From assembly GCF_028596125.1 (NCBI RefSeq), contig NZ_CP117229.1, positions 790,001 through 854,000 on the forward strand: 64,000 bases of DNA, read 5' to 3'. The translations under genes were made by a program, and so were the position numbers. Of the stretch, positions 1 to 64,000 are shown in pieces (position 1 is the first letter of the stretch; the number at the start of each line of letters is the position of its first letter). The stretch comes from Listeria innocua. GTDB lineage: Bacteria; Bacillota; Bacilli; Lactobacillales; Listeriaceae. The notes beneath the pieces were generated by a model, which saw only the letters and a program-made list of their open reading frames with translations, was not told the origin of the DNA and did not search any database.

Positions 1-301
1 CCAGTTCAGCTTGCCGGCGATACATATCTTGTTGATGTTCTTTAAGTACAGCGATTCGTTCTGATACTGTTTCGTCGCCACATTTAGTTAATTCAACAAT
101 TTCTTTCTGTTTCGCAAGTGGCATTCCAGTGACACGTAAACAAGTAAGTAATTCAAGCCAGTGCAGGGCATCATTATCGAAAATCCGGTTATTATTTTTA
201 TCACGTGCTAGAAATGGAATTAACCCTTCTCGTTCATAGTAGCGAATCGTATGGGCGCTTAAACCCGTGTGCTCGGAAGCTTCTTTAATTGTTTGTTGCA
301 C
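1..301 (-). CDS. MerR-family transcriptional regulator (3' end cut by window edge)
   Basis: Reading the minus strand from a GTG at 301 gives about 100 residues of a MerR-family activator. An N-terminal winged helix-turn-helix carries the family motif TIRYYEREGLI, followed by the start of the coiled-coil dimerisation helix (KEIVELTKCGDE, then a run of E, R, K and Q). A GAGGTGA ribosome binding site lies just upstream of the GTG. The C-terminal end lies outside the window. It faces the aldo/keto reductase gene, and the intervening promoter has the stretched spacer and dyad typical of MerR targets, so it probably controls that gene and itself. The inducer cannot be read from the sequence; small aldehyde or electrophile sensing is common in MerR proteins paired with reductases, but that is inference. 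Confidence 0.85.
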   Translation of the reverse strand, partial: MQQTIKEASEHTGLSAHTIRYYEREGLIPFLARDKNNNRIFDNDALHWLELLTCLRVTGMPLAKQKEIVELTKCGDETVSERIAVLKEHQQDMYRRQAEL

Positions 302-358
302 TAAAATCACCTCTTTTTTTCTTAATAATAGCACCTTGAAAATCGAAAAGCCAAATGT

Positions 359-389
359 TTGCCTTTGAGTATACTCTAAGGTGTATAGT
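359..389 (+). promoter_or_regulatory. MerR-type promoter with operator in a 19-bp spacer
   Basis: A TTGCCT -35 (359-364) and a TATAGT -10 (384-389) are separated by 19 bp instead of 17. The spacer region holds a dyad centred on GAGTATACTC (near 362-381). Over-long spacers with a central dyad are the hallmark of MerR-family promoters, where the regulator untwists the DNA to allow transcription. The site lies between the divergent MerR gene and the aldo/keto reductase. Confidence 0.8.
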
Positions 390-421
390 AAACGTGTTAA
401 TACTTTTAGGAGGCGGATAAA

Positions 422-1246
422 TTGAACTTAAAAGATACAGTAAAACTTGCAAATGGTGTAGAAATGCCCCGTTTAGGATTTGGCGTATGGAAAGTACAAG
501 ACGGCGACGAAGCAGTAAATTCTGTTAAATGGGCAATCGAAGCTGGTTACATTAGCATTGATACAGCTGCTGCTTACAAAAATGAAGAAGGTGTTGGTCA
601 AGCGATTAAAGAGTCTGGCGTTAAAAGAGAAGACTTATTCGTAACAACCAAACTTTGGAATGCAGAGCAAGGCTATGAATCTACTCTAGCTGCTTTTGAT
701 GAAAGCTTACGTAAACTAGAACTTGATTATGTAGACCTTTATTTAATTCACTGGCCAGTCGAAGGAAAATTCAAAGATACTTGGCGCGCTTTTGAAAAAT
801 TATATAAAGATAAACGCGTTCGAGCAATTGGCGTATGTAACTTCCACGAACATCACCTAAAAGAATTAATGGAAGATGCGGAAATCGCTCCAATGGTTAA
901 CCAAATTGAATTACATCCGCAATTAACACAAGAACCATTACGTAAATTCTGTGCTGAAAACAACATTGTAGTAGAAGCTTGGTCTCCACTTGGTAACGGT
1001 AAACTTCTTGCTAACCCAGAAATTAAAGCAATTGCTGATGCACATGGTAAATCAGTTGCACAAGTTATTCTTCGCTGGGACTTACAAATTGGCGTAGTTA
1101 CTATTCCAAAATCAGTTCACCAAGAACGTATTATCCAAAATGCCGATATTTTCGACTTCGAATTAAGTGATGAAGAAGTTGCAAAAATCAGCGGATTAAA
1201 TAAAGATGAAAGAACTGGCCCAGACCCAGATAATTTCAATTTCTAA
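422..1246 (+). CDS. Aldo/keto reductase
   Basis: This 274-residue protein is an NAD(P)H-dependent aldo/keto reductase with a TIM-barrel fold, reducing aldehydes or ketones in the cytosol. Visible family signatures are [10 protein letters not shown] near the start, the catalytic Asp and Tyr region ([15 protein letters not shown]), the [12 protein letters not shown] strand, and the cofactor-binding [10 protein letters not shown] segment near residue 230. The start is a TTG placed after a strong AGGAGGCGG ribosome binding site. The gene is preceded by a MerR-type promoter and followed by its own terminator, so it is probably a single-gene transcript induced through the neighbouring MerR protein. 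Substrate is unknown; methylglyoxal or diketogluconate-type reductases are the closest general family. Confidence 0.92.
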
Positions 1247-1277
1247 AAGAAAAACGAAGAAACTGCTAATTAAAATA

Positions 1278-1315
1278 AAATCCCTTCCGACTTTTCATAG
1301 CGGGAGGGATTTTTG
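1278..1315 (+). terminator. Rho-independent terminator after the aldo/keto reductase
   Basis: An inverted repeat (AAAATCCCTTCCG ... CGGGAGGGATTTTT) with a T run follows the reductase stop codon and precedes the next gene. Confidence 0.8.
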
Positions 1316-1356
1316 CTATGTTTTTATGCTACAATAAACTAAAAAAAGAGGTTACT

Positions 1357-2325
1357 ATGGAGCGAAAAACGATTATTCAAAAGCGGTTCATAAACCAAAG
1401 ATTAGCTGAGACTACATGGCTTTCGTCCCCTGAAGAAGTAGTGTTTCATTTTGGTGCGATGCAGTCTCAAAATTATGGTCAATCACTTTGGGCAGTTGGA
1501 AGTAGATTAATTACTCCAAATGAGCAAACTGTAAAACAAGCGATTGATGAAGGTGAAATTATCCGAACGTGGCTTTTGCGAGGAACAATTCATCTTTTTT
1601 CGGCACGTGATTATCACTGGTTGATGGATTTAATTGCCCCGAGGATAGATAAAATTTGTAAGCCATATCGAACTAAATTAGGTTTAACAGAAGACATTCT
1701 AAGTAAATCTACGGAGGTTGTAAAAACACTTGTAGCAGAGCATGCGATAACGCGAAAAGACTTAGCTCTGAACTTAGCGAAACATGATTTACCTAGCAGC
1801 GGCATCCCGTTTGCGCAGTTATTGGTCTACTTAAGCTCGCGGAAAATTATTTGCTCTGGCGCGGATGAAACCTTTCGAAACACAATTCATATTCCAGCTC
1901 CTGAGTACACTTATACCCGAGAAGAAGCGTTGAAAGAATTGGCAAAGCGCTACATACAAAGCCACGCGCCAGCTACTTTAAAAGACTTTTGCTTTTGGTC
2001 TGGATTGACCGTTACCGATGCAAAAATAGCTCTAGAAGATTTCACTAAAGAAGGCGACTTTTATTTATCCAGTACAATTGAAAAAAGTAGTCCAGTACAC
2101 ACGGTTCCGCTAGCAGGTTTTGATGAGTGGATTATCGGATACATTGACCGCTCCATCGTTTTACCTGAAGAGTGGCATGAAGCAATTATAACGAAGAATG
2201 GGATTTTTAGACCAGCGATTATTTCAGCCGGCCAAGTCGTGGATAAATGGGAAAAACCTAAGAAAAAAGCGGAACTAACTGGGGATTACTGGAACCGTTA
2301 CATCCAGTTTCGGAATATGCTATAG
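1357..2325 (+). CDS. Winged-helix AlkZ/YcaQ-like protein (HTH_42 family)
   Basis: The protein is about 322 residues from the ATG at 1357, which follows an AAAGAGGT ribosome binding site; an earlier in-frame ATG at 1318 overlaps the upstream terminator and is unlikely. It matches the winged-helix family that includes the DNA glycosylases AlkZ and YcaQ. The segment FGAMQSQNYGQSLWAVGSRL contains a Q-x-Q motif like that used for catalysis in AlkZ, and RTWLLRGTIHLF is a second family block. Family members excise bulky alkylated bases or unhook crosslinks; others have no assigned activity. It stands alone between an upstream terminator and mvaA. Function as a DNA-repair glycosylase is plausible but unproven. 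Confidence 0.7.
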   Translation: MERKTIIQKRFINQRLAETTWLSSPEEVVFHFGAMQSQNYGQSLWAVGSRLITPNEQTVKQAIDEGEIIRTWLLRGTIHLFSARDYHWLMDLIAPRIDKICKPYRTKLGLTEDILSKSTEVVKTLVAEHAITRKDLALNLAKHDLPSSGIPFAQLLVYLSSRKIICSGADETFRNTIHIPAPEYTYTREEALKELAKRYIQSHAPATLKDFCFWSGLTVTDAKIALEDFTKEGDFYLSSTIEKSSPVHTVPLAGFDEWIIGYIDRSIVLPEEWHEAIITKNGIFRPAIISAGQVVDKWEKPKKKAELTGDYWNRYIQFRNML

Positions 2326-2366
2326 TCAAGTAAGTGCAGAAAATTTAATTTGAGGTGATTAAAGCA

Positions 2367-3647
2367 ATGAAAGCTTTTGATAAATTTTATAAAAAAACAT
2401 TAGAAGAACGTCGTGCGGTTTTAGCCGAATATGCTGATTTAAATGAAGAAGAACAAGCCTTTTTAGCTTCCACAGGGGCTCTTTCTCTCGATAAAGCGAA
2501 CCACATGATTGAAAATACGGTTGGCATATACTCGCTTCCACTCGGGCTAGGAATGAATATGCTATTAAATGAAAAAAATTATATTGTTCCAATGGCAATG
2601 GAGGAGCCTTCTGTCGTTGCTGCTCAAAGCTCAGGAGCAAAATTAATCGCGCAAAACGGTGGTATGAAAGGCACTGCGACTGACCGGAAAATGATCGGTC
2701 AAATTGAATTAATTAACGTGCCAGATGTCCAATCTGCGGAAGAAGAAGTGCTTGCTAACCGAGAAAAACTCATTGCTATTGCTAATGACGCCCATCCTTC
2801 TTTACAAAAAAGAGGCGGCGGGGCTGTTGATCTACAAGTACGTACAGCTAAAACGGCGAGCGAAGAAACTTTATTTATCGTTCATTTACTTGTTGATACC
2901 CAAGAAGCAATGGGGGCCAATATGGTAAATACAATGGTAGAAACGTTAGCGCCCGAATTAGAACTTTTAACGGGTGGAACGGCAAATATGCGAATTTTAT
3001 CCAATTTAGTAGATGAAGCAACCGCAACGGTGACTTGTCGACTTTCCCCTCTAAGTTTAGCGACAAAAACACAAAGTGGCGAGTGGGTACGTGATCGAAT
3101 TATTGCCGCTTATGAATTTGCAGATGCTGATATTTACCGAGCAGCCACGCACAACAAAGGAATTATGAATGGTATCGATGCAGTTATTATGGCTTTTGGA
3201 AATGATTGGCGTGCAATAGAAGCCGCAAGTCATGCCTATGCTGCCCGTACAGGAAGCTATAAGCCCATGTCTAAGTGGTCCAAAGATCAAGACGGATATT
3301 TGGTTGGCGAATTAACTTTACCAATGCCAGTCGCCTTTGTAGGAGGTTCTATCGGGATTCATCCGATCGCCAGCCTTTCGAAAAAAATTGCACGAGTAGA
3401 ATCGGCGAAAGAACTAGCTATGTTAGTATGCGCAGTTGGCTTAACGCAAAATTTAGCCGCTTTAAAGGCACTCGTTACGGAAGGCATCCAGCGTGGACAT
3501 ATGTCGTTACAAGCAAAATCACTGGCAATGACAGCGGGAGCAGAAGCAAATGAAATCGAAAAAGTAGCCAAGTTTTTACAAGAAAGCAAACAAATGAATG
3601 TTATGGCAGCGAAAGCATATATCGCTACTTTACGATCTGAAAAATAA
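2367..3647 (+). CDS. mvaA: Hydroxymethylglutaryl-CoA reductase, degradative-type (class II)
   Basis: This 426-residue enzyme reduces HMG-CoA to mevalonate, feeding isoprenoid synthesis by the mevalonate pathway in the cytosol. Class II signatures are present: ENTVGIYSLPLGLGMN around residues 52-67 with the catalytic Glu, QEAMGANMVNTM in the middle, GNDWRAIEAASHAYA with the catalytic Asp region, and a C-terminal GHMSLQA block with the catalytic His. Length fits the class. The ATG at 2367 follows GAGGTGATT; an upstream GTG at 2355 lies within that ribosome binding site and is less likely. The neighbours are not mevalonate genes, so it is probably expressed as a single gene. Confidence 0.95.
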   Translation: MKAFDKFYKKTLEERRAVLAEYADLNEEEQAFLASTGALSLDKANHMIENTVGIYSLPLGLGMNMLLNEKNYIVPMAMEEPSVVAAQSSGAKLIAQNGGMKGTATDRKMIGQIELINVPDVQSAEEEVLANREKLIAIANDAHPSLQKRGGGAVDLQVRTAKTASEETLFIVHLLVDTQEAMGANMVNTMVETLAPELELLTGGTANMRILSNLVDEATATVTCRLSPLSLATKTQSGEWVRDRIIAAYEFADADIYRAATHNKGIMNGIDAVIMAFGNDWRAIEAASHAYAARTGSYKPMSKWSKDQDGYLVGELTLPMPVAFVGGSIGIHPIASLSKKIARVESAKELAMLVCAVGLTQNLAALKALVTEGIQRGHMSLQAKSLAMTAGAEANEIEKVAKFLQESKQMNVMAAKAYIATLRSEK

Positions 3648-3843
3648 AAGTCTATGTAAACGACCTTTACAAAAACTTAACAATACATTCGGAACGCGTT
3701 AAAGCCTTTATTTTCAACGTTTCACATTGTTTTTAATAGAACTTCCTTTACAAAATGAAAAAAATCTATTTACCTCGCTTTTACTTTCTTTTATGATGAA
3801 AAAAGAGTGAAATTACAAGATTACAAACAAAAAGGAGATTTTC

Positions 3844-5478
3844 ATGGGAGACATAAATATTCAGCAGATGATTTTTCAATTTATTGGAGGACTTGGAATT
3901 TTTCTTTTCGGCATTAAATACATGGGAGACGGGCTGCAAATGGCAGCTGGAGATAGACTCCGTGACATTTTAGATAAGTACACGACGAATCCTTTTATGG
4001 GTGTACTTGCCGGAATTTTAGTTACTGTATTAATTCAAAGTAGCTCAGGTACAACTGTTTTGACGGTCGGGTTAGTAAGTGCCGGGTTTATGACCTTAAA
4101 ACAAGCAATTGGTGTTATCATGGGGGCGAACATTGGAACAACCGTGACCGCCTTTATTATTGGTATTAAGTTATCCGAGTATTCTTTACCAATAATTGCT
4201 GTAGGAGCAGTACTTTTATTCTTCTTTAAAAATCATAAAGTAAAAAATATTGGACAAGTATTCTTTGGATTTGGTGCGTTATTTTATGGACTGGATTTGA
4301 TGGGACAAGGGATGAAGCCTCTTGCTAGCATGGAAGCTTTTCATGAGTTAACTGCGCAAATGAGTACGAATCCATTCTTAGGTTTGTTAATCGGAACGAT
4401 CTTTACCGCGGTAGTGCAGTCTTCAAGTGCTACTATCGGGATATTACAAGAGCTATATGGGCAAGGTGCAATTGACCTTCAAGCCGCATTACCAGTTTTA
4501 TTTGGAGATAATATTGGTACAACGATCACAGCGGTTCTTGCTGCCATTGGAGCTAGTGTTGCTGCTAAACGTGCAGCAGCGACTCATGTTATTTTCAACT
4601 TACTCGGCGCAATTATATTCATGTTGATTTTGCCACTTTTCACATCGCTCGTAGCTTATATGCAAGGTTTATTTGGACTAAATCCAGAAATGACCATTGC
4701 GGTTGCTCACGGAACGTTTAATGTGACAAATACATTTATTCAATTCTGGTTTATTGGGGCCTTTGCTTGGCTAGTAACAAAACTCATACCAGGAGACGAT
4801 TCGCGCATTGATTATAAAGTGAAACATCTAGATACAAACTTAATCGATCAGTCACCAGGGATTGCACTTGAAATGGCACGCGAGGAAACACTGCGCATGG
4901 CAGATTATGCCAAATTAGGCTTACAAGAAGCAAAAGAATATCTCGTTAATCAGGAGCCAAAACATGCCGAGTCAACTGTTCAGGTTGAAGAAGCAGTAAA
5001 TAATTTAGACCGAAAAATCACCGAATACTTAACTAAAATTTCTTCGGTTGCTTTAACAAACAATGAAACAGAAGAACATGCGCTGATGCTTGATACCGTT
5101 CGTGATATTGAACGGGTGGGCGATCACATGGAGAACATCGTAGAAAATATCGACCAACTGATTAAAAACAAAGCAAAAATGTCCGAAGAAGCTTCCACAC
5201 AGCTAATCGAAATGTTTGAACTGACAACATCTAATTTCGAACGAGCAGTGAAAGCAATGCACAAAAAAGATCGAGCGCTTGCTGAAGAAACTATTTTGGT
5301 TGAAAAAGATATTGATAAAGCAGAACGCAGATTACGTAAAAGTCACATCCGTCGCTTAAATGAAGGCAAATGCCAAGTCGTTAGTGGAATTTTATATATC
5401 GATATTGTAAGTGATTTAGAACGAATTGGTGACCATGCAAATAACATTGCAGAGTCTGTTTTAGAATTAAACGAATAA
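3844..5478 (+). CDS. Na+/phosphate cotransporter with PhoU-like C-terminus
   Basis: The 544-residue membrane protein belongs to the NptA/PNaS family that couples phosphate import to sodium. The N-terminal 310 residues hold two inverted transport repeats, each marked by a QSSS motif (LIQSSSGTT near residue 64 and VVQSSSAT near residue 196), with about eight to ten hydrophobic segments. The C-terminal part, about 340-540, is helical and PhoU-like, with the repeated phrases DIERVGDHMENI and DLERIGDHANNI typical of metal-binding PhoU repeats. The ribosome binding site is AAAGGAG. A terminator follows, so the gene stands alone. Confidence 0.9.
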   Translation: MGDINIQQMIFQFIGGLGIFLFGIKYMGDGLQMAAGDRLRDILDKYTTNPFMGVLAGILVTVLIQSSSGTTVLTVGLVSAGFMTLKQAIGVIMGANIGTTVTAFIIGIKLSEYSLPIIAVGAVLLFFFKNHKVKNIGQVFFGFGALFYGLDLMGQGMKPLASMEAFHELTAQMSTNPFLGLLIGTIFTAVVQSSSATIGILQELYGQGAIDLQAALPVLFGDNIGTTITAVLAAIGASVAAKRAAATHVIFNLLGAIIFMLILPLFTSLVAYMQGLFGLNPEMTIAVAHGTFNVTNTFIQFWFIGAFAWLVTKLIPGDDSRIDYKVKHLDTNLIDQSPGIALEMAREETLRMADYAKLGLQEAKEYLVNQEPKHAESTVQVEEAVNNLDRKITEYLTKISSVALTNNETEEHALMLDTVRDIERVGDHMENIVENIDQLIKNKAKMSEEASTQLIEMFELTTSNFERAVKAMHKKDRALAEETILVEKDIDKAERRLRKSHIRRLNEGKCQVVSGILYIDIVSDLERIGDHANNIAESVLELNE

Positions 5479-5484
5479 TAATCA

Positions 5485-5524
5485 AAAAGAAATTAGCTAT
5501 CGTTTTAGCTAGTTTCTTTTTTTT
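5485..5524 (+). terminator. Terminator after the Na/Pi cotransporter
   Basis: The inverted repeat AAGAAATTAGCTA / TTTAGCTAGTTTCTT is followed by a run of T residues. Confidence 0.8.
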
Positions 5525-5633
5525 GTTAAAAATCTACACTTTTTCTAGTCCTTGTGAAGCATTGAGTATAAGCGAATAGTGGTGTAGAATAAGAATGATT
5601 ATAAAACTAGAATGACTGGAAGTGTTGAGTCTT

Positions 5634-8600
5634 ATGCGAAATAGAAAAACGATGGATGGAAATACCGCCGCAGCTTATATTTCTTACGCATTTACAGAAG
5701 TTGCAGCAATCTATCCGATTACCCCTTCCTCCACCATGGCTGAACTTGTGGATGAATGGTCTTCAAAAAACAAGAAAAATTTATTCAATGAACCCGTAAA
5801 AGTAGTAGAAATGCAATCAGAAGCAGGAGCAGCAGGAACAGTTCACGGCTCACTTCAAGCAGGAGCCTTAACGAGCACATATACAGCGAGTCAAGGTTTA
5901 CTTTTAATGATTCCGAATATGTACAAAATTGCCGGCGAACTATTACCAACTGTTTTCCATGTTTCTGCAAGAACAATTTCTGCAGCCTCACTTAATATTT
6001 TTGGCGATCATAGTGATGTGATGGCAGCGCGCCAAACTGGATTTGCGATGCTTGCAGAAGGTTCCGTGCAAGAAGTAATGGACTTATCTGCCGTTGCCCA
6101 TCTAGCCTCGTTAAAAGGGAGTTTACCATTTTTAAATTTCTTTGACGGCTTCCGGACGAGCCATGAATTACAAAAAGTCGAAGTGCTCGAATATGACGAA
6201 TTAGAAAATTTACTTGATAAAGAGGCCTTACAACAATTCAGAAATCGCGCAATGACGCCAAATAATCCTAAAACACTAGGTTCCAACCAAAATCCAGACA
6301 TCTTTTTCCAACAAAGAGAAACGGTGAATCGTTATTACGAGGAAATCCCTAGTATCGTTCAAAACTACATGCAAGAAATTAATCAGCTTCGTGGCACAGA
6401 CTATGACTTAGTAAATTACTACGGAGCGGAAGATGCAACAGACGTTATTGTGGCGATGGGCTCTGTAACACCTGTCATCGAACAAGTGATTGATTATTTA
6501 ACTACCCAAGGCAAAAAAGTAGGGCTATTAAATATTCGTTTATACCGTCCTTTCCCAGCAGAAACTTTCTTAGCAAAACTACCGAAAACAGTGGAACGTG
6601 TGGCTGTTTTAGACCGGACAAAAGAACCAGGATCAGGCGGGGAACCACTTTTACTTGATGTACAAAGTGTGCTTTATGATAGTGAAACGCGTCCGCTCGT
6701 TATTGGCGGTAGATATGGCTTAGGTTCAAAAGATGTTACACCAGACCAGATTCTTGGTGTTTATTCGCACCTAACGACCGAAAAACCAAAACCGCGCTTT
6801 ACGATTGGAATTACAGACGACATTACGAACCTTTCCATTGAAAATACTGGACCAAGTGATCTGACTTCAGCAAAAACATTCCAATGTAAATTCTGGGGTT
6901 TCGGCTCGGACGGCACAGTTGGCGCGAATAAAGCCGCAATTAAAATCATTGGGGATAATACCGATTTATATGCGCAAGGCTATTTCTCCTATGATTCGAA
7001 AAAATCGGGCGGGCTAACCGTTTCGCATTTGCGTTTTGGTGAAAACCGCATTCGTTCTGCCTATTTAATCCAACAAGCTGATTTTGTTTCATGCTCCACC
7101 TCGGCCTATTTACGCTCCTATGATTTATTAAAAGGCTTAAAACCAGGCGGAACTTTCTTACTCAATACGATTTGGGAAGGCGAGCAGCTAGAACGCCATT
7201 TACCAGCTGCGATGCGCGAATATATTGCGAAAAATAATATTCAATTTTATACATTAAATGCGATGAGAATTGCGGGTGAAGCTGGACTTGGTAGAAGAAT
7301 TAATACCGTTATGCAAACGGCCTTTTTCCGAGTGACCGATATTTTACCGTTCGAAAAAGCACTGGCTGATTTAAAAGCATCGGCTATCGCTACTTACGGG
7401 AAAAAAGATATGGCAGTTGCGGAGAAAAATATTCTCGCGATGGACCAAACAGTTGCTAACTTGCATAAAGTAGAAGTGCCGGAAAGCTGGGCAAATCCAG
7501 TTTTAACAGCAGAAGCAAGTACCGCCACTGAAAAACCAGCGTATGTTAAAAATATTCTGGAACCTGTGAACCGTTTAGAAGGGGACAACTTGACTGTTGG
7601 TGATTTAATTTCTAACGGTATGGTAAGCGGCGCATATCCTCCAGGGACAGCAGCTTACGAAAAGCGTGGTATCGCACTTGAAGTTCCCGAATGGATTTCT
7701 GAAAACTGTACGATGTGTAATGAATGTGCCTTTGTTTGTCCGCATGCAGCAATCCGTCCAATTTTAACGAATGAAGAAGAAATGGAATCTGCACCAGAAG
7801 GCTTTATGACACGAGAAATGCGCGGAAAAGATGGACTTCGTTATCGTATTCAAGTTTCACCAATGGATTGTACTGGCTGTAACTTATGTGCGGAAACATG
7901 TCCGGCGAAAGATAAAGCGCTCGTAATGAAACCTTTTGAAGAAGTTGCCGCAAAAGAAAATCCGAATTGGTCATTTGCGATTAATGTCAAACCAAAGAAA
8001 AATCCTGGTAAGAAAAATACTGTTCCCGGCAGTCAATTTGAACAACCGTTACTTGAGTTCTCAGGAGCTTGCGCAGGTTGTGGTGAAACCCCTTATGTTA
8101 AATTATTAACGCAAATGTTTGGCGATCGAATGATGATTGCTAATGCGACTGGCTGTTCCTCGATTTGGGGCGCATCTGCACCAGCAACGCCTTATACTGT
8201 GAATGATCAAGGACACGGCCCGGCGTGGGGAAATTCTTTATTAGAAGATAATGCAGAATATGGTTACGGCATGTATTTGGCGAACCAAACGATGCGAAAA
8301 GCTTTAAATAATAAAGTCACAAAAGCACTTGCGAATGAAACAATATCAGAAGGCTTACGTGAGGCTCTTTCTGATTGGCAAAATCAAATGGACGTTTCAG
8401 AAGACACACGTGACCGAGCAGAAGCTTTGCAACTCGCCCTTTTAAATGAAATGAAAGGAAATGCCTTGCTTGAATCTATTTACCGTGACAGAGAATTATT
8501 TATTAAACGGTCGCAGTGGATGATAGGTGGCGATGGTTGGGCTTATGACATCGGATTTGGCGGAATTGACCATGTTTTAGCATCAGGTGAAGATGTGAAT

Positions 8601-9284
8601 ATTTTTGTAATGGATAATGAAGTATACTCCAACACAGGCGGTCAATCATCCAAAGCAACCCCAACTGCTGCAATCGCTAAATTTGCTTCTGGTGGAAAAT
8701 CAGTCGGTAAAAAAGATCTTGGAATCATGGCCATGAGTTACGGTAATATTTATGTTGCTCAAATTGCGATGGGTGCAAGTAAACGCCAAACCTTGAAAGC
8801 TATCGAGGAAGCGGAGGCTTATCCAGGTCCATCGTTAATTATCGCTTATACGCCATGTATTAACCACGGGATTTCTAGCGGGATGAAGACGATGCTTAGC
8901 GAAACTCAAAAAGCAGTCGAATGCGGATACTGGAGCTTATATCGTTATAATCCTTTACTAGAAGAAAAAGGTAAAAATCCGATGGTTATGGATTATAAAA
9001 AAGTGGATTTTGATCAATTTGAAGACTTCTTAAAACGCGAAACACGCTATTCTGCATTATATAAAGCGAATCCAGAAGTAGCAGCTAAATTGTCCGAAAA
9101 AACACGCTTAGATGCTGAGAAACGCTTCAAACGCTATGCGACAATGGCAGGTCTTGATTTAGAAAAAATATTGAAGAAAAAAGAAGTATCTGAAGAAGCA
9201 ACCAAAAAACCAGTAGATGATGACCGCGCAGCAAGAAAAGCAGCTAGAGAAGCTAGAAGATTAGCGCGAGAACAAGAAAAATAA
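5634..9284 (+). CDS. nifJ: Pyruvate:flavodoxin (ferredoxin) oxidoreductase
   Basis: This 1216-residue single-chain enzyme oxidatively decarboxylates pyruvate to acetyl-CoA, passing electrons to flavodoxin or ferredoxin. Domains in order: N-terminal pyruvate/thiamine-binding domain (YPITPSSTMAE), transketolase-C-like and gamma domains, a two-[4Fe-4S] ferredoxin domain (CTMCNECAFVCP and CTGCNLCAETCP near residues 690-760), the proximal cluster Cys pair (CAGCGETPYVK), and the C-terminal thiamine-pyrophosphate domain (GDGWAYDIGFGG, DNEVYSNTGGQ). I chose ATG 5634; GGAAG lies 11 bases upstream, and GTG 5622 or TTG 5625 are too close to it. The last 40 residues are a highly charged Lys/Arg/Glu tail after the usual end of the family. 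A perfect 36-nt terminator palindrome follows directly. Confidence 0.95.
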   Translation: MRNRKTMDGNTAAAYISYAFTEVAAIYPITPSSTMAELVDEWSSKNKKNLFNEPVKVVEMQSEAGAAGTVHGSLQAGALTSTYTASQGLLLMIPNMYKIAGELLPTVFHVSARTISAASLNIFGDHSDVMAARQTGFAMLAEGSVQEVMDLSAVAHLASLKGSLPFLNFFDGFRTSHELQKVEVLEYDELENLLDKEALQQFRNRAMTPNNPKTLGSNQNPDIFFQQRETVNRYYEEIPSIVQNYMQEINQLRGTDYDLVNYYGAEDATDVIVAMGSVTPVIEQVIDYLTTQGKKVGLLNIRLYRPFPAETFLAKLPKTVERVAVLDRTKEPGSGGEPLLLDVQSVLYDSETRPLVIGGRYGLGSKDVTPDQILGVYSHLTTEKPKPRFTIGITDDITNLSIENTGPSDLTSAKTFQCKFWGFGSDGTVGANKAAIKIIGDNTDLYAQGYFSYDSKKSGGLTVSHLRFGENRIRSAYLIQQADFVSCSTSAYLRSYDLLKGLKPGGTFLLNTIWEGEQLERHLPAAMREYIAKNNIQFYTLNAMRIAGEAGLGRRINTVMQTAFFRVTDILPFEKALADLKASAIATYGKKDMAVAEKNILAMDQTVANLHKVEVPESWANPVLTAEASTATEKPAYVKNILEPVNRLEGDNLTVGDLISNGMVSGAYPPGTAAYEKRGIALEVPEWISENCTMCNECAFVCPHAAIRPILTNEEEMESAPEGFMTREMRGKDGLRYRIQVSPMDCTGCNLCAETCPAKDKALVMKPFEEVAAKENPNWSFAINVKPKKNPGKKNTVPGSQFEQPLLEFSGACAGCGETPYVKLLTQMFGDRMMIANATGCSSIWGASAPATPYTVNDQGHGPAWGNSLLEDNAEYGYGMYLANQTMRKALNNKVTKALANETISEGLREALSDWQNQMDVSEDTRDRAEALQLALLNEMKGNALLESIYRDRELFIKRSQWMIGGDGWAYDIGFGGIDHVLASGEDVNIFVMDNEVYSNTGGQSSKATPTAAIAKFASGGKSVGKKDLGIMAMSYGNIYVAQIAMGASKRQTLKAIEEAEAYPGPSLIIAYTPCINHGISSGMKTMLSETQKAVECGYWSLYRYNPLLEEKGKNPMVMDYKKVDFDQFEDFLKRETRYSALYKANPEVAAKLSEKTRLDAEKRFKRYATMAGLDLEKILKKKEVSEEATKKPVDDDRAARKAAREARRLAREQEK

Positions 9285-9318
9285 AGAGAAGACCCAGTGA
9301 TCACTGGGTCTTCTCTTT
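9283..9318 (+). terminator. Perfect-palindrome terminator after nifJ
   Basis: A 36-nt perfect inverted repeat (left arm AAAGAGAAGACCCAGTGA) begins within the nifJ stop codon. The right arm ends in TCTCTTTATTT, giving only a short U-tract. The following 215 bases, to the end of fbp, hold no gene that I can see. Confidence 0.75.
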
Positions 9319-9534
9319 ATTTGCTTTTGATCTGTGGGAATCAGAAGCTAAGTGGGAATGAATAGATATTCTTTTATGAACGTTATAAAGAAATAACTAC
9401 TATTTTAATATAACTTTTTTTACTAAAACGTGCACTAGTAAAAATAGAACATAAATAGTTAATAACGCTTTATTTGTTGCAGCCCAGTCAGTCTAGCACT
9501 TGTGAAAGTTTTATGACAATTCTAAATCTATCGT

Positions 9535-11496
9535 TTAACTGTTTTCGTGAAGCGAACCATTGCGGTAAGCCTCAAGGAGCATTTTTAAATCGGTAGCTTG
9601 TTCATTAAGATTTTTACCAATATCTGTATCTCGTACACGCTTTCGATTAATTTCCATCTCAATAACTTGTCGCGTTGAAAGAATATCGGTCTCATTTTTT
9701 ATCGCATCTTCTTTCGTCGTAAACGGTTGATGACTGACTAACTGCAAACCGTAACTATTATAGAGTAATGTGTAACCAGCAAGCGTCGTTTCTTTATGAT
9801 AGGCCTTAGCAAAACCGCCATCAATCACGAGCATTTTGGTGTTTGCTTTAATTGGACTTTCGCCTTTACCTTCTTTAACGGGTGTATGGCCGTTTATAAT
9901 ATGTCCACATTCACCATCGAGACCAAATTCCTCCAAGATTTGTTTGCAAATTGTTTCTTCGTTGCGGAGTTTATAATAAGGATTTTTTTCTTCTTTGTGT
10001 GTTTCTTTTTCCGCAATGAAGTAGCGCTCAAACGTAGTCATCTCACTTTTTCCAAATAACGAAGATACCGCTCCTGTCCATAAATACCAAACAATATCAC
10101 AAGCATATTTCTTCTCTTTTGTTCCAGGTTTACGCACGTAGGCTTCACGAGTAAGAATTTCAAACTGTTCTAAAAGCTCTCGTCCAGAAAAGTTTTCTCC
10201 GCGTAGCTTCATTTCCATAAAAGTTCCATCTTCATAAAGAGGAATACAACCATGATAAAGTAAGTTGCCATTATACGTTAAAAACATACTACCTTTTGAA
10301 TAAAGAAATTGAACATGTTTTTGTAATCGACGACAATTTTTAAACGATGCCGTAATCTTTTCAATAAGCTCCTTTTCTTCTTTTGTTAGCTTATAAGGGT
10401 CATTAGGATCTATCGTTGGAAAATGAGTATCAAGTAACTGGTAATCTTTCCCTTTTAAATGGATGGTTCCTTTTTTATAATCAATCATTTGTAGAAGCAG
10501 ACGATGATTCATATCAAATTCTTTACGTCGATTGATTATCTCACCCTCTAGTTTAAACTGAATGATCGAAATCGCTTTATGCATTCGCGCAATTTGGGTA
10601 ATTTCAGCTTTACTATAGTTTAAATTATCTTCATTTTTAGGTTGGAAATAGGTGCAAGGATCATTTTTATAAATTTCATCAGCAAAAAGTGCAAGTGGGC
10701 GAAGAGAAATACCATAACTATCTTCTAAAATATCTAAGTTTAAGTAACGCGCAGAAATTCGAATGACGTTAGCAGCACAAACTCTTGAGCCACTAGCCGC
10801 TCCCATCCATAAAATATCATGATTACCCCACTGGAAATCAAGTGAGTGATAATTCATCAGTGTATCCATAATTTTATCTGGATAGGGGCCTCTGTCATAA
10901 ACGTCGCCAACGATGTGTAAATGATCAACCACGAGTTGTTGAATTAAACGTGATAATGCACTGATAAATTCAGCTGCACGATCCAGCGAAATGATATGTT
11001 GCAAAATTTCTTCATAGTACATTTTTTTATCTTCTTCGTTATAGTTTTCATGTAACAATTCTTCTAATATGTAAGCAAAATCTTCCGGCATGGCTTTTCT
11101 TACTTTCGATCTAGTATATTTTGAAGCAACATACTGGCACAGTTCGATTAAACGGAAAAGGGTAGTGCGATACCAATCATGCATATCGTCCATTTCTTCA
11201 GCAATTAAATCCATTTTCTCTTCTGGATAATAAATCAATGTACTAAGAGAATTGATTTCAGCATCATCCAACTCATCCCCAAAAATATCGCGGATTTTAC
11301 GCTTTACAACTCCAGATCCATTCCGTAAAACTTGTTCAAAAGCGCTATATTCCCCGTGCACATCACTCAAAAAATGTTCCGTTCCTTTTGGTAGATTCAT
11401 AATAGCTTCAAGGTTAATAATTTCTGTGGCCGTTTTAGCTATAGTAGGATATTGTTTGGCTAATAAATGTAAATATTTCATATCGATATTTTCCAC
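9535..11496 (-). CDS. fbp: Fructose-1,6-bisphosphatase class III
   Basis: The 653-residue protein is the large Firmicute-type (class III) fructose-1,6-bisphosphatase, which removes the C1 phosphate in gluconeogenesis. It carries calcineurin-like metallophosphatase motifs in order: [20 protein letters not shown] (residues ~44-63), [14 protein letters not shown] (~197-210), [12 protein letters not shown] (~222-233), and the late [16 protein letters not shown] block. Length matches Bacillus subtilis Fbp (about 670). The start is a GTG after GGAGACGG. It is transcribed alone, convergent with nifJ. Confidence 0.95.
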
Positions 11497-11608
11497 TGAT
11501 AACCGTCTCCTTTTTTAATTGGTATAGCTATTATATTTATAAAATATAAGTAAATCAAACGTTTTGTTTTATTATTGGTCTATACAAAAAGACGAGCCGG
11601 AGCCCGCC

Positions 11609-12520
11609 TTAGAAAACTGGATGAAGAAAATAAAGTACAATTGGTAGCGTAATTATACTTAAAACAGTACTAATAAACGTCGTACTGGAAACCAAATCTG
11701 GCTTAGTATCAAATTGAACAGCCATAAGAGTTGTATTTGCTGCTGTAGGCATTGCTGCTAACAAAATCATGATTTGCTTTGTCATTTCATCGACAGGAAG
11801 AATAAGAGTCAAACCAAATGCGATAAACGGTGCTATGAGTAATTTCAAAACTAGCGCGATGCCAACTTTATCCAGTTCAATCCGCCGAAAAGAAATAACC
11901 GCTAACTGCATTCCAAGAACAATCATAATTGTTGGAATCGCAGCATCACCAACAAGTTTCACACAAGTCATTAATGCAGATGGAAGCGGAATATGTAGTA
12001 GCTGAAGCATAAGACCAAGTAGCGCCCCGTAAGCAATCGGCATTCGTACCACACGTGTCATGACAGTTTTCATACCATTCGCATCCTTGCTCCCTTTTGC
12101 AGCAAAATAGATTCCAATCGTACTCATTGCAAGTTGTTGTAACACCATTAAAACAACCGCAATATCAAGTCCAGCCGCCCCAAAAACAAGCAATACAACA
12201 GGGGTGCCGTAATTCCCATTATTCATAAAAGCACTAGCTAAAATAAGCGCACAACGATCTTGCACATTGTAACCAAGCAGAAAACTAATAACACTAACAA
12301 GTAAAATTAAGCTTAAGCATAAAACAAAAATATAAATCGCCAAATAAAAATAATCCATCGTTAGCGGATTAGTATAAAAAGTATTAAATGCAAGAAACGG
12401 CGACATAAGATAAAGCGTCAGTTTCGATAAATTAGGAATATCGAATTTTAATGTTTTCTGCCCAATAAAACCAATTGCAAAAATTCCGAAAACTGGAAGT
12501 AAAATGAATAGAAACTCCAT
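11609..12520 (-). CDS. Auxin efflux carrier (AEC) family permease
   Basis: This 303-residue protein is almost entirely hydrophobic with about ten predicted membrane segments. The arrangement matches the AEC/BART transporters, with typical blocks such as NNGNYGTPVVLLVFG in the centre and AAMPTAANTTLMAVQF near the C-terminus. Bacterial relatives export or import malonate, malate or other organic acids, but the substrate is not readable here. The ATG follows AAGGGTG. It lies downstream of, and on the same strand as, nothing obvious; the preceding 700 bases are gene-poor. Confidence 0.85.
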   Translation of the reverse strand: MEFLFILLPVFGIFAIGFIGQKTLKFDIPNLSKLTLYLMSPFLAFNTFYTNPLTMDYFYLAIYIFVLCLSLILLVSVISFLLGYNVQDRCALILASAFMNNGNYGTPVVLLVFGAAGLDIAVVLMVLQQLAMSTIGIYFAAKGSKDANGMKTVMTRVVRMPIAYGALLGLMLQLLHIPLPSALMTCVKLVGDAAIPTIMIVLGMQLAVISFRRIELDKVGIALVLKLLIAPFIAFGLTLILPVDEMTKQIMILLAAMPTAANTTLMAVQFDTKPDLVSSTTFISTVLSIITLPIVLYFLHPVF

Positions 12521-12530
12521 AGCAACACCC

Positions 12531-13231
12531 TTTTCTATATAGATTGTAAATTATTGTACCACAAAAAGACGTTTTATATTTAAAATAGACCAATAGTAGC
12601 CCTTATAAGTTATCTTTAAACGATTATTTTTGCTAAATTATGCTAGTCCGCCTCTCTAACATCTGTTCTTAAAAAGAATCGAAAGCAGCTAAATGTACTG
12701 TTTTAGGAATAAAAAAGCTCTTTTTCATCATAAAAGTCCTAAAAAAGTACTAAAAAACAGAGGGAGTTTGACCTATGTCATTAAATAGACACTAAAAAGA
12801 CACCTTTTAGCCACAAAAATAACTAAATTGGTCTTTTTTTAGTATAAAAATTTTCATCGTATAATCTATAATAAATGTGTTGATTAAGAAATTTTGCAAA
12901 TTCCGAAAAGTTTCATTGTTGATAAGAAAGTTTTTACTGAAAAATAAAAGGAGATAATAGGAATGAAACGAGGCTAGACTGCATTAATTAACGAAGAATT
13001 GGTTTTATCTATTAATTTTCAAAATAAGGGAAACAAGAAAAATAGTTCTTTTAAATACTAAAAAACAATCAGCAAAACTGCTCATTCAAAATAGTTTGAA
13101 AAAGGAAATATTGCTAATTTGTTATTACTAGAAATGAGTATTAAAAGAGACGTACAATGGGGTATTAAAACAACACAACAGTTGACTGGGAAACTACTTT
13201 ATGAGAAAAACGCACAAGAAAGGAACTGTTT
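12531..13231 (+). other. 700-bp gene-poor region with a promoter and broken small frames
   Basis: No convincing gene is visible. The region is very AT-rich. It contains a terminator-like inverted repeat (CTAAAAAGAC ... GGTCTTTTTTAG, about 12792-12842) and a TATAAT (about 12861-12866) that could start a transcript running into the small transposase gene. At 12963 a strong AAGGAGATAATAGGA ribosome binding site precedes a four-codon frame MKRG-stop; the same frame continues for 27 further codons after the TAG. A 44-codon frame starts at ATG 13134 and overlaps the transposase start out of frame. These look like decayed gene fragments or an untranslated leader. Confidence 0.4.
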
Positions 13232-13510
13232 ATGCCTACTAAAAAATATACCGAAAAATTCAAAATAAGCCTTGTTTATTTATATCGCAAAGGAACTTCT
13301 AAACAAACTCTATGCGAGGATTTTGGAGTTTCAAGCGCTTCACTTTCTAGATGGATTAAATGGTACGATGTGACAGACGTTGATTTGAATGAAGCTGCAA
13401 ACATCTTACAAATGTACGAACTAAAAAAACAAAAAGATAAATTAGAAGCCGAAGTTTTAGAACTTACTAAAGCGATTCAACTTTTCAATTCAGATTTAAA
13501 TACAGTATAA
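13232..13510 (+). CDS. IS3-type transposase OrfA-like protein (orphan)
   Basis: The 92-residue protein matches the N-terminal OrfA part of IS3-family transposases: a helix-turn-helix (TKKYTEKFKISLVYLYRKGTS, then CEDFGVSSASLSRWIKWY) followed by a short leucine-zipper-like coiled coil (LKKQKDKLEAEVLELTKAIQL). No OrfB with a DDE catalytic domain follows; the next feature is a terminator and an opposing gene. It is therefore a remnant, or a domesticated DNA-binding protein. GAAAGGAAC is the ribosome binding site. I see no terminal inverted repeats or target duplications around it. Confidence 0.75.
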   Translation: MPTKKYTEKFKISLVYLYRKGTSKQTLCEDFGVSSASLSRWIKWYDVTDVDLNEAANILQMYELKKQKDKLEAEVLELTKAIQLFNSDLNTV

Positions 13511-13552
13511 AAAAAGCAAGCAATCCCGAAAGTGGGGTTGCTTGCTTTTTTA
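13508..13552. terminator. Bidirectional terminator between OrfA-like gene and psiE
   Basis: The inverted repeat AAAAAAAGCAAGCAA / TTGCTTGCTTTTTT with a small loop sits between convergent genes and can serve both strands. Confidence 0.8.
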
Positions 13553-13963
13553 GCCCTCTCTTTTAAGGAGCTTTGTATTAGCTAAAAATAGTGCAGCGAC
13601 AAGAAGTAAAATCGCGCCTGAGAGTATTAGCGTAGATGTTGCACTAGAATGATCGACAATAATAAATCGAATAATCGCTGTGATACCGATATAAATAAAG
13701 TAGCGCAGCGGGAAATGAAAATGGGATTCGAAATATTTTACAATGAGCGCAATAAATTCAAAATAAAGGAAAAACGTCAAAATATCCTGTGTCATATAGT
13801 AGTAAGAAACGTCCGTATCTAAAAAGAAAATATTATTGAAAATCGTAAATGCCTCTCTAATTAAAAAAGCAACAAGAGTAAATCCGACCATAATAAGCGC
13901 CAAATTTAGAGTAATCCGTAGCAGGATGGGAACAATAGAAGAAATCTTTTCTAATCGTTTCAT
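13550..13963 (-). CDS. PsiE-family membrane protein
   Basis: The 137-residue protein has four hydrophobic segments and fits the phosphate-starvation-inducible PsiE family. The typical central block ([18 protein letters not shown], then [21 protein letters not shown]) is present. I chose ATG 13963, which follows a perfect AAAGGAGG; the longer frame from a TTG would place that site inside the coding region. The molecular role of PsiE proteins is not established. It is divergent from the ABC exporter gene. Confidence 0.8.
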
Positions 13964-14052
13964 CAGTTGCCTCCTTTCCAAAACAATATCGCTTTTTTAG
14001 TCATTTTACACTATAATGGGAACCATGACTATTTTTAAGGGGGGAGTTTGTC

Positions 14053-15774
14053 ATTCTAAAAAGGTTTTTTAGTTATTATAAACCGTATCGAACACTTTTT
14101 ATCATTGATTTTGGTTGTGCTGTTTTAGCTGCTATTTTGGAGCTCGCATTTCCGGTCGCTGTAAATCACGTGATTGATACATTACTTCCAGGAAAAGATT
14201 TTGGGCTAATTATTACTGCAGCACTAGCCTTGTTATTCTTTTACATACTTAATACTTTTATGCAGTACATTGTCACTTATTTTGGCCATATGCTAGGTCT
14301 TAACATAGAAACAGATATGCGCAGAGATTTATTCAGTCATTTGCAAAAGCAACCATTTGGCTTTTACGATAATCAAAAGACGGGGAAATTGATGTCGCGA
14401 ATGACGACCGATTTATTTGAAATTGGCGAAGTGGCGCATCATGGTCCGGAAGATATTTTCATTTCAATTATGTCGCTATTTGGCGCATTTTTCCTAATGC
14501 TAAACATTAACGTCAAGCTGGCGATTTCTACATTTATTTTAGTCCCCATATTGACGGTACTAATCGTATACTTTAACAAACGAATGACCAAAGTAACGAC
14601 CGGGATTTTTAAAGATTTAGGGAATTTTAACGCTGGAGTGGAAAATGCAATCAGTGGTGTTCGGGTTGTTCAGGCATTTGCCAACGAACCGCATGAAAAA
14701 GGTCGTTTTGCCGTTTTAAATCAAGCGTACCGCAAATCTAAACTCATGTTTTACAAAGTGATGGGACTTAGTTTTTCATTTAACTATTTTCTTATGCGAT
14801 TAATTAGTTTATTTGCTTTGTTATTCGGAGCTTACTTTACCATTAATGGCGAAATTTCATATGGTGAATTTGTCGGGTTTATTTTACTAACGAATGTTTT
14901 CATCCGACCAATTGAGAAAATCAATAATGTTATCGAAAGTTATCCGAAAGGGTTCGCGGGCTTTAAGCGTTTCCTAGAGGTGATGGATACGGAGCCCGCA
15001 ATTCAAGATGAAAAAGATGCTAAACCGGCTTCAGCTTTCCGCGGTGACATTGAATACAAAGATGTTTCTTTTGAATATAGCGATGGAAAAAACGTCTTAA
15101 GTCATATTAACCTTTCGATTAAAGCTGGCGAAACAGTCGCATTTGTTGGACCAAGTGGTGCTGGGAAAACGACGATTTGTAATTTACTGCCACGTTTTTA
15201 TGACGTTTCAGATGGGGAAATTACTATTGATGCCGAAAATATAAAACATTTCACTTTACCATCCTTACGAGCGCAAATCGGCGTAGTGCAACAAGATGTC
15301 TTTTTATTTTCCGGTACTGTTCGTGAAAATATCGCTTACGGAAAATTAGATGCTAGTAATGAAGAAATTGAGCATGTCGTAAAACTAGCGCATCTTTCTA
15401 AAGTGGTAGAAGAGATGCCAGACGGTCTAGATACAATTATTGGTGAACGCGGGGTAAAACTTTCTGGCGGGCAAAAACAACGGTTAGCAATCGCCCGAAT
15501 GTTTCTAAAAAACCCACCAATTTTAATTTTGGATGAGGCAACTTCAGCCCTGGATACTGAAACAGAACAAGTAATTCAAGCTTCATTAGAAGAATTAGCA
15601 GAAGGTCGGACTACTTTAATAATCGCGCATAGGCTTGCTACGATTAAGCATGCTGACCGAATTATCGTTGTAAATGAAACCGGCATTGCAGAAACTGGAA
15701 CACATGATGAACTGTTAGCAAAAGAAAACGGTGCATATAAACGATTATATGATGCACAATTTAATACGATTTAA
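14053..15774 (+). CDS. ABC exporter, fused membrane and ATPase domains (apparent ATT start)
   Basis: The protein is a half-size ABC exporter (type IV fold). The N-terminal about 310 residues give six membrane helices, and the C-terminal domain has Walker A GPSGAGKTT, signature LSGGQKQR, Walker B ILILDEATSALD and the H-loop IIAHRLATI. It acts in the membrane, exporting drugs or lipids as a dimer. The first canonical in-frame start is a TTG at 14137, which would cut away most of the first helix. The frame stays open upstream to ATT at 14053, six bases after AAGGGGGGAG, and reads LKRFFSYYKPYRTLFIID, the usual N-terminus of this family. From ATT the length is 573 residues, normal for the family. 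So either ATT is used or a former ATG has mutated. Confidence 0.85.
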   Translation: MLKRFFSYYKPYRTLFIIDFGCAVLAAILELAFPVAVNHVIDTLLPGKDFGLIITAALALLFFYILNTFMQYIVTYFGHMLGLNIETDMRRDLFSHLQKQPFGFYDNQKTGKLMSRMTTDLFEIGEVAHHGPEDIFISIMSLFGAFFLMLNINVKLAISTFILVPILTVLIVYFNKRMTKVTTGIFKDLGNFNAGVENAISGVRVVQAFANEPHEKGRFAVLNQAYRKSKLMFYKVMGLSFSFNYFLMRLISLFALLFGAYFTINGEISYGEFVGFILLTNVFIRPIEKINNVIESYPKGFAGFKRFLEVMDTEPAIQDEKDAKPASAFRGDIEYKDVSFEYSDGKNVLSHINLSIKAGETVAFVGPSGAGKTTICNLLPRFYDVSDGEITIDAENIKHFTLPSLRAQIGVVQQDVFLFSGTVRENIAYGKLDASNEEIEHVVKLAHLSKVVEEMPDGLDTIIGERGVKLSGGQKQRLAIARMFLKNPPILILDEATSALDTETEQVIQASLEELAEGRTTLIIAHRLATIKHADRIIVVNETGIAETGTHDELLAKENGAYKRLYDAQFNTI

Positions 15775-15775
15775 G

Positions 15776-15808
15776 AAAAAGGGATTCCAACTTGGAATCC
15801 TTTTTTTA
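15776..15808. terminator. Bidirectional terminator between ABC exporter and MFS genes
   Basis: The inverted repeat AAAAAGGGATTCCAA / TTGGAATCCTTTTTTT lies between convergent genes. Confidence 0.8.
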
Positions 15809-17017
15809 TAATTGCGGACGAGTTCTTTTATAGAGAATAAAAATGGCAACAATTATCAAAATGACGCCCATCACGGCGGGAGCAGCGTGACCAAGAGTGA
15901 TATAAATTTGACCGCCGATAATAGGTCCAATGATACGCGCGAGTGATTGAATCGCTTGGCTACCACCTTGAATTCGCCCTTGTTCACTGGCGCTTGCCGA
16001 TTTCGAAACCATGCCATTGAAAGCGGGGTTGAAAATCGAATCACCAAACCCAAAAACAAACATTCCAATGACTAGCAGCTGAGGAAGGATAAAAATCGAG
16101 GAGGCCGCAATAAGCGCATAACCAATAATTTCAGCAATCATCCCGAGAATAGCAATTTGTTTATCACTAAGCCTGAGCAGTAGTTTAGGCATAACAAAGG
16201 CTTGTGAAAGAATATCTTGAACCCCCATAATCGAAAACATCAAACCAATTAAAGCTGGTTTCCAACTAAAATTATCAATGGCAAATTGAGACATAACTGC
16301 TTGAAGTGAGCCATTTGGAATCCAAATCAAGAATGCCGCAATAAGTAAGCGACCTAAATGTTTAATCGTCAAGATATTAAGGAGTTGCGAGAAAGGATTA
16401 AGTCGTATAAGCGGAATTCGTTTTAAGCGATTTTCCTCTTTTAAAGTTTCAGGCATGTAAAAATAGCCAAACACCAAGTTAATAAAAGTAATAGCCGCCC
16501 CAAAGAAAAACGGCATCGCATATCCAAAATGGGCTATTACGCCGCCAAAAGCAGGACCAAGCGCCGCACCCGCACCCGCCGCGGCACTGACCCAGCCAAA
16601 GTATTTCGTACGCTGTTCTTCGGGTGTAATGTCAGCAAAGAAAGCGAATAGCGTGCTAATACTACCGCCAGTGATTCCTTCAATTATCCGCCCAAGAAAG
16701 AGTACCCAAAGCGCCCCGCCAAGCCCGAAAACAAAGTAACCAATTGCCGAACCGATAAAACAAATTAGTAACACCGGACGTCTGCCGAACCGATCACTTA
16801 AAGCTCCAAGTCCAGGTGCTGCGAAGAACACGCAAAGGGCATAAACAGATGTTAATAGCGTCACCATAAGCGCTTGTTCACTAGAATTACTTACATACGG
16901 TGCAATTAGAAAAGGAACTACAGGCATAATGATACTGAAGCCCATTCCACAAAGAAAAACAGATATAAGACCAAAAAGTAAGGTTTTTGTATTAATGAAA
17001 GATTTAGTTGAAGACAT
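15806..17017 (-). CDS. MFS drug efflux transporter, TetA-like
   Basis: This 403-residue protein has twelve predicted membrane helices and the DHA1 signatures. GALSDRFGRRPVLL follows helix 2 (motif A), and GAGAALGPAFGGVIAHFG in helix 5 matches motif C of proton antiporters. It resembles tetracycline-resistance-type pumps, but no substrate can be assigned. The ATG follows AGGAGAATC. A MarR regulator is encoded immediately upstream on the same strand, 131 bp away, which suggests that efflux is induced by a ligand of that regulator. Confidence 0.88.
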   Translation of the reverse strand: MSSTKSFINTKTLLFGLISVFLCGMGFSIIMPVVPFLIAPYVSNSSEQALMVTLLTSVYALCVFFAAPGLGALSDRFGRRPVLLICFIGSAIGYFVFGLGGALWVLFLGRIIEGITGGSISTLFAFFADITPEEQRTKYFGWVSAAAGAGAALGPAFGGVIAHFGYAMPFFFGAAITFINLVFGYFYMPETLKEENRLKRIPLIRLNPFSQLLNILTIKHLGRLLIAAFLIWIPNGSLQAVMSQFAIDNFSWKPALIGLMFSIMGVQDILSQAFVMPKLLLRLSDKQIAILGMIAEIIGYALIAASSIFILPQLLVIGMFVFGFGDSIFNPAFNGMVSKSASASEQGRIQGGSQAIQSLARIIGPIIGGQIYITLGHAAPAVMGVILIIVAIFILYKRTRPQL

Positions 17018-17148
17018 GTGATTCTCCTATCGAAATATAATTAGTGTCCTAGGAAACATAAATAGCTTAACTCCTTTTTGTTTCCTTGTCAACAAAAATA
17101 AAACGATAAAAAACAGCCTAACTAATAAAAGCAAGACTGTTACTAAGT

Positions 17149-17619
17149 TTATTCTGATTTCCTATCTAAAATTTTTTTCATTTCAGCATCTAAATGACGG
17201 CTATATTTATCCACAAATTGTAAAACTTCCTCATATTGTTTATCAGAAACATCTTCAAAAACAACTTTATCCCGGTCAAGAAACTCTTGGTGCAAATTAT
17301 CATGCACTTGGTTGATTTCTGCTCCTTTGGTCGTTAATCGAAAATAGATTTCTTTTTTATTTTCAGGTTTTTGATAGCTTTCAATATATCCTTTATCCAT
17401 TAATTTTTTAGTGATTTTACTAATCGCGCTTTTTGTCATATAGAAAGCTTCTGCGAGTTTAGTTACGTTTGGGTCCTCATTTTTAGCAATAAATTCAATG
17501 CAGTGAACTTCGGAAGGTTTGTATCCCTCAAGCGCTTTTTCCATTTTCACTTTGTTAATCCATGCGAGTTTGTTAAATAAATCTCTAACGTTTGCCATGA
17601 CTTGTTCGTTTTTATCCAT
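17149..17619 (-). CDS. MarR-family transcriptional regulator
   Basis: The 156-residue protein has the MarR winged-helix layout: an N-terminal dimer helix, the helix-turn-helix (NVTKLAEAFYMTKSAISKITKKLMDKGYI, residues ~53-80), the wing (PENKKEIYFRLTTKG), then long C-terminal helices. The ATG follows GGAGGGC. It precedes the MFS pump on the same strand and is likely its repressor. An inverted repeat lies in its own promoter region, consistent with autoregulation. Confidence 0.88.
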   Translation of the reverse strand: MDKNEQVMANVRDLFNKLAWINKVKMEKALEGYKPSEVHCIEFIAKNEDPNVTKLAEAFYMTKSAISKITKKLMDKGYIESYQKPENKKEIYFRLTTKGAEINQVHDNLHQEFLDRDKVVFEDVSDKQYEEVLQFVDKYSRHLDAEMKKILDRKSE

Positions 17620-17654
17620 GCCATGCCCTCCTAAGTTATCTCTCTGGTTGTAGT

Positions 17655-17684
17655 ATAGTTGTTTTTTGTGTCCGTTTCAACTAT
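17655..17684 (-). promoter_or_regulatory. Candidate MarR operator
   Basis: ATAGTTG (17655-17661) and CAACTAT (17678-17684) form a perfect 7-bp inverted repeat with a 16-bp gap, just upstream of the MarR start. The position suits an autoregulatory operator. Confidence 0.45.
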
Positions 17685-17824
17685 TTTTTGCCTTTATTCG
17701 CTAAAATAGGAAGTTGGAAGCGCTATTTGTTAAGAGTGTGTAAATTATCCATGTTATCAATATTATTTCACTGTTAAGATTTGTTATACTTAACACATAG
17801 ATTGATTGGAAGGGGCTGAAATGA

Positions 17825-20473
17825 TTGGAGATTTACCGCAAAAGCGCGGCAGATACATTTAAACAACTAGAAGCAACAGAACAAGGCTTAACAACTAGTG
17901 AGGTTACAAAACGACAAGAAAAATACGGTTTTAACGAACTGAAGAATAAAAAGAAAGATCCACTTTGGAAGCTTTTTCTCGAAACGTTTAAAGATCCAAT
18001 GGTCATCGTTTTAGTCATAGCTGCCTTGGTGCAGTTGGTTTTAGGTGAAGTAGTTGAATCACTTATTATCTTTTTAGTACTTATTGTCAACTCAATTATT
18101 AGCGTAGTTCAGACGAGAAAAGCAGAAAGTTCACTCGATGCTTTACGAGAAATGTCTGCGCCAGTTGCCAAAGTAATTCGCGATGGCTCTAAACAAAGCA
18201 TTCATGCGCGCGAACTCGTCCCAGGTGATGTAGTTATTTTAGATGCAGGTGATTTTGTCCCAGCAGACGGCCGCTTATTCGAAAGTGGTTCTTTAAAAAT
18301 CGATGAAGGCATGCTCACTGGGGAATCCGAAGCAGTAGAAAAATATATTGATACTATTTCTGATGAAGTAGGCCTTGGTGACCGTGTGAATATGGTGTTC
18401 AGTGGCTCCCTCGTTGTTTATGGTCGCGGGATGTTTGTCGTAACAGGCACTGCTAGCGAAACGGAAATCGGCAAAATCGCAGGACTTCTTGAAACAGCCG
18501 AAGCAAAACAAACACCACTACAACGAAAACTTGAATCATTTAGTAAAAAATTAGGAATTGGTATTTTAGCACTCTGTGTACTTATTTTTGCAGTTGAGGC
18601 TGGTCGCGTATTACTCGGCGACAATTCAGCGGATATGGCAACAGCGATTTTAAATGCCTTTATGTTTGCCGTGGCCGTAGCTGTAGCAGCGATTCCAGAA
18701 GCACTTTCTTCTATTGTAACGATTGTACTTGCCGTTGGAACAAATAAAATGGCAAAACAACATGCGATTATTAGAAAGCTCCCGGCCGTTGAAACACTAG
18801 GCTCCACAAGTGTTATTTGTACCGATAAAACAGGTACGTTAACCCAAAACAAAATGACGGTTGTCGATTACTTTTTACCAGATGGAACAAAGGAAAATTT
18901 CCCGGATAGTCCAGAAAACTGGTCAGAAGGGGAGCGTCGTTTGATTCATATTGCGGTACTTTGTAATGACTCAAATATTAACAGTGAAGGTAAAGAACTA
19001 GGCGACCCTACCGAAGTAGCGCTAATTGCCTTTAGTAATAAAAATAATCAAGACTACAATGAAATTCGCGAAAAATTCATCCGTGAAGGCGAAATTCCAT
19101 TTGATTCAGATCGTAAGTTAATGTCTACGCTTCACACCTTTAATGAAAACAAAGCAATGCTAACAAAAGGCGGACCAGATGTGATGTTCGCGCGCTGTAG
19201 TTATGTTTTCCTTGACGGCGAAGAAAAGCCAATGACGGAAGAAATTTTAACGAAATTAAAAGAAACAAATGAAGAATTTTCAAATCAGGCACTCCGGGTC
19301 CTTGCTTACGGCTACAAACGGATGCCAGCTGACACAACCGAATTAAAATTAGAAGACGAACAAGACATCGTACTAGTTGGTTTAACTGCAATGATTGATC
19401 CGCCGCGTGAAGCTGTTTATGCGTCGATTGAAGAGTCGAAAAAAGCCGGTATCCGCACCGTCATGATTACTGGTGACCATAAAACAACCGCACAAGCAAT
19501 CGGTCGCGATATTGGTTTAATGGATGCAGACGACATCGCTTTAACTGGTCAAGAACTCGACGCAATGCCAGAAGAAGAACTTGATAAAAAACTAGAACAT
19601 ATCGCTGTTTACGCCCGTGTTTCTCCAGAAAATAAAATCCGTATCGTCAAAGCTTGGCAGAAAAAAGGTAAAATAACGGCAATGACTGGCGACGGTGTCA
19701 ATGATGCGCCCGCTTTAAAACAAGCCGATATTGGTGTCGCAATGGGTAGCGGAACTGACGTTGCCAAAGACTCTGCCGCGATGATTTTAACCGATGATAA
19801 TTTCGTTTCAATTGTGGATGCAGTTGGTGTAGGTAGAACGGTTTTTGATAATATTAAGAAATCAATTGCTTATCTATTTGCAGGAAACTTAGGCGCGATT
19901 ATAGCAATTTTATTCGCGCTAGTACTGGACTGGATTAACCCGTTCACAGCGCTACAACTACTATTTATCAACTTAGTCAATGACTCCTTACCGGCAATTG
20001 CGCTAGGAATGGAAAAAGCAGAACCTGATGTAATGAAACGCAAACCGAGAGATATTAACGAAGGTATTTTTGCTGGTGGCACGATGCGCGCCGTTATCAG
20101 TCGTGGTGTCTTAATCGGTATCGCCGTTATCATCTCACAATACATCGGTATGCAAATTTCACCAGAGATGAGTGTCGCAATGGCGTTCACTACACTTATC
20201 CTAGCTCGTACATTACAAACTTTTGCAGCTCGCTCAAACGTCCAAACCGCATTTGGCGCAGGCTTCTTCAGCAACAAATACGTAATCGGCGCGGTATTAC
20301 TTTGTTTCGTCCTATACGGAATTACAGTATTACCAGGAGCTCGCGAAATCTTCTCGATCCCAGCAACATTTGGTTTACACGAATGGTCGATTGCAGCAGG
20401 CTTAGCACTCGGAGCAGTTGTGATGATGGAGATAATTAAAGTAGTTCAGAATAAATTTTTTAAAGTGAGTTGA
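17825..20473 (+). CDS. Calcium-transporting P-type ATPase (LMCA1-like)
   Basis: This 882-residue P2A-type ATPase expels Ca2+ across the membrane. Motifs run in order: LTGESEAV (actuator loop TGE), IPEALSSIVT in helix M4 (Ca-site Glu), the phosphorylation motif ICTDKTGTLT near residue 334, KGGPDVM in the nucleotide domain, and TGDGVNDAPALKQADIG at the hinge. Ten membrane helices are expected. The length and sequence fit LMCA1 of L. monocytogenes, a characterised Ca2+ pump related to SERCA. The TTG start is preceded by AAGGGG; the overlapping ATG at 17821 is out of frame. It is transcribed alone and ends at the border of an accessory island. Confidence 0.93.
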   Translation: MEIYRKSAADTFKQLEATEQGLTTSEVTKRQEKYGFNELKNKKKDPLWKLFLETFKDPMVIVLVIAALVQLVLGEVVESLIIFLVLIVNSIISVVQTRKAESSLDALREMSAPVAKVIRDGSKQSIHARELVPGDVVILDAGDFVPADGRLFESGSLKIDEGMLTGESEAVEKYIDTISDEVGLGDRVNMVFSGSLVVYGRGMFVVTGTASETEIGKIAGLLETAEAKQTPLQRKLESFSKKLGIGILALCVLIFAVEAGRVLLGDNSADMATAILNAFMFAVAVAVAAIPEALSSIVTIVLAVGTNKMAKQHAIIRKLPAVETLGSTSVICTDKTGTLTQNKMTVVDYFLPDGTKENFPDSPENWSEGERRLIHIAVLCNDSNINSEGKELGDPTEVALIAFSNKNNQDYNEIREKFIREGEIPFDSDRKLMSTLHTFNENKAMLTKGGPDVMFARCSYVFLDGEEKPMTEEILTKLKETNEEFSNQALRVLAYGYKRMPADTTELKLEDEQDIVLVGLTAMIDPPREAVYASIEESKKAGIRTVMITGDHKTTAQAIGRDIGLMDADDIALTGQELDAMPEEELDKKLEHIAVYARVSPENKIRIVKAWQKKGKITAMTGDGVNDAPALKQADIGVAMGSGTDVAKDSAAMILTDDNFVSIVDAVGVGRTVFDNIKKSIAYLFAGNLGAIIAILFALVLDWINPFTALQLLFINLVNDSLPAIALGMEKAEPDVMKRKPRDINEGIFAGGTMRAVISRGVLIGIAVIISQYIGMQISPEMSVAMAFTTLILARTLQTFAARSNVQTAFGAGFFSNKYVIGAVLLCFVLYGITVLPGAREIFSIPATFGLHEWSIAAGLALGAVVMMEIIKVVQNKFFKVS

Positions 20474-20510
20474 GAATAACAGATTATTATTTAGAACTAT
20501 TTTCTTTACT

Positions 20511-20548
20511 TGATAAGAGTATCTATAATATTATAGATACTCTTATCA
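20511..20548. repeat. 38-nt perfect palindrome at the left edge of the island
   Basis: The stretch 20511-20548 is exactly self-complementary (left arm TGATAAGAGTATCTATAAT, 19 nt). There is no proper T run after it, so it is not a classical terminator, although it could act as one weakly for the ATPase gene. It coincides with the change from typical Listeria coding sequence to the AT-rich island. Confidence 0.75.
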
Positions 20549-20640
20549 TTTAAGTATCTGACTATAACTATACATTTTATTTTAATCAGGGTACAAATAT
20601 TAAGCCCTCTTTATTGCGCTTTATATAAGGGAGCCGTATT

Positions 20641-20688
20641 TTGATTTATGAGGATAAAAGGGCAGAAATAATCATAGAAGAAATATAG
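20641..20688 (+). pseudogene. 15-residue frame with a copied translation start (possible gene remnant)
   Basis: A TTG-initiated frame reads LIYEDKRAEIIIEEI and then stops. It is preceded by TATATAAGGGAGCCG (20622-20636), which matches 14 of 15 bases of the sequence before the methyltransferase start (20797-20811). This suggests a duplication or deletion relic of an upstream gene in the same system. It is too short for a product to be recognised. Confidence 0.3.
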
Positions 20689-20760
20689 ATTTAAAGGTTT
20701 TTAAACTAAGTATTTCGCAAAACTAAAATATTTTATCCAATAGAGAAATGTTAAAAAGCA

Positions 20761-20779
20761 TGCTATAATCAAATTTGAT
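20761..20779 (+). promoter_or_regulatory. Extended -10 promoter and 12-bp palindrome before the methyltransferase
   Basis: TGCTATAAT (20761-20769) is an extended -10 element with no good -35. The perfect palindrome ATCAAATTTGAT (20768-20779) overlaps the -10 and the expected start of transcription, so a bound protein would block initiation. Methyltransferases and small controller proteins often autoregulate at such sites; the binder here is unknown. The rest of 20549-20816 holds no convincing gene. Confidence 0.5.
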
Positions 20780-20816
20780 AGCAGAATTTTGAATTATATA
20801 TAAGGGAGTCGAAATA

Positions 20817-21872
20817 ATGAAGTTAAGAGCTGTGGATTTGTTCTGTGGAATTGGAGGTCTCACTAGAGGGGTTACTAATGAAGGAATAGATGTAATTGCA
20901 GGGATAGACATAGAAAGCTCTTGTGAATATGCATATGAACAAAATAATAGTGCTTATTTTATAAATAAAGATATTAAAGAAGTAACTGGGAAAGAAATTG
21001 AGAAATTATTTCCTAAAGACACGGACATAAAAATACTGATGGGTTGTGCTCCTTGCCAACCTTTTTCATCATATAGCCGTAGATATAAAAATAACGAAAA
21101 AACAATTCAAAAAATGGATTTATTAGATTACTTTGGACAATTAGTTATAGATGTTAAACCAGAAATCGTATCAATGGAAAATGTTCCACAATTAAGGAAT
21201 GAACATGTTTTTAAAACGTTTATAAATACTCTTGAAGAGCAAGGGTATAATGTTTTTTGGGAAATTGTATATGCTCCAGAATATGGGGTGCCACAAAATA
21301 GAAAAAGACTAGTGTTATTGGCTTCAAAATTAGGGAGCATAGAATTAGTGGAGTCTATGTATGATGTATCTTGTTATCCTACAGTTCGAGATTCAATAAG
21401 CACATTAACTAAGATTAAATCTGGTGAAACTGACAAGAAAGACATTATGCATAAAAGTGTTAAATTAAATACTAAAAACTTAAAAAGAATAAAACAATCT
21501 AAACCAGGTGGAACTTGGAAAGATTGGGATGAGGACTTACTATTAACTTGTCATAAAAAAGAGACAGGTAAATCTTATTCATCAGTATATGGAAGAATGG
21601 AATGGGATAAACCTGCACCAACTATAACTACTAAGTTTTTTGGTTATGGGAATGGAAGGTTTGGTCATCCTGAACAAGATAGGGCTATCTCATATAGAGA
21701 AGGAGCGATCCTTCAAACTTTCCCTCTAGATTATAGATTTATAAATGAACAGTCAGGTAGTATATCATACAGCCAATTAGGTATTCAAATAGGTAATGCT
21801 GTACCAGTTAAGTTAGGTGAGGCTATTGGAAAATCAATAAAAAAGCATATAGAAGGGATAATGATAAAGTGA
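20817..21872 (+). CDS. DNA (cytosine-5) methyltransferase
   Basis: The 351-residue enzyme methylates C5 of cytosine in DNA using S-adenosylmethionine. All core motifs are visible: I DLFCGIGGLTRG (residues 7-18), IV GCAPCQPFS with catalytic Cys80, VI ENV at 121-123, VIII QNRKR at 160-164, and X GNAVPVKLGEAIG near the C-terminus. The segment between VIII and IX (about residues 180-270) is the target recognition region; the recognised site cannot be read from it. The ATG follows TAAGGGAG. Its stop overlaps the GTG start of the DUF262 gene by four bases, and the HEPN gene follows three bases after that one, so the three genes are translationally linked. No conventional restriction endonuclease lies beside it. 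Confidence 0.95.
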   Translation: MKLRAVDLFCGIGGLTRGVTNEGIDVIAGIDIESSCEYAYEQNNSAYFINKDIKEVTGKEIEKLFPKDTDIKILMGCAPCQPFSSYSRRYKNNEKTIQKMDLLDYFGQLVIDVKPEIVSMENVPQLRNEHVFKTFINTLEEQGYNVFWEIVYAPEYGVPQNRKRLVLLASKLGSIELVESMYDVSCYPTVRDSISTLTKIKSGETDKKDIMHKSVKLNTKNLKRIKQSKPGGTWKDWDEDLLLTCHKKETGKSYSSVYGRMEWDKPAPTITTKFFGYGNGRFGHPEQDRAISYREGAILQTFPLDYRFINEQSGSISYSQLGIQIGNAVPVKLGEAIGKSIKKHIEGIMIK

Positions 21873-22900
21873 ACTTAATAACAACAGAACAAAAAAAAAA
21901 AGCTGAGCAACAAATTTTGAATTTACAAGAAAGAGTAGATTATGATATTAGGGACTATCCTATAGAGTTTATAGTGAGCAAATATGATTCTGAGGATTAC
22001 TTTATACCAGATTACCAGAGAGAATTTATATGGTCTAGCTCTGATCAAGCTCGTTTTATAGAATCATTATTGTTAGACTTACCCATACCGCTTCTTTTTT
22101 TATCTGATACGGATGAAGGGAAATTAGAAATTGTGGATGGCGTTCAAAGAATAAATACATTGTCTGCCTTTTTAAGTGGTAAATTGGTGCTTTGTAATTT
22201 AAAAAAATTAACAGAAGTTAATGCGTTTAACTTTAGTAATTTACCCCCGTCTCAGCAGAGAAGATTACAATCTAAAGCTTTACGTGTTATTGTTTTGAGG
22301 GCAAGTACAAGTGAAGATATAAGAAAAGAATTATTTGATAGACTAAATACTTCAGGGGAAAAAGCTAAAGATTCAGAGGTAAGAAGAGGATCATTTGAAG
22401 GCGATTTCATGACATTTATTGAGAATATGGCTAACTTACCTAAGAGACAGTTAGTTGCCCCTGTATCACCAAAAAACAAAAAAAGAAGAGAACATATTGA
22501 GTTAGTGTTAAGATTTTTTGCCTATTCTAATAACTATAAGAATTTTAAGCATGGAGTTCAAGTTTTTATTGATGATTATATTAAGGACGTGAAAGATAGT
22601 TTTTCAGAAATGGATATGGAAGCAGATTTTCTGAAAATGTTGAGCTTTGCTGAAAAATATTTTCCAATAGGATTTAAAAAGACGAGTACATCTAAAACGG
22701 TTCCAAGGGTAAGGTTCGAAGCTCTATCTGTAGGAATAATTCTTGCATTAAGAGATAATGCGGATTTAGTGCCAGAAGATGTTAATAGTTGGATAAATAG
22801 TGAAGAATTTAAAAAACTTACAACAAGTGATGGCAGTAATTCTAAAGTAAGAGTAAAGGAAAGAATTGAATATGTCAAAAATAAATTGTTGGAGAAATAG
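21869..22900 (+). CDS. DUF262 (ParB/Srx-like) domain protein
   Basis: This 343-residue protein carries the DUF262 signatures: IPDYQREFIW (46-55), DGVQRINTLSAF (90-101, the family's DGQQR motif) and FDRLNTSGEK (156-165). DUF262 belongs to the ParB/sulfiredoxin fold and includes nucleases or NTP-using switches of several phage-defence systems, among them GmrSD-type and BrxU-type enzymes. Here there is no C-terminal HNH (DUF1524) domain; the last 180 residues are helical and unassigned. The GTG start overlaps the methyltransferase stop. It is therefore likely an effector or sensor partner of that enzyme, perhaps reading the methylation state. That role is inference. Confidence 0.85.
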   Translation: MNLITTEQKKKAEQQILNLQERVDYDIRDYPIEFIVSKYDSEDYFIPDYQREFIWSSSDQARFIESLLLDLPIPLLFLSDTDEGKLEIVDGVQRINTLSAFLSGKLVLCNLKKLTEVNAFNFSNLPPSQQRRLQSKALRVIVLRASTSEDIRKELFDRLNTSGEKAKDSEVRRGSFEGDFMTFIENMANLPKRQLVAPVSPKNKKRREHIELVLRFFAYSNNYKNFKHGVQVFIDDYIKDVKDSFSEMDMEADFLKMLSFAEKYFPIGFKKTSTSKTVPRVRFEALSVGIILALRDNADLVPEDVNSWINSEEFKKLTTSDGSNSKVRVKERIEYVKNKLLEK

Positions 22901-22903
22901 TAT

Positions 22904-23608
22904 ATGACTAACAGTATGGAATTTGAATTTGATAAACGTTTAAGTGAAGTCGAATATTATTTCTTTTGCTTAGCTCAACTTTACAAATTTAATGAGCAAA
23001 AACAGTCAAATAATTTAAAAAGAAAAATGAAAACAAAAACTCATGATTTTCAAGATTTTTTAGTTATATTGAAAGCCAACTCTTTTATAGTGCTTTATAA
23101 TTTAGTAGAGGCTTCAGTTAAAAATTTTGTTATTAGTATTTACGACGAAGTTTCTATACAAAGCTTAAATTATAATGATGTCTGTGATAAATTAAAAAAA
23201 ATGTGGATTGATATTTATTATAATGATTTAAGTCATACTACAACAAATTACTCTCAACATAAAGAAAAAGCAAAAAATATGATTGAATTTATTATTGAAG
23301 GAAAAAAAATAGAATTTGGGGATGAAGTAAAGCTGAGTGGAAATGCAGATTTAAAACAAATAAGAAAGGTTTTTGATGATCATGGCATGACTATTGATTC
23401 TTCAATAATACAGGATGTAGGATCAGGATTATTGGAAGTTAAAAATAAAAGAAATAATATTGCTCATGGTAATATTTCTTTTATTGAGGGAGGAAGAGAG
23501 TCTTCAGTAGGTGATTTAATCAAGTATAAGGATGAAATAATTAGATTTTTATACGAATTACATACAGAAGTTTCTGAATATGTTGATAATCAGAAGTATC
23601 GCTGCTAG
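22904..23608 (+). CDS. HEPN-domain protein, MAE_28990/MAE_18760-like (putative RNase)
   Basis: The 234-residue protein is mostly helical. Near the C-terminus it has KNKRNNIAHGN, where R183 and H188 form the Rx4H motif of HEPN ribonucleases. An earlier block, NSFIVLYNLVEASVKNFV (residues ~59-76), matches the first conserved helices of the MAE_28990-type HEPN family. HEPN proteins in defence and toxin loci usually cleave RNA as dimers. The gene starts three bases after the DUF262 stop, so the two are co-translated. From memory, surveys of HEPN proteins place this subfamily beside DUF262 proteins and DNA methylases. An RNA-cleaving effector role is inferred. Confidence 0.8.
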   Translation: MTNSMEFEFDKRLSEVEYYFFCLAQLYKFNEQKQSNNLKRKMKTKTHDFQDFLVILKANSFIVLYNLVEASVKNFVISIYDEVSIQSLNYNDVCDKLKKMWIDIYYNDLSHTTTNYSQHKEKAKNMIEFIIEGKKIEFGDEVKLSGNADLKQIRKVFDDHGMTIDSSIIQDVGSGLLEVKNKRNNIAHGNISFIEGGRESSVGDLIKYKDEIIRFLYELHTEVSEYVDNQKYRC

Positions 23609-23724
23609 AATAATGAGCTTTTTATTTCTTTTTTTAGATATAAACTGGATGGAAGATAGTGCAGAGATAATTAGTACTGTATGACTTTAATAATTTTATT
23701 GTTAGAAAGAGAGTAAGTATATTT

Positions 23725-24522
23725 ATGTATGATTTTCAATTCAAAACTGAAAGTTTTTGTAGAGAACTTTTCACAGTAACGTGTGACTTGAAAAAGAAGA
23801 ATACTGAAGAGGATATTTTGTTTACAAGTTTATTAATAAGTATTTATAATTCTATCGAATCAACTTTTATACTTTTAGAAAATGAAAGATATTGGGATGC
23901 TCTTATTTTAGAACGTTCGGTTTTTGAAGGAATGCTCAGATTAATTTGCTTAAACAATGGAACGGTGGAGGAACAAGTAGAAAAGTTTAATGAATTTTTC
24001 TATTTACTACCAGAGTTTGAAAATTTAAAGAGGTATAACAGAGCAAGAGTAGTAAATAATAACAATAATAATAAATTCAAGCAAATTGTTGAAATTGAAA
24101 AAAATTTAGAAGATGTAATAAAAAAAACAAGTAGTATATATACTAAAAAAGATAGGAAAAGAATAGAGCACAAGTGGAGCGTATCGGAAATGTGTAATAG
24201 TACAGCTGATTTACAGATTGAAAAATTTGATATGTTGCTATATTTTTATAATTTATCTAGTAATTTTATACACAAAGATGCTACTTCTTTGGGCATACAA
24301 ATTGAAAAAACTTTTGAGAATGAGAAGCTTTATTATGCTGCATTTAATGCAACGATTTTATTGAACATGATACATGTACTTTCAATATCAGTCATTTATT
24401 TTGGGAAATATTTTAAAAGTGATTTAAATAATCAAGTTAAGACTTTAATGAAAGAAAAAACTTCTTTATTTAGCCAGCTAGAAGAATTAAGAAGTAAATG
24501 GTTTGATAATGAGTATAAATAA
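23725..24522 (+). CDS. Helical protein resembling DUF5677, island gene
   Basis: The 265-residue protein is predicted to be nearly all helical. Blocks such as ERYWDALILERSVFEGMLRLICL (residues ~53-75) and YNLSSNFIHKD (~173-183) resemble the DUF5677 family of unknown function, whose S-x-x-x-H-type segment recalls HEPN-like folds. It has a poly-Asn stretch (VVNNNNNNK) in the middle. The gene follows the HEPN gene after 116 bp, with a weak ribosome binding site (AAAGAGAG), so it may have its own promoter. Membership in the defence operon is probable by position only. I cannot assign a function. Confidence 0.55.
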   Translation: MYDFQFKTESFCRELFTVTCDLKKKNTEEDILFTSLLISIYNSIESTFILLENERYWDALILERSVFEGMLRLICLNNGTVEEQVEKFNEFFYLLPEFENLKRYNRARVVNNNNNNKFKQIVEIEKNLEDVIKKTSSIYTKKDRKRIEHKWSVSEMCNSTADLQIEKFDMLLYFYNLSSNFIHKDATSLGIQIEKTFENEKLYYAAFNATILLNMIHVLSISVIYFGKYFKSDLNNQVKTLMKEKTSLFSQLEELRSKWFDNEYK

Positions 24523-24554
24523 GTAAAAAGGTAGTACTTCTAATTTAAGAAGTT

Positions 24555-24587
24555 AGCACGATAAATAATTATTTATCGTGCTTTTTT
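24555..24587 (+). terminator. Terminator at the right edge of the island
   Basis: The perfect stem AGCACGATAAAT / ATTTATCGTGCT with an AATT loop is followed by TTTTTT. Bases 24588-24736 hold nothing that I recognise. Confidence 0.85.
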
Positions 24588-24736
24588 ATAATATAAAAAT
24601 TCGATTATTGTAGCAACAGAAGTAATTCATTTTTATAAACATTAATTGTTATGATTAAAAAAAAAACTATAAGTAAATAGCTAGATAAAAATTTTTCTAT
24701 AAGTTCAAAGTTTTCTACGTAAACTAAAGCTCTCCC

Positions 24737-24994
24737 TTAATACAACCACCAAACCAAAACCCCAACAGTCCAAACCATCGCAAGTGGCACTAAAATCCGA
24801 AACTTCGGCTTTTGCGTTTTATGGTGAAACAACTGCATCGACATCCAACTACCAAAGGCACCACCAAGAAATGCGGAGAGAAGTAGTACTGATTCAGGTA
24901 TACGGTATGCGTGTTTAATTGCTTTCCGTTTATCAACAGCGAATAATAGAAAAGAAATAAGTGTTATCGCGATTAAATATATCGTTAAAATCAT
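24737..24994 (-). CDS. DUF1294-family membrane protein
   Basis: An 85-residue protein with three hydrophobic segments and the DUF1294 signatures FAVDKRKAIKHAYRIPESVLL and LSAFLGGAFGSWMSMQLFHHKTQKPKF (split across residues ~19-65). The function of the family is unknown. The ATG follows AAAGGGGGA. It is convergent with the island and marks the return to the conserved Listeria backbone. Confidence 0.85.
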   Translation of the reverse strand: MILTIYLIAITLISFLLFAVDKRKAIKHAYRIPESVLLLSAFLGGAFGSWMSMQLFHHKTQKPKFRILVPLAMVWTVGVLVWWLY

Positions 24995-25072
24995 CTGGAA
25001 ATCCCCCTTTATTGCTAAAACTAACTTTATTGATTAGAATAAAAGCATACCACAAAAGAAAGCAGGGATAAA

Positions 25073-25450
25073 ATGGCAAAAGAAATTATTCAAACCTCGT
25101 CAGCCCCAAAAGCACTCGGACCATATTCACAAGCTGTAAAAGTGAATGGACTTATTTTCACATCAGGTCAACTTGGTATTAACCCAGCAACTGGAGAATT
25201 AGCAGAAGGCGCAACAAAACAAGCTGAGCAAGCTTTTAAAAATTTAGCAGCCGTACTAGAAGAAGCTGGTTCTGGACTAGACAAAATCATTAAAGCGACT
25301 GTTTTCTTCAAAGATTTAAATGATTTTACAGCTGTGAATGAAGTATACGCTACTTTCTTTTCCAGTGATTTCCCCGCAAGAAGTGCTTTCCAAGTAGCCA
25401 AGTTACCGCTTGACGCTGACATTGAAATCGAAGTTATCGCAGAAGCATAA
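25073..25450 (+). CDS. ridA: RidA-family 2-iminobutanoate/2-iminopropanoate deaminase
   Basis: The 125-residue protein matches the RidA/YjgF/UK114 family: IIQTSSAPKALGPYSQAVK at the start, FTSGQLGINPATGEL in the centre, and FPARSAFQVAKLPLDADIEIEVIA with the conserved catalytic Arg at the end. It hydrolyses reactive enamines and imines released by PLP enzymes, protecting the cell, and acts as a cytosolic trimer. Length is typical. It precedes the SAM-riboswitch unit but has its own promoter region. Confidence 0.93.
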   Translation: MAKEIIQTSSAPKALGPYSQAVKVNGLIFTSGQLGINPATGELAEGATKQAEQAFKNLAAVLEEAGSGLDKIIKATVFFKDLNDFTAVNEVYATFFSSDFPARSAFQVAKLPLDADIEIEVIAEA

Positions 25451-25516
25451 ATATTCAGAAATAAATTTGACAATCACGAGAAGTAAACGATATAATAAGA
25501 ACCAATTACATAGTAA

Positions 25517-25609
25517 CTTATCAAGAAAGGTGGAGGGTTCTGGCCCAGTGAAGCCTTGGCAACCGGACTTTTCACGGTGCCAAATCCAGCAGTATCACTG
25601 ACAGATAAG
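25517..25609 (+). ncRNA. SAM-I (S-box) riboswitch
   Basis: The stretch has the S-box layout: P1 arms CTTATC (25517-25522) and GATAAG (25603-25608), then AAGAAAGGTGGAGGGTTC, CCAGTGAAGCCTTGGCAACC, CACGGTGCCAAATCC and ACTGACAG blocks, all conserved in SAM-I aptamers. A terminator follows and a methionine-pathway gene lies downstream. SAM binding should stabilise P1 and permit the terminator. Confidence 0.95.
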
Positions 25610-25632
25610 GCACGCGAAACAGGTAAATCACT

Positions 25633-25671
25633 CTTTCCCTTAAAAGCTGTCTTTTGGGGGAAAGTTTTTTT
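25633..25671 (+). terminator. Riboswitch-controlled terminator
   Basis: The stem CTTTCCCTTAAAAG / CTTTTGGGGGAAAG followed by TTTTTTT forms the expression platform of the SAM-I riboswitch. Confidence 0.9.
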
Positions 25672-25705
25672 GTACATAAAAATAACTAGAATTGAGGCGA
25701 AGAAA

Positions 25706-26809
25706 ATGAATCAAGTGGCACCATTTTATGCAGATCATGTTGGAAGTATTTTACGGACAAAGGCAATTAAAGAGGCACGCGAGAAATTCCAAAGTGGCGA
25801 AATTACAACTCAAGAATTACGTGAAATTGAAAATGAAGAAATCAAGTACATTGTTGAAAAACAAAAAGAAGTGGGTTTAAAAGCAATTACTGATGGCGAA
25901 TTTCGCCGCGCTTGGTGGCATTTTGATTTCTTAGAGAATTTGGATGGGGTAGAAGGATACGATGCGGCGGGAGGCATTCAATTTAGCAAAGTCCAAACAA
26001 AATCTCATTCGGTGAAAATTACAGGTCCAATTGATTTCACGACGCATCCATTTATAGAAGATTTTATTTTCCTAAAAGAAGCCGTTGGTGAAAATCATGT
26101 AGCAAAACAAACGATTCCAAGTCCGGCGATGCTTCATTATCGTGGTGACATGGAGTATCAGCCATATATAGACGATGCTGATAAATTTGTGGCTGATTTA
26201 GCGGCTGCTTATCAAAAAGCGATTCAAGCCTTTTATGATGCTGGTTGTCGTTATTTACAATTAGATGATACATCGTGGAGCTATTTATGCTCTGATGAAC
26301 AGCGTGAAGTCGTGCGTGAGCGAGGTTTTGACCCCGATACGCTGCAAGAAACATATAAAACGCTTATTAATGAAGCTATCAAGTATAAACCAGCAGATAT
26401 GGTTATTACGATGCACATTTGTCGTGGGAATTTCCGCTCTACATGGATAGCAGAAGGCGGTTATGGACCAGTTGCAGAAACATTATTTGGCAAGCTAAAT
26501 ATCGATGGTTTCTTTTTAGAATATGATAATGAACGTTCTGGAGATTTTTCACCACTAAAATATGTAGCGCGCCCAGATTTGAAAATCGTTCTCGGCTTAA
26601 TCACCTCTAAAACAGGGGATTTAGAAGATGAAACGGCAATCAAAGCACGAATTAAAGAAGCGAGTGAGATTGTGCCGCTAAACCAATTATGCCTTAGCCC
26701 ACAGTGCGGATTCGCCTCTACAGAAGAAGGCAATATTTTAAGTGAAGAAGAGCAATGGAACAAATTACGTTACGTCGTCAAAATCGCAGAAGACGTTTGG
26801 GGGAAATAA
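25706..26809 (+). CDS. MetE C-terminal-domain-like methyltransferase (YxjG/YxjH type)
   Basis: The 367-residue protein resembles the catalytic C-terminal half of cobalamin-independent methionine synthase, as in YxjG/YxjH of Bacillus subtilis. Visible blocks are DHVGSILRTKAIKEAR, ITDGEFRRAWWHFDFL, RYLQLDDTSWSYLC, the zinc-site region MHICRGNFRS, and LCLSPQCGFAS with the conserved late Cys. It probably makes methionine by methyl transfer to homocysteine, with an unassigned methyl donor. The real start is ATG 25706, after GAGGCGAAG; the frame is open upstream through the riboswitch but that part is not coding. Repression by SAM via the S-box fits a methionine role. Confidence 0.9.
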   Translation: MNQVAPFYADHVGSILRTKAIKEAREKFQSGEITTQELREIENEEIKYIVEKQKEVGLKAITDGEFRRAWWHFDFLENLDGVEGYDAAGGIQFSKVQTKSHSVKITGPIDFTTHPFIEDFIFLKEAVGENHVAKQTIPSPAMLHYRGDMEYQPYIDDADKFVADLAAAYQKAIQAFYDAGCRYLQLDDTSWSYLCSDEQREVVRERGFDPDTLQETYKTLINEAIKYKPADMVITMHICRGNFRSTWIAEGGYGPVAETLFGKLNIDGFFLEYDNERSGDFSPLKYVARPDLKIVLGLITSKTGDLEDETAIKARIKEASEIVPLNQLCLSPQCGFASTEEGNILSEEEQWNKLRYVVKIAEDVWGK

Positions 26810-26814
26810 CAAAT

Positions 26815-26845
26815 AAGAAGAACTGGCCTAGGCTAGTTCTTTTTT
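26815..26845 (+). terminator. Terminator after the MetE-like gene
   Basis: The stem AGAACTGGCC / GGCTAGTTCT is followed by TTTTTT. Confidence 0.8.
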
Positions 26846-26905
26846 CGTCTTTACAAAAACAGCAAGTAGGAATAGAATAGATGTTCTAGAAGGAGGGGAA
26901 GCCCT

Positions 26906-28006
26906 TTGGATGACAAATTACAAACCAAATTAACCTTATTACCTGAATCACCAGGTTGCTATATTTATAGAGATGAAAATAACGAAATACTTTATATTGG
27001 CAAATCTAAATGTTTAAAAAACCGTGTAAAGTCTTATTTTCATAGTAAACAAATCGGTAAAACTGCAAGACTTGTAAGACAAATTCGTGATTTAGAACTA
27101 ATTATCACTACCTCCGAAAAAGAGGCACTACTTCTCGAGATGATTTTAATTCAAAAATATCAACCTCCTTTCAATATCCAGTTAAAAGAAGGAACGAGTT
27201 ATCCCTATATTAAAATCACGAATGAGAAAAATCCGCATATCGAAGTTGTATTTGAAGTGAAACAAGATGGCGCGCACTACTTCGGTCCATATCCTGGTCG
27301 GTTTTCAGCAAGGCAAACAGTAGAACTTATTGAAAAATTATATCCGCTTTGTAGATGTGACGGAAAGCCGGGACGTCCGTGTTTGTACTATCATTTAGGA
27401 CTTTGCCTAGGACCTTGCCAAGCAGAAATTGAACCCGCTGTATATAAAAAACAAATTCAAAAAATTAGTCGTTTTCTTGAAGGCGATGTTAAAGGCGTGA
27501 AGGGGAAGCTCACTAAAGACATGGAAGCAGCCACCGAAAAACTGGAATTCGAAAGAGCTGCTGAACTACGCGATAAAATCCATGCTATTAATGAAACCAT
27601 CGAAAAACAACATATTATTTTCCCCGGACTAAAAAATCGTGATATTATCGGCTGTTATGAACAAGATAATCATTTAAGTGTTTTCGTTTTCTTTGTCCGA
27701 AATGGCGCAATCAACGGTAGTAAATGGCATGTTTTCCCAATCGAAAATTCGCTCCAAGAAGACTTAGCCAATTTTATCAACCAATTTTACGAAGATCCAA
27801 ATAATATCCAACCAAAAGAGTTGCTAATCGCAGAAAAAATCGATAAAATTACTTTGAAAGAGCCGCTCCGTAAGGCTTCTTCCTTCCCGCAAAAAGGTGG
27901 AAAGAAGAAACAGCTTAATTTAGCTATCGAAAACGCTAAGAGCACGTATGCCGCATATGCTAAGATGAAAGAATACGATTTTGAAAACCAATTGAAAAAC
28001 AGTTAG
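26906..28006 (+). CDS. UvrC-like GIY-YIG nuclease lacking the C-terminal half
   Basis: This 366-residue protein corresponds to the N-terminal part of UvrC. The GIY-YIG domain comes first (GCYIYRDENNEILYIGKSKCLKNRVKSYF within residues ~15-43), then the Cys-rich region (CRCDGKPGRPCLYYHLGLCLGPC, ~145-167) and a UVR motif (AATEKLEFERAAELRDKI, ~208-225) for UvrB contact. The RNase H-like 5'-incision domain and the helix-hairpin-helix domain, which bring UvrC to about 600 residues, are absent. It would only make the 3' incision, like Cho of E. coli, though Cho lacks the UVR motif. The gene is intact, starting with TTG after GGAGGGG and ending before a terminator-like hairpin at 28003-28040. Confidence 0.85.
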   Translation: MDDKLQTKLTLLPESPGCYIYRDENNEILYIGKSKCLKNRVKSYFHSKQIGKTARLVRQIRDLELIITTSEKEALLLEMILIQKYQPPFNIQLKEGTSYPYIKITNEKNPHIEVVFEVKQDGAHYFGPYPGRFSARQTVELIEKLYPLCRCDGKPGRPCLYYHLGLCLGPCQAEIEPAVYKKQIQKISRFLEGDVKGVKGKLTKDMEAATEKLEFERAAELRDKIHAINETIEKQHIIFPGLKNRDIIGCYEQDNHLSVFVFFVRNGAINGSKWHVFPIENSLQEDLANFINQFYEDPNNIQPKELLIAEKIDKITLKEPLRKASSFPQKGGKKKQLNLAIENAKSTYAAYAKMKEYDFENQLKNS

Positions 28007-28176
28007 AAGCTAGCTTTCACTGATTAGCTTCTTTGTTTTGCTGTATTGAAAATCTTATCATAAATAACTATGGTCAATAATCTAGCCTTATGGTAAAATC
28101 TTACGAGTACGGAAAAAAATTAATGCTACATAAAATAATTAATTATAGCTAAACACATATAGAGGGAGGACACAAT

Positions 28177-29619
28177 ATGAAGAAATTTTCACGCTTCATA
28201 CTAACAATGGCAGTTGCATGTGTTGCCATGTTCATTTTCACAGGAAACGGGTTAAATGCAAAAGCCGCAGAAGAAACATACTTGATTGGTACAGATACTA
28301 CTTTTGCACCTTTTGAATTTGAAAAAGATGGGAAACATGTCGGGATTGACATGGACATTCTTAAAGCCATTGCCAAAGATCAAAATTTTAAATATGAAAT
28401 TAAAGCAATGGGATTCAATGCAGCCGTTCAAGCACTTGAAGCTAATCAAGTAGACGGTGTAATCGCTGGAATGAGTATTACAGACGAACGGAAACAAAAA
28501 TTCGACTTCTCTGATCCGTACTTTGACTCTGGCGTTGTTATGGGAATCCTGAAAGATAACGACGAAATCAAGAATTATGATGATTTAAAAGGTAAAAAAG
28601 TAGCCGTTAAAACAGGTACAGAAGGTTACGCTTTCGCTGAAAAAATAAAAGATAAATATGGTTTTGATATTGTTGTATTTGATGACTCAGCACAAATGTA
28701 TGATGATGTTAAAACAAGAAATTCAGTTGCCTGATTTGATGATTATCCAGTACTCGCTTATGGCGTGCAAACAGGAAACGGTTTAAAAATCGTTACCGAA
28801 AAAGAAAAAGGAAATTCATATGGTTTTGCCGTTAATAAAGGCCAAAATCAAGAACTCTTAAAGAAATTCAATGCCGGTCTTGTTAATATTAAAGCTAGCG
28901 GCGAATATGATAAAATCCTTGAAACTTATTTAGGAAAAGATGCTGTTAAAGAAAATACTACTGAAAAAGGCTTCATGGGTATTATTAAATCTTCCTGGCC
29001 AGCACTTTTAGCTGGAATGTGGTTGACTATTCGTCTAGCCGTTGTTTCATTAATTATTGCCTTCATTATTGGTATTACATTTGGCTTTATGAAAGTGAGC
29101 AATAGTAAAATTCTACGTGGGATTGCAACAGTTTATGTAGATATTTTCCGTGGAACACCATTAATTGTTCAAGCATTCTTCTTCTACTTTGGTATTCCAG
29201 CAGCGCTCGACTTTAGGATGCCAGTATTCTTGGCAGGGGTCATTGCGCTAAGCTTAAATGCCGGTGCTTATATGGTCGAAATTGTACGCGGCGGGATTCA
29301 ATCTGTCGACAAAGGACAAATGGAAGCAGCAAGAAGTCTTGGTTTACCACATAAAAAAGCAATGATGAAAGTCGTTCTACCACAAGCAATTCGGATGATG
29401 ATTCCATCCTTTATCAACCAGTTCGTTATCACTTTGAAAGATACGTCGATTATGTCGGCAATTGGACTCGTCGAATTAACACAATCTGGTAAAATTATTA
29501 TGGCGCGTACGTTTGAAAGTACATGGACTTGGCTTATCATTGGAATTATGTACTTAATCGTCATTACCATTTTAACGAAAGTGTCCGATCGTTTGGAAAG
29601 GAGATTACGAAATGACTAA
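28177..29619 (+). pseudogene. Amino-acid ABC transporter, fused binding protein-permease, broken by an in-frame TGA
   Basis: The frame starts with a signal peptide, then a glutamine/polar amino-acid binding domain (YLIGTDTTFAPFEFEKDGKHVG, shown within residues ~29-50), then a permease domain with the GlnP-type loop EAARSLGLPHKKAMMKVVLPQAIR. The reading frame is interrupted at 28732-28734 by TGA (GTT GCC TGA TTT GAT GAT TAT). Translation resumes in the same frame with FDDYPVLAYGVQTGNG, so a single codon, probably TGC (Cys), has become TGA. The rest is intact and keeps its overlap with the ATPase gene. From 28765 a GTG could restart translation of the permease, but half the binding domain would be lost. 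A sequencing error cannot be excluded. Confidence 0.85.
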
Positions 29620-30340
29620 ACTTAAAGTAACAGGTCTTAAAAAAAGTTTTGGCGCGAATGAAGTGCTAAAAGGCATTGATATAGAAGTAAAAGAAGGCGA
29701 AGTAGTTTGCGTAATTGGGCCATCTGGTTCTGGTAAAAGTACCTTTCTTCGTTGCATGAATAATTTAGAGGAAATAACAGCTGGTGAAGTTGTTGTAGAC
29801 GATTTTAATATTACAGATAAAAAAGTAGATATTAATAAAGTTCGCGAAAACATCGGTATGGTTTTTCAACATTTTAATTTATTCCCGCATCTTTCTGTGT
29901 TAGAAAATATTACTTTAGCTCCTGTAGAACTGAAAAAAATGGATAAAGAAGCAGCGAAAAGTAACGCGCTTCGTTTACTTGAGCAAGTTGGGCTAAAAGA
30001 AAAAGCAGATGAGTTTCCAAATCAACTATCTGGCGGACAAAAACAACGGGTTGCGATTGCCAGAGCTCTTGCGATGGATCCAGATATTATGTTGTTTGAC
30101 GAACCAACCTCCGCACTTGACCCTGAAATGGTCGGGGAAGTTCTTGGAGTAATGAAAGAGCTAGCTAAAGATGGAATGACAATGATGATTGTTACCCACG
30201 AAATGGGCTTTGCTCGCGAAGTTGGCGACCGTGTTATCTTTATGGATGGCGGTTATATCGTGGAAGAAGGAAAGCCAGCTGATATTTTTGACAACCCTAC
30301 AAACGAAAGAACAATTAGTTTCTTAGACAAAGTTTTATAA
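29612..30340 (+). CDS. Polar amino-acid ABC transporter ATPase (GlnQ-type)
   Basis: The 242-residue ATPase has Walker [11 protein letters not shown]-loop [17 protein letters not shown], signature [15 protein letters not shown], Walker [15 protein letters not shown] and switch histidine VTHEMGFA, with the sequence style of GlnQ/ArtP proteins. It powers the uptake system encoded just upstream; the two genes overlap by eight bases. Because the partner gene has a premature stop, this ATPase may be idle in this strain unless readthrough or another permease rescues it. Confidence 0.93.
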
Positions 30341-30341
30341 T

Positions 30342-30385
30342 AAAAAAGCAATATGCCTGTATTATTCAGGCATATTGCTTTTTTT
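30342..30385. terminator. Bidirectional terminator
   Basis: The stem AAAAAAGCAATATGCCTG / CAGGCATATTGCTTTTTT lies between the convergent ATPase and amidase genes. Confidence 0.85.
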
Positions 30386-32303
30386 ATTGGTTTGTTAAAA
30401 CGGGATTTTTTCGATTCTTTGAAATCTGTTCGTAAGCATATCCCATATTTAGTAAAGCTATGTCCGTATTACGTTTAGAGACAAAAGTTAAGCTCTTAGG
30501 TTGATTTGATTCAGTATCATAGCCAGCTGGGATAGTGAGTTCCGGATTTCCAGCGATTGGAGCTAGGAACTTCACAGATCCGCCGACACCTGCTGATACG
30601 ATAGCGTCTAATCTTTCATTTTGTAACACAGAATCCAGTTCGTTTTGTGTAATATGAATAAGTTCATTAGCTACGTTATCCGCTTCTTGTTTCGTCATTG
30701 TACTATTCTGCGACGCTACAAGTTCACTTTGGCCGAACTTCATGTTTCTAGTAGGATTAGTTTTATTAAAAGCGATAATCGATTCTAATGTCGACATAGG
30801 AGAACGATTAATTTGTAAAAATTGATTAAGATCTCGTTTGAAATCGGCATTTAATAAAGTGATATAATCAGTATCCACTTGTTCTAATTCTTCCAATGTG
30901 ATGCCCTCTATAACGGTTGCACCAGCAGTTGTTAAATCTTTTTTAATTTTCTTTAGGATGGCTGTTTCTTCATTGCTTTCATCATCAGACAGTAGTCCAA
31001 TCCGCTTATTTTTTAGCGCATCTTTGGAAAGTGGTGTTTGACTTGCTTCATCCATTAAAACATTGGTTGTTAAATAAGCATCTGTAACTGTTCTTGTAAG
31101 TGGACCAGGCGTATCAAATCTACTTGAGAGTGGGATAATTCCCTCATTGCTTACAAGGCCTTGACTGGGTTTAAAGCCAACAACAGATTGAGCTCCTGCT
31201 GGTAAAATGATAGAACCATTTGTTTCTGTTCCAATCGCAATTGCAGCGAAATCACAAGTAGCAGCAGTTGCAGATCCAGAGCTTGAACCAAGTGGATCTA
31301 GTTCGGAAGAGTAAGGATTTTTGCTACGCCCTTTTTTTCCTGAGTAGCCATTTGGTACTCCGTCGTCCATTGCAGCTGCCCATTCTGACATATTAGTTTT
31401 TCCTAAAATTAAAGCACCGTTTGTTTTAAGTTTGTCTACGATAGCCGCGTCTTTCTCCATTACCCAATCTTTAAGGGCTACAGTACCGGCACTTGTTGGC
31501 AGGGTAATAGTACCAATATTATCTTTTAAAACGACAGGCATGCCGTATAAAGCTGGTTTATTTGGCTCGTTTTGATTATCAAGTTGTTCTGCTTCTGCAA
31601 TAATAGTAGGACTAACCTCTGTGATTGCATTTAACATAATCCCATTTTGATCGTGTTTTTTTATTCGGTTGAGGTAAATTCCTGCTAATTCTTTATAACT
31701 TAGTTGGTTAGTTGCAATTAAATTTTGAAGTTTGGCTATGTCAGCCCCAATTACGAGATGCTCTTTTTCTTCAAGAGCCGCTATATCCAATGATTCTAGT
31801 TGTGCGTCAATTGGATCCATTACTCGTTCTTTATCATAAAAATTTATATCTTGGATTGGCGTCTCTTCGGTCGGTTCTTGTTTACCTGGATTTACTTTCC
31901 CAGGTTTTACTTTACTCGGCAAAGTGTTATTCGGTGTAGTGTTATTCAGCTTAGAACTTCCCTTTTTTTTCGCTGCTGCTGTTTTGTCGTTTGTTAATTT
32001 AATTTCGAAATTTTTGTTTTGATTAACAGATTCCTGTGAAACTTTTCCAGTTAATCTACCAACTTCTAATGTTTTATTGCCAAAACCAGTTTCTAGTTTG
32101 AAGTTTTCTTTATTTGAACCGATTTTTTTATCTTTATCATGTTGATTGGAATCTTTGGGTTTGGACGTTGGAAGGTCTTTTTTGGAAATACTAGAGGTTC
32201 TTTCTGGAGCGGAAGTTTGTTGGCTTGTTAGGTAGAGATAGGTACCGGTTACACTAAACGTTGTAATAACTGTGGCACATATGATGATAATTCGTCTTTT
32301 CAT
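30384..32303 (-). CDS. Membrane-anchored amidase-signature hydrolase
   Basis: This 639-residue protein begins with an uncleaved-looking signal anchor (RRIIIICATVITTFSVTGTYLYL). A low-complexity Lys/Asn/Ser/Pro-rich linker follows to about residue 150, then a complete amidase-signature domain. The catalytic triad is visible: Lys in MPVVLKDNIGT, the cis-Ser/Gly-rich DPLGSSSGSATAAT, and the nucleophile Ser in ETNGSIILPAG. The domain hydrolyses amide bonds; the substrate is unknown, but the topology places it outside the membrane, with the linker spanning the cell wall. It stands alone, convergent with the amino-acid transporter. Confidence 0.88.
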   Translation of the reverse strand: MKRRIIIICATVITTFSVTGTYLYLTSQQTSAPERTSSISKKDLPTSKPKDSNQHDKDKKIGSNKENFKLETGFGNKTLEVGRLTGKVSQESVNQNKNFEIKLTNDKTAAAKKKGSSKLNNTTPNNTLPSKVKPGKVNPGKQEPTEETPIQDINFYDKERVMDPIDAQLESLDIAALEEKEHLVIGADIAKLQNLIATNQLSYKELAGIYLNRIKKHDQNGIMLNAITEVSPTIIAEAEQLDNQNEPNKPALYGMPVVLKDNIGTITLPTSAGTVALKDWVMEKDAAIVDKLKTNGALILGKTNMSEWAAAMDDGVPNGYSGKKGRSKNPYSSELDPLGSSSGSATAATCDFAAIAIGTETNGSIILPAGAQSVVGFKPSQGLVSNEGIIPLSSRFDTPGPLTRTVTDAYLTTNVLMDEASQTPLSKDALKNKRIGLLSDDESNEETAILKKIKKDLTTAGATVIEGITLEELEQVDTDYITLLNADFKRDLNQFLQINRSPMSTLESIIAFNKTNPTRNMKFGQSELVASQNSTMTKQEADNVANELIHITQNELDSVLQNERLDAIVSAGVGGSVKFLAPIAGNPELTIPAGYDTESNQPKSLTFVSKRNTDIALLNMGYAYEQISKNRKNPVLTNQ

Positions 32304-32736
32304 GTAATTCCTCCGATGTCTGATATATGTATCTTATTATATAGGAAGTATAAGAGAAAATCAGTGACAATAATGTGAAGATAAGAATTATATTTTTAGA
32401 CTTGATTTCATGCATAATAGCGATATATTCACAATCTGATTACTTAAAAATCTTTTATGTTGTTTTCTTTTCACAATTTTGTCACAAAATAGCGACTTTT
32501 TTCCTTTTAGTTAACAATTATTGATTATTATATTTTATAATTATAAGAAAGGATTACAAATCCACTTAGGAAACTTTATGTGAAAAAGGCAATTATTCTT
32601 TATATTAATACGATATTATCCAAAAAAATTCGGTTTTCAAACGCTTTCTTGAAAAAAGTCACGAATTTAGGTTAGTTTTTAGATTAATAGGGTATTTTTA
32701 CTAAAGAGAATATGGTAAAGTAAGGAAAGAGAGATA
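32304..32736. other. 430-bp AT-rich intergenic region
   Basis: Between the divergent amidase and small-protein genes I see no convincing gene. A 31-codon frame from GTG 32580 (VKKAIILYINTILSKK...) follows AGGAAA and could be a small peptide, but has no further support. A candidate sigma-B promoter lies near the right end. TTAACAATTATTGA near 32515 resembles half of a PrfA box but is too degenerate to call. Confidence 0.4.
32671..32695 (+). promoter_or_regulatory. Candidate sigma-B promoter
   Basis: GTTAGT (32671-32676), a 13-bp spacer and GGGTAT (32690-32695) match the general stress promoter pattern GTTTAA-N12-15-GGGTAT (four of six and six of six positions). It lies about 40 bp before a 62-codon gene, giving a short leader. 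Confidence 0.5.
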
Positions 32737-32925
32737 ATGAAAAGAATGAAAACTAATTTGGAAGATGGAGTGATGAGTTTGGATAATAATCAAAAAGATT
32801 TGAATCAAGTAATCCGTCAGCTCAAAGAAAAAGGTATTGTGGTTGAAAAAACCAAATCCCGAAAAGATATATGGAAATCGGTAAGCGGGAAAGCGATGCC
32901 GAATATGACACTTCGATTGCAATAA
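32737..32925 (+). CDS. Small hypothetical protein
   Basis: A 62-residue, basic, soluble protein (MKRMKTNLEDGVMSLDNNQKD...). AAGGAAAGAGAG is a good ribosome binding site for ATG 32737; ATG 32773 (MSLDNNQ) is the alternative start. No domain is recognised. The candidate sigma-B promoter just upstream suggests stress induction. It appears to be a gene of the Listeria backbone. Confidence 0.6.
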   Translation: MKRMKTNLEDGVMSLDNNQKDLNQVIRQLKEKGIVVEKTKSRKDIWKSVSGKAMPNMTLRLQ

Positions 32926-33150
32926 AATCGAGAAGTGGAGGCTTTTTATATGTTATTTATCTACGTTTTTTGTAAGTGAAGTTACGAAAAACGATAGAAT
33001 TCGCATGTAAAATTACTCCACTTTTTTTCTTTGTCATAAATTAGTCATTAAGTTTTGATGTTTCTGTTATCCTTTTTAAGCGAAAATGTTGTATGATGGT
33101 ATGGAAGACTTCTGTGAATGAAGAAATTAGAAATAGAGTGAGGCAAATAC

Positions 33151-33909
33151 ATGAAAAAAGAAGCAGTTAATCAACAATCTATTTATGTTCATATTGATCA
33201 TGTTATTAACAATGTGGCGACAAGCGGCATTTCTTTTTGTGATTTTTTAAATGGCGTTGGGCAACCGCCTGAAAATATATTGTTAATCAAACATAATATG
33301 GAAGATGCGTCTTATAATGCACACACGGCTTTTCATTACTTAGAGCCAGGCGATTTGGCAAATATATCTAAAGAAAATTTCAGTCCACTTTGTTGGATTG
33401 ATTTTGAAGATGTGGAACTTTTAAACCAACTTACACCGCAAGAAGTGGCTGAGATGCTTTATCTTGCGCATACGGGACGCCACCTTCGTTCTCCTTTTTA
33501 CTATAAATTACAAAATAATTTTGTTTATTTAACGAGAGAAGACGGTCGCTACAATAAAGTATATTATCGAAATTTAAATCATTTTTATATGTTGCTAAGT
33601 TATGTCATTGCCCGGAAAACATCGGAACTCGTTAATGAGAAAGGCATTTTTTCGTTTGGAAAGAAAAAATATGTTTCTGAACCACCAGTTGAGCTACTCA
33701 AAAAAATGTCCGATCATTTCAAAGACGGTGCTTGTATAGCAATGGATGATGTCGTTAGAACTAGGACTCAAATCGAAGTACCCATTGGCCTTGGTCTTAC
33801 GGAAGAAATGACTGAACTAGAAATAACTTCAAAAATTTACTACGAAGAAGAAGTTGCAAAATTAGTCTATGATTTAAAACAAAATGAATGGAAATATATC
33901 GAAAAATAA
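33151..33909 (+). CDS. Conserved hypothetical protein
   Basis: A 252-residue soluble protein with no signal or membrane segment and no domain that I recognise. It is rich in aromatic residues and His in the first half (HTAFHYLEPGDL, CWIDFEDVELL), with a basic middle (GRHLRSPFYYKL). Codon use and base composition match the surrounding backbone. It has a GAGTGAGG ribosome binding site and a terminator after it (stem around AATCAAACC / GGTTTTTTATT, 33911-33948), so it is a single-gene unit. Confidence 0.8.
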   Translation: MKKEAVNQQSIYVHIDHVINNVATSGISFCDFLNGVGQPPENILLIKHNMEDASYNAHTAFHYLEPGDLANISKENFSPLCWIDFEDVELLNQLTPQEVAEMLYLAHTGRHLRSPFYYKLQNNFVYLTREDGRYNKVYYRNLNHFYMLLSYVIARKTSELVNEKGIFSFGKKKYVSEPPVELLKKMSDHFKDGACIAMDDVVRTRTQIEVPIGLGLTEEMTELEITSKIYYEEEVAKLVYDLKQNEWKYIEK

Positions 33910-33957
33910 AAAATCAAACCTTTTCCTTTACGTTTGGTTTTTTATTTGATAGAATTT

Positions 33958-33975
33958 AACTAATGAACGTTAGTT
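33958..33975 (+). promoter_or_regulatory. Candidate TetR operator
   Basis: AACTAATGAACGTTAGTT is an 18-bp near-perfect palindrome directly before the ribosome binding site of the TetR gene, the usual place for an autorepressor site. Confidence 0.6.
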
Positions 33976-33990
33976 AGGAGGATTATTCTA

Positions 33991-34545
33991 ATGACGAAAA
34001 AACTTATTAAAGAAGTAGCATTAACCCTTTTTGCAGAAAAAGGATATGATGGGACGGCCCTTTCTGAAATTGCAAAAGCTGTAGGGATTAAAACGCCATC
34101 GTTGTATGCCCACTTTCCATCTAAAGAAGCGCTTTTTATGGAAGTGTATCAAGATAGCATCCACACAGAACTAAGCGAATTAAGTAAAGTAGCTGATGAA
34201 GAGACGCTAGTAGGAGAAGAAAAACTGCGGACAATCTTTTTTGTTGCGACTGATTTTTCAAGAAGTCCTGATGAGAAAAAGTTTTTCCAACGAGCAGTAT
34301 TTTATCCACCAAAGTCTCTTTTTGAAGAGTTAAAAGAAGAGACGAGAACTTATGAGCAGTTAACGAATGATATTTTACGAAAAACGCTTGAGCCGGCGCT
34401 CCCTGAAGATGCTTTAACAAGATGGATGCATGTGTTCTATGCGTTACTCGATGGGCTTAGCGTCGAGCACGGGATCTATGATGAAACGGAATTTGAGTTG
34501 CGTAGGAAATCCGCTTGGGAAGTTCTCGCAAGTTTACTCGGATAA
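33991..34545 (+). CDS. TetR-family transcriptional repressor
   Basis: The 184-residue protein has a TetR N-terminal helix-turn-helix (VALTLFAEKGYDGTALSEIAKAVG, then IKTPSLYAHFPSKEALF, residues ~9-49) and a divergent helical ligand domain. It is encoded directly upstream of two small multidrug-resistance proteins, with 16 bp to the first one, so the three genes form an operon that it presumably represses. A palindrome overlaps its promoter region. Confidence 0.9.
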   Translation: MTKKLIKEVALTLFAEKGYDGTALSEIAKAVGIKTPSLYAHFPSKEALFMEVYQDSIHTELSELSKVADEETLVGEEKLRTIFFVATDFSRSPDEKKFFQRAVFYPPKSLFEELKEETRTYEQLTNDILRKTLEPALPEDALTRWMHVFYALLDGLSVEHGIYDETEFELRRKSAWEVLASLLG

Positions 34546-34561
34546 ATTGGAGGTAAGGAAA

Positions 34562-34903
34562 ATGGCTTGGTTTTATTTAATAATGGCAGGATTATCAGAA
34601 ATTGTTTGGGCTTTTGGGCTGAAAGAATCGCACGGCTTTACGATGTTAGGGTGGAGCCTTTTAACGATAGCATTTCTAATTGTTAGTTTCGGTTTGTTTT
34701 CGATTTCCATGAAGTCGATTCCAATTGGGACGGCGTATGCAGTGTTTACCGGAATTGGGGCTGCTGGTACGGCGATTATTGGAATGATTTTTCTTTCAGA
34801 AGGCGTTTCTTTTTGGAAAATTGTTTCCCTAATCGTACTTTTAACAGGAATTATTGGTCTTAAGTTAGTGGATGGCAATGAGTCTGAGAAGGAGGCTAAA
34901 TAA
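34562..34903 (+). CDS. Small multidrug resistance (SMR) protein, subunit 1
   Basis: A 113-residue protein with four membrane helices and the conserved Glu13 in helix 1 (MAGLSEIVWAFGLKESHGFT). The W-x-x-GLK-x-S-x-GF style is that of the SugE/Gdx branch, which exports guanidinium and some quaternary amines. The start is ATG 34562 after GGAGGTAAGG; a longer frame would overlap the TetR gene. The second SMR gene follows after two bases, suggesting a heterodimeric pair as in YkkCD or EbrAB. Confidence 0.88.
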   Translation: MAWFYLIMAGLSEIVWAFGLKESHGFTMLGWSLLTIAFLIVSFGLFSISMKSIPIGTAYAVFTGIGAAGTAIIGMIFLSEGVSFWKIVSLIVLLTGIIGLKLVDGNESEKEAK

Positions 34904-34905
34904 CG

Positions 34906-35226
34906 ATGGATTGGATATTTTTACTCGTAGCAGGTTTGTGTGAAATGGTCTTTGTTGTCATGCTGAAATTATCAGACGGATTTAAACGTCTCGGATTTGC
35001 GATACTCACCGTTATCTTTATGTCAGCGAGCTTCTTCTTATTATCTCTCGCACTTAAAACAATTCCGATTGGTACGGGTTATGCGATTTGGACCGGAATT
35101 GGGGCTGTTGGTAGTGTCACACTCGGAATGATTGTCTTTAAAGAGCGTAAGAGTGTTGGGAAACTGCTCTTCATTACGATGATTATTGCTGGCGTTGTCG
35201 GTCTAAAATTAACATCTGGTGTTTAA
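34906..35226 (+). CDS. Small multidrug resistance (SMR) protein, subunit 2
   Basis: A 106-residue four-helix SMR protein with Glu13 conserved (VAGLCEMVFVVMLKLSDGF) and the helix-3 block PIGTGYAIWTGIGAVGS. It lacks the Trp next to Glu13 that is present in subunit 1. It is last in the TetR-SMR-SMR operon and is followed by a long hairpin terminator. Confidence 0.88.
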   Translation: MDWIFLLVAGLCEMVFVVMLKLSDGFKRLGFAILTVIFMSASFFLLSLALKTIPIGTGYAIWTGIGAVGSVTLGMIVFKERKSVGKLLFITMIIAGVVGLKLTSGV

Positions 35227-35227
35227 A

Positions 35228-35309
35228 TAAAATAGGTTGAAAAAGATCTTTTTGGAATAAGAGCACGTCATTCTTATTCGAAAATGAAGATTTTTTCAAC
35301 CTATTTTTT
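35228..35309 (+). terminator. Long hairpin terminator after the SMR pair
   Basis: AAAATAGGTTGAAAAAGATC and GAAGATTTTTTCAACCTATT form a long, imperfect stem with a second inner pairing (GAATAAGA / TCTTATTC), ending in TTTTT. It is longer than a usual terminator. Confidence 0.7.
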
Positions 35310-35376
35310 AGTTATGTCTTTTCATCTTGCTAAAACATGGTAAAATAGATAAAGCGAATAATGACGGAGGGGTATT

Positions 35377-36489
35377 ATGAAAACCAAGTTAATTTTATTA
35401 TACGGTGGAAAATCTGCTGAACACGAGGTTTCTTTACAAACAGCATTTTCAGTAATCAATGCTTTAGATTTAGAAAAATTTGAAGCTGAACCAATATATA
35501 TTACAAATGAAGGTGAGTGGGTTCAAGGACCGCTACTTTCTGGAAAATTAGATTTTGTCGAGCAATTACGTTTCTCGGCTACAGATAGAGTGAAACTTGC
35601 TACAGCTGAATCAGAAAAATCAGAAGGGGAAGCAATTAGCCCAGCTGTTTTAGAAGCTGACGGACAAGAAACAGTTGTATTCCCACTTTTACATGGTCCA
35701 AACGGAGAAGATGGAACTGTTCAAGGCTTATTCGAAGTTTTAAATATTCCTTACGTTGGCAATGGTGTCCTAGCTTCATCAGCAGCAATGGATAAAATCG
35801 TGATGAAGAAAATTTTTGCAGATGCTGGTATTCCACAAGTTCCAGCAGTTGCGGTGCGTTTAATTGATTGGAAAAACTATCAAGAGGAAATGGTTACTGA
35901 AATGGAAGAAGTGCTTACATATCCAGTCTTCGTAAAACCAGCGAATCTTGGTTCAAGTGTTGGTATTAGTAAAGCAACGAATAAAACAGAATTAATTGAA
36001 GCGATGACAGAAGCATTTTTATACGACCGTCGTGTTGTTGTTGAACAAGGTGTGGTTGCTCGTGAGATCGAAATGGGCGTGCTTGGAAATGATACGCCAG
36101 TTTGCTCAGTTCCAGGAGAAATCTTGCCAGAAGGTGCAGTTGCTAAGTTTTATGATTACAAAGCAAAATATCAAGACAACAACACTGCATTAATTATTCC
36201 AACAGAAGTAGAACCGGAAATTTTAGAACAAATGAAAGAATATGCAGTTCAAGCTTTCTTAGGTCTTGATGCAAGCGGGCTCGTGCGTGCTGACTTTTTC
36301 TTAACGGAAGATAATCAGTTGTTCTTAAATGAAGTAAATACAATGCCTGGTTTCACACCATATAGCATGTATCCACTACTTTGGCAGGAAACTGGCTTAC
36401 CATACGGAGCGCTAATTGAACGATTAGTTGATTTGGCAAAAGAACGCCACGCAGCTAAAAATGCACTTAAATATAAATTAGAAGACTAA
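35377..36489 (+). CDS. ddl: D-alanine--D-alanine ligase
   Basis: This 370-residue ATP-grasp ligase joins two D-alanines for peptidoglycan precursors in the cytosol. Signatures: [17 protein letters not shown] at the N-terminus, [30 protein letters not shown] in the ATP-grasp domain, and [26 protein letters not shown] (catalytic and metal-binding Asp, Glu, Asn) near the C-terminus. Length is typical. It precedes murF, which uses its product; a hairpin lies between the two. Confidence 0.96.
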
Positions 36490-36498
36490 AATAAACAA

Positions 36499-36532
36499 GA
36501 AAGCAGTTTTCAGATGCGGAAGCTGCTTTTTT
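36499..36532 (+). terminator. Weak terminator or attenuator between ddl and murF
   Basis: AAAGCAG / CTGCTTTTTT with a 17-nt loop gives a short stem and T run. Because murF has no obvious promoter of its own, partial readthrough is likely. Confidence 0.5.
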
Positions 36533-36552
36533 ATGGAAGAGAGCGATTTAAT

Positions 36553-37926
36553 TTGAAAAAAACAGTAGGCGAAGTAGTAGCAATGTTAGATAGTTCCATC
36601 CATGTAGATACATTTCGCGATGTCGTCATTACTGGCATTTGTTTTGACACAAGGCAAATAAAGTCAGGAGATTTATTTGTTCCGTTTGTAGGGAATTTAC
36701 GCGATGGACACGAATTCGTAAGTCAAGCACGAGAAATGGGAGCAGTGGCGACTTTTTGGCAAAAAGATGTACCCAATCCACCAACTGATTTCCCGGTTAT
36801 TTTAGTGGAAAATACTTTGCTAGCACTTCAAGAGCTGGCAGCGAAATATATTCAGCAAGTAAAACCTAAAGTAATTGCAATCACTGGCAGCAATGGGAAA
36901 ACGACCACAAAAGATATTATGGCAGCAATTGTTGAAACGACTTATAAAGTGCACTATACGGGCGGGAATTTTAATAATCATATTGGTTTACCTTATACTA
37001 TTTTAACGATGCCGGAAGATACAGAAGTGGCTGTACTTGAAATGGGGATGAATCATCGTCATGAAATCGAAGTGCTGTCAAAAATTGCAAAACCTGATAT
37101 TGCGATTATTACTAATATCGGCGAGGCTCATATTGAATACCTTGGTTCGCGTGAAGAAATTGCCAAAGCAAAACTCGAAATTACAGCAGGCCTAAATCCA
37201 AGCGGTATTTTAATTTATCCACATGAAGAAAACCTTCTTTTAGGAAACGTAGATGGCGATTTTAGACAACTAACTTTTGGTAAATCAGATGCAGCGGAAA
37301 TTTATCCGTTAGAAATTCGCGCTGAAGCAGAAGGGACCTCTTTTATAACAAACTGGGAGCCAGATTTAGAAATTTTTGTTCCGATTATTGGCGAGCATAA
37401 TGTTTTCAATACAATGGCGGCGATGCTTGCGGCAAGAGAAATTGGTATTGAAGGCGAAAAAATACAATCAGCACTTAAAAATATGGAACGTTCTAAAAGT
37501 CGTTTAGAATGGATAACGACCAAAAGCGGCGCACGTATTTTAAATGATGCTTACAATTCCAGCCCAACAGCGTTAAAAACAGTTTTAAAAACTTTTATGC
37601 ATATGGACTCAAAAGGTAAACCAAAATATTTAGTACTTGCAGATATGCTTGAATTAGGCGATTTGTCGACAAAACTACATCAAGAATCTGCTGAAGTACT
37701 AGAAAATGATACGATTGAGAAGATTTTCTTATACGGTGAAGCGATGAAAGCTTTCAAATCAGTGGCTGAGGCAAAAATTGGTCAGGGAAAAGTTCAACAT
37801 TTTGACACAAAGGAATCGCTTGAGACGGCGCTTCTTTCAGAAATAAATGGAAATGAATGGATACTGGTCAAAGGTTCTTACGGAATGGGCTTGAAAGATG
37901 TGGTAGAAAATCTTATTATTAAGTAA
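36553..37926 (+). CDS. murF: UDP-N-acetylmuramoyl-tripeptide--D-alanyl-D-alanine ligase
   Basis: This 457-residue Mur ligase adds D-Ala-D-Ala to the UDP-muramyl tripeptide. Signatures: GICFDTRQIKSGDLFVPF (substrate domain), the P-loop ITGSNGKTTTKD, GGNFNNHIGLPYTIL, EMGMNHRHEIE, and ILNDAYNSSPTALK in the C-terminal domain. The start is TTG 36553 after GGAAGAGAG; an earlier ATG at 36514 falls inside the upstream hairpin. The position after ddl matches the common ddl-murF pair of Firmicutes. Confidence 0.95.
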   Translation: MKKTVGEVVAMLDSSIHVDTFRDVVITGICFDTRQIKSGDLFVPFVGNLRDGHEFVSQAREMGAVATFWQKDVPNPPTDFPVILVENTLLALQELAAKYIQQVKPKVIAITGSNGKTTTKDIMAAIVETTYKVHYTGGNFNNHIGLPYTILTMPEDTEVAVLEMGMNHRHEIEVLSKIAKPDIAIITNIGEAHIEYLGSREEIAKAKLEITAGLNPSGILIYPHEENLLLGNVDGDFRQLTFGKSDAAEIYPLEIRAEAEGTSFITNWEPDLEIFVPIIGEHNVFNTMAAMLAAREIGIEGEKIQSALKNMERSKSRLEWITTKSGARILNDAYNSSPTALKTVLKTFMHMDSKGKPKYLVLADMLELGDLSTKLHQESAEVLENDTIEKIFLYGEAMKAFKSVAEAKIGQGKVQHFDTKESLETALLSEINGNEWILVKGSYGMGLKDVVENLIIK

Positions 37927-37992
37927 CGAATAAAATTGGACATATGATATTACCGATTAATTGGTAATAATTTGGACAGGAGGAAAGGCATA

Positions 37993-38706
37993 ATGGTTGC
38001 TTGTTTGTGTATTCATGGTTTTACTGGTTCGCCGTCCGAGGTGAAGCCGCTCGCTGACTATTTGCGAGAGCATACAGATTGGGATGTTTTAGCACCCACA
38101 TTACCTGGCCATGATCACCTGCGCCACTTAAAAAATGTGACGTATAAAGATTGGATTGTTTTTGTAGATAGCATTTTAAGTCAAATGTTAAAAGAAGACG
38201 ATGAAGTATATATTATTGGTTTTTCTATGGGCGGTTTGCTCGCAGGATGGCTTGCTAGGCATTATCCGGAAGTGAAAAAGCTGGTACTTCTAAGCACAGC
38301 TGTAAATGCGATGGAATGGCCACAAATTATCGAAAATTCCAAGCAAGTAATTACCGAAGCAAAAGAAGTCACGCTTAAAAACAGCCCGATGTTCAAACGC
38401 TATCAAAAGAAAGTAACTGAAACCCCGTGGACATCCACGCTTCAATTTAAAAAAATGGTCGCTCTTGCAAAACCAGTATTTGAACATATTGAAATTCCAA
38501 CTTTTATTGCACAAGGCAGTGCCGATCCTATTGTTCCTGCTGAAAAAAGTGTCAATTTTTTAATGGAAAGTATTCCAGGACCGAAAGAATTATTTATTCT
38601 AGAAGGTTCAAAACATGTGATTTGTCAGGATGAACAAGCAGATAAATTATTTGCAGCTGTTTTAACATTTTTACAAAAAGATGTAGCTGTACTAAATGCA
38701 AATTAA
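37993..38706 (+). CDS. Carboxylesterase, alpha/beta hydrolase
   Basis: The 237-residue protein is an alpha/beta hydrolase of the Est30/YvaK type, cleaving short-chain esters. The first strand is followed by the oxyanion motif IHGFTGSPSEVKPL. The nucleophile elbow is GFSMGG, the acid is in GSADPIV, and the histidine is in EGSKHVICQDE. The start is ATG 37993 after AGGAGGAAAGG. An inverted repeat (ATTACC / GGTAAT, 37949-37968) lies just upstream and may be regulatory. It ends at a shared terminator with the LacI gene. Confidence 0.9.
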   Translation: MVACLCIHGFTGSPSEVKPLADYLREHTDWDVLAPTLPGHDHLRHLKNVTYKDWIVFVDSILSQMLKEDDEVYIIGFSMGGLLAGWLARHYPEVKKLVLLSTAVNAMEWPQIIENSKQVITEAKEVTLKNSPMFKRYQKKVTETPWTSTLQFKKMVALAKPVFEHIEIPTFIAQGSADPIVPAEKSVNFLMESIPGPKELFILEGSKHVICQDEQADKLFAAVLTFLQKDVAVLNAN

Positions 38707-38746
38707 AAAAACCGATTCAGCTCTCAGTTGCTGAATCGGTTTTTTT
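38704..38746. terminator. Bidirectional terminator between esterase and LacI genes
   Basis: AAAAAAACCGATTCAGC / GCTGAATCGGTTTTTTT, with T runs on both strands. Confidence 0.88.
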
Positions 38747-39742
38747 GTTTTCGCCAACAGAATCTCGGGCTATTAAATTAGTCGCAAGTGCCAGATGAAC
38801 AAAGCCTTCATCTGGTTTTCTTACGCGATTATACATAAGTTCCACTGCTTTTTCGCCCATAAACGAAAGATTGGTACACATTGTCGTAAGTGGGGGATTG
38901 CTAAGTACCGTAAATTCGGTGTTATCAAAACAAATAATCGATAAGTCTTTCGGAATATTATATCCTTTTGATTGCAAATAAGTATTTAAAATAAATCCAA
39001 GACCTGAATTAACGCAAAACCAAGCAGTTGGAAGTTCATCTAGCTCGTCTAACGTCCGGTATAGTGTCGTTTGTTCTTCTTTAATTCGTGTAATGGCATA
39101 TTTTTCATTAAAAGGAATCTGATGATACTGCAATGCTTTTTTGTATCCTTCAAAGCGTTCCTCATAACTTGGAGAAAAAGTAGTATCACCAAGAAAACCG
39201 ATTTTTTGATGTTTATTTTCGATTAAAAATTCGACTGCCGTGAAAGCACCGTCTTTATTTTGGCTAATAACGGCATCGGCTTTTAAATGTGGATCGTGAT
39301 GATCAATTAGTACCACTGGCATACCAAGTTCAATCACTTTCTTACTGTAAGCTGTATTAATATGCGATAGCAAGAAAATCCCTGTCCAGTTTTCCGTTGT
39401 TAGTTGCTCAGGAAGTTGATTCTTTTCTGCCTCCTCATCAGTCACTGGAAAAATAATTAATTCCGCTTGGTGAGCAATGATGCTTTGTTTCATATTATCA
39501 ATAATTTCGCCAAAAAAACTACGTTGTGATAAGGCGAATGAAGTTGCTAAAAGTGCGAATTTTTCTTTCACGACTTCTCGTGCGATTTCTTTTTTATATT
39601 TATAACCTAATTCATCAGCCATTTTAAAAACAGCCAATTTAGTTTGCTCGCTGACCCCGTTTTTATTACCTAAAGCTTGTGAAACTGAATTTTTCGTTAT
39701 ATTTAGCCTGTCAGCAATATCTTGCATTGTAACTTTCTTCAT
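38717..39742 (-). CDS. LacI-family transcriptional regulator
   Basis: The 341-residue protein has the LacI helix-turn-helix (MQDIADRLNITKNSVSQALGN, residues ~5-25), a hinge, and a periplasmic-binding-like sugar domain (GIFLLSHINTAYSKKV, IGFLGDTTFSPSYEERFEGY, ICFDNTEF). It is divergent from the sugar ABC-transporter operon, whose promoter holds a LacI-type operator. It is probably a repressor of that operon, released by the imported oligosaccharide or a breakdown product. Confidence 0.9.
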   Translation of the reverse strand: MKKVTMQDIADRLNITKNSVSQALGNKNGVSEQTKLAVFKMADELGYKYKKEIAREVVKEKFALLATSFALSQRSFFGEIIDNMKQSIIAHQAELIIFPVTDEEAEKNQLPEQLTTENWTGIFLLSHINTAYSKKVIELGMPVVLIDHHDPHLKADAVISQNKDGAFTAVEFLIENKHQKIGFLGDTTFSPSYEERFEGYKKALQYHQIPFNEKYAITRIKEEQTTLYRTLDELDELPTAWFCVNSGLGFILNTYLQSKGYNIPKDLSIICFDNTEFTVLSNPPLTTMCTNLSFMGEKAVELMYNRVRKPDEGFVHLALATNLIARDSVGENKKTDSATES

Positions 39743-39901
39743 GCTTCCCCCTCCGTTTTCCTCTGTTTATTCTATTATAGAAGTTAATTCACAAAATAGC
39801 AAAAATTTTATAATTAAAAAGTAATGTTAAAAGTAATTTTTATGATTTTTGATAGTAAATGCTTAAAACGTTTATAATAAAAGAATTTATAAAAGTAATT
39901 A

Positions 39902-39950
39902 TTGACATTACAAAAATGTAATGTGATAATGTAATCGTAATCAAGCGCTT
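39902..39950 (+). promoter_or_regulatory. Promoter and LacI-type operator of the sugar operon
   Basis: TTGACA (39902-39907), a 17-bp spacer and GATAAT (39925-39930) form a near-consensus sigma-A promoter. TCAAGCGCTTACA (core palindrome AAGCGCTT, 39943-39950) lies just downstream, across the expected start of transcription, which is ideal for repression by a LacI-family protein. The site also partly matches a CcpA cre box. Confidence 0.75.
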
Positions 39951-39986
39951 ACAATTACAAAAAGTGGAATTAGGAGGATTATTGAT

Positions 39987-41309
39987 ATGAAGATTAGAAA
40001 AATTGCTATTGCGGCTCTTAGTGTTGCGGTTGCTGGCTCATTACTAACTGCTTGTGGCGGTGGAGGAAACAAAAGTGGAGACGATAACGGTAAAACAAAA
40101 GTAACGTTTTGGGCAGCTCCAAATCCAACTCAAGTAAAATATTGGGATGAAATGGCAAAAGCATATGAAAAAGAAAACCCAGATGTAACGGTTGAAGTTT
40201 CCCAAATGAAAGAAAGCCCATCATCAGAAGCGACAATTCAATCAGCTATCGCCTCTAAAACGGCACCAACTATGTCTGAAAATATCAATCGTAGTTTCGC
40301 TGCACAATTAGCAGATAGTAAAGCTATTGTACCTTTGAACGATGTAAAAGGTCTCGATGATGTTGTAAAAGAAAGAAAAATGAGCGAAACAATGGATTCT
40401 TGGAAATTCTCTGATGGCAATCAATATGTGCTACCTGTATACTCCAATCCAATTCTTTTTGCTTGGCGTTTAGATACATTAAAAGAACTTGGCTATGATG
40501 CTCCACCAAAAACATATAGTGAAGCACTTGAAGTTGGTAAAAAATTAAAAGCGAAATATCCAGATAAAGTACTTTGGGCTAAAGGTGATTTATCTGACCC
40601 AACAGCATGGATGCGCTGGTTTGATTTCTTCCCACTGTATGATGCAGCTTCAAAAGGAAATGCATTTGTTGAAGATGGCAAATTAGTTGCAGACGATAAA
40701 GCTGGAACAGAACTGTTAACCTTCATGTCCGAATTGCAAAAAAATAAATTACTCCTTGCAAGTAAAGCAACAGATCCATTTGAAACAGGAACAAGTATCA
40801 TGGCAGACAACGGCCCGTGGACTTTCCCTAACTGGGATGAAAAATTCCCAGAACTTAAATATAACGAAAACTACGCAATAACTGCACCACTTGTACCAGA
40901 CAGCATGGCAAATGAGAAAAATATTGCTACTTATGCTGATTCAAAAGGGGTTGTAATGTACGCTCAAGCAACAGATAAAGAAAAAGAAGCGGCAATGGAC
41001 TTCTTGAAATTCGTTTATAACGACGATAAAAATGATTTGAAATTCCTTGAAACTACTAATTTAATTCCAGCACGTGACGATGCAACTGAAAATGAAGCTT
41101 TCACAGCATTCTTTAAAGAAAATCCAGAATTAGAAGTATATGCAGCAAATGTGCCGTATAGCATTCCAGCGATGGATGATGCGAAATACAATGATATTCA
41201 ACAAGTTCTTGGAGAAGAAGCTTGGAATCCAATTGTACGCGGGGAGAAAAAACCTGATAAAGCTTGGTCTGACATGAAGAAAGCGGAGGACGGGGTGCTT
41301 CAAAAATGA
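39987..41309 (+). CDS. Sugar ABC transporter substrate-binding lipoprotein
   Basis: The 440-residue protein has a lipoprotein signal with lipobox LLTACGGG (Cys23), followed by an extracytoplasmic family 1 binding domain (KVTFWAAPNPTQVKYWDEMAKAY, spanning residues ~40-62). It binds a sugar or oligosaccharide outside the membrane. It is first in an operon of two permeases, a GH13, a DUF1861 protein, a GH130 phosphorylase and a phosphohexomutase. It overlaps the next gene by four bases. The chemistry of the downstream enzymes suggests that the ligand may contain mannose or glucose. No ATPase is in the operon; a shared MsmX-type ATPase elsewhere is usual for this class. Confidence 0.92.
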   Translation: MKIRKIAIAALSVAVAGSLLTACGGGGNKSGDDNGKTKVTFWAAPNPTQVKYWDEMAKAYEKENPDVTVEVSQMKESPSSEATIQSAIASKTAPTMSENINRSFAAQLADSKAIVPLNDVKGLDDVVKERKMSETMDSWKFSDGNQYVLPVYSNPILFAWRLDTLKELGYDAPPKTYSEALEVGKKLKAKYPDKVLWAKGDLSDPTAWMRWFDFFPLYDAASKGNAFVEDGKLVADDKAGTELLTFMSELQKNKLLLASKATDPFETGTSIMADNGPWTFPNWDEKFPELKYNENYAITAPLVPDSMANEKNIATYADSKGVVMYAQATDKEKEAAMDFLKFVYNDDKNDLKFLETTNLIPARDDATENEAFTAFFKENPELEVYAANVPYSIPAMDDAKYNDIQQVLGEEAWNPIVRGEKKPDKAWSDMKKAEDGVLQK

Positions 41310-42184
41310 AGCGGCGAAATAACAAATTGGGCTGGTCATTTACCAGCCCGTATCTCATATTCACAGCGGTATTTTTCTTAGTACCGCTAATTTGGTCAAT
41401 TTGGTTGTCGGTGACCGATTGGAACATGATGAGTCCGGAAATCAATTTTGTTGGTTTGGAAAATTTTATTAAAGCTTTTACTAGTCCGGCAGTTCGAGCA
41501 GCCTTTTTTGTCACTTATAAATTTTTAATTGTGTTTGTTCCGATGGCGTTAATTATTTCGATGATTGTCGCAGTACTTGTAAACGGACTACCGAAGTTTA
41601 AAGGACTATATTTAGTGGCGTTTTTCCTACCATACTTGTCCTCAGGTGTTGTTACTTCACTAATTGTGCAAGGTTTACTTTCGTATAACAGTGCTCTAAA
41701 TGTGTTTTTACGTGGGCATTTTGGTTGGGATATTGATTGGCTTGGGACGCCGATGTCGGCACTTGTCATTATTTCGCTAATGATTGCATGGAAAATGTCT
41801 GGTTATTATGCGCTTATTTTAATTTCTGGACTCGCTAGTATTAACCATGAAATTTATGAAGCAGCAGCAATGGACGGCTCTGGTCGCTTTAGAACCTTTT
41901 GGAAAGTTACCGTTCCGATGCTCTATCCAGCTTTATTTACCGTGATTGTTTTAGCGGTAGGTGTTAGTTTTGGGATTTTCACCGAAGTATACCAACTAAC
42001 TGGCGGTGGCCCAAATTTTGCAACGAACACATGGCAAATGGAGATTTTCAACCAAGCATTCGTTAACTTGAATTCTGGTTATGCTTCAGCGATTTCTCTT
42101 ATGGCTGCTACTGTAACGTTCGCATCAATTGGAGTTATTAAGAAAATGCTTGAGAAATGGGGTCAAAGAAATGGTTGGACATAA
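41306..42184 (+). CDS. Sugar ABC transporter permease (MalF type)
   Basis: The 292-residue protein has six membrane helices and the family 1 permease loop for ATPase contact (EAAAMDGSGRFRTFWKVTVPML, residues ~190-211). It forms the transmembrane channel with the next gene's product. Its start overlaps the binding-protein stop, and its end overlaps the second permease start by 14 bases. Confidence 0.92.
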   Translation: MKRRNNKLGWSFTSPYLIFTAVFFLVPLIWSIWLSVTDWNMMSPEINFVGLENFIKAFTSPAVRAAFFVTYKFLIVFVPMALIISMIVAVLVNGLPKFKGLYLVAFFLPYLSSGVVTSLIVQGLLSYNSALNVFLRGHFGWDIDWLGTPMSALVIISLMIAWKMSGYYALILISGLASINHEIYEAAAMDGSGRFRTFWKVTVPMLYPALFTVIVLAVGVSFGIFTEVYQLTGGGPNFATNTWQMEIFNQAFVNLNSGYASAISLMAATVTFASIGVIKKMLEKWGQRNGWT

Positions 42185-43004
42185 TAGTAAAGCGGGAAAA
42201 ATTGTTCGCTATATACTGACAACATTGCTCATGTTAGTTATGATTTATCCGTTTATTTATCTCGTATTAAATTCATTTGCAGCTTGGGATCAAGTAGATA
42301 AAAAGCTCATTCCGACTGAATTTACCACTCGTTCTTGGGATTGGCTGTTTGGGAATTCAGTGGTTGCGGCGCCTGCTCCGTGGATTCACGCCTTTATTAA
42401 TACCATTATTGTTTCCACGATTGCGACAGGGTTAATGTTACTTTTTGGCTTAATGGTCGGCTATGCACTCGCAAAAGTTGATTTTAAGGGTAAAAAAATT
42501 GTTAATAATGCGATTTTATTCCAAATGTTTTTCCCGGCGATTATTTTGCTGATTCCGCAATTTTTAATGATTACGGACTTTGGGTTACTTGATACGTACG
42601 CTGGAATGATTATTCCGACCATGCTTAGTTTATGGGCCGTATTTATGTATACCAACTTTTTTAAAGCGATTCCAGATACTTTAATTGAAGCAGCAAAATT
42701 GGATGGTGCGAGTGATTTGAAAATTCTATTTCGGGTTGTACTTCCGATGTCCAAATCAATCACTACAGTTATCTTTTTATTCCTGTTCACAGACAGATGG
42801 ACGAATTTACTTTGGGATATGCTTGTAACGAAGAGTGATGGAACGGTAACGCTGAATGTACTAATTTCGCAAATGTTCGGACCGTATGCAACTTATCCAG
42901 GTCCAATGTATGCAGCTTCTGTACTACTCACATTGCCACTAATTATTCTATTTTTATTCTTCTCAAAGAAATTCCAAGAAGGAATGCAATTTACTTTGAA
43001 ATAA
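42171..43004 (+). CDS. Sugar ABC transporter permease (MalG type)
   Basis: The 277-residue protein has six membrane helices and the EAA loop EAAKLDGASDLKILFRVVLPMS. I chose ATG 42171, which overlaps the preceding gene; an earlier in-frame TTG at 42129 lies well inside the first permease. AAATGGGGTCAAAG includes a weak ribosome binding site, consistent with translational coupling. Confidence 0.9.
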   Translation: MVGHNSKAGKIVRYILTTLLMLVMIYPFIYLVLNSFAAWDQVDKKLIPTEFTTRSWDWLFGNSVVAAPAPWIHAFINTIIVSTIATGLMLLFGLMVGYALAKVDFKGKKIVNNAILFQMFFPAIILLIPQFLMITDFGLLDTYAGMIIPTMLSLWAVFMYTNFFKAIPDTLIEAAKLDGASDLKILFRVVLPMSKSITTVIFLFLFTDRWTNLLWDMLVTKSDGTVTLNVLISQMFGPYATYPGPMYAASVLLTLPLIILFLFFSKKFQEGMQFTLK

Positions 43005-43019
43005 AAGGAGCGACTGAAC

Positions 43020-44552
43020 TTGGAATTTTGGCGAGGTAGTGTTTTTTATGAAATTTATATGAAATCATTTCAAGATAGTAATGGTGATGGTTTAGGTGAT
43101 TTTAAAGGATTGACTAGTAGATTAGATTATTTGGTAGATTTAGGGGTTGATGGCATTTGGCTCACTCCATTTTATCCTTCACCACAAGTGGATAATGGCT
43201 ACGATGTTTCGGATTACTGTGATATAAATCCAGATTACGGTAATATGGCTGATTTTCGAGAATTCATGAAAGCAGCAGACGCGCGAGGCATAAAAGTGAT
43301 TATTGACTTAGTTTTAAATCATTCTTCGACGGAGCACGCGTGGTTTAAGGAGTCGCGGAGTAGCAAAACAAATCCTAAACGAGATTATTATATTTGGCGT
43401 GAAAAACCAAATAATTGGGAGTCGTTTTTTGGTGGCTCAGCTTGGGAGCTTGATAAACTTACTGGTGAATATTATTATCACAGTTTTGCAAAGGAACAAG
43501 CTGATCTTAACTGGGCGAATCCGGCTGTTCGCGCTGAAATCGAGCAAGTTTTAGCATTTTGGTTAAATGAAGGCGTGGCAGGATTCAGGTTAGACGTGAT
43601 TAATAATTTAACGCTAGTACTTGAGTTCCCAGATAATCCAGTTGTAGATAATGAAATGGAGCATGTTTATGATCGAAATCAACAAGGACTCGAACAAGCT
43701 TTAGAGCAGATTGCTGCTTTTTGTCGCAAAGAGCGAGAGGTATTTTTAGTAGGTGAAATTAGTTCTGATAAATTGCCAGAAATTGCGAAATATAGTTCGA
43801 AAACAATGCTTGATGTTACCTTTAATTTTAATTTTGGAAGTGTCGAACTGCTTGATGCGCAATCGGTATTTACTACTTTAAATGAAATGGAAACAGCATT
43901 ACAAGAGGGACAATGGCCAACGCTTTTCTTTGGTAGCCACGATATGAGTCGATTTACAACACGACTTTCAAACGGAAACTTGTCCAAAACGAAACTGTTA
44001 GCGTTTTTAATGTTAACTGCTAAAGGGATACCGTTTATTTATTATGGCGAGGAAGTGGGGATGCCAGATTTAACCTTTTCCTCTGTGGAAGAAATGCGTG
44101 ATATTCAAGGGACTGCAGCTTATTATCAAGCGTTACAAGCTGGTTCAGATGGACAAAGTGCACTTGAACTTGCGATAAATAAAACGCGCGATAAAGCACG
44201 CGGCCCGATGGTATTTCCAGATGGGAAGCCATTTACAACCGGTCAACCCTGGATTAAAATGGCTAGTTTAAATGAGGAAGATGCATTATCAATGTGGCAT
44301 TTTTACCAAGCTTTACTCGCTTTTAGAAAAGGTCATGATTTTAAAGAAAAAGAATACTCGTCATTAACGCTAGACGGTGAAACACTTAGCTATCAGCGCG
44401 GGGAATTCTTATTTTTACTGCATTTTGGTGAGACAGAGGTGACATATCCACTTCAAGGGAAATCAGAGCTTGTTTTTGGAGATGCGGAAATGTTAGAAGC
44501 TGGCATTAAGATGGGAGCGTATACTGGAATTGCGCTCAGAGTGGAGGATTAA
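43020..44552 (+). CDS. GH13 alpha-glucosidase-family enzyme
   Basis: The 510-residue protein is a glycoside hydrolase family 13 enzyme. The four conserved regions are visible: DLVLNHSS (region I), GFRLDVINN with nucleophile Asp192, FLVGEISSD with acid/base Glu246, and FFGSHDMSRF with Asp308. The sequence style is of oligo-1,6-glucosidase or trehalose-type subfamilies. It lacks a signal peptide and acts in the cytosol on imported sugar. The GTG/TTG-poor start region gives TTG 43020, after AAAGGAG. The substrate is not clear; the neighbouring GH130 phosphorylase suggests mixed mannose/glucose saccharides. Confidence 0.9.
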   Translation: MEFWRGSVFYEIYMKSFQDSNGDGLGDFKGLTSRLDYLVDLGVDGIWLTPFYPSPQVDNGYDVSDYCDINPDYGNMADFREFMKAADARGIKVIIDLVLNHSSTEHAWFKESRSSKTNPKRDYYIWREKPNNWESFFGGSAWELDKLTGEYYYHSFAKEQADLNWANPAVRAEIEQVLAFWLNEGVAGFRLDVINNLTLVLEFPDNPVVDNEMEHVYDRNQQGLEQALEQIAAFCRKEREVFLVGEISSDKLPEIAKYSSKTMLDVTFNFNFGSVELLDAQSVFTTLNEMETALQEGQWPTLFFGSHDMSRFTTRLSNGNLSKTKLLAFLMLTAKGIPFIYYGEEVGMPDLTFSSVEEMRDIQGTAAYYQALQAGSDGQSALELAINKTRDKARGPMVFPDGKPFTTGQPWIKMASLNEEDALSMWHFYQALLAFRKGHDFKEKEYSSLTLDGETLSYQRGEFLFLLHFGETEVTYPLQGKSELVFGDAEMLEAGIKMGAYTGIALRVED

Positions 44553-44553
44553 C

Positions 44554-45468
44554 ATGAAATCAATTGAAACCTTATTGCAAGTTTATCGAGAAACAAAGAC
44601 TGCTTCTCACACCCGTCTTGAGTTAATTGGTGCTTTTGACAAGGATGTCTATAACATTACTGCACCTTTTACTTGGTTTGGAAAAGAATATATTGCTGGG
44701 CGAGTGGAAGCACGGGATAGTGAGTTTGCAGAAGTGCGCTTTTTTGAAAATACGGCAACGGATACGTATCAATTAGTTGAAAATACAACTATTCTAGCCT
44801 TGCAAGATCCATTTGTAACGTTTGTACAAGGAGAACTTATTATCGGTGGCGTGGAAGTTTTTCCTAAAGAATCGGACAGGGCAATGTTAGATTGGCGCAC
44901 TAATTTATATCGCGCAACTTCGCTTACCGACTTTGAGCAAATTTTTACAGGTCCAATTGGAATGAAAGATTTACGAGTGAAGGAGCTAACAGACGACCGG
45001 ATTTTAGTGCTAACAAGACCACAAGGCGAAAAAGGCGGTCGCGGGAAAATTGGCGCAATCGTCATTAATTCACTAGCGGATTTAACAATTGAACAAATTG
45101 AAAAAGCGCCCCTTTTAAAACGAAACTTTTCAGGTGATGAATGGGGCGGCGGCAATGAGATTCATTTGCTAGAAGATGGTCGAATTGGTGTTCTTGGTCA
45201 TATTGCTTGTTTTGATGAAGCTGGTGATCGTCATTATTACGCGTGCTCTTTTTGTTTAAATGAAGATTTTACACAAATCGACCAAGAAAAAATTATTGCA
45301 GAACGTGCTGATTTTGCTCCAAGTGAGCCGAAAAGACCTGATTTAGCAGATGTTGTATTTAGCGGCGGTTTAATCAGAAATTCAGACGGTACTGCTGAAC
45401 TTTATGCAGGAATTGGTGATTCTGATGCACAAAAATTAACCATTCCTGATCCATTTAAAAATAACTAA
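44554..45468 (+). CDS. DUF1861-family protein
   Basis: The 304-residue protein matches the DUF1861 family, with a predicted five-bladed beta-propeller-like pattern of repeats (EYIAGRVEARDSEFAEVRFF, FVQGELIIGGVEVF, VFSGGLIRNSDGTAELYAGIGDSDAQ shown in part). Members resemble the GH43/GH130-type propellers and often sit next to GH130 phosphorylases, so a glycosidase or phosphorylase role is possible. No activity is established to my knowledge. The start is ATG 44554 after GTGGAGG, one base after the preceding stop. Confidence 0.8.
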   Translation: MKSIETLLQVYRETKTASHTRLELIGAFDKDVYNITAPFTWFGKEYIAGRVEARDSEFAEVRFFENTATDTYQLVENTTILALQDPFVTFVQGELIIGGVEVFPKESDRAMLDWRTNLYRATSLTDFEQIFTGPIGMKDLRVKELTDDRILVLTRPQGEKGGRGKIGAIVINSLADLTIEQIEKAPLLKRNFSGDEWGGGNEIHLLEDGRIGVLGHIACFDEAGDRHYYACSFCLNEDFTQIDQEKIIAERADFAPSEPKRPDLADVVFSGGLIRNSDGTAELYAGIGDSDAQKLTIPDPFKNN

Positions 45469-45489
45469 TAGTAGGAGTTTTGAATAGAA

Positions 45490-46557
45490 ATGAACATTTA
45501 TCGTTATGAAGAAAATCCATTAATTACACCTTTAGACGTGAAACCAATCCATGAAGGTTTTGAAGTGATTGGCGCTTTCAACGGCGGTGTGGCCGAGTAT
45601 AATGGCGAAGTGCTTTTACTTCTTCGTGTGGCAGAAAAACCAGTTAGTGAAGACCCAGAAATAGTTCTTGCACCAGTTTATAATGCGAAAAACAAAGAAT
45701 TAGAATTACAATCTTTCCGTTTAGACGATGAAAATTATGATTTTGAAGATCCGCGAATGATTCGCAGTAAAGCAAAACTAGAAGGATTTTCTTATTTAAC
45801 TTCTCTTTCTTATATTCGAATCGCTCGCAGTAAAGATGGTCATCATTTTACCTTAGATGAAAAGCCGTTTTTATACCCATTTAATGAATATCAGACATTT
45901 GGGATTGAAGATGCTCGCGTGACACAAATTGGAGATACTTATCATGTGAATTTCAGTGCGGTATCTGAGTTCGGTGTAGCAGACGCATTAGTTACAACAA
46001 AAGACTTTGAAAATTTGGAGTATCAAGGCAATATTTTTGCTCCTGAAAATAAAGATGTACTTATTTTCCCGGAAAAAATTAATGGGAAATATTATGCACT
46101 ACATCGCCCAAGTTTAAAAAGTATCGGTAACTTAGATATTTGGATTGCTTCTTCACCGGATTTGCGTAGTTTTGGAGATCATCGTCATTTACTTGGCATC
46201 CGTCCTGGTGAATACGACAGTGGTCGCGTTGGCGGCGGTTGTGTGCCAATCAAAACAGAAGAAGGCTGGCTGATTTTATATCACGGTGCAACTGAAGAGA
46301 ATCGTTACGTAATGGGCGCGGCTTTGCTTGATTTAAATGACCCAACAATTGTACTGAAAAGAACGAAAACCCCGATTTTAGAACCAGTGGCTGATTATGA
46401 AAAAAATGGTTTCTTTGGCGATGTTGTTTTTGCTTGTGGAGCCATTCAAGAAGGCGACACGTTACACATGTATTACGGGGTAGCGGATACTTCCATGGCA
46501 GGTTGCGATATGAAAATCAGTGAAATTTTACATCAGTTAGAAGTGGAAGCTAAATGA
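45490..46557 (+). CDS. GH130 beta-mannoside phosphorylase
   Basis: The 355-residue protein is a glycoside hydrolase family 130 phosphorylase (five-bladed propeller), which cleaves beta-mannosides with phosphate to give mannose 1-phosphate. Visible blocks are NGGVAEYNGEVLLLLRVAEK, the catalytic-Asp strand FGIEDARVT, and RVGGGCVPIKTEEGWLILYHGA. From memory, the L. innocua homologue (Lin0857) was characterised as a beta-1,2-mannobiose phosphorylase. The next gene, a phosphohexomutase, overlaps it by four bases and can take the mannose 1-phosphate to mannose 6-phosphate. Confidence 0.9.
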   Translation: MNIYRYEENPLITPLDVKPIHEGFEVIGAFNGGVAEYNGEVLLLLRVAEKPVSEDPEIVLAPVYNAKNKELELQSFRLDDENYDFEDPRMIRSKAKLEGFSYLTSLSYIRIARSKDGHHFTLDEKPFLYPFNEYQTFGIEDARVTQIGDTYHVNFSAVSEFGVADALVTTKDFENLEYQGNIFAPENKDVLIFPEKINGKYYALHRPSLKSIGNLDIWIASSPDLRSFGDHRHLLGIRPGEYDSGRVGGGCVPIKTEEGWLILYHGATEENRYVMGAALLDLNDPTIVLKRTKTPILEPVADYEKNGFFGDVVFACGAIQEGDTLHMYYGVADTSMAGCDMKISEILHQLEVEAK

Positions 46558-48227
46558 CTTGGCAAAACTATTTGAATGCTTGGAAAAATGCCGATTTATC
46601 TGATGAGTGGCGAAGTGAATTAAAGCGAGTGGAACATGAACAGGAGCGTTTTGAAGGATACTTAACATTTGGAACAGGCGGAATGCGTGGCAAAATGGGG
46701 CTTGGCTCGAATCGTATTAACCTTTTTACAATCAGACGGGTGGCAAGTGGATTAGGCGAGTATGTGGCAGCAAATGGAGGCAAAGAGAAGGGCGTCGCAA
46801 TTTTTTACGATTCTAGAAATAATTCAGACGTTTTTGCAGCTGAAACAGCAAAAGTATTATCAGCACTGGGCATTCGAGTTTATTTATCAGATACGATTCG
46901 TCCAACGCCAGCACTTTCTTTTTGCGTTCGGGAAACGAAATCCTTTGCCGGAGTAGTGATTACCGCGAGCCATAATCCTTCTATTTATAATGGATTTAAA
47001 GTGTATGATGAAAATGGATGCCAAATCACATTAGGTGCGGCACAGGAAATTACCAGCTATTTAAATAAAATAACGGATATTTTTCGTATACCAGTACGAG
47101 AATTACCGAATTTGCTCGTTACTACCATTGGAAAAGAAATGGACGACGCCTATTTACAGGCTTTAACAAAAGTAATTTCTCGTCCGGAATTGGTTGCTGA
47201 TTATGGAAATGAATTAGGGATTTGCTATACACCACTTCACGGAGCTGGTAAAGAACTAGTTATGCGAGGCTTAGCGGAAAATGGCTTTTCAAATACGCTA
47301 CTTGTTCAAGAACAAAGTGAGCCAGACGGAGATTTCCCAACGGTTGTTTCACCTAATCCAGAAGAAGAAAATAGTTTTGAATTAGCCAAACTGCAAGCGC
47401 AAAAAATGCAAGCGGATATAATTTTGGCAACTGATCCCGATGCTGACAGACTCGGAGTAGCAGTTTTAACCAATCAAAACGAGTATCAAATTTTAACAGG
47501 AAATCAGCTTGGTGCTTTGTTATTAGACTATATTTTGTCGGCGAAAGAGTTTGTAACGAAAGAGGATACGATGATTAATACGATTGTCACTGGAGATTTA
47601 GGTGGCAAAATAGCAAGTCAATTTGGTATTCGTCATGTCCAAACGCTCACAGGTTTCAAATTTATCGGTGAAAAAATAGCCGAAATGGAAGGGACGCAAG
47701 CTAATTTTATTTTTGGCTACGAGGAGAGTTACGGTTACTTAATAGCACCTTTTGTACGCGATAAAGATGCGGTACAAGCGGCCTTACTTACAGCAGAAAT
47801 GGCTCTTTTCTATAAAAAAGAAGGAACTACCCTGCTTGGAAAACTAACTTCTTTATATGAACAATTTGGCTATCATAAAGAATATTTGCACACTATTACC
47901 CTCGAAAACAACGATGGCGCTGCAAAAATGAATCAAATGATAGACACTTTACGAAAAGAACCCCATTTTTTACCAGAAATAGTAGCTGTTGAAGATTTTC
48001 TCACTAGCGAGCGAACAAATCTTCTCACAAAAGAAATAACAAACATCGAGCTACCTCAAGAAAATGTATTAAAATTTTACTTAAAAGACAAATCGTGGTT
48101 CGCGGTCCGACCTTCTGGGACTGAACCAAAATGCAAAATCTATTTCCAAACCATTGCTGAAACAGAAGAAAACGCAGAAAAAGCAATGAATGACTTAAAA
48201 GAACGCGTATTAGCTGTATGGGACTAA
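46554..48227 (+). CDS. Phosphohexomutase (phosphoglucomutase/phosphomannomutase)
   Basis: The 557-residue enzyme interconverts hexose 1- and 6-phosphates. Domain motifs are in order: GTGGMRGKMG, the phosphoserine loop VVITASHNPSIYNGFKVY (serine in TASHNP), the metal loop ATDPDADRLGVA, the sugar-binding loop FGYEESYGYL, and the phosphate-binding RPSGTEPKCKIYF. It ends the operon and follows a mannoside phosphorylase, so mannose 1-phosphate is a likely substrate. A terminator follows at once. Confidence 0.95.
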   Translation: MTWQNYLNAWKNADLSDEWRSELKRVEHEQERFEGYLTFGTGGMRGKMGLGSNRINLFTIRRVASGLGEYVAANGGKEKGVAIFYDSRNNSDVFAAETAKVLSALGIRVYLSDTIRPTPALSFCVRETKSFAGVVITASHNPSIYNGFKVYDENGCQITLGAAQEITSYLNKITDIFRIPVRELPNLLVTTIGKEMDDAYLQALTKVISRPELVADYGNELGICYTPLHGAGKELVMRGLAENGFSNTLLVQEQSEPDGDFPTVVSPNPEEENSFELAKLQAQKMQADIILATDPDADRLGVAVLTNQNEYQILTGNQLGALLLDYILSAKEFVTKEDTMINTIVTGDLGGKIASQFGIRHVQTLTGFKFIGEKIAEMEGTQANFIFGYEESYGYLIAPFVRDKDAVQAALLTAEMALFYKKEGTTLLGKLTSLYEQFGYHKEYLHTITLENNDGAAKMNQMIDTLRKEPHFLPEIVAVEDFLTSERTNLLTKEITNIELPQENVLKFYLKDKSWFAVRPSGTEPKCKIYFQTIAETEENAEKAMNDLKERVLAVWD

Positions 48228-48270
48228 TAAAAAGCTGGAAATCGTTTTCGGATGATTTCCAGCTTTTTTA
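48228..48270 (+). terminator. Terminator of the sugar operon
   Basis: AAAAAGCTGGAAATCG / ATGATTTCCAGCTTTTTT forms a strong stem with a T run. Confidence 0.9.
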
Positions 48271-48365
48271 AAATTAAAAATAACTAAAAACAGCTGATAA
48301 ACGTACATTTAAAACGAAATAACTTTTTTTATTCGATAATAGCATGGAAAGATAAGGTTTTGACA

Positions 48366-48672
48366 TTGAAAAGAAATTGTTATTGTGTTATGATGTTAGA
48401 TGGAAGTTTATTAGGTTTATATTTAGCCTAGTGATTAATGAGGGCTTTTTTATTTGATGCGTTAGAACTGCTATAATGGCAGAGAAATTTTCTGATGCCG
48501 TGAATCATTTTGCTTGGTGCGCCCAGGCTTTTCTATTGCAGAAAAATGAAAATGAAAGATAGCAGTTTTCATAAAAACAACTGCAAATGAACAGACAAAC
48601 AATCGTAATAAGCGTATTGTGATGAATTATAAAAGTAGCTCTCCTACCAAACTTTAAACAGGTAAAGGAGAA
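48366..48672 (+). promoter_or_regulatory. Tandem promoters and long structured leader of the DEAD-box helicase
   Basis: TTGAAA (48366-48371), a 17-bp spacer and TATGAT (48389-48394) form promoter 1. A second -10, TATAAT (48472-48477), has TTTATT 17 bp before it. The leader from promoter 1 would be about 270 nt. It contains an AGCC/GGCT stem followed by TTTTTT (about 48424-48451) and a later hairpin region (CAGAGAAATTTTCTG). No protein frame is credible here. Long structured leaders are usual for cold-induced RNA-helicase mRNAs, suggesting control by temperature or by the helicase itself. Confidence 0.6.
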
Positions 48673-50229
48673 ATGACATTGACAAAATTTTCGGAGTTCG
48701 GACTGGACGAAAAAATTGTAAAATCAGTAAATCGGATGGGGTTTGAAGAAGCAACGCCAATCCAAGAAAAAACAATTCCACTAGGACTAGCAGGTAAAGA
48801 CTTAATCGGACAAGCACAAACAGGTACTGGTAAAACAGCCGCTTTTGGTCTTCCAATGATCCACAAAATCGACCAAAAGAGCAACAACGTACAAGCTTTA
48901 ATTATTGCTCCAACACGTGAACTTGCAATCCAAGTTTCAGAAGAGCTTTATAAACTTAGCTATGACAAACATGTGCGTGTGCTAGCGGTTTACGGTGGTA
49001 GTGATATTAGCCGTCAAATCCGTTCACTTAAGAAAAACCCACAAATCGTAGTTGGTACGCCAGGACGTATTTTGGATCATATTAACCGTCGCACACTCAA
49101 ACTAGACCACGTGGAAACACTTGTACTAGATGAAGCAGACGAAATGCTAAACATGGGCTTCATTGATGATATTGAAACTATCTTAAAAGAAGTGCCAGCA
49201 GAACGTCAAACATTACTATTTTCTGCAACAATGCCTGATCCGATTCGCCGTATTGGTGAACGTTTCATGCACAGCCCAGAACTTATTCGTATTAAAGCGA
49301 AAGAAATGACTGCACTATTAATCGAACAATTCTTCGTAAAAGTACACGAAAAAGAAAAATTTGACGTATTATCTCGTTTATTAGACGTTCAAGCACCAGA
49401 ACTAGCAATTGTTTTTGGTCGTACGAAACGTCGTGTAGACGAACTATCTCGCGCGCTTGATATGCGTGGTTACGTGGCTGAAGGTATCCACGGTGACTTA
49501 ACGCAAGCAAAACGTATGAGCGTACTACGCAAATTTAAAGAAGGAAAAATTGATGTTCTAGTTGCAACAGACGTAGCAGCACGTGGACTTGATATTTCTG
49601 GCGTAACACATGTATATAACTATGATATTCCACAAGATCCAGAAAGCTATGTTCACCGTATCGGTCGTACTGGTCGTGCTGGTAAAGAAGGTATGGCGAT
49701 TACTTTCGTACAACCTCGTGAAATGGGTTATCTACGTATTGTTGAAGAAACTACGAAAAAACGTATGCAACCACTTCAAGCTCCTACTTGGGACGAAGCA
49801 TTTGCAGGACAATTACGCGTAGCAACCGAAAAAATTCAAGAAGCAATCACAGAAGAAAACTTAGCTGACTATAAAACGTTTGCTAACGAACTTCTTGAAA
49901 AATACGATGCAACTGACATCGCAGCAGCAATGCTTAAAATGTTAGCGAAAGAGCCAGACAAAACTCCTGTCCATATTACTGAAGAGCGCCCATTACCATC
50001 CCGTGGTGGCGGTGGCTACAAAGGTAAAAATGGTAAAGGCGGTAAAGGTGGCGGCTATCGCGGCGGAAGCGGTAAAGGCGGAAGCTACCGTGATCGTAAC
50101 AACAGCGGCAAAGGTCGTCGTAGCGGCGGCGGAAGCGGTTCTGGCGGTGGCGGAAATCGTGATCGTCGTGGTGGCGGAGAACAACGCAGCGGCGGCAACA
50201 AAGGCAACTACTCACAAAAATCTAAATAA
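48673..50229 (+). CDS. cshA: DEAD-box RNA helicase, CshA-like
   Basis: The 518-residue ATP-dependent RNA helicase works in RNA decay and ribosome assembly, especially in the cold. Motifs in order: Q motif ([23 protein letters not shown]), [13 protein letters not shown], Ia PTRELAIQ, Ib [62 protein letters not shown]. The last 80 residues are a Gly/Arg/Ser/Lys-rich tail ([12 protein letters not shown] and following), likely disordered and RNA-binding, as in CshA. The ribosome binding site is AAAGGAG. A strong terminator follows. Confidence 0.93.
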
Positions 50230-50257
50230 GATTATTAGACAAATAGTTACCATATAG

Positions 50258-50306
50258 ATAGACTGTAGATAAAGAAGTTTTAACTTTATCTACAGTCTAT
50301 TTTTTT
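50258..50306 (+). terminator. Terminator after the helicase gene
   Basis: ATAGACTGTAGATAAAG / CTTTATCTACAGTCTAT, a 17-bp perfect stem followed by T residues. Confidence 0.9.
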
Positions 50307-50346
50307 ATAAATACTAATGTTAGGGAACGGAAGTGTGGCGCTCGTC

Positions 50347-50523
50347 ATGAAGATAAACAAAATTATCGAATATATTGTCGTAGCAATCATCGTTCTAGTG
50401 TGGACTTACCTCATTGTCATTAAAGAAATTCTTCCTAAAAATATAGGATTTATTTCATTAGTAATTCTATCAATAGTTCTTTATTTTGTAGGTAAAAGGT
50501 TGAATGGGAAACATAGCAGATAA
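50347..50523 (+). CDS. Small membrane protein of two helices
   Basis: From ATG 50347 the protein has 58 residues with two hydrophobic helices (IVVAIIVLVWTYLIVI and IGFISLVILSIVLYFVG) and a basic tail. Earlier in-frame starts exist (ATG 50317, GTG 50332); none has a well-placed ribosome binding site, so the start is uncertain. No family is recognised. A terminator overlaps the stop. Confidence 0.6.
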   Translation: MKINKIIEYIVVAIIVLVWTYLIVIKEILPKNIGFISLVILSIVLYFVGKRLNGKHSR

Positions 50524-50557
50524 AAAACGGCTATACTCTAAGTAGCCGTTTTTTTTA
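50523..50557 (+). terminator. Terminator after the small membrane protein
   Basis: AAAAAACGGCTA / TAGCCGTTTTTTTT with a short loop. Confidence 0.85.
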
Positions 50558-50620
50558 TGTGCAATAATTCATTTACATTAACTTCCAAATATGAGAAAAT
50601 AGCATGTTGGCAAAATTGCC

Positions 50621-50664
50621 ACACGTGGTTCATTCATACCATCCCACGTAAAAAAACTAGGAGG
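50621..50664 (+). ncRNA. preQ1-I riboswitch
   Basis: The segment reads ACACGTGGTTCATTCATACC, then ATCCCACGT, then an A-rich tail ending in CTAGGAGG. P1 pairs ACGTGG with CCACGT, the loop has the GGTTC type start, and the AAAAAAACTAGG tail can fold into the pseudoknot typical of preQ1-I aptamers. The pseudoknot would cover the AGGAGG ribosome binding site, so preQ1 should shut off translation. The downstream gene is a QueT-like transporter, the usual partner. Confidence 0.8.
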
Positions 50665-50671
50665 AAAAATA

Positions 50672-51160
50672 ATGAAAATGAAAATTTTGACGGTGAATGC
50701 AATTATCGCCGCACTGTATGTAGTGCTCGGGATGATTGTCGCACCAATTGGGTTTATGGCATTACAATTTAGAATACCAGAAATCTTTAACCACCTAATC
50801 GTCTTTAATAAAAAATACTTCTGGGGCATTATCGTAGGTGTTTTTATTACGAATTTATTCTTTTCCGGATTAGGTTGGATTGATTTAGTTTTTGGCGTAG
50901 CACAATCGGCTATTTCCCTTTTACTAATGATTGGAATTTCTAAATACGTTAAAGGAATTATTCCGCGGATGATTATTAATACGATCCTTTTCTCGCTAAC
51001 GATGGCAATTATCGCTTGGGAGCTAGTGATTGTTTTTGACTTACCGTTCCTAATTACTTGGGCAACAACTGCGGCAAGTGAATTCATCGTAATGGGTGTC
51101 GGGATTCCGCTAATGTATCTATTAAATAAACGGTTGAATTTCCGTAAAATGATTGATTAA
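50672..51160 (+). CDS. queT: QueT-like ECF transporter S component (queuosine precursor uptake)
   Basis: The 162-residue protein has five to six membrane helices and matches the QueT family (FRIPEIFNHLIVFNKKYFWGIIVG, shown in part; LGWIDLVFGVAQSAISLL). It is predicted to bind a queuosine precursor such as preQ1 and to be driven by a shared ECF energy module. Its translation is probably controlled by the riboswitch that overlaps its ribosome binding site. A single-gene unit. Confidence 0.88.
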   Translation: MKMKILTVNAIIAALYVVLGMIVAPIGFMALQFRIPEIFNHLIVFNKKYFWGIIVGVFITNLFFSGLGWIDLVFGVAQSAISLLLMIGISKYVKGIIPRMIINTILFSLTMAIIAWELVIVFDLPFLITWATTAASEFIVMGVGIPLMYLLNKRLNFRKMID

Positions 51161-51191
51161 ATGAGAGAGTCTAAGGGAACTTAGGCTCTTT

Positions 51192-51749
51192 TTATTTTTG
51201 TAAAAAGCGAGCTGCCTCCTGTATCAATTCAACTAATTGACCATTCGTATAGTCTTTATTCGATTGTTGAATTTCTGCTGCTAAACTTAAAATCATCCTA
51301 GCAAAACAATTAGGAATAAAGTGACTATCTGAAAAGGAAACTTCTTTTAACAAACTAATTCGAAGTATTTCTCCAGACACTACATCAATAAAAATATTTT
51401 CTGCCCGGCTCCAAAAAATCACTTGAAATAAAAGCGGGTTTTTTTGAATAGTTCGGAGGATTAAGCGTTGGATATTTTCTTTTGTTAAAATAATTTGGTC
51501 GAATTCCAAAGAGAAGTACTGCATGGTTCGCAAAATCTGGACTTCAATCACTTGAATAATCTCCTCATGATGACGATAAAAAGTGGCTCGTGATACTCGC
51601 GCTTGTTCGCATAAATCTTTTATAGATATTGATTCAAATGTTCTACCTTCCACATAAAACCTCTCCAAAACTGTATATAGTTTGGTTTGTGTTTTTTGTG
51701 TACGCAAATCAACATTCAACGGTTGATGCACTTTTACGTAGTTATTCAT
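51192..51749 (-). CDS. TetR-family transcriptional regulator
   Basis: The 185-residue protein has a TetR-type helix-turn-helix (ISIKDLCEQARVSRATFYRHHEEI, residues ~40-63) and a helical C-terminal domain. ATG 51749 follows AAAGGAG; the upstream in-frame ATG 51773 is less likely. It is divergent from the amidohydrolase operon, and an inverted repeat lies in the shared promoter region. Probable repressor of that operon. Confidence 0.85.
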   Translation of the reverse strand: MNNYVKVHQPLNVDLRTQKTQTKLYTVLERFYVEGRTFESISIKDLCEQARVSRATFYRHHEEIIQVIEVQILRTMQYFSLEFDQIILTKENIQRLILRTIQKNPLLFQVIFWSRAENIFIDVVSGEILRISLLKEVSFSDSHFIPNCFARMILSLAAEIQQSNKDYTNGQLVELIQEAARFLQK

Positions 51750-51766
51750 AAAACTCTCCTTTTTAT

Positions 51767-51791
51767 GATACATAATTGTTATTAGTGTATC
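51767..51791. promoter_or_regulatory. Candidate TetR operator between regulator and amidohydrolase
   Basis: GATACA (51767-51772) and TGTATC (51786-51791) form a perfect inverted repeat with a 13-bp gap, between the divergent TetR and amidohydrolase genes. Confidence 0.55.
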
Positions 51792-51850
51792 GAAATGTGG
51801 CTATTTTAGCAACTTAAAAAGGGGTATTGTTTACTTAAGGAGGAATGAAC

Positions 51851-52849
51851 ATGAAATTTATAACAATAGAAGAACATTTTGAATCCGAAGTCATTACGAA
51901 TGAAATCAACAAAGTCACTGGAAATTTAGTAAGTGGACAGGTTAGTCCGGAAATGTTTCAATATATGCAAAAGGAACTTCCTTCAGCAACGGAAATGCAA
52001 GATACAGAAAAACGTTTAGCATTTATGGATCAACATGGTATTGATATGCAAGTACTTTCTTATGGAAATAGTTCTCCGCAAAACTTAGGTCCAAAAATTT
52101 CGGTAGCTCTGTGTAAGCGAGCAAATGATGAACTAGCGAAGGTGATTCAACAAAATCCTACCCGATTTGCTGGTTTTGCTGTCTTACCAGTAGGCTCACC
52201 AGAAGATGCTGCTATTGAATTAAAAAGAGCCGTAGAAGAACTTGGTTTCAAAGGTGCACTTGTAAAAGGGCAGTTTGAAAATAAATATTTTGATAATAGC
52301 TTTTATTATCCGATTTTCGAAATGGCGGAAAAACTAGATGTACCGATTTCGTTTCATCCATCGTTTATCCCAGAACCTATTACAGAACAATATTTTGCCA
52401 GTGATGCTTGGTCTGATGTGGTGACCGGGGTATTTTCATCTGCTGGTTTTGGCTGGCATATGGATGTTGGTATTCAAGTCGTGCGGATGATTCTTTCAGG
52501 TATATTTGATAAATTACCGAATTTAAAAATCATTACAGGGCATTTAGGGGAAATGGTGCCAATGTTTTTAAACAGAATGGACGATACACTCGGCCACTGG
52601 ACAACGTTAGAACGGAAAATCTCTGACTACTACCGGACAAATGTGTATGTGACACCAAGCGGTTTATTGTATAAAAACGAATGGAAATTTTTATTAAATG
52701 AATTAGATGAAAATCATCTTATTTATGCGCTAGATTATCCTTTTGTAAAACCAGAAAATGCTGGGACTTTCCTAGATACGCTTGATTTAACGGATGAAGT
52801 AAAAGCAAAAATCGCTCACGAAAATGCTGAAAAATTATTACATTTATAA
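51851..52849 (+). CDS. Amidohydrolase-2 family decarboxylase/hydrolase
   Basis: The 332-residue TIM-barrel metalloenzyme belongs to the amidohydrolase-2 group that includes aminocarboxymuconate-semialdehyde and 2,6-dihydroxybenzoate decarboxylases. The first strand has an E-H segment (TIEEHFESE) replacing the usual H-x-H, followed by FHPSF with a metal-ligand His, the ITGHLGEMVPM strand with another, and YALDYPFV with the catalytic Asp. ATG 51851 fits the AAGGAGG site best; the ATG at 51845 is only one base from it. The next gene is coupled. Substrate unknown. Confidence 0.85.
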   Translation: MKFITIEEHFESEVITNEINKVTGNLVSGQVSPEMFQYMQKELPSATEMQDTEKRLAFMDQHGIDMQVLSYGNSSPQNLGPKISVALCKRANDELAKVIQQNPTRFAGFAVLPVGSPEDAAIELKRAVEELGFKGALVKGQFENKYFDNSFYYPIFEMAEKLDVPISFHPSFIPEPITEQYFASDAWSDVVTGVFSSAGFGWHMDVGIQVVRMILSGIFDKLPNLKIITGHLGEMVPMFLNRMDDTLGHWTTLERKISDYYRTNVYVTPSGLLYKNEWKFLLNELDENHLIYALDYPFVKPENAGTFLDTLDLTDEVKAKIAHENAEKLLHL

Positions 52850-52865
52850 AAGGTGGAATTCAAAA

Positions 52866-53177
52866 ATGACTTTATCAAAAGAACAAATCAAAGCAACGAA
52901 AAGTGAGTTTGCAGAGAATTTGGCGCTTGCGAATTTAACGATTGCCGAAGTAGCGAAAGAACTAAATACAAGTGAAGTAAAAATAGAACGGATTTTGAAT
53001 TTAAAGCAGCGTTCTTTAAATGATGGTTGGATATTGCGAAATTACTTACTTAGAAAGGTAGCGGAAGTAGGGAAGACACCAGTTCCATTTACAGCGCTCA
53101 GTGGGGATTATCATGGGTATTGGTTTTTAGATGGAGAAGAAATTGATTCTGGGGTGTTAAGTGAAGGAGCTTGTTAA
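52866..53177 (+). CDS. DUF2316-family protein
   Basis: The 103-residue protein begins with a helix-turn-helix-like region (LANLTIAEVAKELNTSEVKIERILNL, residues ~19-44) and ends with ALSGDYHGYWFLDGEEIDSGVL, the DUF2316 signature. It may be a small DNA-binding protein. AAAGGTGG precedes ATG 52866. It follows the amidohydrolase by 16 bp and shares its terminator. Confidence 0.82.
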   Translation: MTLSKEQIKATKSEFAENLALANLTIAEVAKELNTSEVKIERILNLKQRSLNDGWILRNYLLRKVAEVGKTPVPFTALSGDYHGYWFLDGEEIDSGVLSEGAC

Positions 53178-53252
53178 ATAATGCATTTTTAAAGAAAAAA
53201 ATTCATTTGGAGAAGGTATGTTTGCATCAATTGAAGAATAAGAAATAAGTAT

Positions 53253-53298
53253 AAAAAGTTAGAAGGTACAGGCATTAATGTACTTTCTAACTTTTTTT
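53253..53298 (+). terminator. Terminator of the amidohydrolase operon
   Basis: AAAAAGTTAGAAGGTA / TACTTTCTAACTTTTTTT with a short loop. Confidence 0.88.
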
Positions 53299-53412
53299 AG
53301 TTTAAATAATGACTACTATTAATAGCAAATATATTTTCGCAGAGAAACACTAGTGTTACCATAATACTATAGTGATTATTGAACAATAAAATCAAATTAA
53401 TCTAGGATTTCC

Positions 53413-54255
53413 TCAACGTAAATCTGGGAAATATTCTTTTTCAAATTGTAATAGAATAGCTTCTTTATCGATAGTAAGGAGAATATTTTTCGCCTTAGTT
53501 ATTAAGCTATAATCATTAGTGTTAACACCTTGTAAATAATATGCGCTAGCTAATAAATCAAAGCGGTTAATTTCTTTAGCAATAATAATAGCAGCGTTTA
53601 AACTACTTGTTGTAATGGTAGAATTATGTTGCATAAAAATAGTGGCAGTATTGATAAGCAGAGCTAATTTTAGCGGATTTAAAGATTTATCTAAAGCATT
53701 ATATTTATCAATCATTGTTAATAATCGGGGGACAAATTTTTCGATTACATCCAGCGGGAAATAAAATAGAATATTACACACGAGGCGTATCTCAATCAGT
53801 GAGAAATTATCAATTTTTTCTAATCGCTTCCAGATTGGCTTAACAAGCTTTTGTGCTTTTTCAACTTCATTGTTTGTTAAAAGAAGTGATGCCTTTAACA
53901 CGATTCTAATATCTTCTAATAAATTGTCTTTAAAATGATTATCTAAATAATTATCGCATCTATTTATAATTTTCAATATTAGTTCTGTTTGTGTATTAGA
54001 AACGAGTTTGAAAAAGTCTGCAATAATATCTTCTCGAGTGTTTAATTTATAATCATTTTTAATATACCGAAGTTCATCTATGGTTACATCTAATTTAATG
54101 ACGATATTCTCTATTGTAGTGATGGTTGGTATAATATTGTTATTTTCGATTTTCGAGATAGTAGTGCGAGCAAGAATGTTATTAGATACATACGATTGAG
54201 AAAGTGATTTATTTTTTCTGATTTGACGAATAGCAGCTCCATATGTTTTTATAAT
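53413..54255 (-). CDS. Rgg/MutR-type transcriptional regulator with an apparent ATT start
   Basis: The minus-strand frame is open from ATT at 54255 to the stop at 53413, giving 280 residues, the normal size of Rgg proteins. From the ATT it reads IKTYGAAIRQIRKNKSLSQ, the standard Rgg N-terminus in which the first residue is normally Met from ATG. A helix-turn-helix fills the first 60 residues (YVSNNILARTTISKIENN), followed by the helical peptide-binding domain (TPR-like) to the end. GGAGGAG lies four bases before the ATT. No ATG, GTG or TTG occurs in frame before residue ~95 (TTG 53976), which would drop the DNA-binding domain. Either ATT is used, or a start-loss mutation has silenced it. It is divergent from a 16-codon peptide gene and next to a secreted-protein/ABC locus, the typical setting of Rgg pheromone systems. 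Confidence 0.8.
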   Translation of the reverse strand: MIKTYGAAIRQIRKNKSLSQSYVSNNILARTTISKIENNNIIPTITTIENIVIKLDVTIDELRYIKNDYKLNTREDIIADFFKLVSNTQTELILKIINRCDNYLDNHFKDNLLEDIRIVLKASLLLTNNEVEKAQKLVKPIWKRLEKIDNFSLIEIRLVCNILFYFPLDVIEKFVPRLLTMIDKYNALDKSLNPLKLALLINTATIFMQHNSTITTSSLNAAIIIAKEINRFDLLASAYYLQGVNTNDYSLITKAKNILLTIDKEAILLQFEKEYFPDLR

Positions 54256-54305
54256 AGCTCTCCTCCAATGTAGTAAAATAATTATAATGTTTTTTGGGGG
54301 TGAAT

Positions 54306-54358
54306 ATAGTGAACATAAAACTGAAATTATGTATTTTCATTGTAACATAGTGAATATA
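54306..54358. repeat. Pair of 12-bp direct repeats in the Rgg-peptide intergenic region
   Basis: ATAGTGAACATA (54306-54317) and ATAGTGAATATA (54347-54358) match at 11 of 12 bases with a 41-bp period, about four helical turns. The first lies near the likely -35 of the regulator gene (its -10 is TATAAT on the minus strand at 54281-54286), the second near the promoter of the peptide gene. Candidate regulator-binding sites. Confidence 0.55.
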
Positions 54359-54392
54359 CAAATAATAGAATTTGTGAAAGGAGTATCAAATT

Positions 54393-54443
54393 ATGATGCA
54401 AATGATTAATTGGTTTTTTGGTTCATCAAATTATTTAAGATAG
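54393..54443 (+). CDS. 16-residue peptide, candidate signalling pheromone
   Basis: ATG at 54393, seven to eight bases after a good AAAGGAG site, opens the frame MMQMINWFFGSSNYLR and stop. It is divergent from the Rgg-type regulator, as short hydrophobic peptide or ComS-like genes usually are. The aromatic WFF core recalls the WW motif of ComS/XIP peptides, though the sequence is not a match. It has no secretion signal in the classical sense. It is too short for homology, so the call rests on position, ribosome binding site and composition. Confidence 0.55.
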   Translation: MMQMINWFFGSSNYLR

Positions 54444-54604
54444 TTTTAGTCAATTTAAATAATACTAAGAAAGGAAACTAATTTAGCCAGAAGATAGAAA
54501 TATTTAGTTCGCTTTGATGCGAGATTAATATTTTGATTAATCTGAAAATAAAGAATTCATGTAAGGTGGTGATTAAAATATAAGTTAGTATTAGAAAGAA
54601 GTAT

Positions 54605-54697
54605 ATGAACTTTATGCAATATGGCGCTGAAGTATATATTGTTGAAGATTATATAAACAAGTGGGGTGCTTGTTTGGTTTATACTTTTAAAATTTAG
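54605..54697 (+). CDS. Possible 30-residue peptide
   Basis: A frame from ATG 54605 reads MNFMQYGAEVYIVEDY and on to KWGACLVYTFKI, with AGAAAGAAG as a weak ribosome binding site. It lies between the peptide gene and the secreted-protein gene. It may be chance, a leader, or a second small product of the locus. Confidence 0.25.
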   Translation: MNFMQYGAEVYIVEDYINKWGACLVYTFKI

Positions 54698-54708
54698 GAG
54701 GAAATTAA

Positions 54709-55104
54709 ATGATGAAAAAAATTGTAATTGCGATTGCTATAATCTTTGGTGTACTAGGAGCAAGTGGCGCTACAGAGCAAAGTGTAGAAGCCGCTTCAAC
54801 ATATAATGCGACAGGAATGTATAACGGATTGCTCAAGGCGGAGTTAAGCTTAAATTATGGATCATGGTCTTCAGCAGCTAGGTATACCGGAACCAAGCCG
54901 TATAATCTTCCTAGAATAGCTATCCAAACTCGAATTCAAAGAAAAGATGGTGTAGTAAGGACATATTGGGAAGAAACAAGTAATAATTATGTGAAATATG
55001 ATGGTGGATCTAATACAGTTGGTCCAAATGGAAATAATTATGCTCGTGCATATGGATATTATTATGGTGGTGGTGAAACTCGAGTAGCCACTAGATGGAT
55101 GTAA
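54709..55104 (+). CDS. Small secreted basic protein, bacteriocin-like candidate
   Basis: The 131-residue product has a clear signal peptide (KKIVIAIAIIFGVLGASG, with a likely cleavage after VEAA near residue 29). The mature part is about 100 residues, rich in Tyr, Gly, Asn and Arg, with net positive charge, predicted beta-strand and no Cys. It ends YGYYYGGGETRVATRWM. A strong AGGAGG precedes it. It is followed by an ABC transporter and lipoprotein, the same layout as lactococcin-972-type bacteriocin loci, but I do not recognise the sequence as that family. Secreted bacteriocin or signalling protein is inference. Confidence 0.65.
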   Translation: MMKKIVIAIAIIFGVLGASGATEQSVEAASTYNATGMYNGLLKAELSLNYGSWSSAARYTGTKPYNLPRIAIQTRIQRKDGVVRTYWEETSNNYVKYDGGSNTVGPNGNNYARAYGYYYGGGETRVATRWM

Positions 55105-55147
55105 TACATTAACTTTAACAAGCACCCCAAATATAGGAGGAACTTCA

Positions 55148-55819
55148 ATGTCTGTATTAATGTGTTGTGAAAATGTATCTAAAACTTATTCAGGAAATTT
55201 ACAGCCTACATTAGTTAATATTAATTTAACAATTAAAAAAAATAATTTATATTTTATAAAAGGACCATCTGGAAGTGGAAAATCAACATTACTTAATATG
55301 CTGAGTCTTATAGATGCACACTCTTCTGGAATAATGAAGTTCAATAATTTTGATATTAGTTCTATGAATGCAAAAGAAAAAAACCAAATACATTTAAATG
55401 ACATAGGAATGATTTTTCAGAAATACAATTTATTATCACCGTTAAATGTGATTGAAAATATCATGATGTCCAGACTATATGCAGATTTTTCTAAAAAAGA
55501 TTGTATTATAAGTAAAGCAAAGCAAGTGATAAAGTTATTACATTTAGACGGTTTAGAGGAACGAAAAATCAATCAACTATCTGGTGGACAACAACAACGT
55601 GTGGCAATAGCTCGAGTTTTAATGCAAGAGCCAGAACTCTTGCTAGCCGATGAACCGACAGCAAATGTTGACAAGGAAACAGAAGCAATCATAATGGATA
55701 TTTTTAGTCAGTATCGAGAAAAGGGAGCGTTAATAATAGTTTCTCATAATGATAGTTATGCTGATATTGTGGATGCATCCTACGAGTTAAATAAAGGTAG
55801 GATATCGAGCTATGAATAA
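55148..55819 (+). CDS. ABC transporter ATPase (MacB/LolD type)
   Basis: The 223-residue ATPase has Walker [11 protein letters not shown]-loop IFQKYNLLSPLNVIENI, signature LSGGQQQRVAIARVL, Walker B LLLADEPTANVD and switch SHND. The style is of the LolD/MacB group, which works with FtsX-type permeases in peptide export or mechanotransmission and antibiotic resistance. The AGGAGG site lies after the secreted-protein gene; the permease start overlaps its end by eight bases. Confidence 0.9.
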   Translation: MSVLMCCENVSKTYSGNLQPTLVNINLTIKKNNLYFIKGPSGSGKSTLLNMLSLIDAHSSGIMKFNNFDISSMNAKEKNQIHLNDIGMIFQKYNLLSPLNVIENIMMSRLYADFSKKDCIISKAKQVIKLLHLDGLEERKINQLSGGQQQRVAIARVLMQEPELLLADEPTANVDKETEAIIMDIFSQYREKGALIIVSHNDSYADIVDASYELNKGRISSYE

Positions 55820-57077
55820 TAACAAATTCGTTTTTTGGAATTTTTGGAAAAATTATAAAAAAACTAGTAAGCAATGGTTGTCAACGGGAGTTGTTACTTT
55901 TTGCGGGCTGTTACTAATAAACGTGACTATTTTAATTGTTTTTATTGGAAATACATATATTAATGTAAATTTTACTGAAAATAATTCTCTAAAATGGATA
56001 GAGGTTCAGAGTGATGGGCCTTCGATTCCATTAAGACAAATATCAAGAAATAGAGATAATACGATTACACTATTACCAAAGTATGAACCCTTTATGAGTG
56101 GTGTAACGTTCGAAAATTATGATGAAAAAGGAAATGTTAAAATGTCTATGGATGTTAATAGTATTTTTGTTCCTTATGAATCTCTTGAATTTTTTGGCAT
56201 AAACATAAAAGATATTGATAAAATACAGTGGGATGAGGGAAAAGTAATTTTAGTTTCCCCAATTGATGCAAAAAGTAATGGGCTGTTAGATGGACAGAAA
56301 TTGTCTGTTCCGTTTGATAAAACAGCATTCAATAATGAATTTGATTTAAGTGATACTGAATTAGAAGATTATATAGCTAAAATAAATGAAAATAAAATTG
56401 AGGTGACAGTTAAAATTCGAGAAATTACAACTTTGCCTCAATATGAAAATTATTCTTTACTTCCTATTCAATTATTAGTCAACCAACACAGTAAGGTTAA
56501 TTCTATAAGTGAAGACGAATTTATTTCGAATGCTAAATTAACAGATGGGTTTTACATCATAGTAAAGAAGTTCGAAGATGTAGATAAAATTGCTAATGAA
56601 TACAAAGCAAGAGGTTATTCTCTTAAATATGCATTAGAGTCGTTTCAAAATCTATCCGAAATATTATCCAATGTAAAGTTAGTAAGTAATTATTTTATAT
56701 TACTAGTGACAATTATAATTAGTATAACTTTTATTAATAATTGCTCTCAAATATTATATCATCGAAAACATGAAATAGGATTACAGCAAGCGCTAGGAAT
56801 TAGTAAAAGGAGTTTGATTTGGAGTACTCTAATAGAATTCGTTTTTCAAAGTATTATAGTAATGATTATCATTCTTCCAACGATTGTTTTTGAATGGTTT
56901 GTTGTTAAAAGTATGTTAACTAATAACATAGTGGAGATTAATGGTTTAGAAACAGTACTTGTTGTTTGGGGAATAAATTGGATTATTATATTAGCAATTT
57001 CTTTAATAGGAGCTACGTTCCCATTAATGGGAACGTTTAAATTAAAAATTGTAAATCTATTGAATTCCATAGACTAG
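55812..57077 (+). CDS. FtsX/MacB-type ABC transporter permease
   Basis: The 421-residue protein has a first membrane helix (residues ~22-45), a large extracellular domain (about 50-290), then three helices (LVTIIISITFINN; FVFQSIIVMIIILPTIVF; GINWIIILAISLIGATFPLMG) with the FtsX-like segment YHRKHEIGLQQALGISKRSLIWST between. This layout is that of MacB/FtsX permeases, which couple cytosolic ATP use to periplasmic or wall-side work. It pairs with the ATPase above and probably with the lipoprotein below. It is likely an exporter or immunity transporter for the secreted protein. Confidence 0.85.
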   Translation: MNNNKFVFWNFWKNYKKTSKQWLSTGVVTFCGLLLINVTILIVFIGNTYINVNFTENNSLKWIEVQSDGPSIPLRQISRNRDNTITLLPKYEPFMSGVTFENYDEKGNVKMSMDVNSIFVPYESLEFFGINIKDIDKIQWDEGKVILVSPIDAKSNGLLDGQKLSVPFDKTAFNNEFDLSDTELEDYIAKINENKIEVTVKIREITTLPQYENYSLLPIQLLVNQHSKVNSISEDEFISNAKLTDGFYIIVKKFEDVDKIANEYKARGYSLKYALESFQNLSEILSNVKLVSNYFILLVTIIISITFINNCSQILYHRKHEIGLQQALGISKRSLIWSTLIEFVFQSIIVMIIILPTIVFEWFVVKSMLTNNIVEINGLETVLVVWGINWIIILAISLIGATFPLMGTFKLKIVNLLNSID

Positions 57078-57091
57078 TTTGGAGGAAAAAT

Positions 57092-58228
57092 ATGAAAAAA
57101 TATTATTGTATGTATTTGATTGTTTTAGTATTGCTATCTGGCTGTACAACAACTCCAGTAAAGGAAAATACGAGTAATCAATCAATCAGTAATATAAAAG
57201 TAGAAAATATAAAAGACATTATTCCAATCAGCAAAGAAATAGTCAAGGATCAAAAAATTAAAGTAAAGTCCTATATTCTTAATGCCCAAACTGGAGAGCG
57301 TATTAATACAGATATTTTATTTGATGAAGTTCCGAATCTTTTCCAAATGCATGGATATGATATTTACTCTTCAGCATATCAATATTATAAAGATCGTCTT
57401 GTTATTGGCTGTCAATCTGGCGGAGGGAAAAGTTATGTTTATAAAATATCTGACGACGGGCAGTTGACTGTAGACACAGTCAGCTATAATATACTTTATT
57501 ATGATGAAAATAAAAGATTATATATAGCACAAACAGATGAAGGATATGTAACATTAAATGAAAAATATGCAGTGAATGAAGAATTTCCAGTACTGAAAGA
57601 TAGCAATATTACTACTAAAGACCAGAGGTTTATATTGCAAGCCTATGGTGTTAATGAAATTTACTATTTAGGAAGATATGGTGAAAAGACTTACCAATTA
57701 ATGAAATATAATTCAAATGAAAAGAAGTTAGTTAAAGTTTATGATTTGGTAGAAGAATTAAAACAACAGGGCATTGATTTTAAGGAAGGATCAGAAATTA
57801 ATCCAAAAATGACTCTGTATAAAGAAGGTCAAAAATCATATATTTCTATCTCAGTAGATCGAATATGGAATGGAAAAGATGACTTTAAAGAAATTAATAA
57901 AAATATCCTAATAAATATTACTAATAATGTAGCCATATTTGATAATGCTTTTGAGGAGAATGATTCTGCATATCCTGAACTAGATTTTTCAAGAAATGTA
58001 ATGCAAAGTTCTGATAAAATATCTATTTTCAAATTAAATGAAGGAAAAATAATAAGAGTGAATGACTACAATGCAGAAGATATAATTAATGATGGAGATA
58101 ATCATATTAACTATATCTATCGTATGGATGATAAGGAAATTATAATGAATGTGCCATCAGGAGTTGTTAAATATAATATTGCTGAAGATAAAAGTGAACA
58201 ACTATATGTAGATAGGCTTGAAGAATGA
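57092..58228 (+). CDS. Lipoprotein of the ABC locus
   Basis: The 378-residue protein has a lipoprotein signal (YLIVLVLLSGCTTT, lipobox Cys at residue 18). The mature part is predicted to be mostly beta-strand with repeated segments around residues 90-160 (YKDRLVIGCQSGGGKSYVYK, LYIAQTDEGYVTLNEKY), suggestive of a propeller-like fold. I do not recognise a named family. It starts 14 bp after the permease and probably works with it at the membrane surface, for instance as an immunity or partner protein. Confidence 0.75.
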   Translation: MKKYYCMYLIVLVLLSGCTTTPVKENTSNQSISNIKVENIKDIIPISKEIVKDQKIKVKSYILNAQTGERINTDILFDEVPNLFQMHGYDIYSSAYQYYKDRLVIGCQSGGGKSYVYKISDDGQLTVDTVSYNILYYDENKRLYIAQTDEGYVTLNEKYAVNEEFPVLKDSNITTKDQRFILQAYGVNEIYYLGRYGEKTYQLMKYNSNEKKLVKVYDLVEELKQQGIDFKEGSEINPKMTLYKEGQKSYISISVDRIWNGKDDFKEINKNILINITNNVAIFDNAFEENDSAYPELDFSRNVMQSSDKISIFKLNEGKIIRVNDYNAEDIINDGDNHINYIYRMDDKEIIMNVPSGVVKYNIAEDKSEQLYVDRLEE

Positions 58229-58281
58229 TTCTATTATATTTTAGTCTTAAGATTAAATTGTGTTTGTGACTGACTATCCTC

Positions 58282-58334
58282 AAAATCACTAGTGACTTTA
58301 GAGTTCTAATTCTAAGGTTGCTAGTGATTTTTTG
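58282..58334. terminator. Bidirectional terminator at the right edge of the ABC locus
   Basis: AAAATCACTAGTGAC / GTTGCTAGTGATTTTTT with a ~20-nt loop that itself can pair (TTAGAGTTCTAATTCTAA) separates the convergent lipoprotein and HxlR genes. Confidence 0.75.
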
Positions 58335-58335
58335 C

Positions 58336-58689
58336 CTAATCTCGTTTCAACAAAACAATATCCTCATTCTTCGTCAGCAATAAATCCACATGATTCTCGC
58401 CCCATAAGCAAAGTTTGTTCAAAATCTCCGACAACGATTCGCCGTATTCACTCAATGAATACTCGACTTTTGGTGGGATTTGCTCATATACTTTGCGAAC
58501 AATAACTCCAGATTTTTCCAGCTCGCGCAATTGTTGTGTGAGCATTTTTTGTGTGATGTTGGGGATGAGTCGTTTTAATTCGCCAGTTCGTTTTTTTCCT
58601 TCGCGTAAATGGCAAAGGATGACTGGCTTCCACTTACCGCCTATAACTTCAAGTGTAGCTTCGACACCAATATTATATACTTTGGTCAT
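58336..58689 (-). CDS. HxlR-family transcriptional regulator
   Basis: The 117-residue winged-helix protein has the HxlR signatures EVIGGKWKPVILCHLREGKKRTGELKRL (residues ~11-38, shown in part), PNITQKMLTQQLRELEKSG and PPKVEYSLSEYGESL. It is divergent from an MFS transporter, which it probably controls. Members often sense reactive aldehydes or quinones through Cys or bind drugs; there is a Cys at residue 26. Confidence 0.9.
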   Translation of the reverse strand: MTKVYNIGVEATLEVIGGKWKPVILCHLREGKKRTGELKRLIPNITQKMLTQQLRELEKSGVIVRKVYEQIPPKVEYSLSEYGESLSEILNKLCLWGENHVDLLLTKNEDIVLLKRD

Positions 58690-58754
58690 AATTATCCTCC
58701 TATAGGCACTTTTTAGTATCTATATGACTTTTAAGTACCTTCTTGTTATTTTGT

Positions 58755-58773
58755 ACGGTATATAAGATACTGT
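58755..58773. promoter_or_regulatory. Candidate HxlR operator
   Basis: ACGGTATATAAGATACTGT is a 19-bp imperfect palindrome between the divergent HxlR and MFS genes. GTATC-type half-sites also appear nearby (AGTATC at about 58712). Confidence 0.4.
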
Positions 58774-58816
58774 ATAACAGAACGAAACAATTTGCAATTT
58801 TTTAGGGGGAAATAAC

Positions 58817-59983
58817 GTGGATATGAAAAAAGTAAATCCTAATTTGACACTTTTGGCGCTGGCGATTAGTGCGTTTGGGATTGGTTCAACAGAATTTATT
58901 AGTGTAGGGCTTCTTCCACTGATTTCTTCTAGTATGGGTGTGTCGATTAGTTCAGCGGGATTAACTGTATCGATTTATGCGCTAGGTGTGATGGTGGGGG
59001 CGCCGGTTTTAACAACAATGACGTCGAAAATGAATCGTAAAAATCTACTATTATTAGTAATGTTAGTATTTCTGATAGGGAATCTCGTCTCGGCATTTGC
59101 TGTAAGTTTTGGAATGCTCCTTACCGGGCGGGTAGTGGCGGCATTTGCGCACGGGATATTTATGTCGATTGCTTCGGTTATTGCGGCAGATGTCGTTCAT
59201 CCGAGCAAACGAGCTAGTGCGATTGCTGTGATGTTTACGGGGCTAACAGTGGCGACTGTGACTGGGGTGCCACTTGGAACCTTTATCGGGCAACTATTTG
59301 GCTGGCGGATGTCGTTTCTGTTTATTGTTGCGATAGGCATGATTGCGATTATTGCCAACTTCTTTTTAGTTCCAAAAAATTTATCTAATGCAAGTAGTAT
59401 TTCATTTAAATCGATTGGGCAATTATTAGTTAATAAAAAAATCGTGATGGTATTACTCATGACGGCGTTTGGTTACGGGGGCACATTTGTTGTTTATACG
59501 TATTTATCGCCAATGTTTAGCAATATGGGTTATTCGACAAGTATGATAGTTATTTTACTGATTATTTATGGTGTGATGGTTGCGATTGGGAATACGATTG
59601 GTGGGCATTTTGCGAATGAGCGCCCAGCTAAAGCACTTTTCGTGATGTTTAGTTTGCAAGGGATTACGTTATTATTGCTTCAATTTACGTCGACCAATGC
59701 TATTTTAGGTTTAATTACTATTATGCTAATGGGATTTTTCGCGTTTATGAATGTGTCTGGATTGCAGCTTTATGTGGTGCAATTAGCAGAACGGTATTTG
59801 CCAGAAACGGTGAGCATGGCTTCTGCGCTTAATATTTCTGCGTTTAATATTGGAATCGCGCTCGGAGCATTTATTGGTGGATTAGTAACGGAATATATTG
59901 GTTTAAGTTATACACCGATTGTCGGATTTTTGATGGTTTTCATCGCAATTATTTTAACTTTCTATATGAAAAAAGATAAATAG
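58817..59983 (+). CDS. MFS transporter, AraJ/YdhP-like
   Basis: The 388-residue protein has twelve membrane helices and the DHA1 style of sugar/drug exporters (AISAFGIGSTEFISVGLLPLI in the first helix; GRVVAAFAHGIFMSIASVIAA; GVPLGTFIGQLFGWRMSF as motif C). It likely exports drugs or sugars in exchange for protons. GTG 58817 fits AGGGGGA best; ATG 58823 is possible. It is divergent from its probable regulator, HxlR. Confidence 0.88.
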   Translation: MDMKKVNPNLTLLALAISAFGIGSTEFISVGLLPLISSSMGVSISSAGLTVSIYALGVMVGAPVLTTMTSKMNRKNLLLLVMLVFLIGNLVSAFAVSFGMLLTGRVVAAFAHGIFMSIASVIAADVVHPSKRASAIAVMFTGLTVATVTGVPLGTFIGQLFGWRMSFLFIVAIGMIAIIANFFLVPKNLSNASSISFKSIGQLLVNKKIVMVLLMTAFGYGGTFVVYTYLSPMFSNMGYSTSMIVILLIIYGVMVAIGNTIGGHFANERPAKALFVMFSLQGITLLLLQFTSTNAILGLITIMLMGFFAFMNVSGLQLYVVQLAERYLPETVSMASALNISAFNIGIALGAFIGGLVTEYIGLSYTPIVGFLMVFIAIILTFYMKKDK

Positions 59984-59994
59984 TTCAAATAATA

Positions 59995-60027
59995 GGCCTT
60001 TTACAGTGAATGTAGAAGGCTTTTTTT
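59995..60027 (+). terminator. Terminator after the MFS gene
   Basis: GCCTTTTACA / TGTAGAAGGC with a GTGAA loop, followed by TTTTTTT. Confidence 0.85.
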
Positions 60028-60037
60028 GTGCTTTCGG

Positions 60038-60114
60038 TAGGTCTGACCTATTCCGGCAAGGTTTTTTTCCAGTTATAGTAAAATGGATAGTTTTTTTGTC
60101 CCGACAGGTCTGAC
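60038..60114 (+). promoter_or_regulatory. AGGTCTGAC repeats before the PTS regulator
   Basis: TAGGTCTGACCTA (60038-60050) is a perfect palindrome around a central T, and AGGTCTGAC recurs at 60106-60114, 67 bp further. The pair lies in the upstream region of the PTS regulator and may be its binding sites or those of another regulator. Confidence 0.4.
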
Positions 60115-60190
60115 AAAAATAGCTATATAGCTTATTGTAAGCCCTATCATGAAAATGATAAATTGAATTTAGAAAGAGGAGTGATACCTG

Positions 60191-62209
60191 ATGAAACTAA
60201 ATCAGCAGTGTATTCAAATTTTAGATTTTCTTATGGAGCAGGAAGATTTTAAAAATATTGGTTATATTTCTAACGCGCTTGGTTGTTCGGAGCGCAGTGT
60301 TCGTTATAGTTTGGAAAAAATCGATATTTTTCTCCATGAGCAAACGTTGCCAGCTCTTATCAGACATACGAGGAAAGGGGTGCTACTTCCAGAAAAGAAC
60401 ATCATAAATCCGGTGGTGAGTAAGTTCAAACAGCAAATCACGCCGAAAAAATATCGTTACAGCCAAGAAGAAGTACAGCAATTTTTACTATTAAAGCTTC
60501 TTTTAAGTGAAGAAGTGCTTCCGGTTACATATTTTGAAGAAGTTCTTTTTATTTCAAGATCTTCTGTGCTAAATCATCTACGCGCAATTGAAGGGGAACT
60601 TTTTTTAAATAACTTGGATTTGTCCCACCAACCGCGTCATGGATTTCTAGTGACTGGTAATTTAATTACGAAAACATCCCTTTTTGCGAGGAGTTTCTTG
60701 CGTTTTATTAACATCCGAGAATTTTATCAGTTTTTAGATTCAGAAAATAGCTTATCTAAAAAAGGAGAGTTATTTTTTTATAACCTTTTTGAGATGGAAG
60801 TTTTGCAGGAAGTGAATCGTGAGGCGCATTCGGTTGAAGAGAATATGACGCGTGCGATGGATGAGCAACTTTATTTAACCTTAATTGCTATTTTACTAAA
60901 ACAACATGAAACGAAAGTAGATTTTAAGTTTACAGCGGATTTTGCGGTGACAGATGAGCTAGATAAAGCGCTAGAAACGATTATTGGCTCGCTCAAGCAG
61001 TACCAATATGGGAGTGAAGATGAAGCTATCATTGAAGCTTTTGTGAGAGGTATTTGCGAAAAAATGGGCGAAATTTATCAAGTGGATTTTGTGCATGGAG
61101 ATACGGATTTTTTTACACAAATGAAGGCGCATATTAAGTTAATGATTCGGCGCGTTCGAGCAGGGGTTATTATTGAAAATCCGATTTTTAATGAATTTAT
61201 GCGTGATAATCGCGAAATTTTTATGCGGGTGAAGGAAAGTTTGGAAGCATTAAAGCCGGTGTTGCCGATTTCTGTTAGTTCTCAAGAAATTTCCTTTTTA
61301 GCGATTTACTTTGCATCTGAGGTACAGCGAAATAAACAAACCGTTGAAATGAAACCAAACTTATTGATTATTTGTCCAGAAGGGGTCGCAGTGTCAAATA
61401 TGATTGCGATTCAGTTAAAACGAATGTTTGAATTTGAGTCGGTTCAGACGATTGGTCTTAGAAAATTTAAGCGTGATATGATGAAAGATTTTGACTTTGT
61501 TATTAGTACAGTGGATTTACCAGATATGCAAGATGCTAAAGTGCTTAGAATTAATAGCTATTTGCAAAAAGAAGATATGGAATTACTACAAAAGCATTTA
61601 CGAATGAAGTTGGTTAAAAGTGATAAGCAGATAATTAACAAATTTAGTAAGATTTTAGCGATTATAGCGGAAAATACGCAAATTAATAATTTAAGTAAGT
61701 TAGAATTCGACTTATTGGAAGCGCTTATATCTGATGAGGGAGAGGCGCCAAGGAAAATTATCCCGCCATTTCAATTTACAGAAGAGGCCATCATTATGGA
61801 AGAAAATTGTCCAACTTGGCGAAAAGCAATTAAACTCGGAACAAAATGTATGGAGAAGCTTGGGGTAATTGAGCCTAGTTATCATGAAAAAATCATCCAT
61901 AATTTAAAAGTTTATGGGCCGTATATGGTTGTTGCGCCAGGTGTTGCGATTGCGCACGCTGGAGCAAGTGATGGTGTTTTGATGGATGGTATTGGGGTGA
62001 CGATAATTGAGGACGGGATTATGTTTTTTGATAGATACGAAAAGCCGGTTCATGTCATTTTCACCTTGGCCTTAAAAACAAAAGAGGCACATTTAATCGT
62101 TGAACAATTAATGAAATTAGCGCTGAATGAAGAAAAAATGCAAAAAATTAAAATGGCTAGCTCAAAACGTGATATTTATCATTACGTTAAGTCAGCTATC
62201 TTTGAATGA
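60191..62209 (+). CDS. PRD-domain PTS-responsive transcriptional regulator (LicR/ManR type)
   Basis: The 672-residue protein has an N-terminal helix-turn-helix pair (DFKNIGYISNALGCSERSVRYSLEKI, residues ~18-43; YFEEVLFISRSSVLNHLRAI), two PRD domains (about 190-400), an EIIB-like domain (LLIICPEGVAVSNMIAIQL, ~395-413) and a C-terminal EIIA domain with the phosphorylatable His in GVAIAHAGASDG (~590). Phosphorylation of PRDs and EIIB/EIIA by the PTS controls DNA binding. It starts the PTS gene set and is its probable activator. The EIIA gene follows directly. Confidence 0.9.
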   Translation: MKLNQQCIQILDFLMEQEDFKNIGYISNALGCSERSVRYSLEKIDIFLHEQTLPALIRHTRKGVLLPEKNIINPVVSKFKQQITPKKYRYSQEEVQQFLLLKLLLSEEVLPVTYFEEVLFISRSSVLNHLRAIEGELFLNNLDLSHQPRHGFLVTGNLITKTSLFARSFLRFINIREFYQFLDSENSLSKKGELFFYNLFEMEVLQEVNREAHSVEENMTRAMDEQLYLTLIAILLKQHETKVDFKFTADFAVTDELDKALETIIGSLKQYQYGSEDEAIIEAFVRGICEKMGEIYQVDFVHGDTDFFTQMKAHIKLMIRRVRAGVIIENPIFNEFMRDNREIFMRVKESLEALKPVLPISVSSQEISFLAIYFASEVQRNKQTVEMKPNLLIICPEGVAVSNMIAIQLKRMFEFESVQTIGLRKFKRDMMKDFDFVISTVDLPDMQDAKVLRINSYLQKEDMELLQKHLRMKLVKSDKQIINKFSKILAIIAENTQINNLSKLEFDLLEALISDEGEAPRKIIPPFQFTEEAIIMEENCPTWRKAIKLGTKCMEKLGVIEPSYHEKIIHNLKVYGPYMVVAPGVAIAHAGASDGVLMDGIGVTIIEDGIMFFDRYEKPVHVIFTLALKTKEAHLIVEQLMKLALNEEKMQKIKMASSKRDIYHYVKSAIFE

Positions 62210-62223
62210 GAGAGGGTTTCATA

Positions 62224-62553
62224 ATGGACATAGAAAAAATATCGTTTTCACTAATATCGCTAGCGGGGGATTCATTTTCTAAATTAATTGAAGCATTACA
62301 AGCCGCAAAAGAATCGAACACAGAACTAGTAGATCAGCTTTTGAAAGAGGCGGATGATTTAATGATTGAAGCGCACAAAGTACAAACAGAAATGCTTATT
62401 CAAGAAACGAGAGGCGAACAAGCCAGTTTTTCTGTTTTACTCGTACATGCGCAAGATACCTTAATGAATACTATTTTAGCATCAACGTTAATTCGCGAAA
62501 TGATTGAAATGCATCAAGAAATGAAAGCATTAAAAAAAGAGGAGGAAAAGTAA
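62224..62553 (+). CDS. PTS lactose/cellobiose-type EIIA component
   Basis: The 109-residue helical protein is the IIA of the lactose/N,N'-diacetylchitobiose family (SFSLISLAGDSFSKLIEALQAAKE; HAQDTLMNTILASTLIREMIEMH with the phospho-accepting His). It takes phosphate from HPr and passes it to IIB. I chose ATG 62224 after AGAGAGGG. It abuts the EIIB gene, whose ATG follows its stop directly. Confidence 0.92.
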   Translation: MDIEKISFSLISLAGDSFSKLIEALQAAKESNTELVDQLLKEADDLMIEAHKVQTEMLIQETRGEQASFSVLLVHAQDTLMNTILASTLIREMIEMHQEMKALKKEEEK

Positions 62554-62889
62554 ATGGAAATAAATCAATTACATGTACTTCTAGTGTGTAATCTAGGTGC
62601 ATCAACCGGAGTAATGGTAACAAAAATGAAAGAAATTGCTCAAAATAGCGAAAAACTAAAGAATACAGACGTGAAAATCGAGGCACATCCTGCTGGAGAA
62701 TTACGTGAGCATATTGAAGACTTCGATGTTATTTTAGTCGGGCCACAAATTAAACACCAACTAAAACATTTAAGTGAAATCGCAGCTGAATATAATAAAC
62801 CAATCCAAGTCATCGATACGAAAGATTACGGCACAGTTAACGGAGCAAACATTTTAAAAGACGCGATTATCCTTAAAATGAACAAATAA
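62554..62889 (+). CDS. PTS lactose/cellobiose-type EIIB component
   Basis: The 111-residue protein has the IIB phosphocysteine loop LLVCNLGASTGVMVTKM (Cys14) and the P-loop-like fold of this family. It hands phosphate to the sugar during transport by IIC. It is encoded between IIA and IIC, with GAGGAGG as ribosome binding site. Confidence 0.92.
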   Translation: MEINQLHVLLVCNLGASTGVMVTKMKEIAQNSEKLKNTDVKIEAHPAGELREHIEDFDVILVGPQIKHQLKHLSEIAAEYNKPIQVIDTKDYGTVNGANILKDAIILKMNK

Positions 62890-62909
62890 AAAAAGTGGAG
62901 GGGAACAAC

Positions 62910-64000
62910 ATGTCGAGTAAAAACAAACAATCTTTTATGAACCGTTTTATCGCTTTTATGGAGAAGTATTTTGAGCCAGTCGCAGCTAGAATTGAAAAAC
63001 AACGCCATATTTCCTCAATAAAAAATGGGATGATTGCTTTGATCTCGGTTTTAATTATTGGATCATTTTCGCTGATTATTTCAGCAATCGGAAATATGTT
63101 TCCAGCGGGTTCTGTTGTGAAAGAATTCTTTGTTCAAAACGCAGCAGCACTTAACTTACCGTTTCAATTTACGTTTGGATTACTATCGATTTATGCTGCC
63201 ATAACTATTTCCTACAGCCATGCAAAACAAATGAAAGTACCCGTGTTACATAGTGTGATGGCCGCTGTTATGGTAACACTCATCCTCAATACGAAAATGG
63301 TTGACGGGGTTCTAAATACAGAATTTCTAGATTCAAGAGGACTCTTTATCGCAATATTTGCAGCACTTATTTCTGTTGAACTTATCGGTTTGTTTATTAG
63401 AAAAAATATTACGATTCAAATTAAAGGATTACCAGCGGGGATTGCGACTACTTTTGAAGCGATTATTCCACTCGTAGTACTGCTATTCAGTGCTGTTGGA
63501 CTTAGTATTCTAATGCAAAGTGTGACGAGCGGGCAAATTATTCCAGAAGCTTTCACGACGATGCTAGCTCCGGCGATTAATAGCATTGATACACCTTATG
63601 CAGTGTTCCTTATCTGTTTCCTTGAAATGCTATTTTGGTTTATCGGTCTAAATGGTTATGCGATTTTGATTGGTTTTGTGCTTCCATTTATGACACAATA
63701 TTTAGGAGCGAACGCAGCTGCTTATGCGGCAGGAGAACCAATTCCGTACGTATTTGCGCCAAACTTCTGGGATTACTTCATGGGATTCTCAGGTTCTGGT
63801 ATTACAGGAGCATTAGTTATTCTGGCTTTATTTAGTAAATCAAGAGAATTAAAAGCAGTCGGAAAAGTGTCTGTCGTTCCAGCGATTTTTACGATTTCCG
63901 AGCCAGTGGTATTTGGACTTCCAATCTGTTTTAACCCATATTTATTTATCCCATTCGTACTTGGAACACCTATTTTAGCAGTAGGCCAGTGGTTTGTGTT
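62910..64000 (+). CDS. PTS lactose/cellobiose-type EIIC component (3' end cut by window edge)
   Basis: From ATG 62910, after GTGGAGGGG, the frame stays open to the end of the window (about 363 residues). It reads SSKNKQSFMNRFIAFMEKYF then GMIALISVLIIGSFSLIISAIG, typical for EIIC of cellobiose-type systems, with many hydrophobic helices and the GLNGYAILIGFVLPF and FTISEPVVFGLPI segments that carry the conserved sugar-site Glu. It is the membrane channel of the PTS that the preceding genes serve. The substrate is probably a beta-glucoside or related disaccharide. Confidence 0.9.
   Translation, partial: MSSKNKQSFMNRFIAFMEKYFEPVAARIEKQRHISSIKNGMIALISVLIIGSFSLIISAIGNMFPAGSVVKEFFVQNAAALNLPFQFTFGLLSIYAAITISYSHAKQMKVPVLHSVMAAVMVTLILNTKMVDGVLNTEFLDSRGLFIAIFAALISVELIGLFIRKNITIQIKGLPAGIATTFEAIIPLVVLLFSAVGLSILMQSVTSGQIIPEAFTTMLAPAINSIDTPYAVFLICFLEMLFWFIGLNGYAILIGFVLPFMTQYLGANAAAYAAGEPIPYVFAPNFWDYFMGFSGSGITGALVILALFSKSRELKAVGKVSVVPAIFTISEPVVFGLPICFNPYLFIPFVLGTPILAVGQWFV

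Follow-up and report, generated by a model that had tools for sequence, protein, structure and literature searches.

The Listeria innocua chromosome carries three tightly coupled genes, which encode a C5-cytosine methyltransferase (MTase), a DUF262 protein, and a HEPN protein. What does such a set do, and how might a DNA-modifying enzyme be connected with a predicted RNase? The genes were studied in a window of 64,000 nucleotides (contig NZ_CP117229.1, positions 790,001 to 854,000), and "the window" refers to this whole stretch. The best overall explanation, which we favour on balance, is a mobile, restriction-like anti-phage module, in which unmarked DNA would act through the DUF262 protein to release the HEPN RNase. 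That the operon is a defence module is very probable, and the defence is probably of the abortive type.

The three genes lie on a horizontally acquired insert (about 20466..24736), with a cation-ATPase-like gene on one side and a DUF1294 gene on the other. The insert was delimited by GC content and comparison of the flanks. Its GC content is 28.2%, versus 39.4% and 37.2% in the flanks. The right-flank homology begins at 24724-24741 in all 14 other Listeria loci compared; the left-flank homology stops at 20465 in 9 of the 14, which are those with the left flank within reach. The shortest alternative between the flanks is 174 bp (Listeria locus L359). Among 25 Listeria genomes, the HEPN gene was found only in the genome of the window and not in the 24 others. 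The MTase-DUF262-HEPN set is mobile and horizontally acquired. The insert contains four genes, which match MTase, DUF262, HEPN, and DUF5677, respectively. A search of 9588 ORFs from the compared loci gave no match (E up to 0.01) to the DUF5677 protein (23725..24522, plus strand; PF18928, 50 bits), whose gene is probably a passenger. The Rfam families rli36 and rli37 were also matched within the window.

All three ORFs are intact and tightly coupled on the plus strand (20817-23608), as described in the first-pass annotation. The MTase gene (20817..21872, 351 aa) is overlapped by 4 bases by the DUF262 gene (21869..22900, 343 aa), which has a GTG start; the HEPN gene (22904..23608, 234 aa) follows after a 3-base gap. 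A ribosome-binding-site-like sequence was seen by eye upstream of each gene. The MTase was claimed to be complete, and the Pfam match (DNA_methylase, PF00145, 208 bits, above the curated cut-off) and the intact catalytic motifs (PCQ at 79, ENV at 121, and QNRKR at 160) agree with this. An intact C5 MTase of this kind provides the cognate modification methyltransferase that is a feature of Type II restriction-modification (R-M). The best PADLOC model for the protein is DrmMII (PDLC02651, 326 bits). This MTase and its close kind are named class I here.

The DUF262 protein consists of a ParB/Srx-type N-terminal domain and a helical C-terminal half. GmrSD_N (PF03235) was matched at residues 35-175 with 92 bits, above the curated cut-off. 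The claimed motifs IPDYQREFIW (at 46) and DGVQR (at 90) were found; in the family alignment, the residues of PxYQR...W and DGxQR are each kept in 101-107 of the 108 rows. The claimed lack of an HNH domain also held: no Pfam match to DUF1524/HNH was obtained, PF03235 being the sole match at E up to 0.1, and Pfam detected no separate GmrD gene on the insert. The fold resembles that of BrxU; the alignment to BrxU stops at residue 421 of 580, and the nuclease part is absent. In PADLOC, the protein matched NsnA (189 bits) better than PD-T4-2_A (139 bits), and REase_II was matched with 55 bits. A literature search for the NsnA-type name gave only unrelated papers among the matches listed.

These features bear on a multi-layered R-M system of the kind proposed in 2013. 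The ParB-like DUF262 protein would then be a DNA-cutting restriction subunit; the HEPN protein would be a second-line suicide RNase, inactive until restriction fails, as in the PrrC model. The sections of Anantharaman et al. 2013 (PMC3710099) cited here name the partner a "ParB nuclease" and propose R-M-linked HEPN RNases as suicide arms by analogy with PrrC, and the REase_II match points in the same direction. However, DUF262 is the only domain that Pfam recognised in the protein, with no known nuclease domain, and the part of a review cited here places the cleavage activity of BrxU and GmrSD in the DUF1524/HNH part that is missing here. Moreover, in 97 of 102 relatives no more than 20 bp separate the DUF262 and HEPN genes (overlaps counted, start codons picked mechanically), and such a nearly constant coupling is unlike an optional second line. 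A DNA-cutting DUF262 protein with HEPN as the second line is considered less likely than the main reading.

The HEPN protein belongs to the MAE_28990 family (PF18737, 78.8 bits, cut-off 26.8). PF18735, the family named for the HEPN of PD-T4-2, was matched with 43.5 bits. The motif RNNIAH, pointed out in the first-pass annotation, lies at 183. R183 and H188 (R183-x4-H188) are invariant in all 98 aligned rows, the Listeria protein included, and so are Y65, E69, and G189. The predicted model has a pLDDT of 90.8, and its best fold matches include HEPN toxins. A search of solved structures by sequence gave 4 weak matches, with designed helical proteins on top, and the protein had no PADLOC match (E up to 0.1). 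RNase activity is predicted by analogy with the HEPN family, and the HEPN protein is likely to be the effector.

The DUF262 protein was taken as the seed for the recurrence survey because the HEPN family is divergent and the HEPN query alone yielded no confirmed relative in the named genomes. The survey covered 84,980 species with one genome each. Of 430 confirmed relatives, the best 80 were analysed; they are those nearest to the Listeria sequence, so the fractions describe the clade of the Listeria operon. All 80 loci contain a HEPN gene; the adjacency script counted 79, since L051 has a split DUF262 frame. In 71 of the 80, covering 11 phyla, a C5 MTase occurs no more than 2.5 kb away. Conserved co-occurrence elsewhere, whose absence would have refuted the first-pass annotation, was thus observed. 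Among the same 80, DUF262-HEPN stands with a convergent MTase in 43, the order MTase-DUF262-HEPN of Listeria occurs in 26, the MTase is co-directional and last in 2, and no MTase is nearby in 9. On viral contigs, the best 80 of 135 relatives from the DUF262 seed, near-copies included, all contained HEPN, and 76 of them an MTase. No fusions among the three gene families were found in the ORFs examined.

A different picture was obtained with the Pfam HEPN seed in 398 genomes of Listeria's phylum. Eight matches were above the cut-off, including the Listeria operon. DUF262 adjoins HEPN in all 7 others; a C5 MTase is nearby in only 1 of the 7, and it is of another class. Two matches below the cut-off had neither DUF262 nor C5 MTase. 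Thus, the core consists of DUF262-HEPN, and the MTase is a feature of one large clade of it. The loci without a nearby MTase were followed further. In three of the nine (L080, L103, and L109), an MTase is found on a different contig, 67-592 bases from its end, consistent with a break in the assembly. In L084 it lies about 7.5 kb upstream, and in the metagenome assembly of L091 none was found. A class-I MTase is absent from the genomes, as available, of L110, L113, L119, and L112, and of L026 from the phylum search; in L016 it was not found on the plasmid record, the sole record searched. A general requirement of DUF262-HEPN loci for a class-I MTase, whether in cis or in trans, was rejected, and the five loci whose available genomes contain none argue against a strict need for the mark.

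DUF262-HEPN pairs without a nearby C5 MTase (L110, L113, L119, L112, most phylum loci, and IncX1 plasmids) also raise the alternative of a PD-T4-2-like sensor-RNase pair with another trigger, such as a phage protein or a phage base modification, to which the MTase would be a separate neighbour or would only damp the pair. The part of a review cited here describes recognition of modified cytosine by the DUF262 proteins of Type IV systems, which fits this alternative. Against it stands the correlated divergence in the clade of the Listeria operon. Pairwise distances in 72 class-I loci (L013, L051, and L083 with broken genes and the class-II/other loci were excluded) gave r = 0.81 for DUF262 versus MTase, 0.86 for DUF262 versus HEPN, and 0.77 for HEPN versus MTase. 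The Mantel test gave 0/999 for both DUF262-HEPN and DUF262-MTase, with shared ancestry contributing to the correlation. In addition, the DUF262 tree (105 of 108 rows, those under 250 aa left out; quick method) requires at least 10 arrangement changes and at least 5 changes of MTase class, and the MTase stays close through these rearrangements. If the DUF262 protein sensed m5C, as BrxU can, the resident C5 MTase would be harmful. We regard a pair with such another trigger as improbable.

If the module acts as a restriction-like system, which component holds the specificity? Among the first 86 MTases, 76 (class I) have a recognition domain in common; a second type of domain is found in 7 (class II), and the remaining 3 belong to neither type. 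The three groups were separated by eye from identities. The class-I MTase was found with unrelated partners. With this MTase as seed, the best 80 of 537 viral relatives included 41 with DUF262-HEPN, 24 with a paraMORC-type GHKL ATPase, 7 with an SNF2-type helicase, and 8 with none of these (partners typed by Pfam on representatives); the one SNF2-type partner tested in PADLOC was named DrmA/DrmD. A larger class-I set (241 plus the Listeria MTase; MTases under 440 bits or 250 aa excluded) contained 181 distinct sequences, and 154 remained for identities and tree after removal of copies above 90% identity: 121 linked to DUF262, 19 to paraMORC, 5 to SNF2, and 9 to none. Some loci are counted twice in this set because the viral scans overlap in contigs and some genome loci were entered more than once. 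At least 12 partner changes were counted on the class-I tree (quick method).

The recognition region, delimited by us at residues 186-257 (21372..21587, plus strand), is conserved across these partner systems. Its identity is 52.6% between DUF262-linked and paraMORC-/SNF2-linked MTases and 52.8% within the DUF262 group, and the catalytic parts in these comparisons are 50.5-51.9% identical. Seven recognition-domain residues are present in all 154 class-I MTases. At 30-40% catalytic identity, other C5 MTases show 17.5% identity in the recognition region (99 pairs, of which 5 reach 35% or more; 25 of 61 control MTases had both boundary motifs), versus 53.2% for class I (128 of 1500 sampled pairs). 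Only this band is a fair control, because the 40-50% band (24 pairs, mean 39.9%) consists mostly of class-II MTases of these systems. The common recognition domain suggests, at the level of sequence, that the partner systems may share a target.

Conversely, DUF262-HEPN can carry another MTase class. In two clades with class-II MTases (7 loci, low power), no convergent DUF262 column was found (null mean 0.50), and one convergent HEPN column was found (null mean 0.19; 9% of null draws reached this number). Both exchanges, the class-I MTase with unrelated effectors and DUF262-HEPN with at least two MTase classes, fit a specificity that sits in the MTase, and suggest one methyl mark with exchangeable effectors. 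A lead to GCWGC as the target was dropped; its source BceSIV presumably belongs with the CglI/NgoAVII family. CCWGG as the target, with Dcm of E. coli replacing the MTase, was unsupported, the MTase being undisrupted and annotated in all 3 E. coli copies inspected (the other 4 list an MTase under the match). CCWGG is reported for DISARM in the sections cited of PMC5957327 and PMC12926258.

A further possibility, unlikely though compatible with these exchanges, is that one MTase family would serve as a common self-tag, perhaps as a recognition subunit, for DUF262-HEPN, the paraMORC ATPase(-nuclease), and DISARM-type helicases. The HEPN form would be an R-M system with an RNA-cutting restriction arm, in which the MTase at unmarked sites would be the sensor that fires DUF262-HEPN.

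The relatives are located in phages, prophages, and plasmids. A megablast search with the P2_4B2 module found a close copy in 7 of 5426 complete E. coli genomes; in the three inspected copies, the complete gene trio is flanked by genes for the phage portal and for replication. The same position is seen in P2-like phages. Genes of other defence systems are neighbours in single loci: the Alcanivorax locus L084 has the order class-I MTase, DrmD, DrmMI, DUF262, HEPN, and DrmA; the Roseomonas plasmid locus L018 has DruE, DUF262, HEPN, and a convergent MTase. The defence context expected from the first-pass annotation was thus observed. A selfish addiction module (toxin-antitoxin or post-segregational killing) with no real anti-phage role would likewise be mobile, carry a toxin-like HEPN, and occur on plasmids and prophages. 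However, the DISARM and Druantia neighbours are against it, as is the relative PD-T4-2, which protects E. coli from T4 and whose deletion from the native strain sharply raised T4 plaquing (Vassallo et al. 2022, PMC9519451, results cited in part). Pure addiction is very unlikely.

The preferred anti-phage reading may be outlined as follows. The C5 methyltransferase would mark the host DNA at one target sequence. The DUF262 protein, with a ParB-type NTPase fold like that of BrxU/GmrS and no HNH nuclease, would serve as both sensor and switch, responding to DNA without the mark; switching by NTP is suggested by analogy with GmrSD, BrxU, and SspE. Its partner would be the HEPN protein, the product of the next gene, with an R-x4-H site that may cut RNA and thereby stop the growth of the phage, and probably of the cell too. 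That the absence of the methyl mark is the trigger is what we infer more tentatively, as a plausible rather than a probable step. If recognition of non-self DNA triggers an RNA-cutting effector, the line between R-M and abortive infection would blur in a compact mobile system of at least 11 phyla. The modularity also opens to experiment the question of which protein recognises the DNA in systems that combine one kind of MTase with unrelated effectors. The "orphan" or "Type II" C5-methyltransferase calls and the DrmMII/DruM labels in defence catalogues may hide one exchangeable part.

Several known systems share parts with the Listeria operon. The Type IV enzymes GmrSD and BrxU have the DUF262 N-terminal domain and the fold in common with the Listeria protein; they contain a DUF1524/HNH nuclease, whereas the Listeria DUF262 protein has none, its HEPN is a separate protein, and an m5C methyltransferase is in the operon. 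In the MORC/paraMORC R-M systems (Iyer et al. 2008, PMC2292703, in the sections cited), a cytosine methylase adjoins the effector, as in Listeria, but the effector is a GHKL ATPase (in paraMORC3 with a predicted RE-fold nuclease) and not DUF262-HEPN. In the paraMORC loci fetched here, which are not Iyer's own examples, the MTase is class I like that of Listeria. The PADLOC models of the DISARM (DrmMII) and Druantia (DruM) MTases match the Listeria MTase, and DUF262-HEPN occurs inside a DrmD-DrmMI-DrmA locus and beside DruE, as described above; however, the Listeria insert contains none of their helicase genes, and the DrmA/DrmB/DrmC core is absent. PrrC/EcoprrI couples an R-M system to a HEPN RNase (PMC3710099, in the part cited), as proposed here; unlike the Listeria operon, PrrC is an ABC-ATPase-HEPN fusion, is linked to a Type I system, and targets tRNA-Lys. 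PD-T4-2, too, pairs a DUF262 with a HEPN component. The latter is assigned to PF18735 (PMC10952713, entry cited), whereas the Listeria HEPN is nearer PF18737; the cited parts of PMC9519451 do not mention a methyltransferase, and the Listeria operon has one.

The closest precedent is the operon of Anantharaman et al. 2013 (PMC3710099), whose cited entry places the MAE_28990 HEPN "in operon with a ParB nuclease and DNA methylase genes". The Listeria operon has the same three components: a HEPN of this family with its R-x4-6-H motif intact, a ParB-like DUF262 protein, and a DNA methylase. In the openly licensed PMC literature, no experimental test of the three-gene form was found, and no paper was found that names DUF262, HEPN, and a cytosine methyltransferase together. 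The combination is already known as a prediction from 2013, and the earlier claim that it would be unusual was overstated. That prediction is a single table entry, which in the part cited comes without analysis of order, distribution, or specificity, and without a test. The new content here is the wide recurrence with repeated rearrangement, the correlated divergence, the BrxU-like fold minus the nuclease, and the modularity.

In Salmonella and E. coli, plasmids typed as IncX1 (L039 2107-3747 and L040 4507-6147; coordinates after an L-number count within that fetched locus) have a replication gene immediately followed by a DUF262 gene, distantly related, and a gene annotated as HEPN; no annotated methyltransferase (MTase) was found near them. 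In the phage P2_4B2 record (L013 1994-3041), the MTase is broken across two frames, and the DUF262 and HEPN genes are whole; the MTase is undisrupted in near-identical E. coli prophages. The DUF262-HEPN loci L110, L113, and L119 form a cyanobacterial clade, for which a class-I MTase, the C5-cytosine family of the window's enzyme, was not found in the available genome sequence. All three carry a convergent 221-codon ORF where the MTase usually stands, the likeness being one of length and place; no Pfam match was found for the ORF of L110.

The HEPN relative in L008 1501-2076 (genome G179) has two in-frame TGA codons; this gene is either a pseudogene or subject to recoding. Short DUF262 proteins are also encoded by phages. 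The RB49 (NC_005066.1) gene RB49p187 (L376 1453-1971) encodes a DUF262 N domain of 172 aa, which retains the PDYQR...W and IVDGKQR motifs. Related T-even-like phages also have such a gene, and in these phages, as in RB49, a DNA methyltransferase gene lies one gene away. The short phage domain is possibly a decoy against DUF262 defences.

The insert that holds the module also encodes a DUF5677 protein (window 23725-24522), for which no match was found in the loci of the module's relatives. Elsewhere in the window, a SAM riboswitch (25515-25611) precedes an ORF that may be methionine-synthase-like, and the Listeria sRNAs rli36 (9323-9406) and rli37 (50280-50525) are present.

DUF262-HEPN pairs also occur within or beside known defence systems. 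In Alcanivorax (L313 6088-20000, the same place as L084), a DISARM-type operon with a class-I MTase at its front encloses DUF262-HEPN, which is flanked by DrmMI and DrmA. On a Roseomonas mucosa plasmid (L018 1-6616), a Druantia-type DruE helicase adjoins DUF262-HEPN and a class-I MTase.
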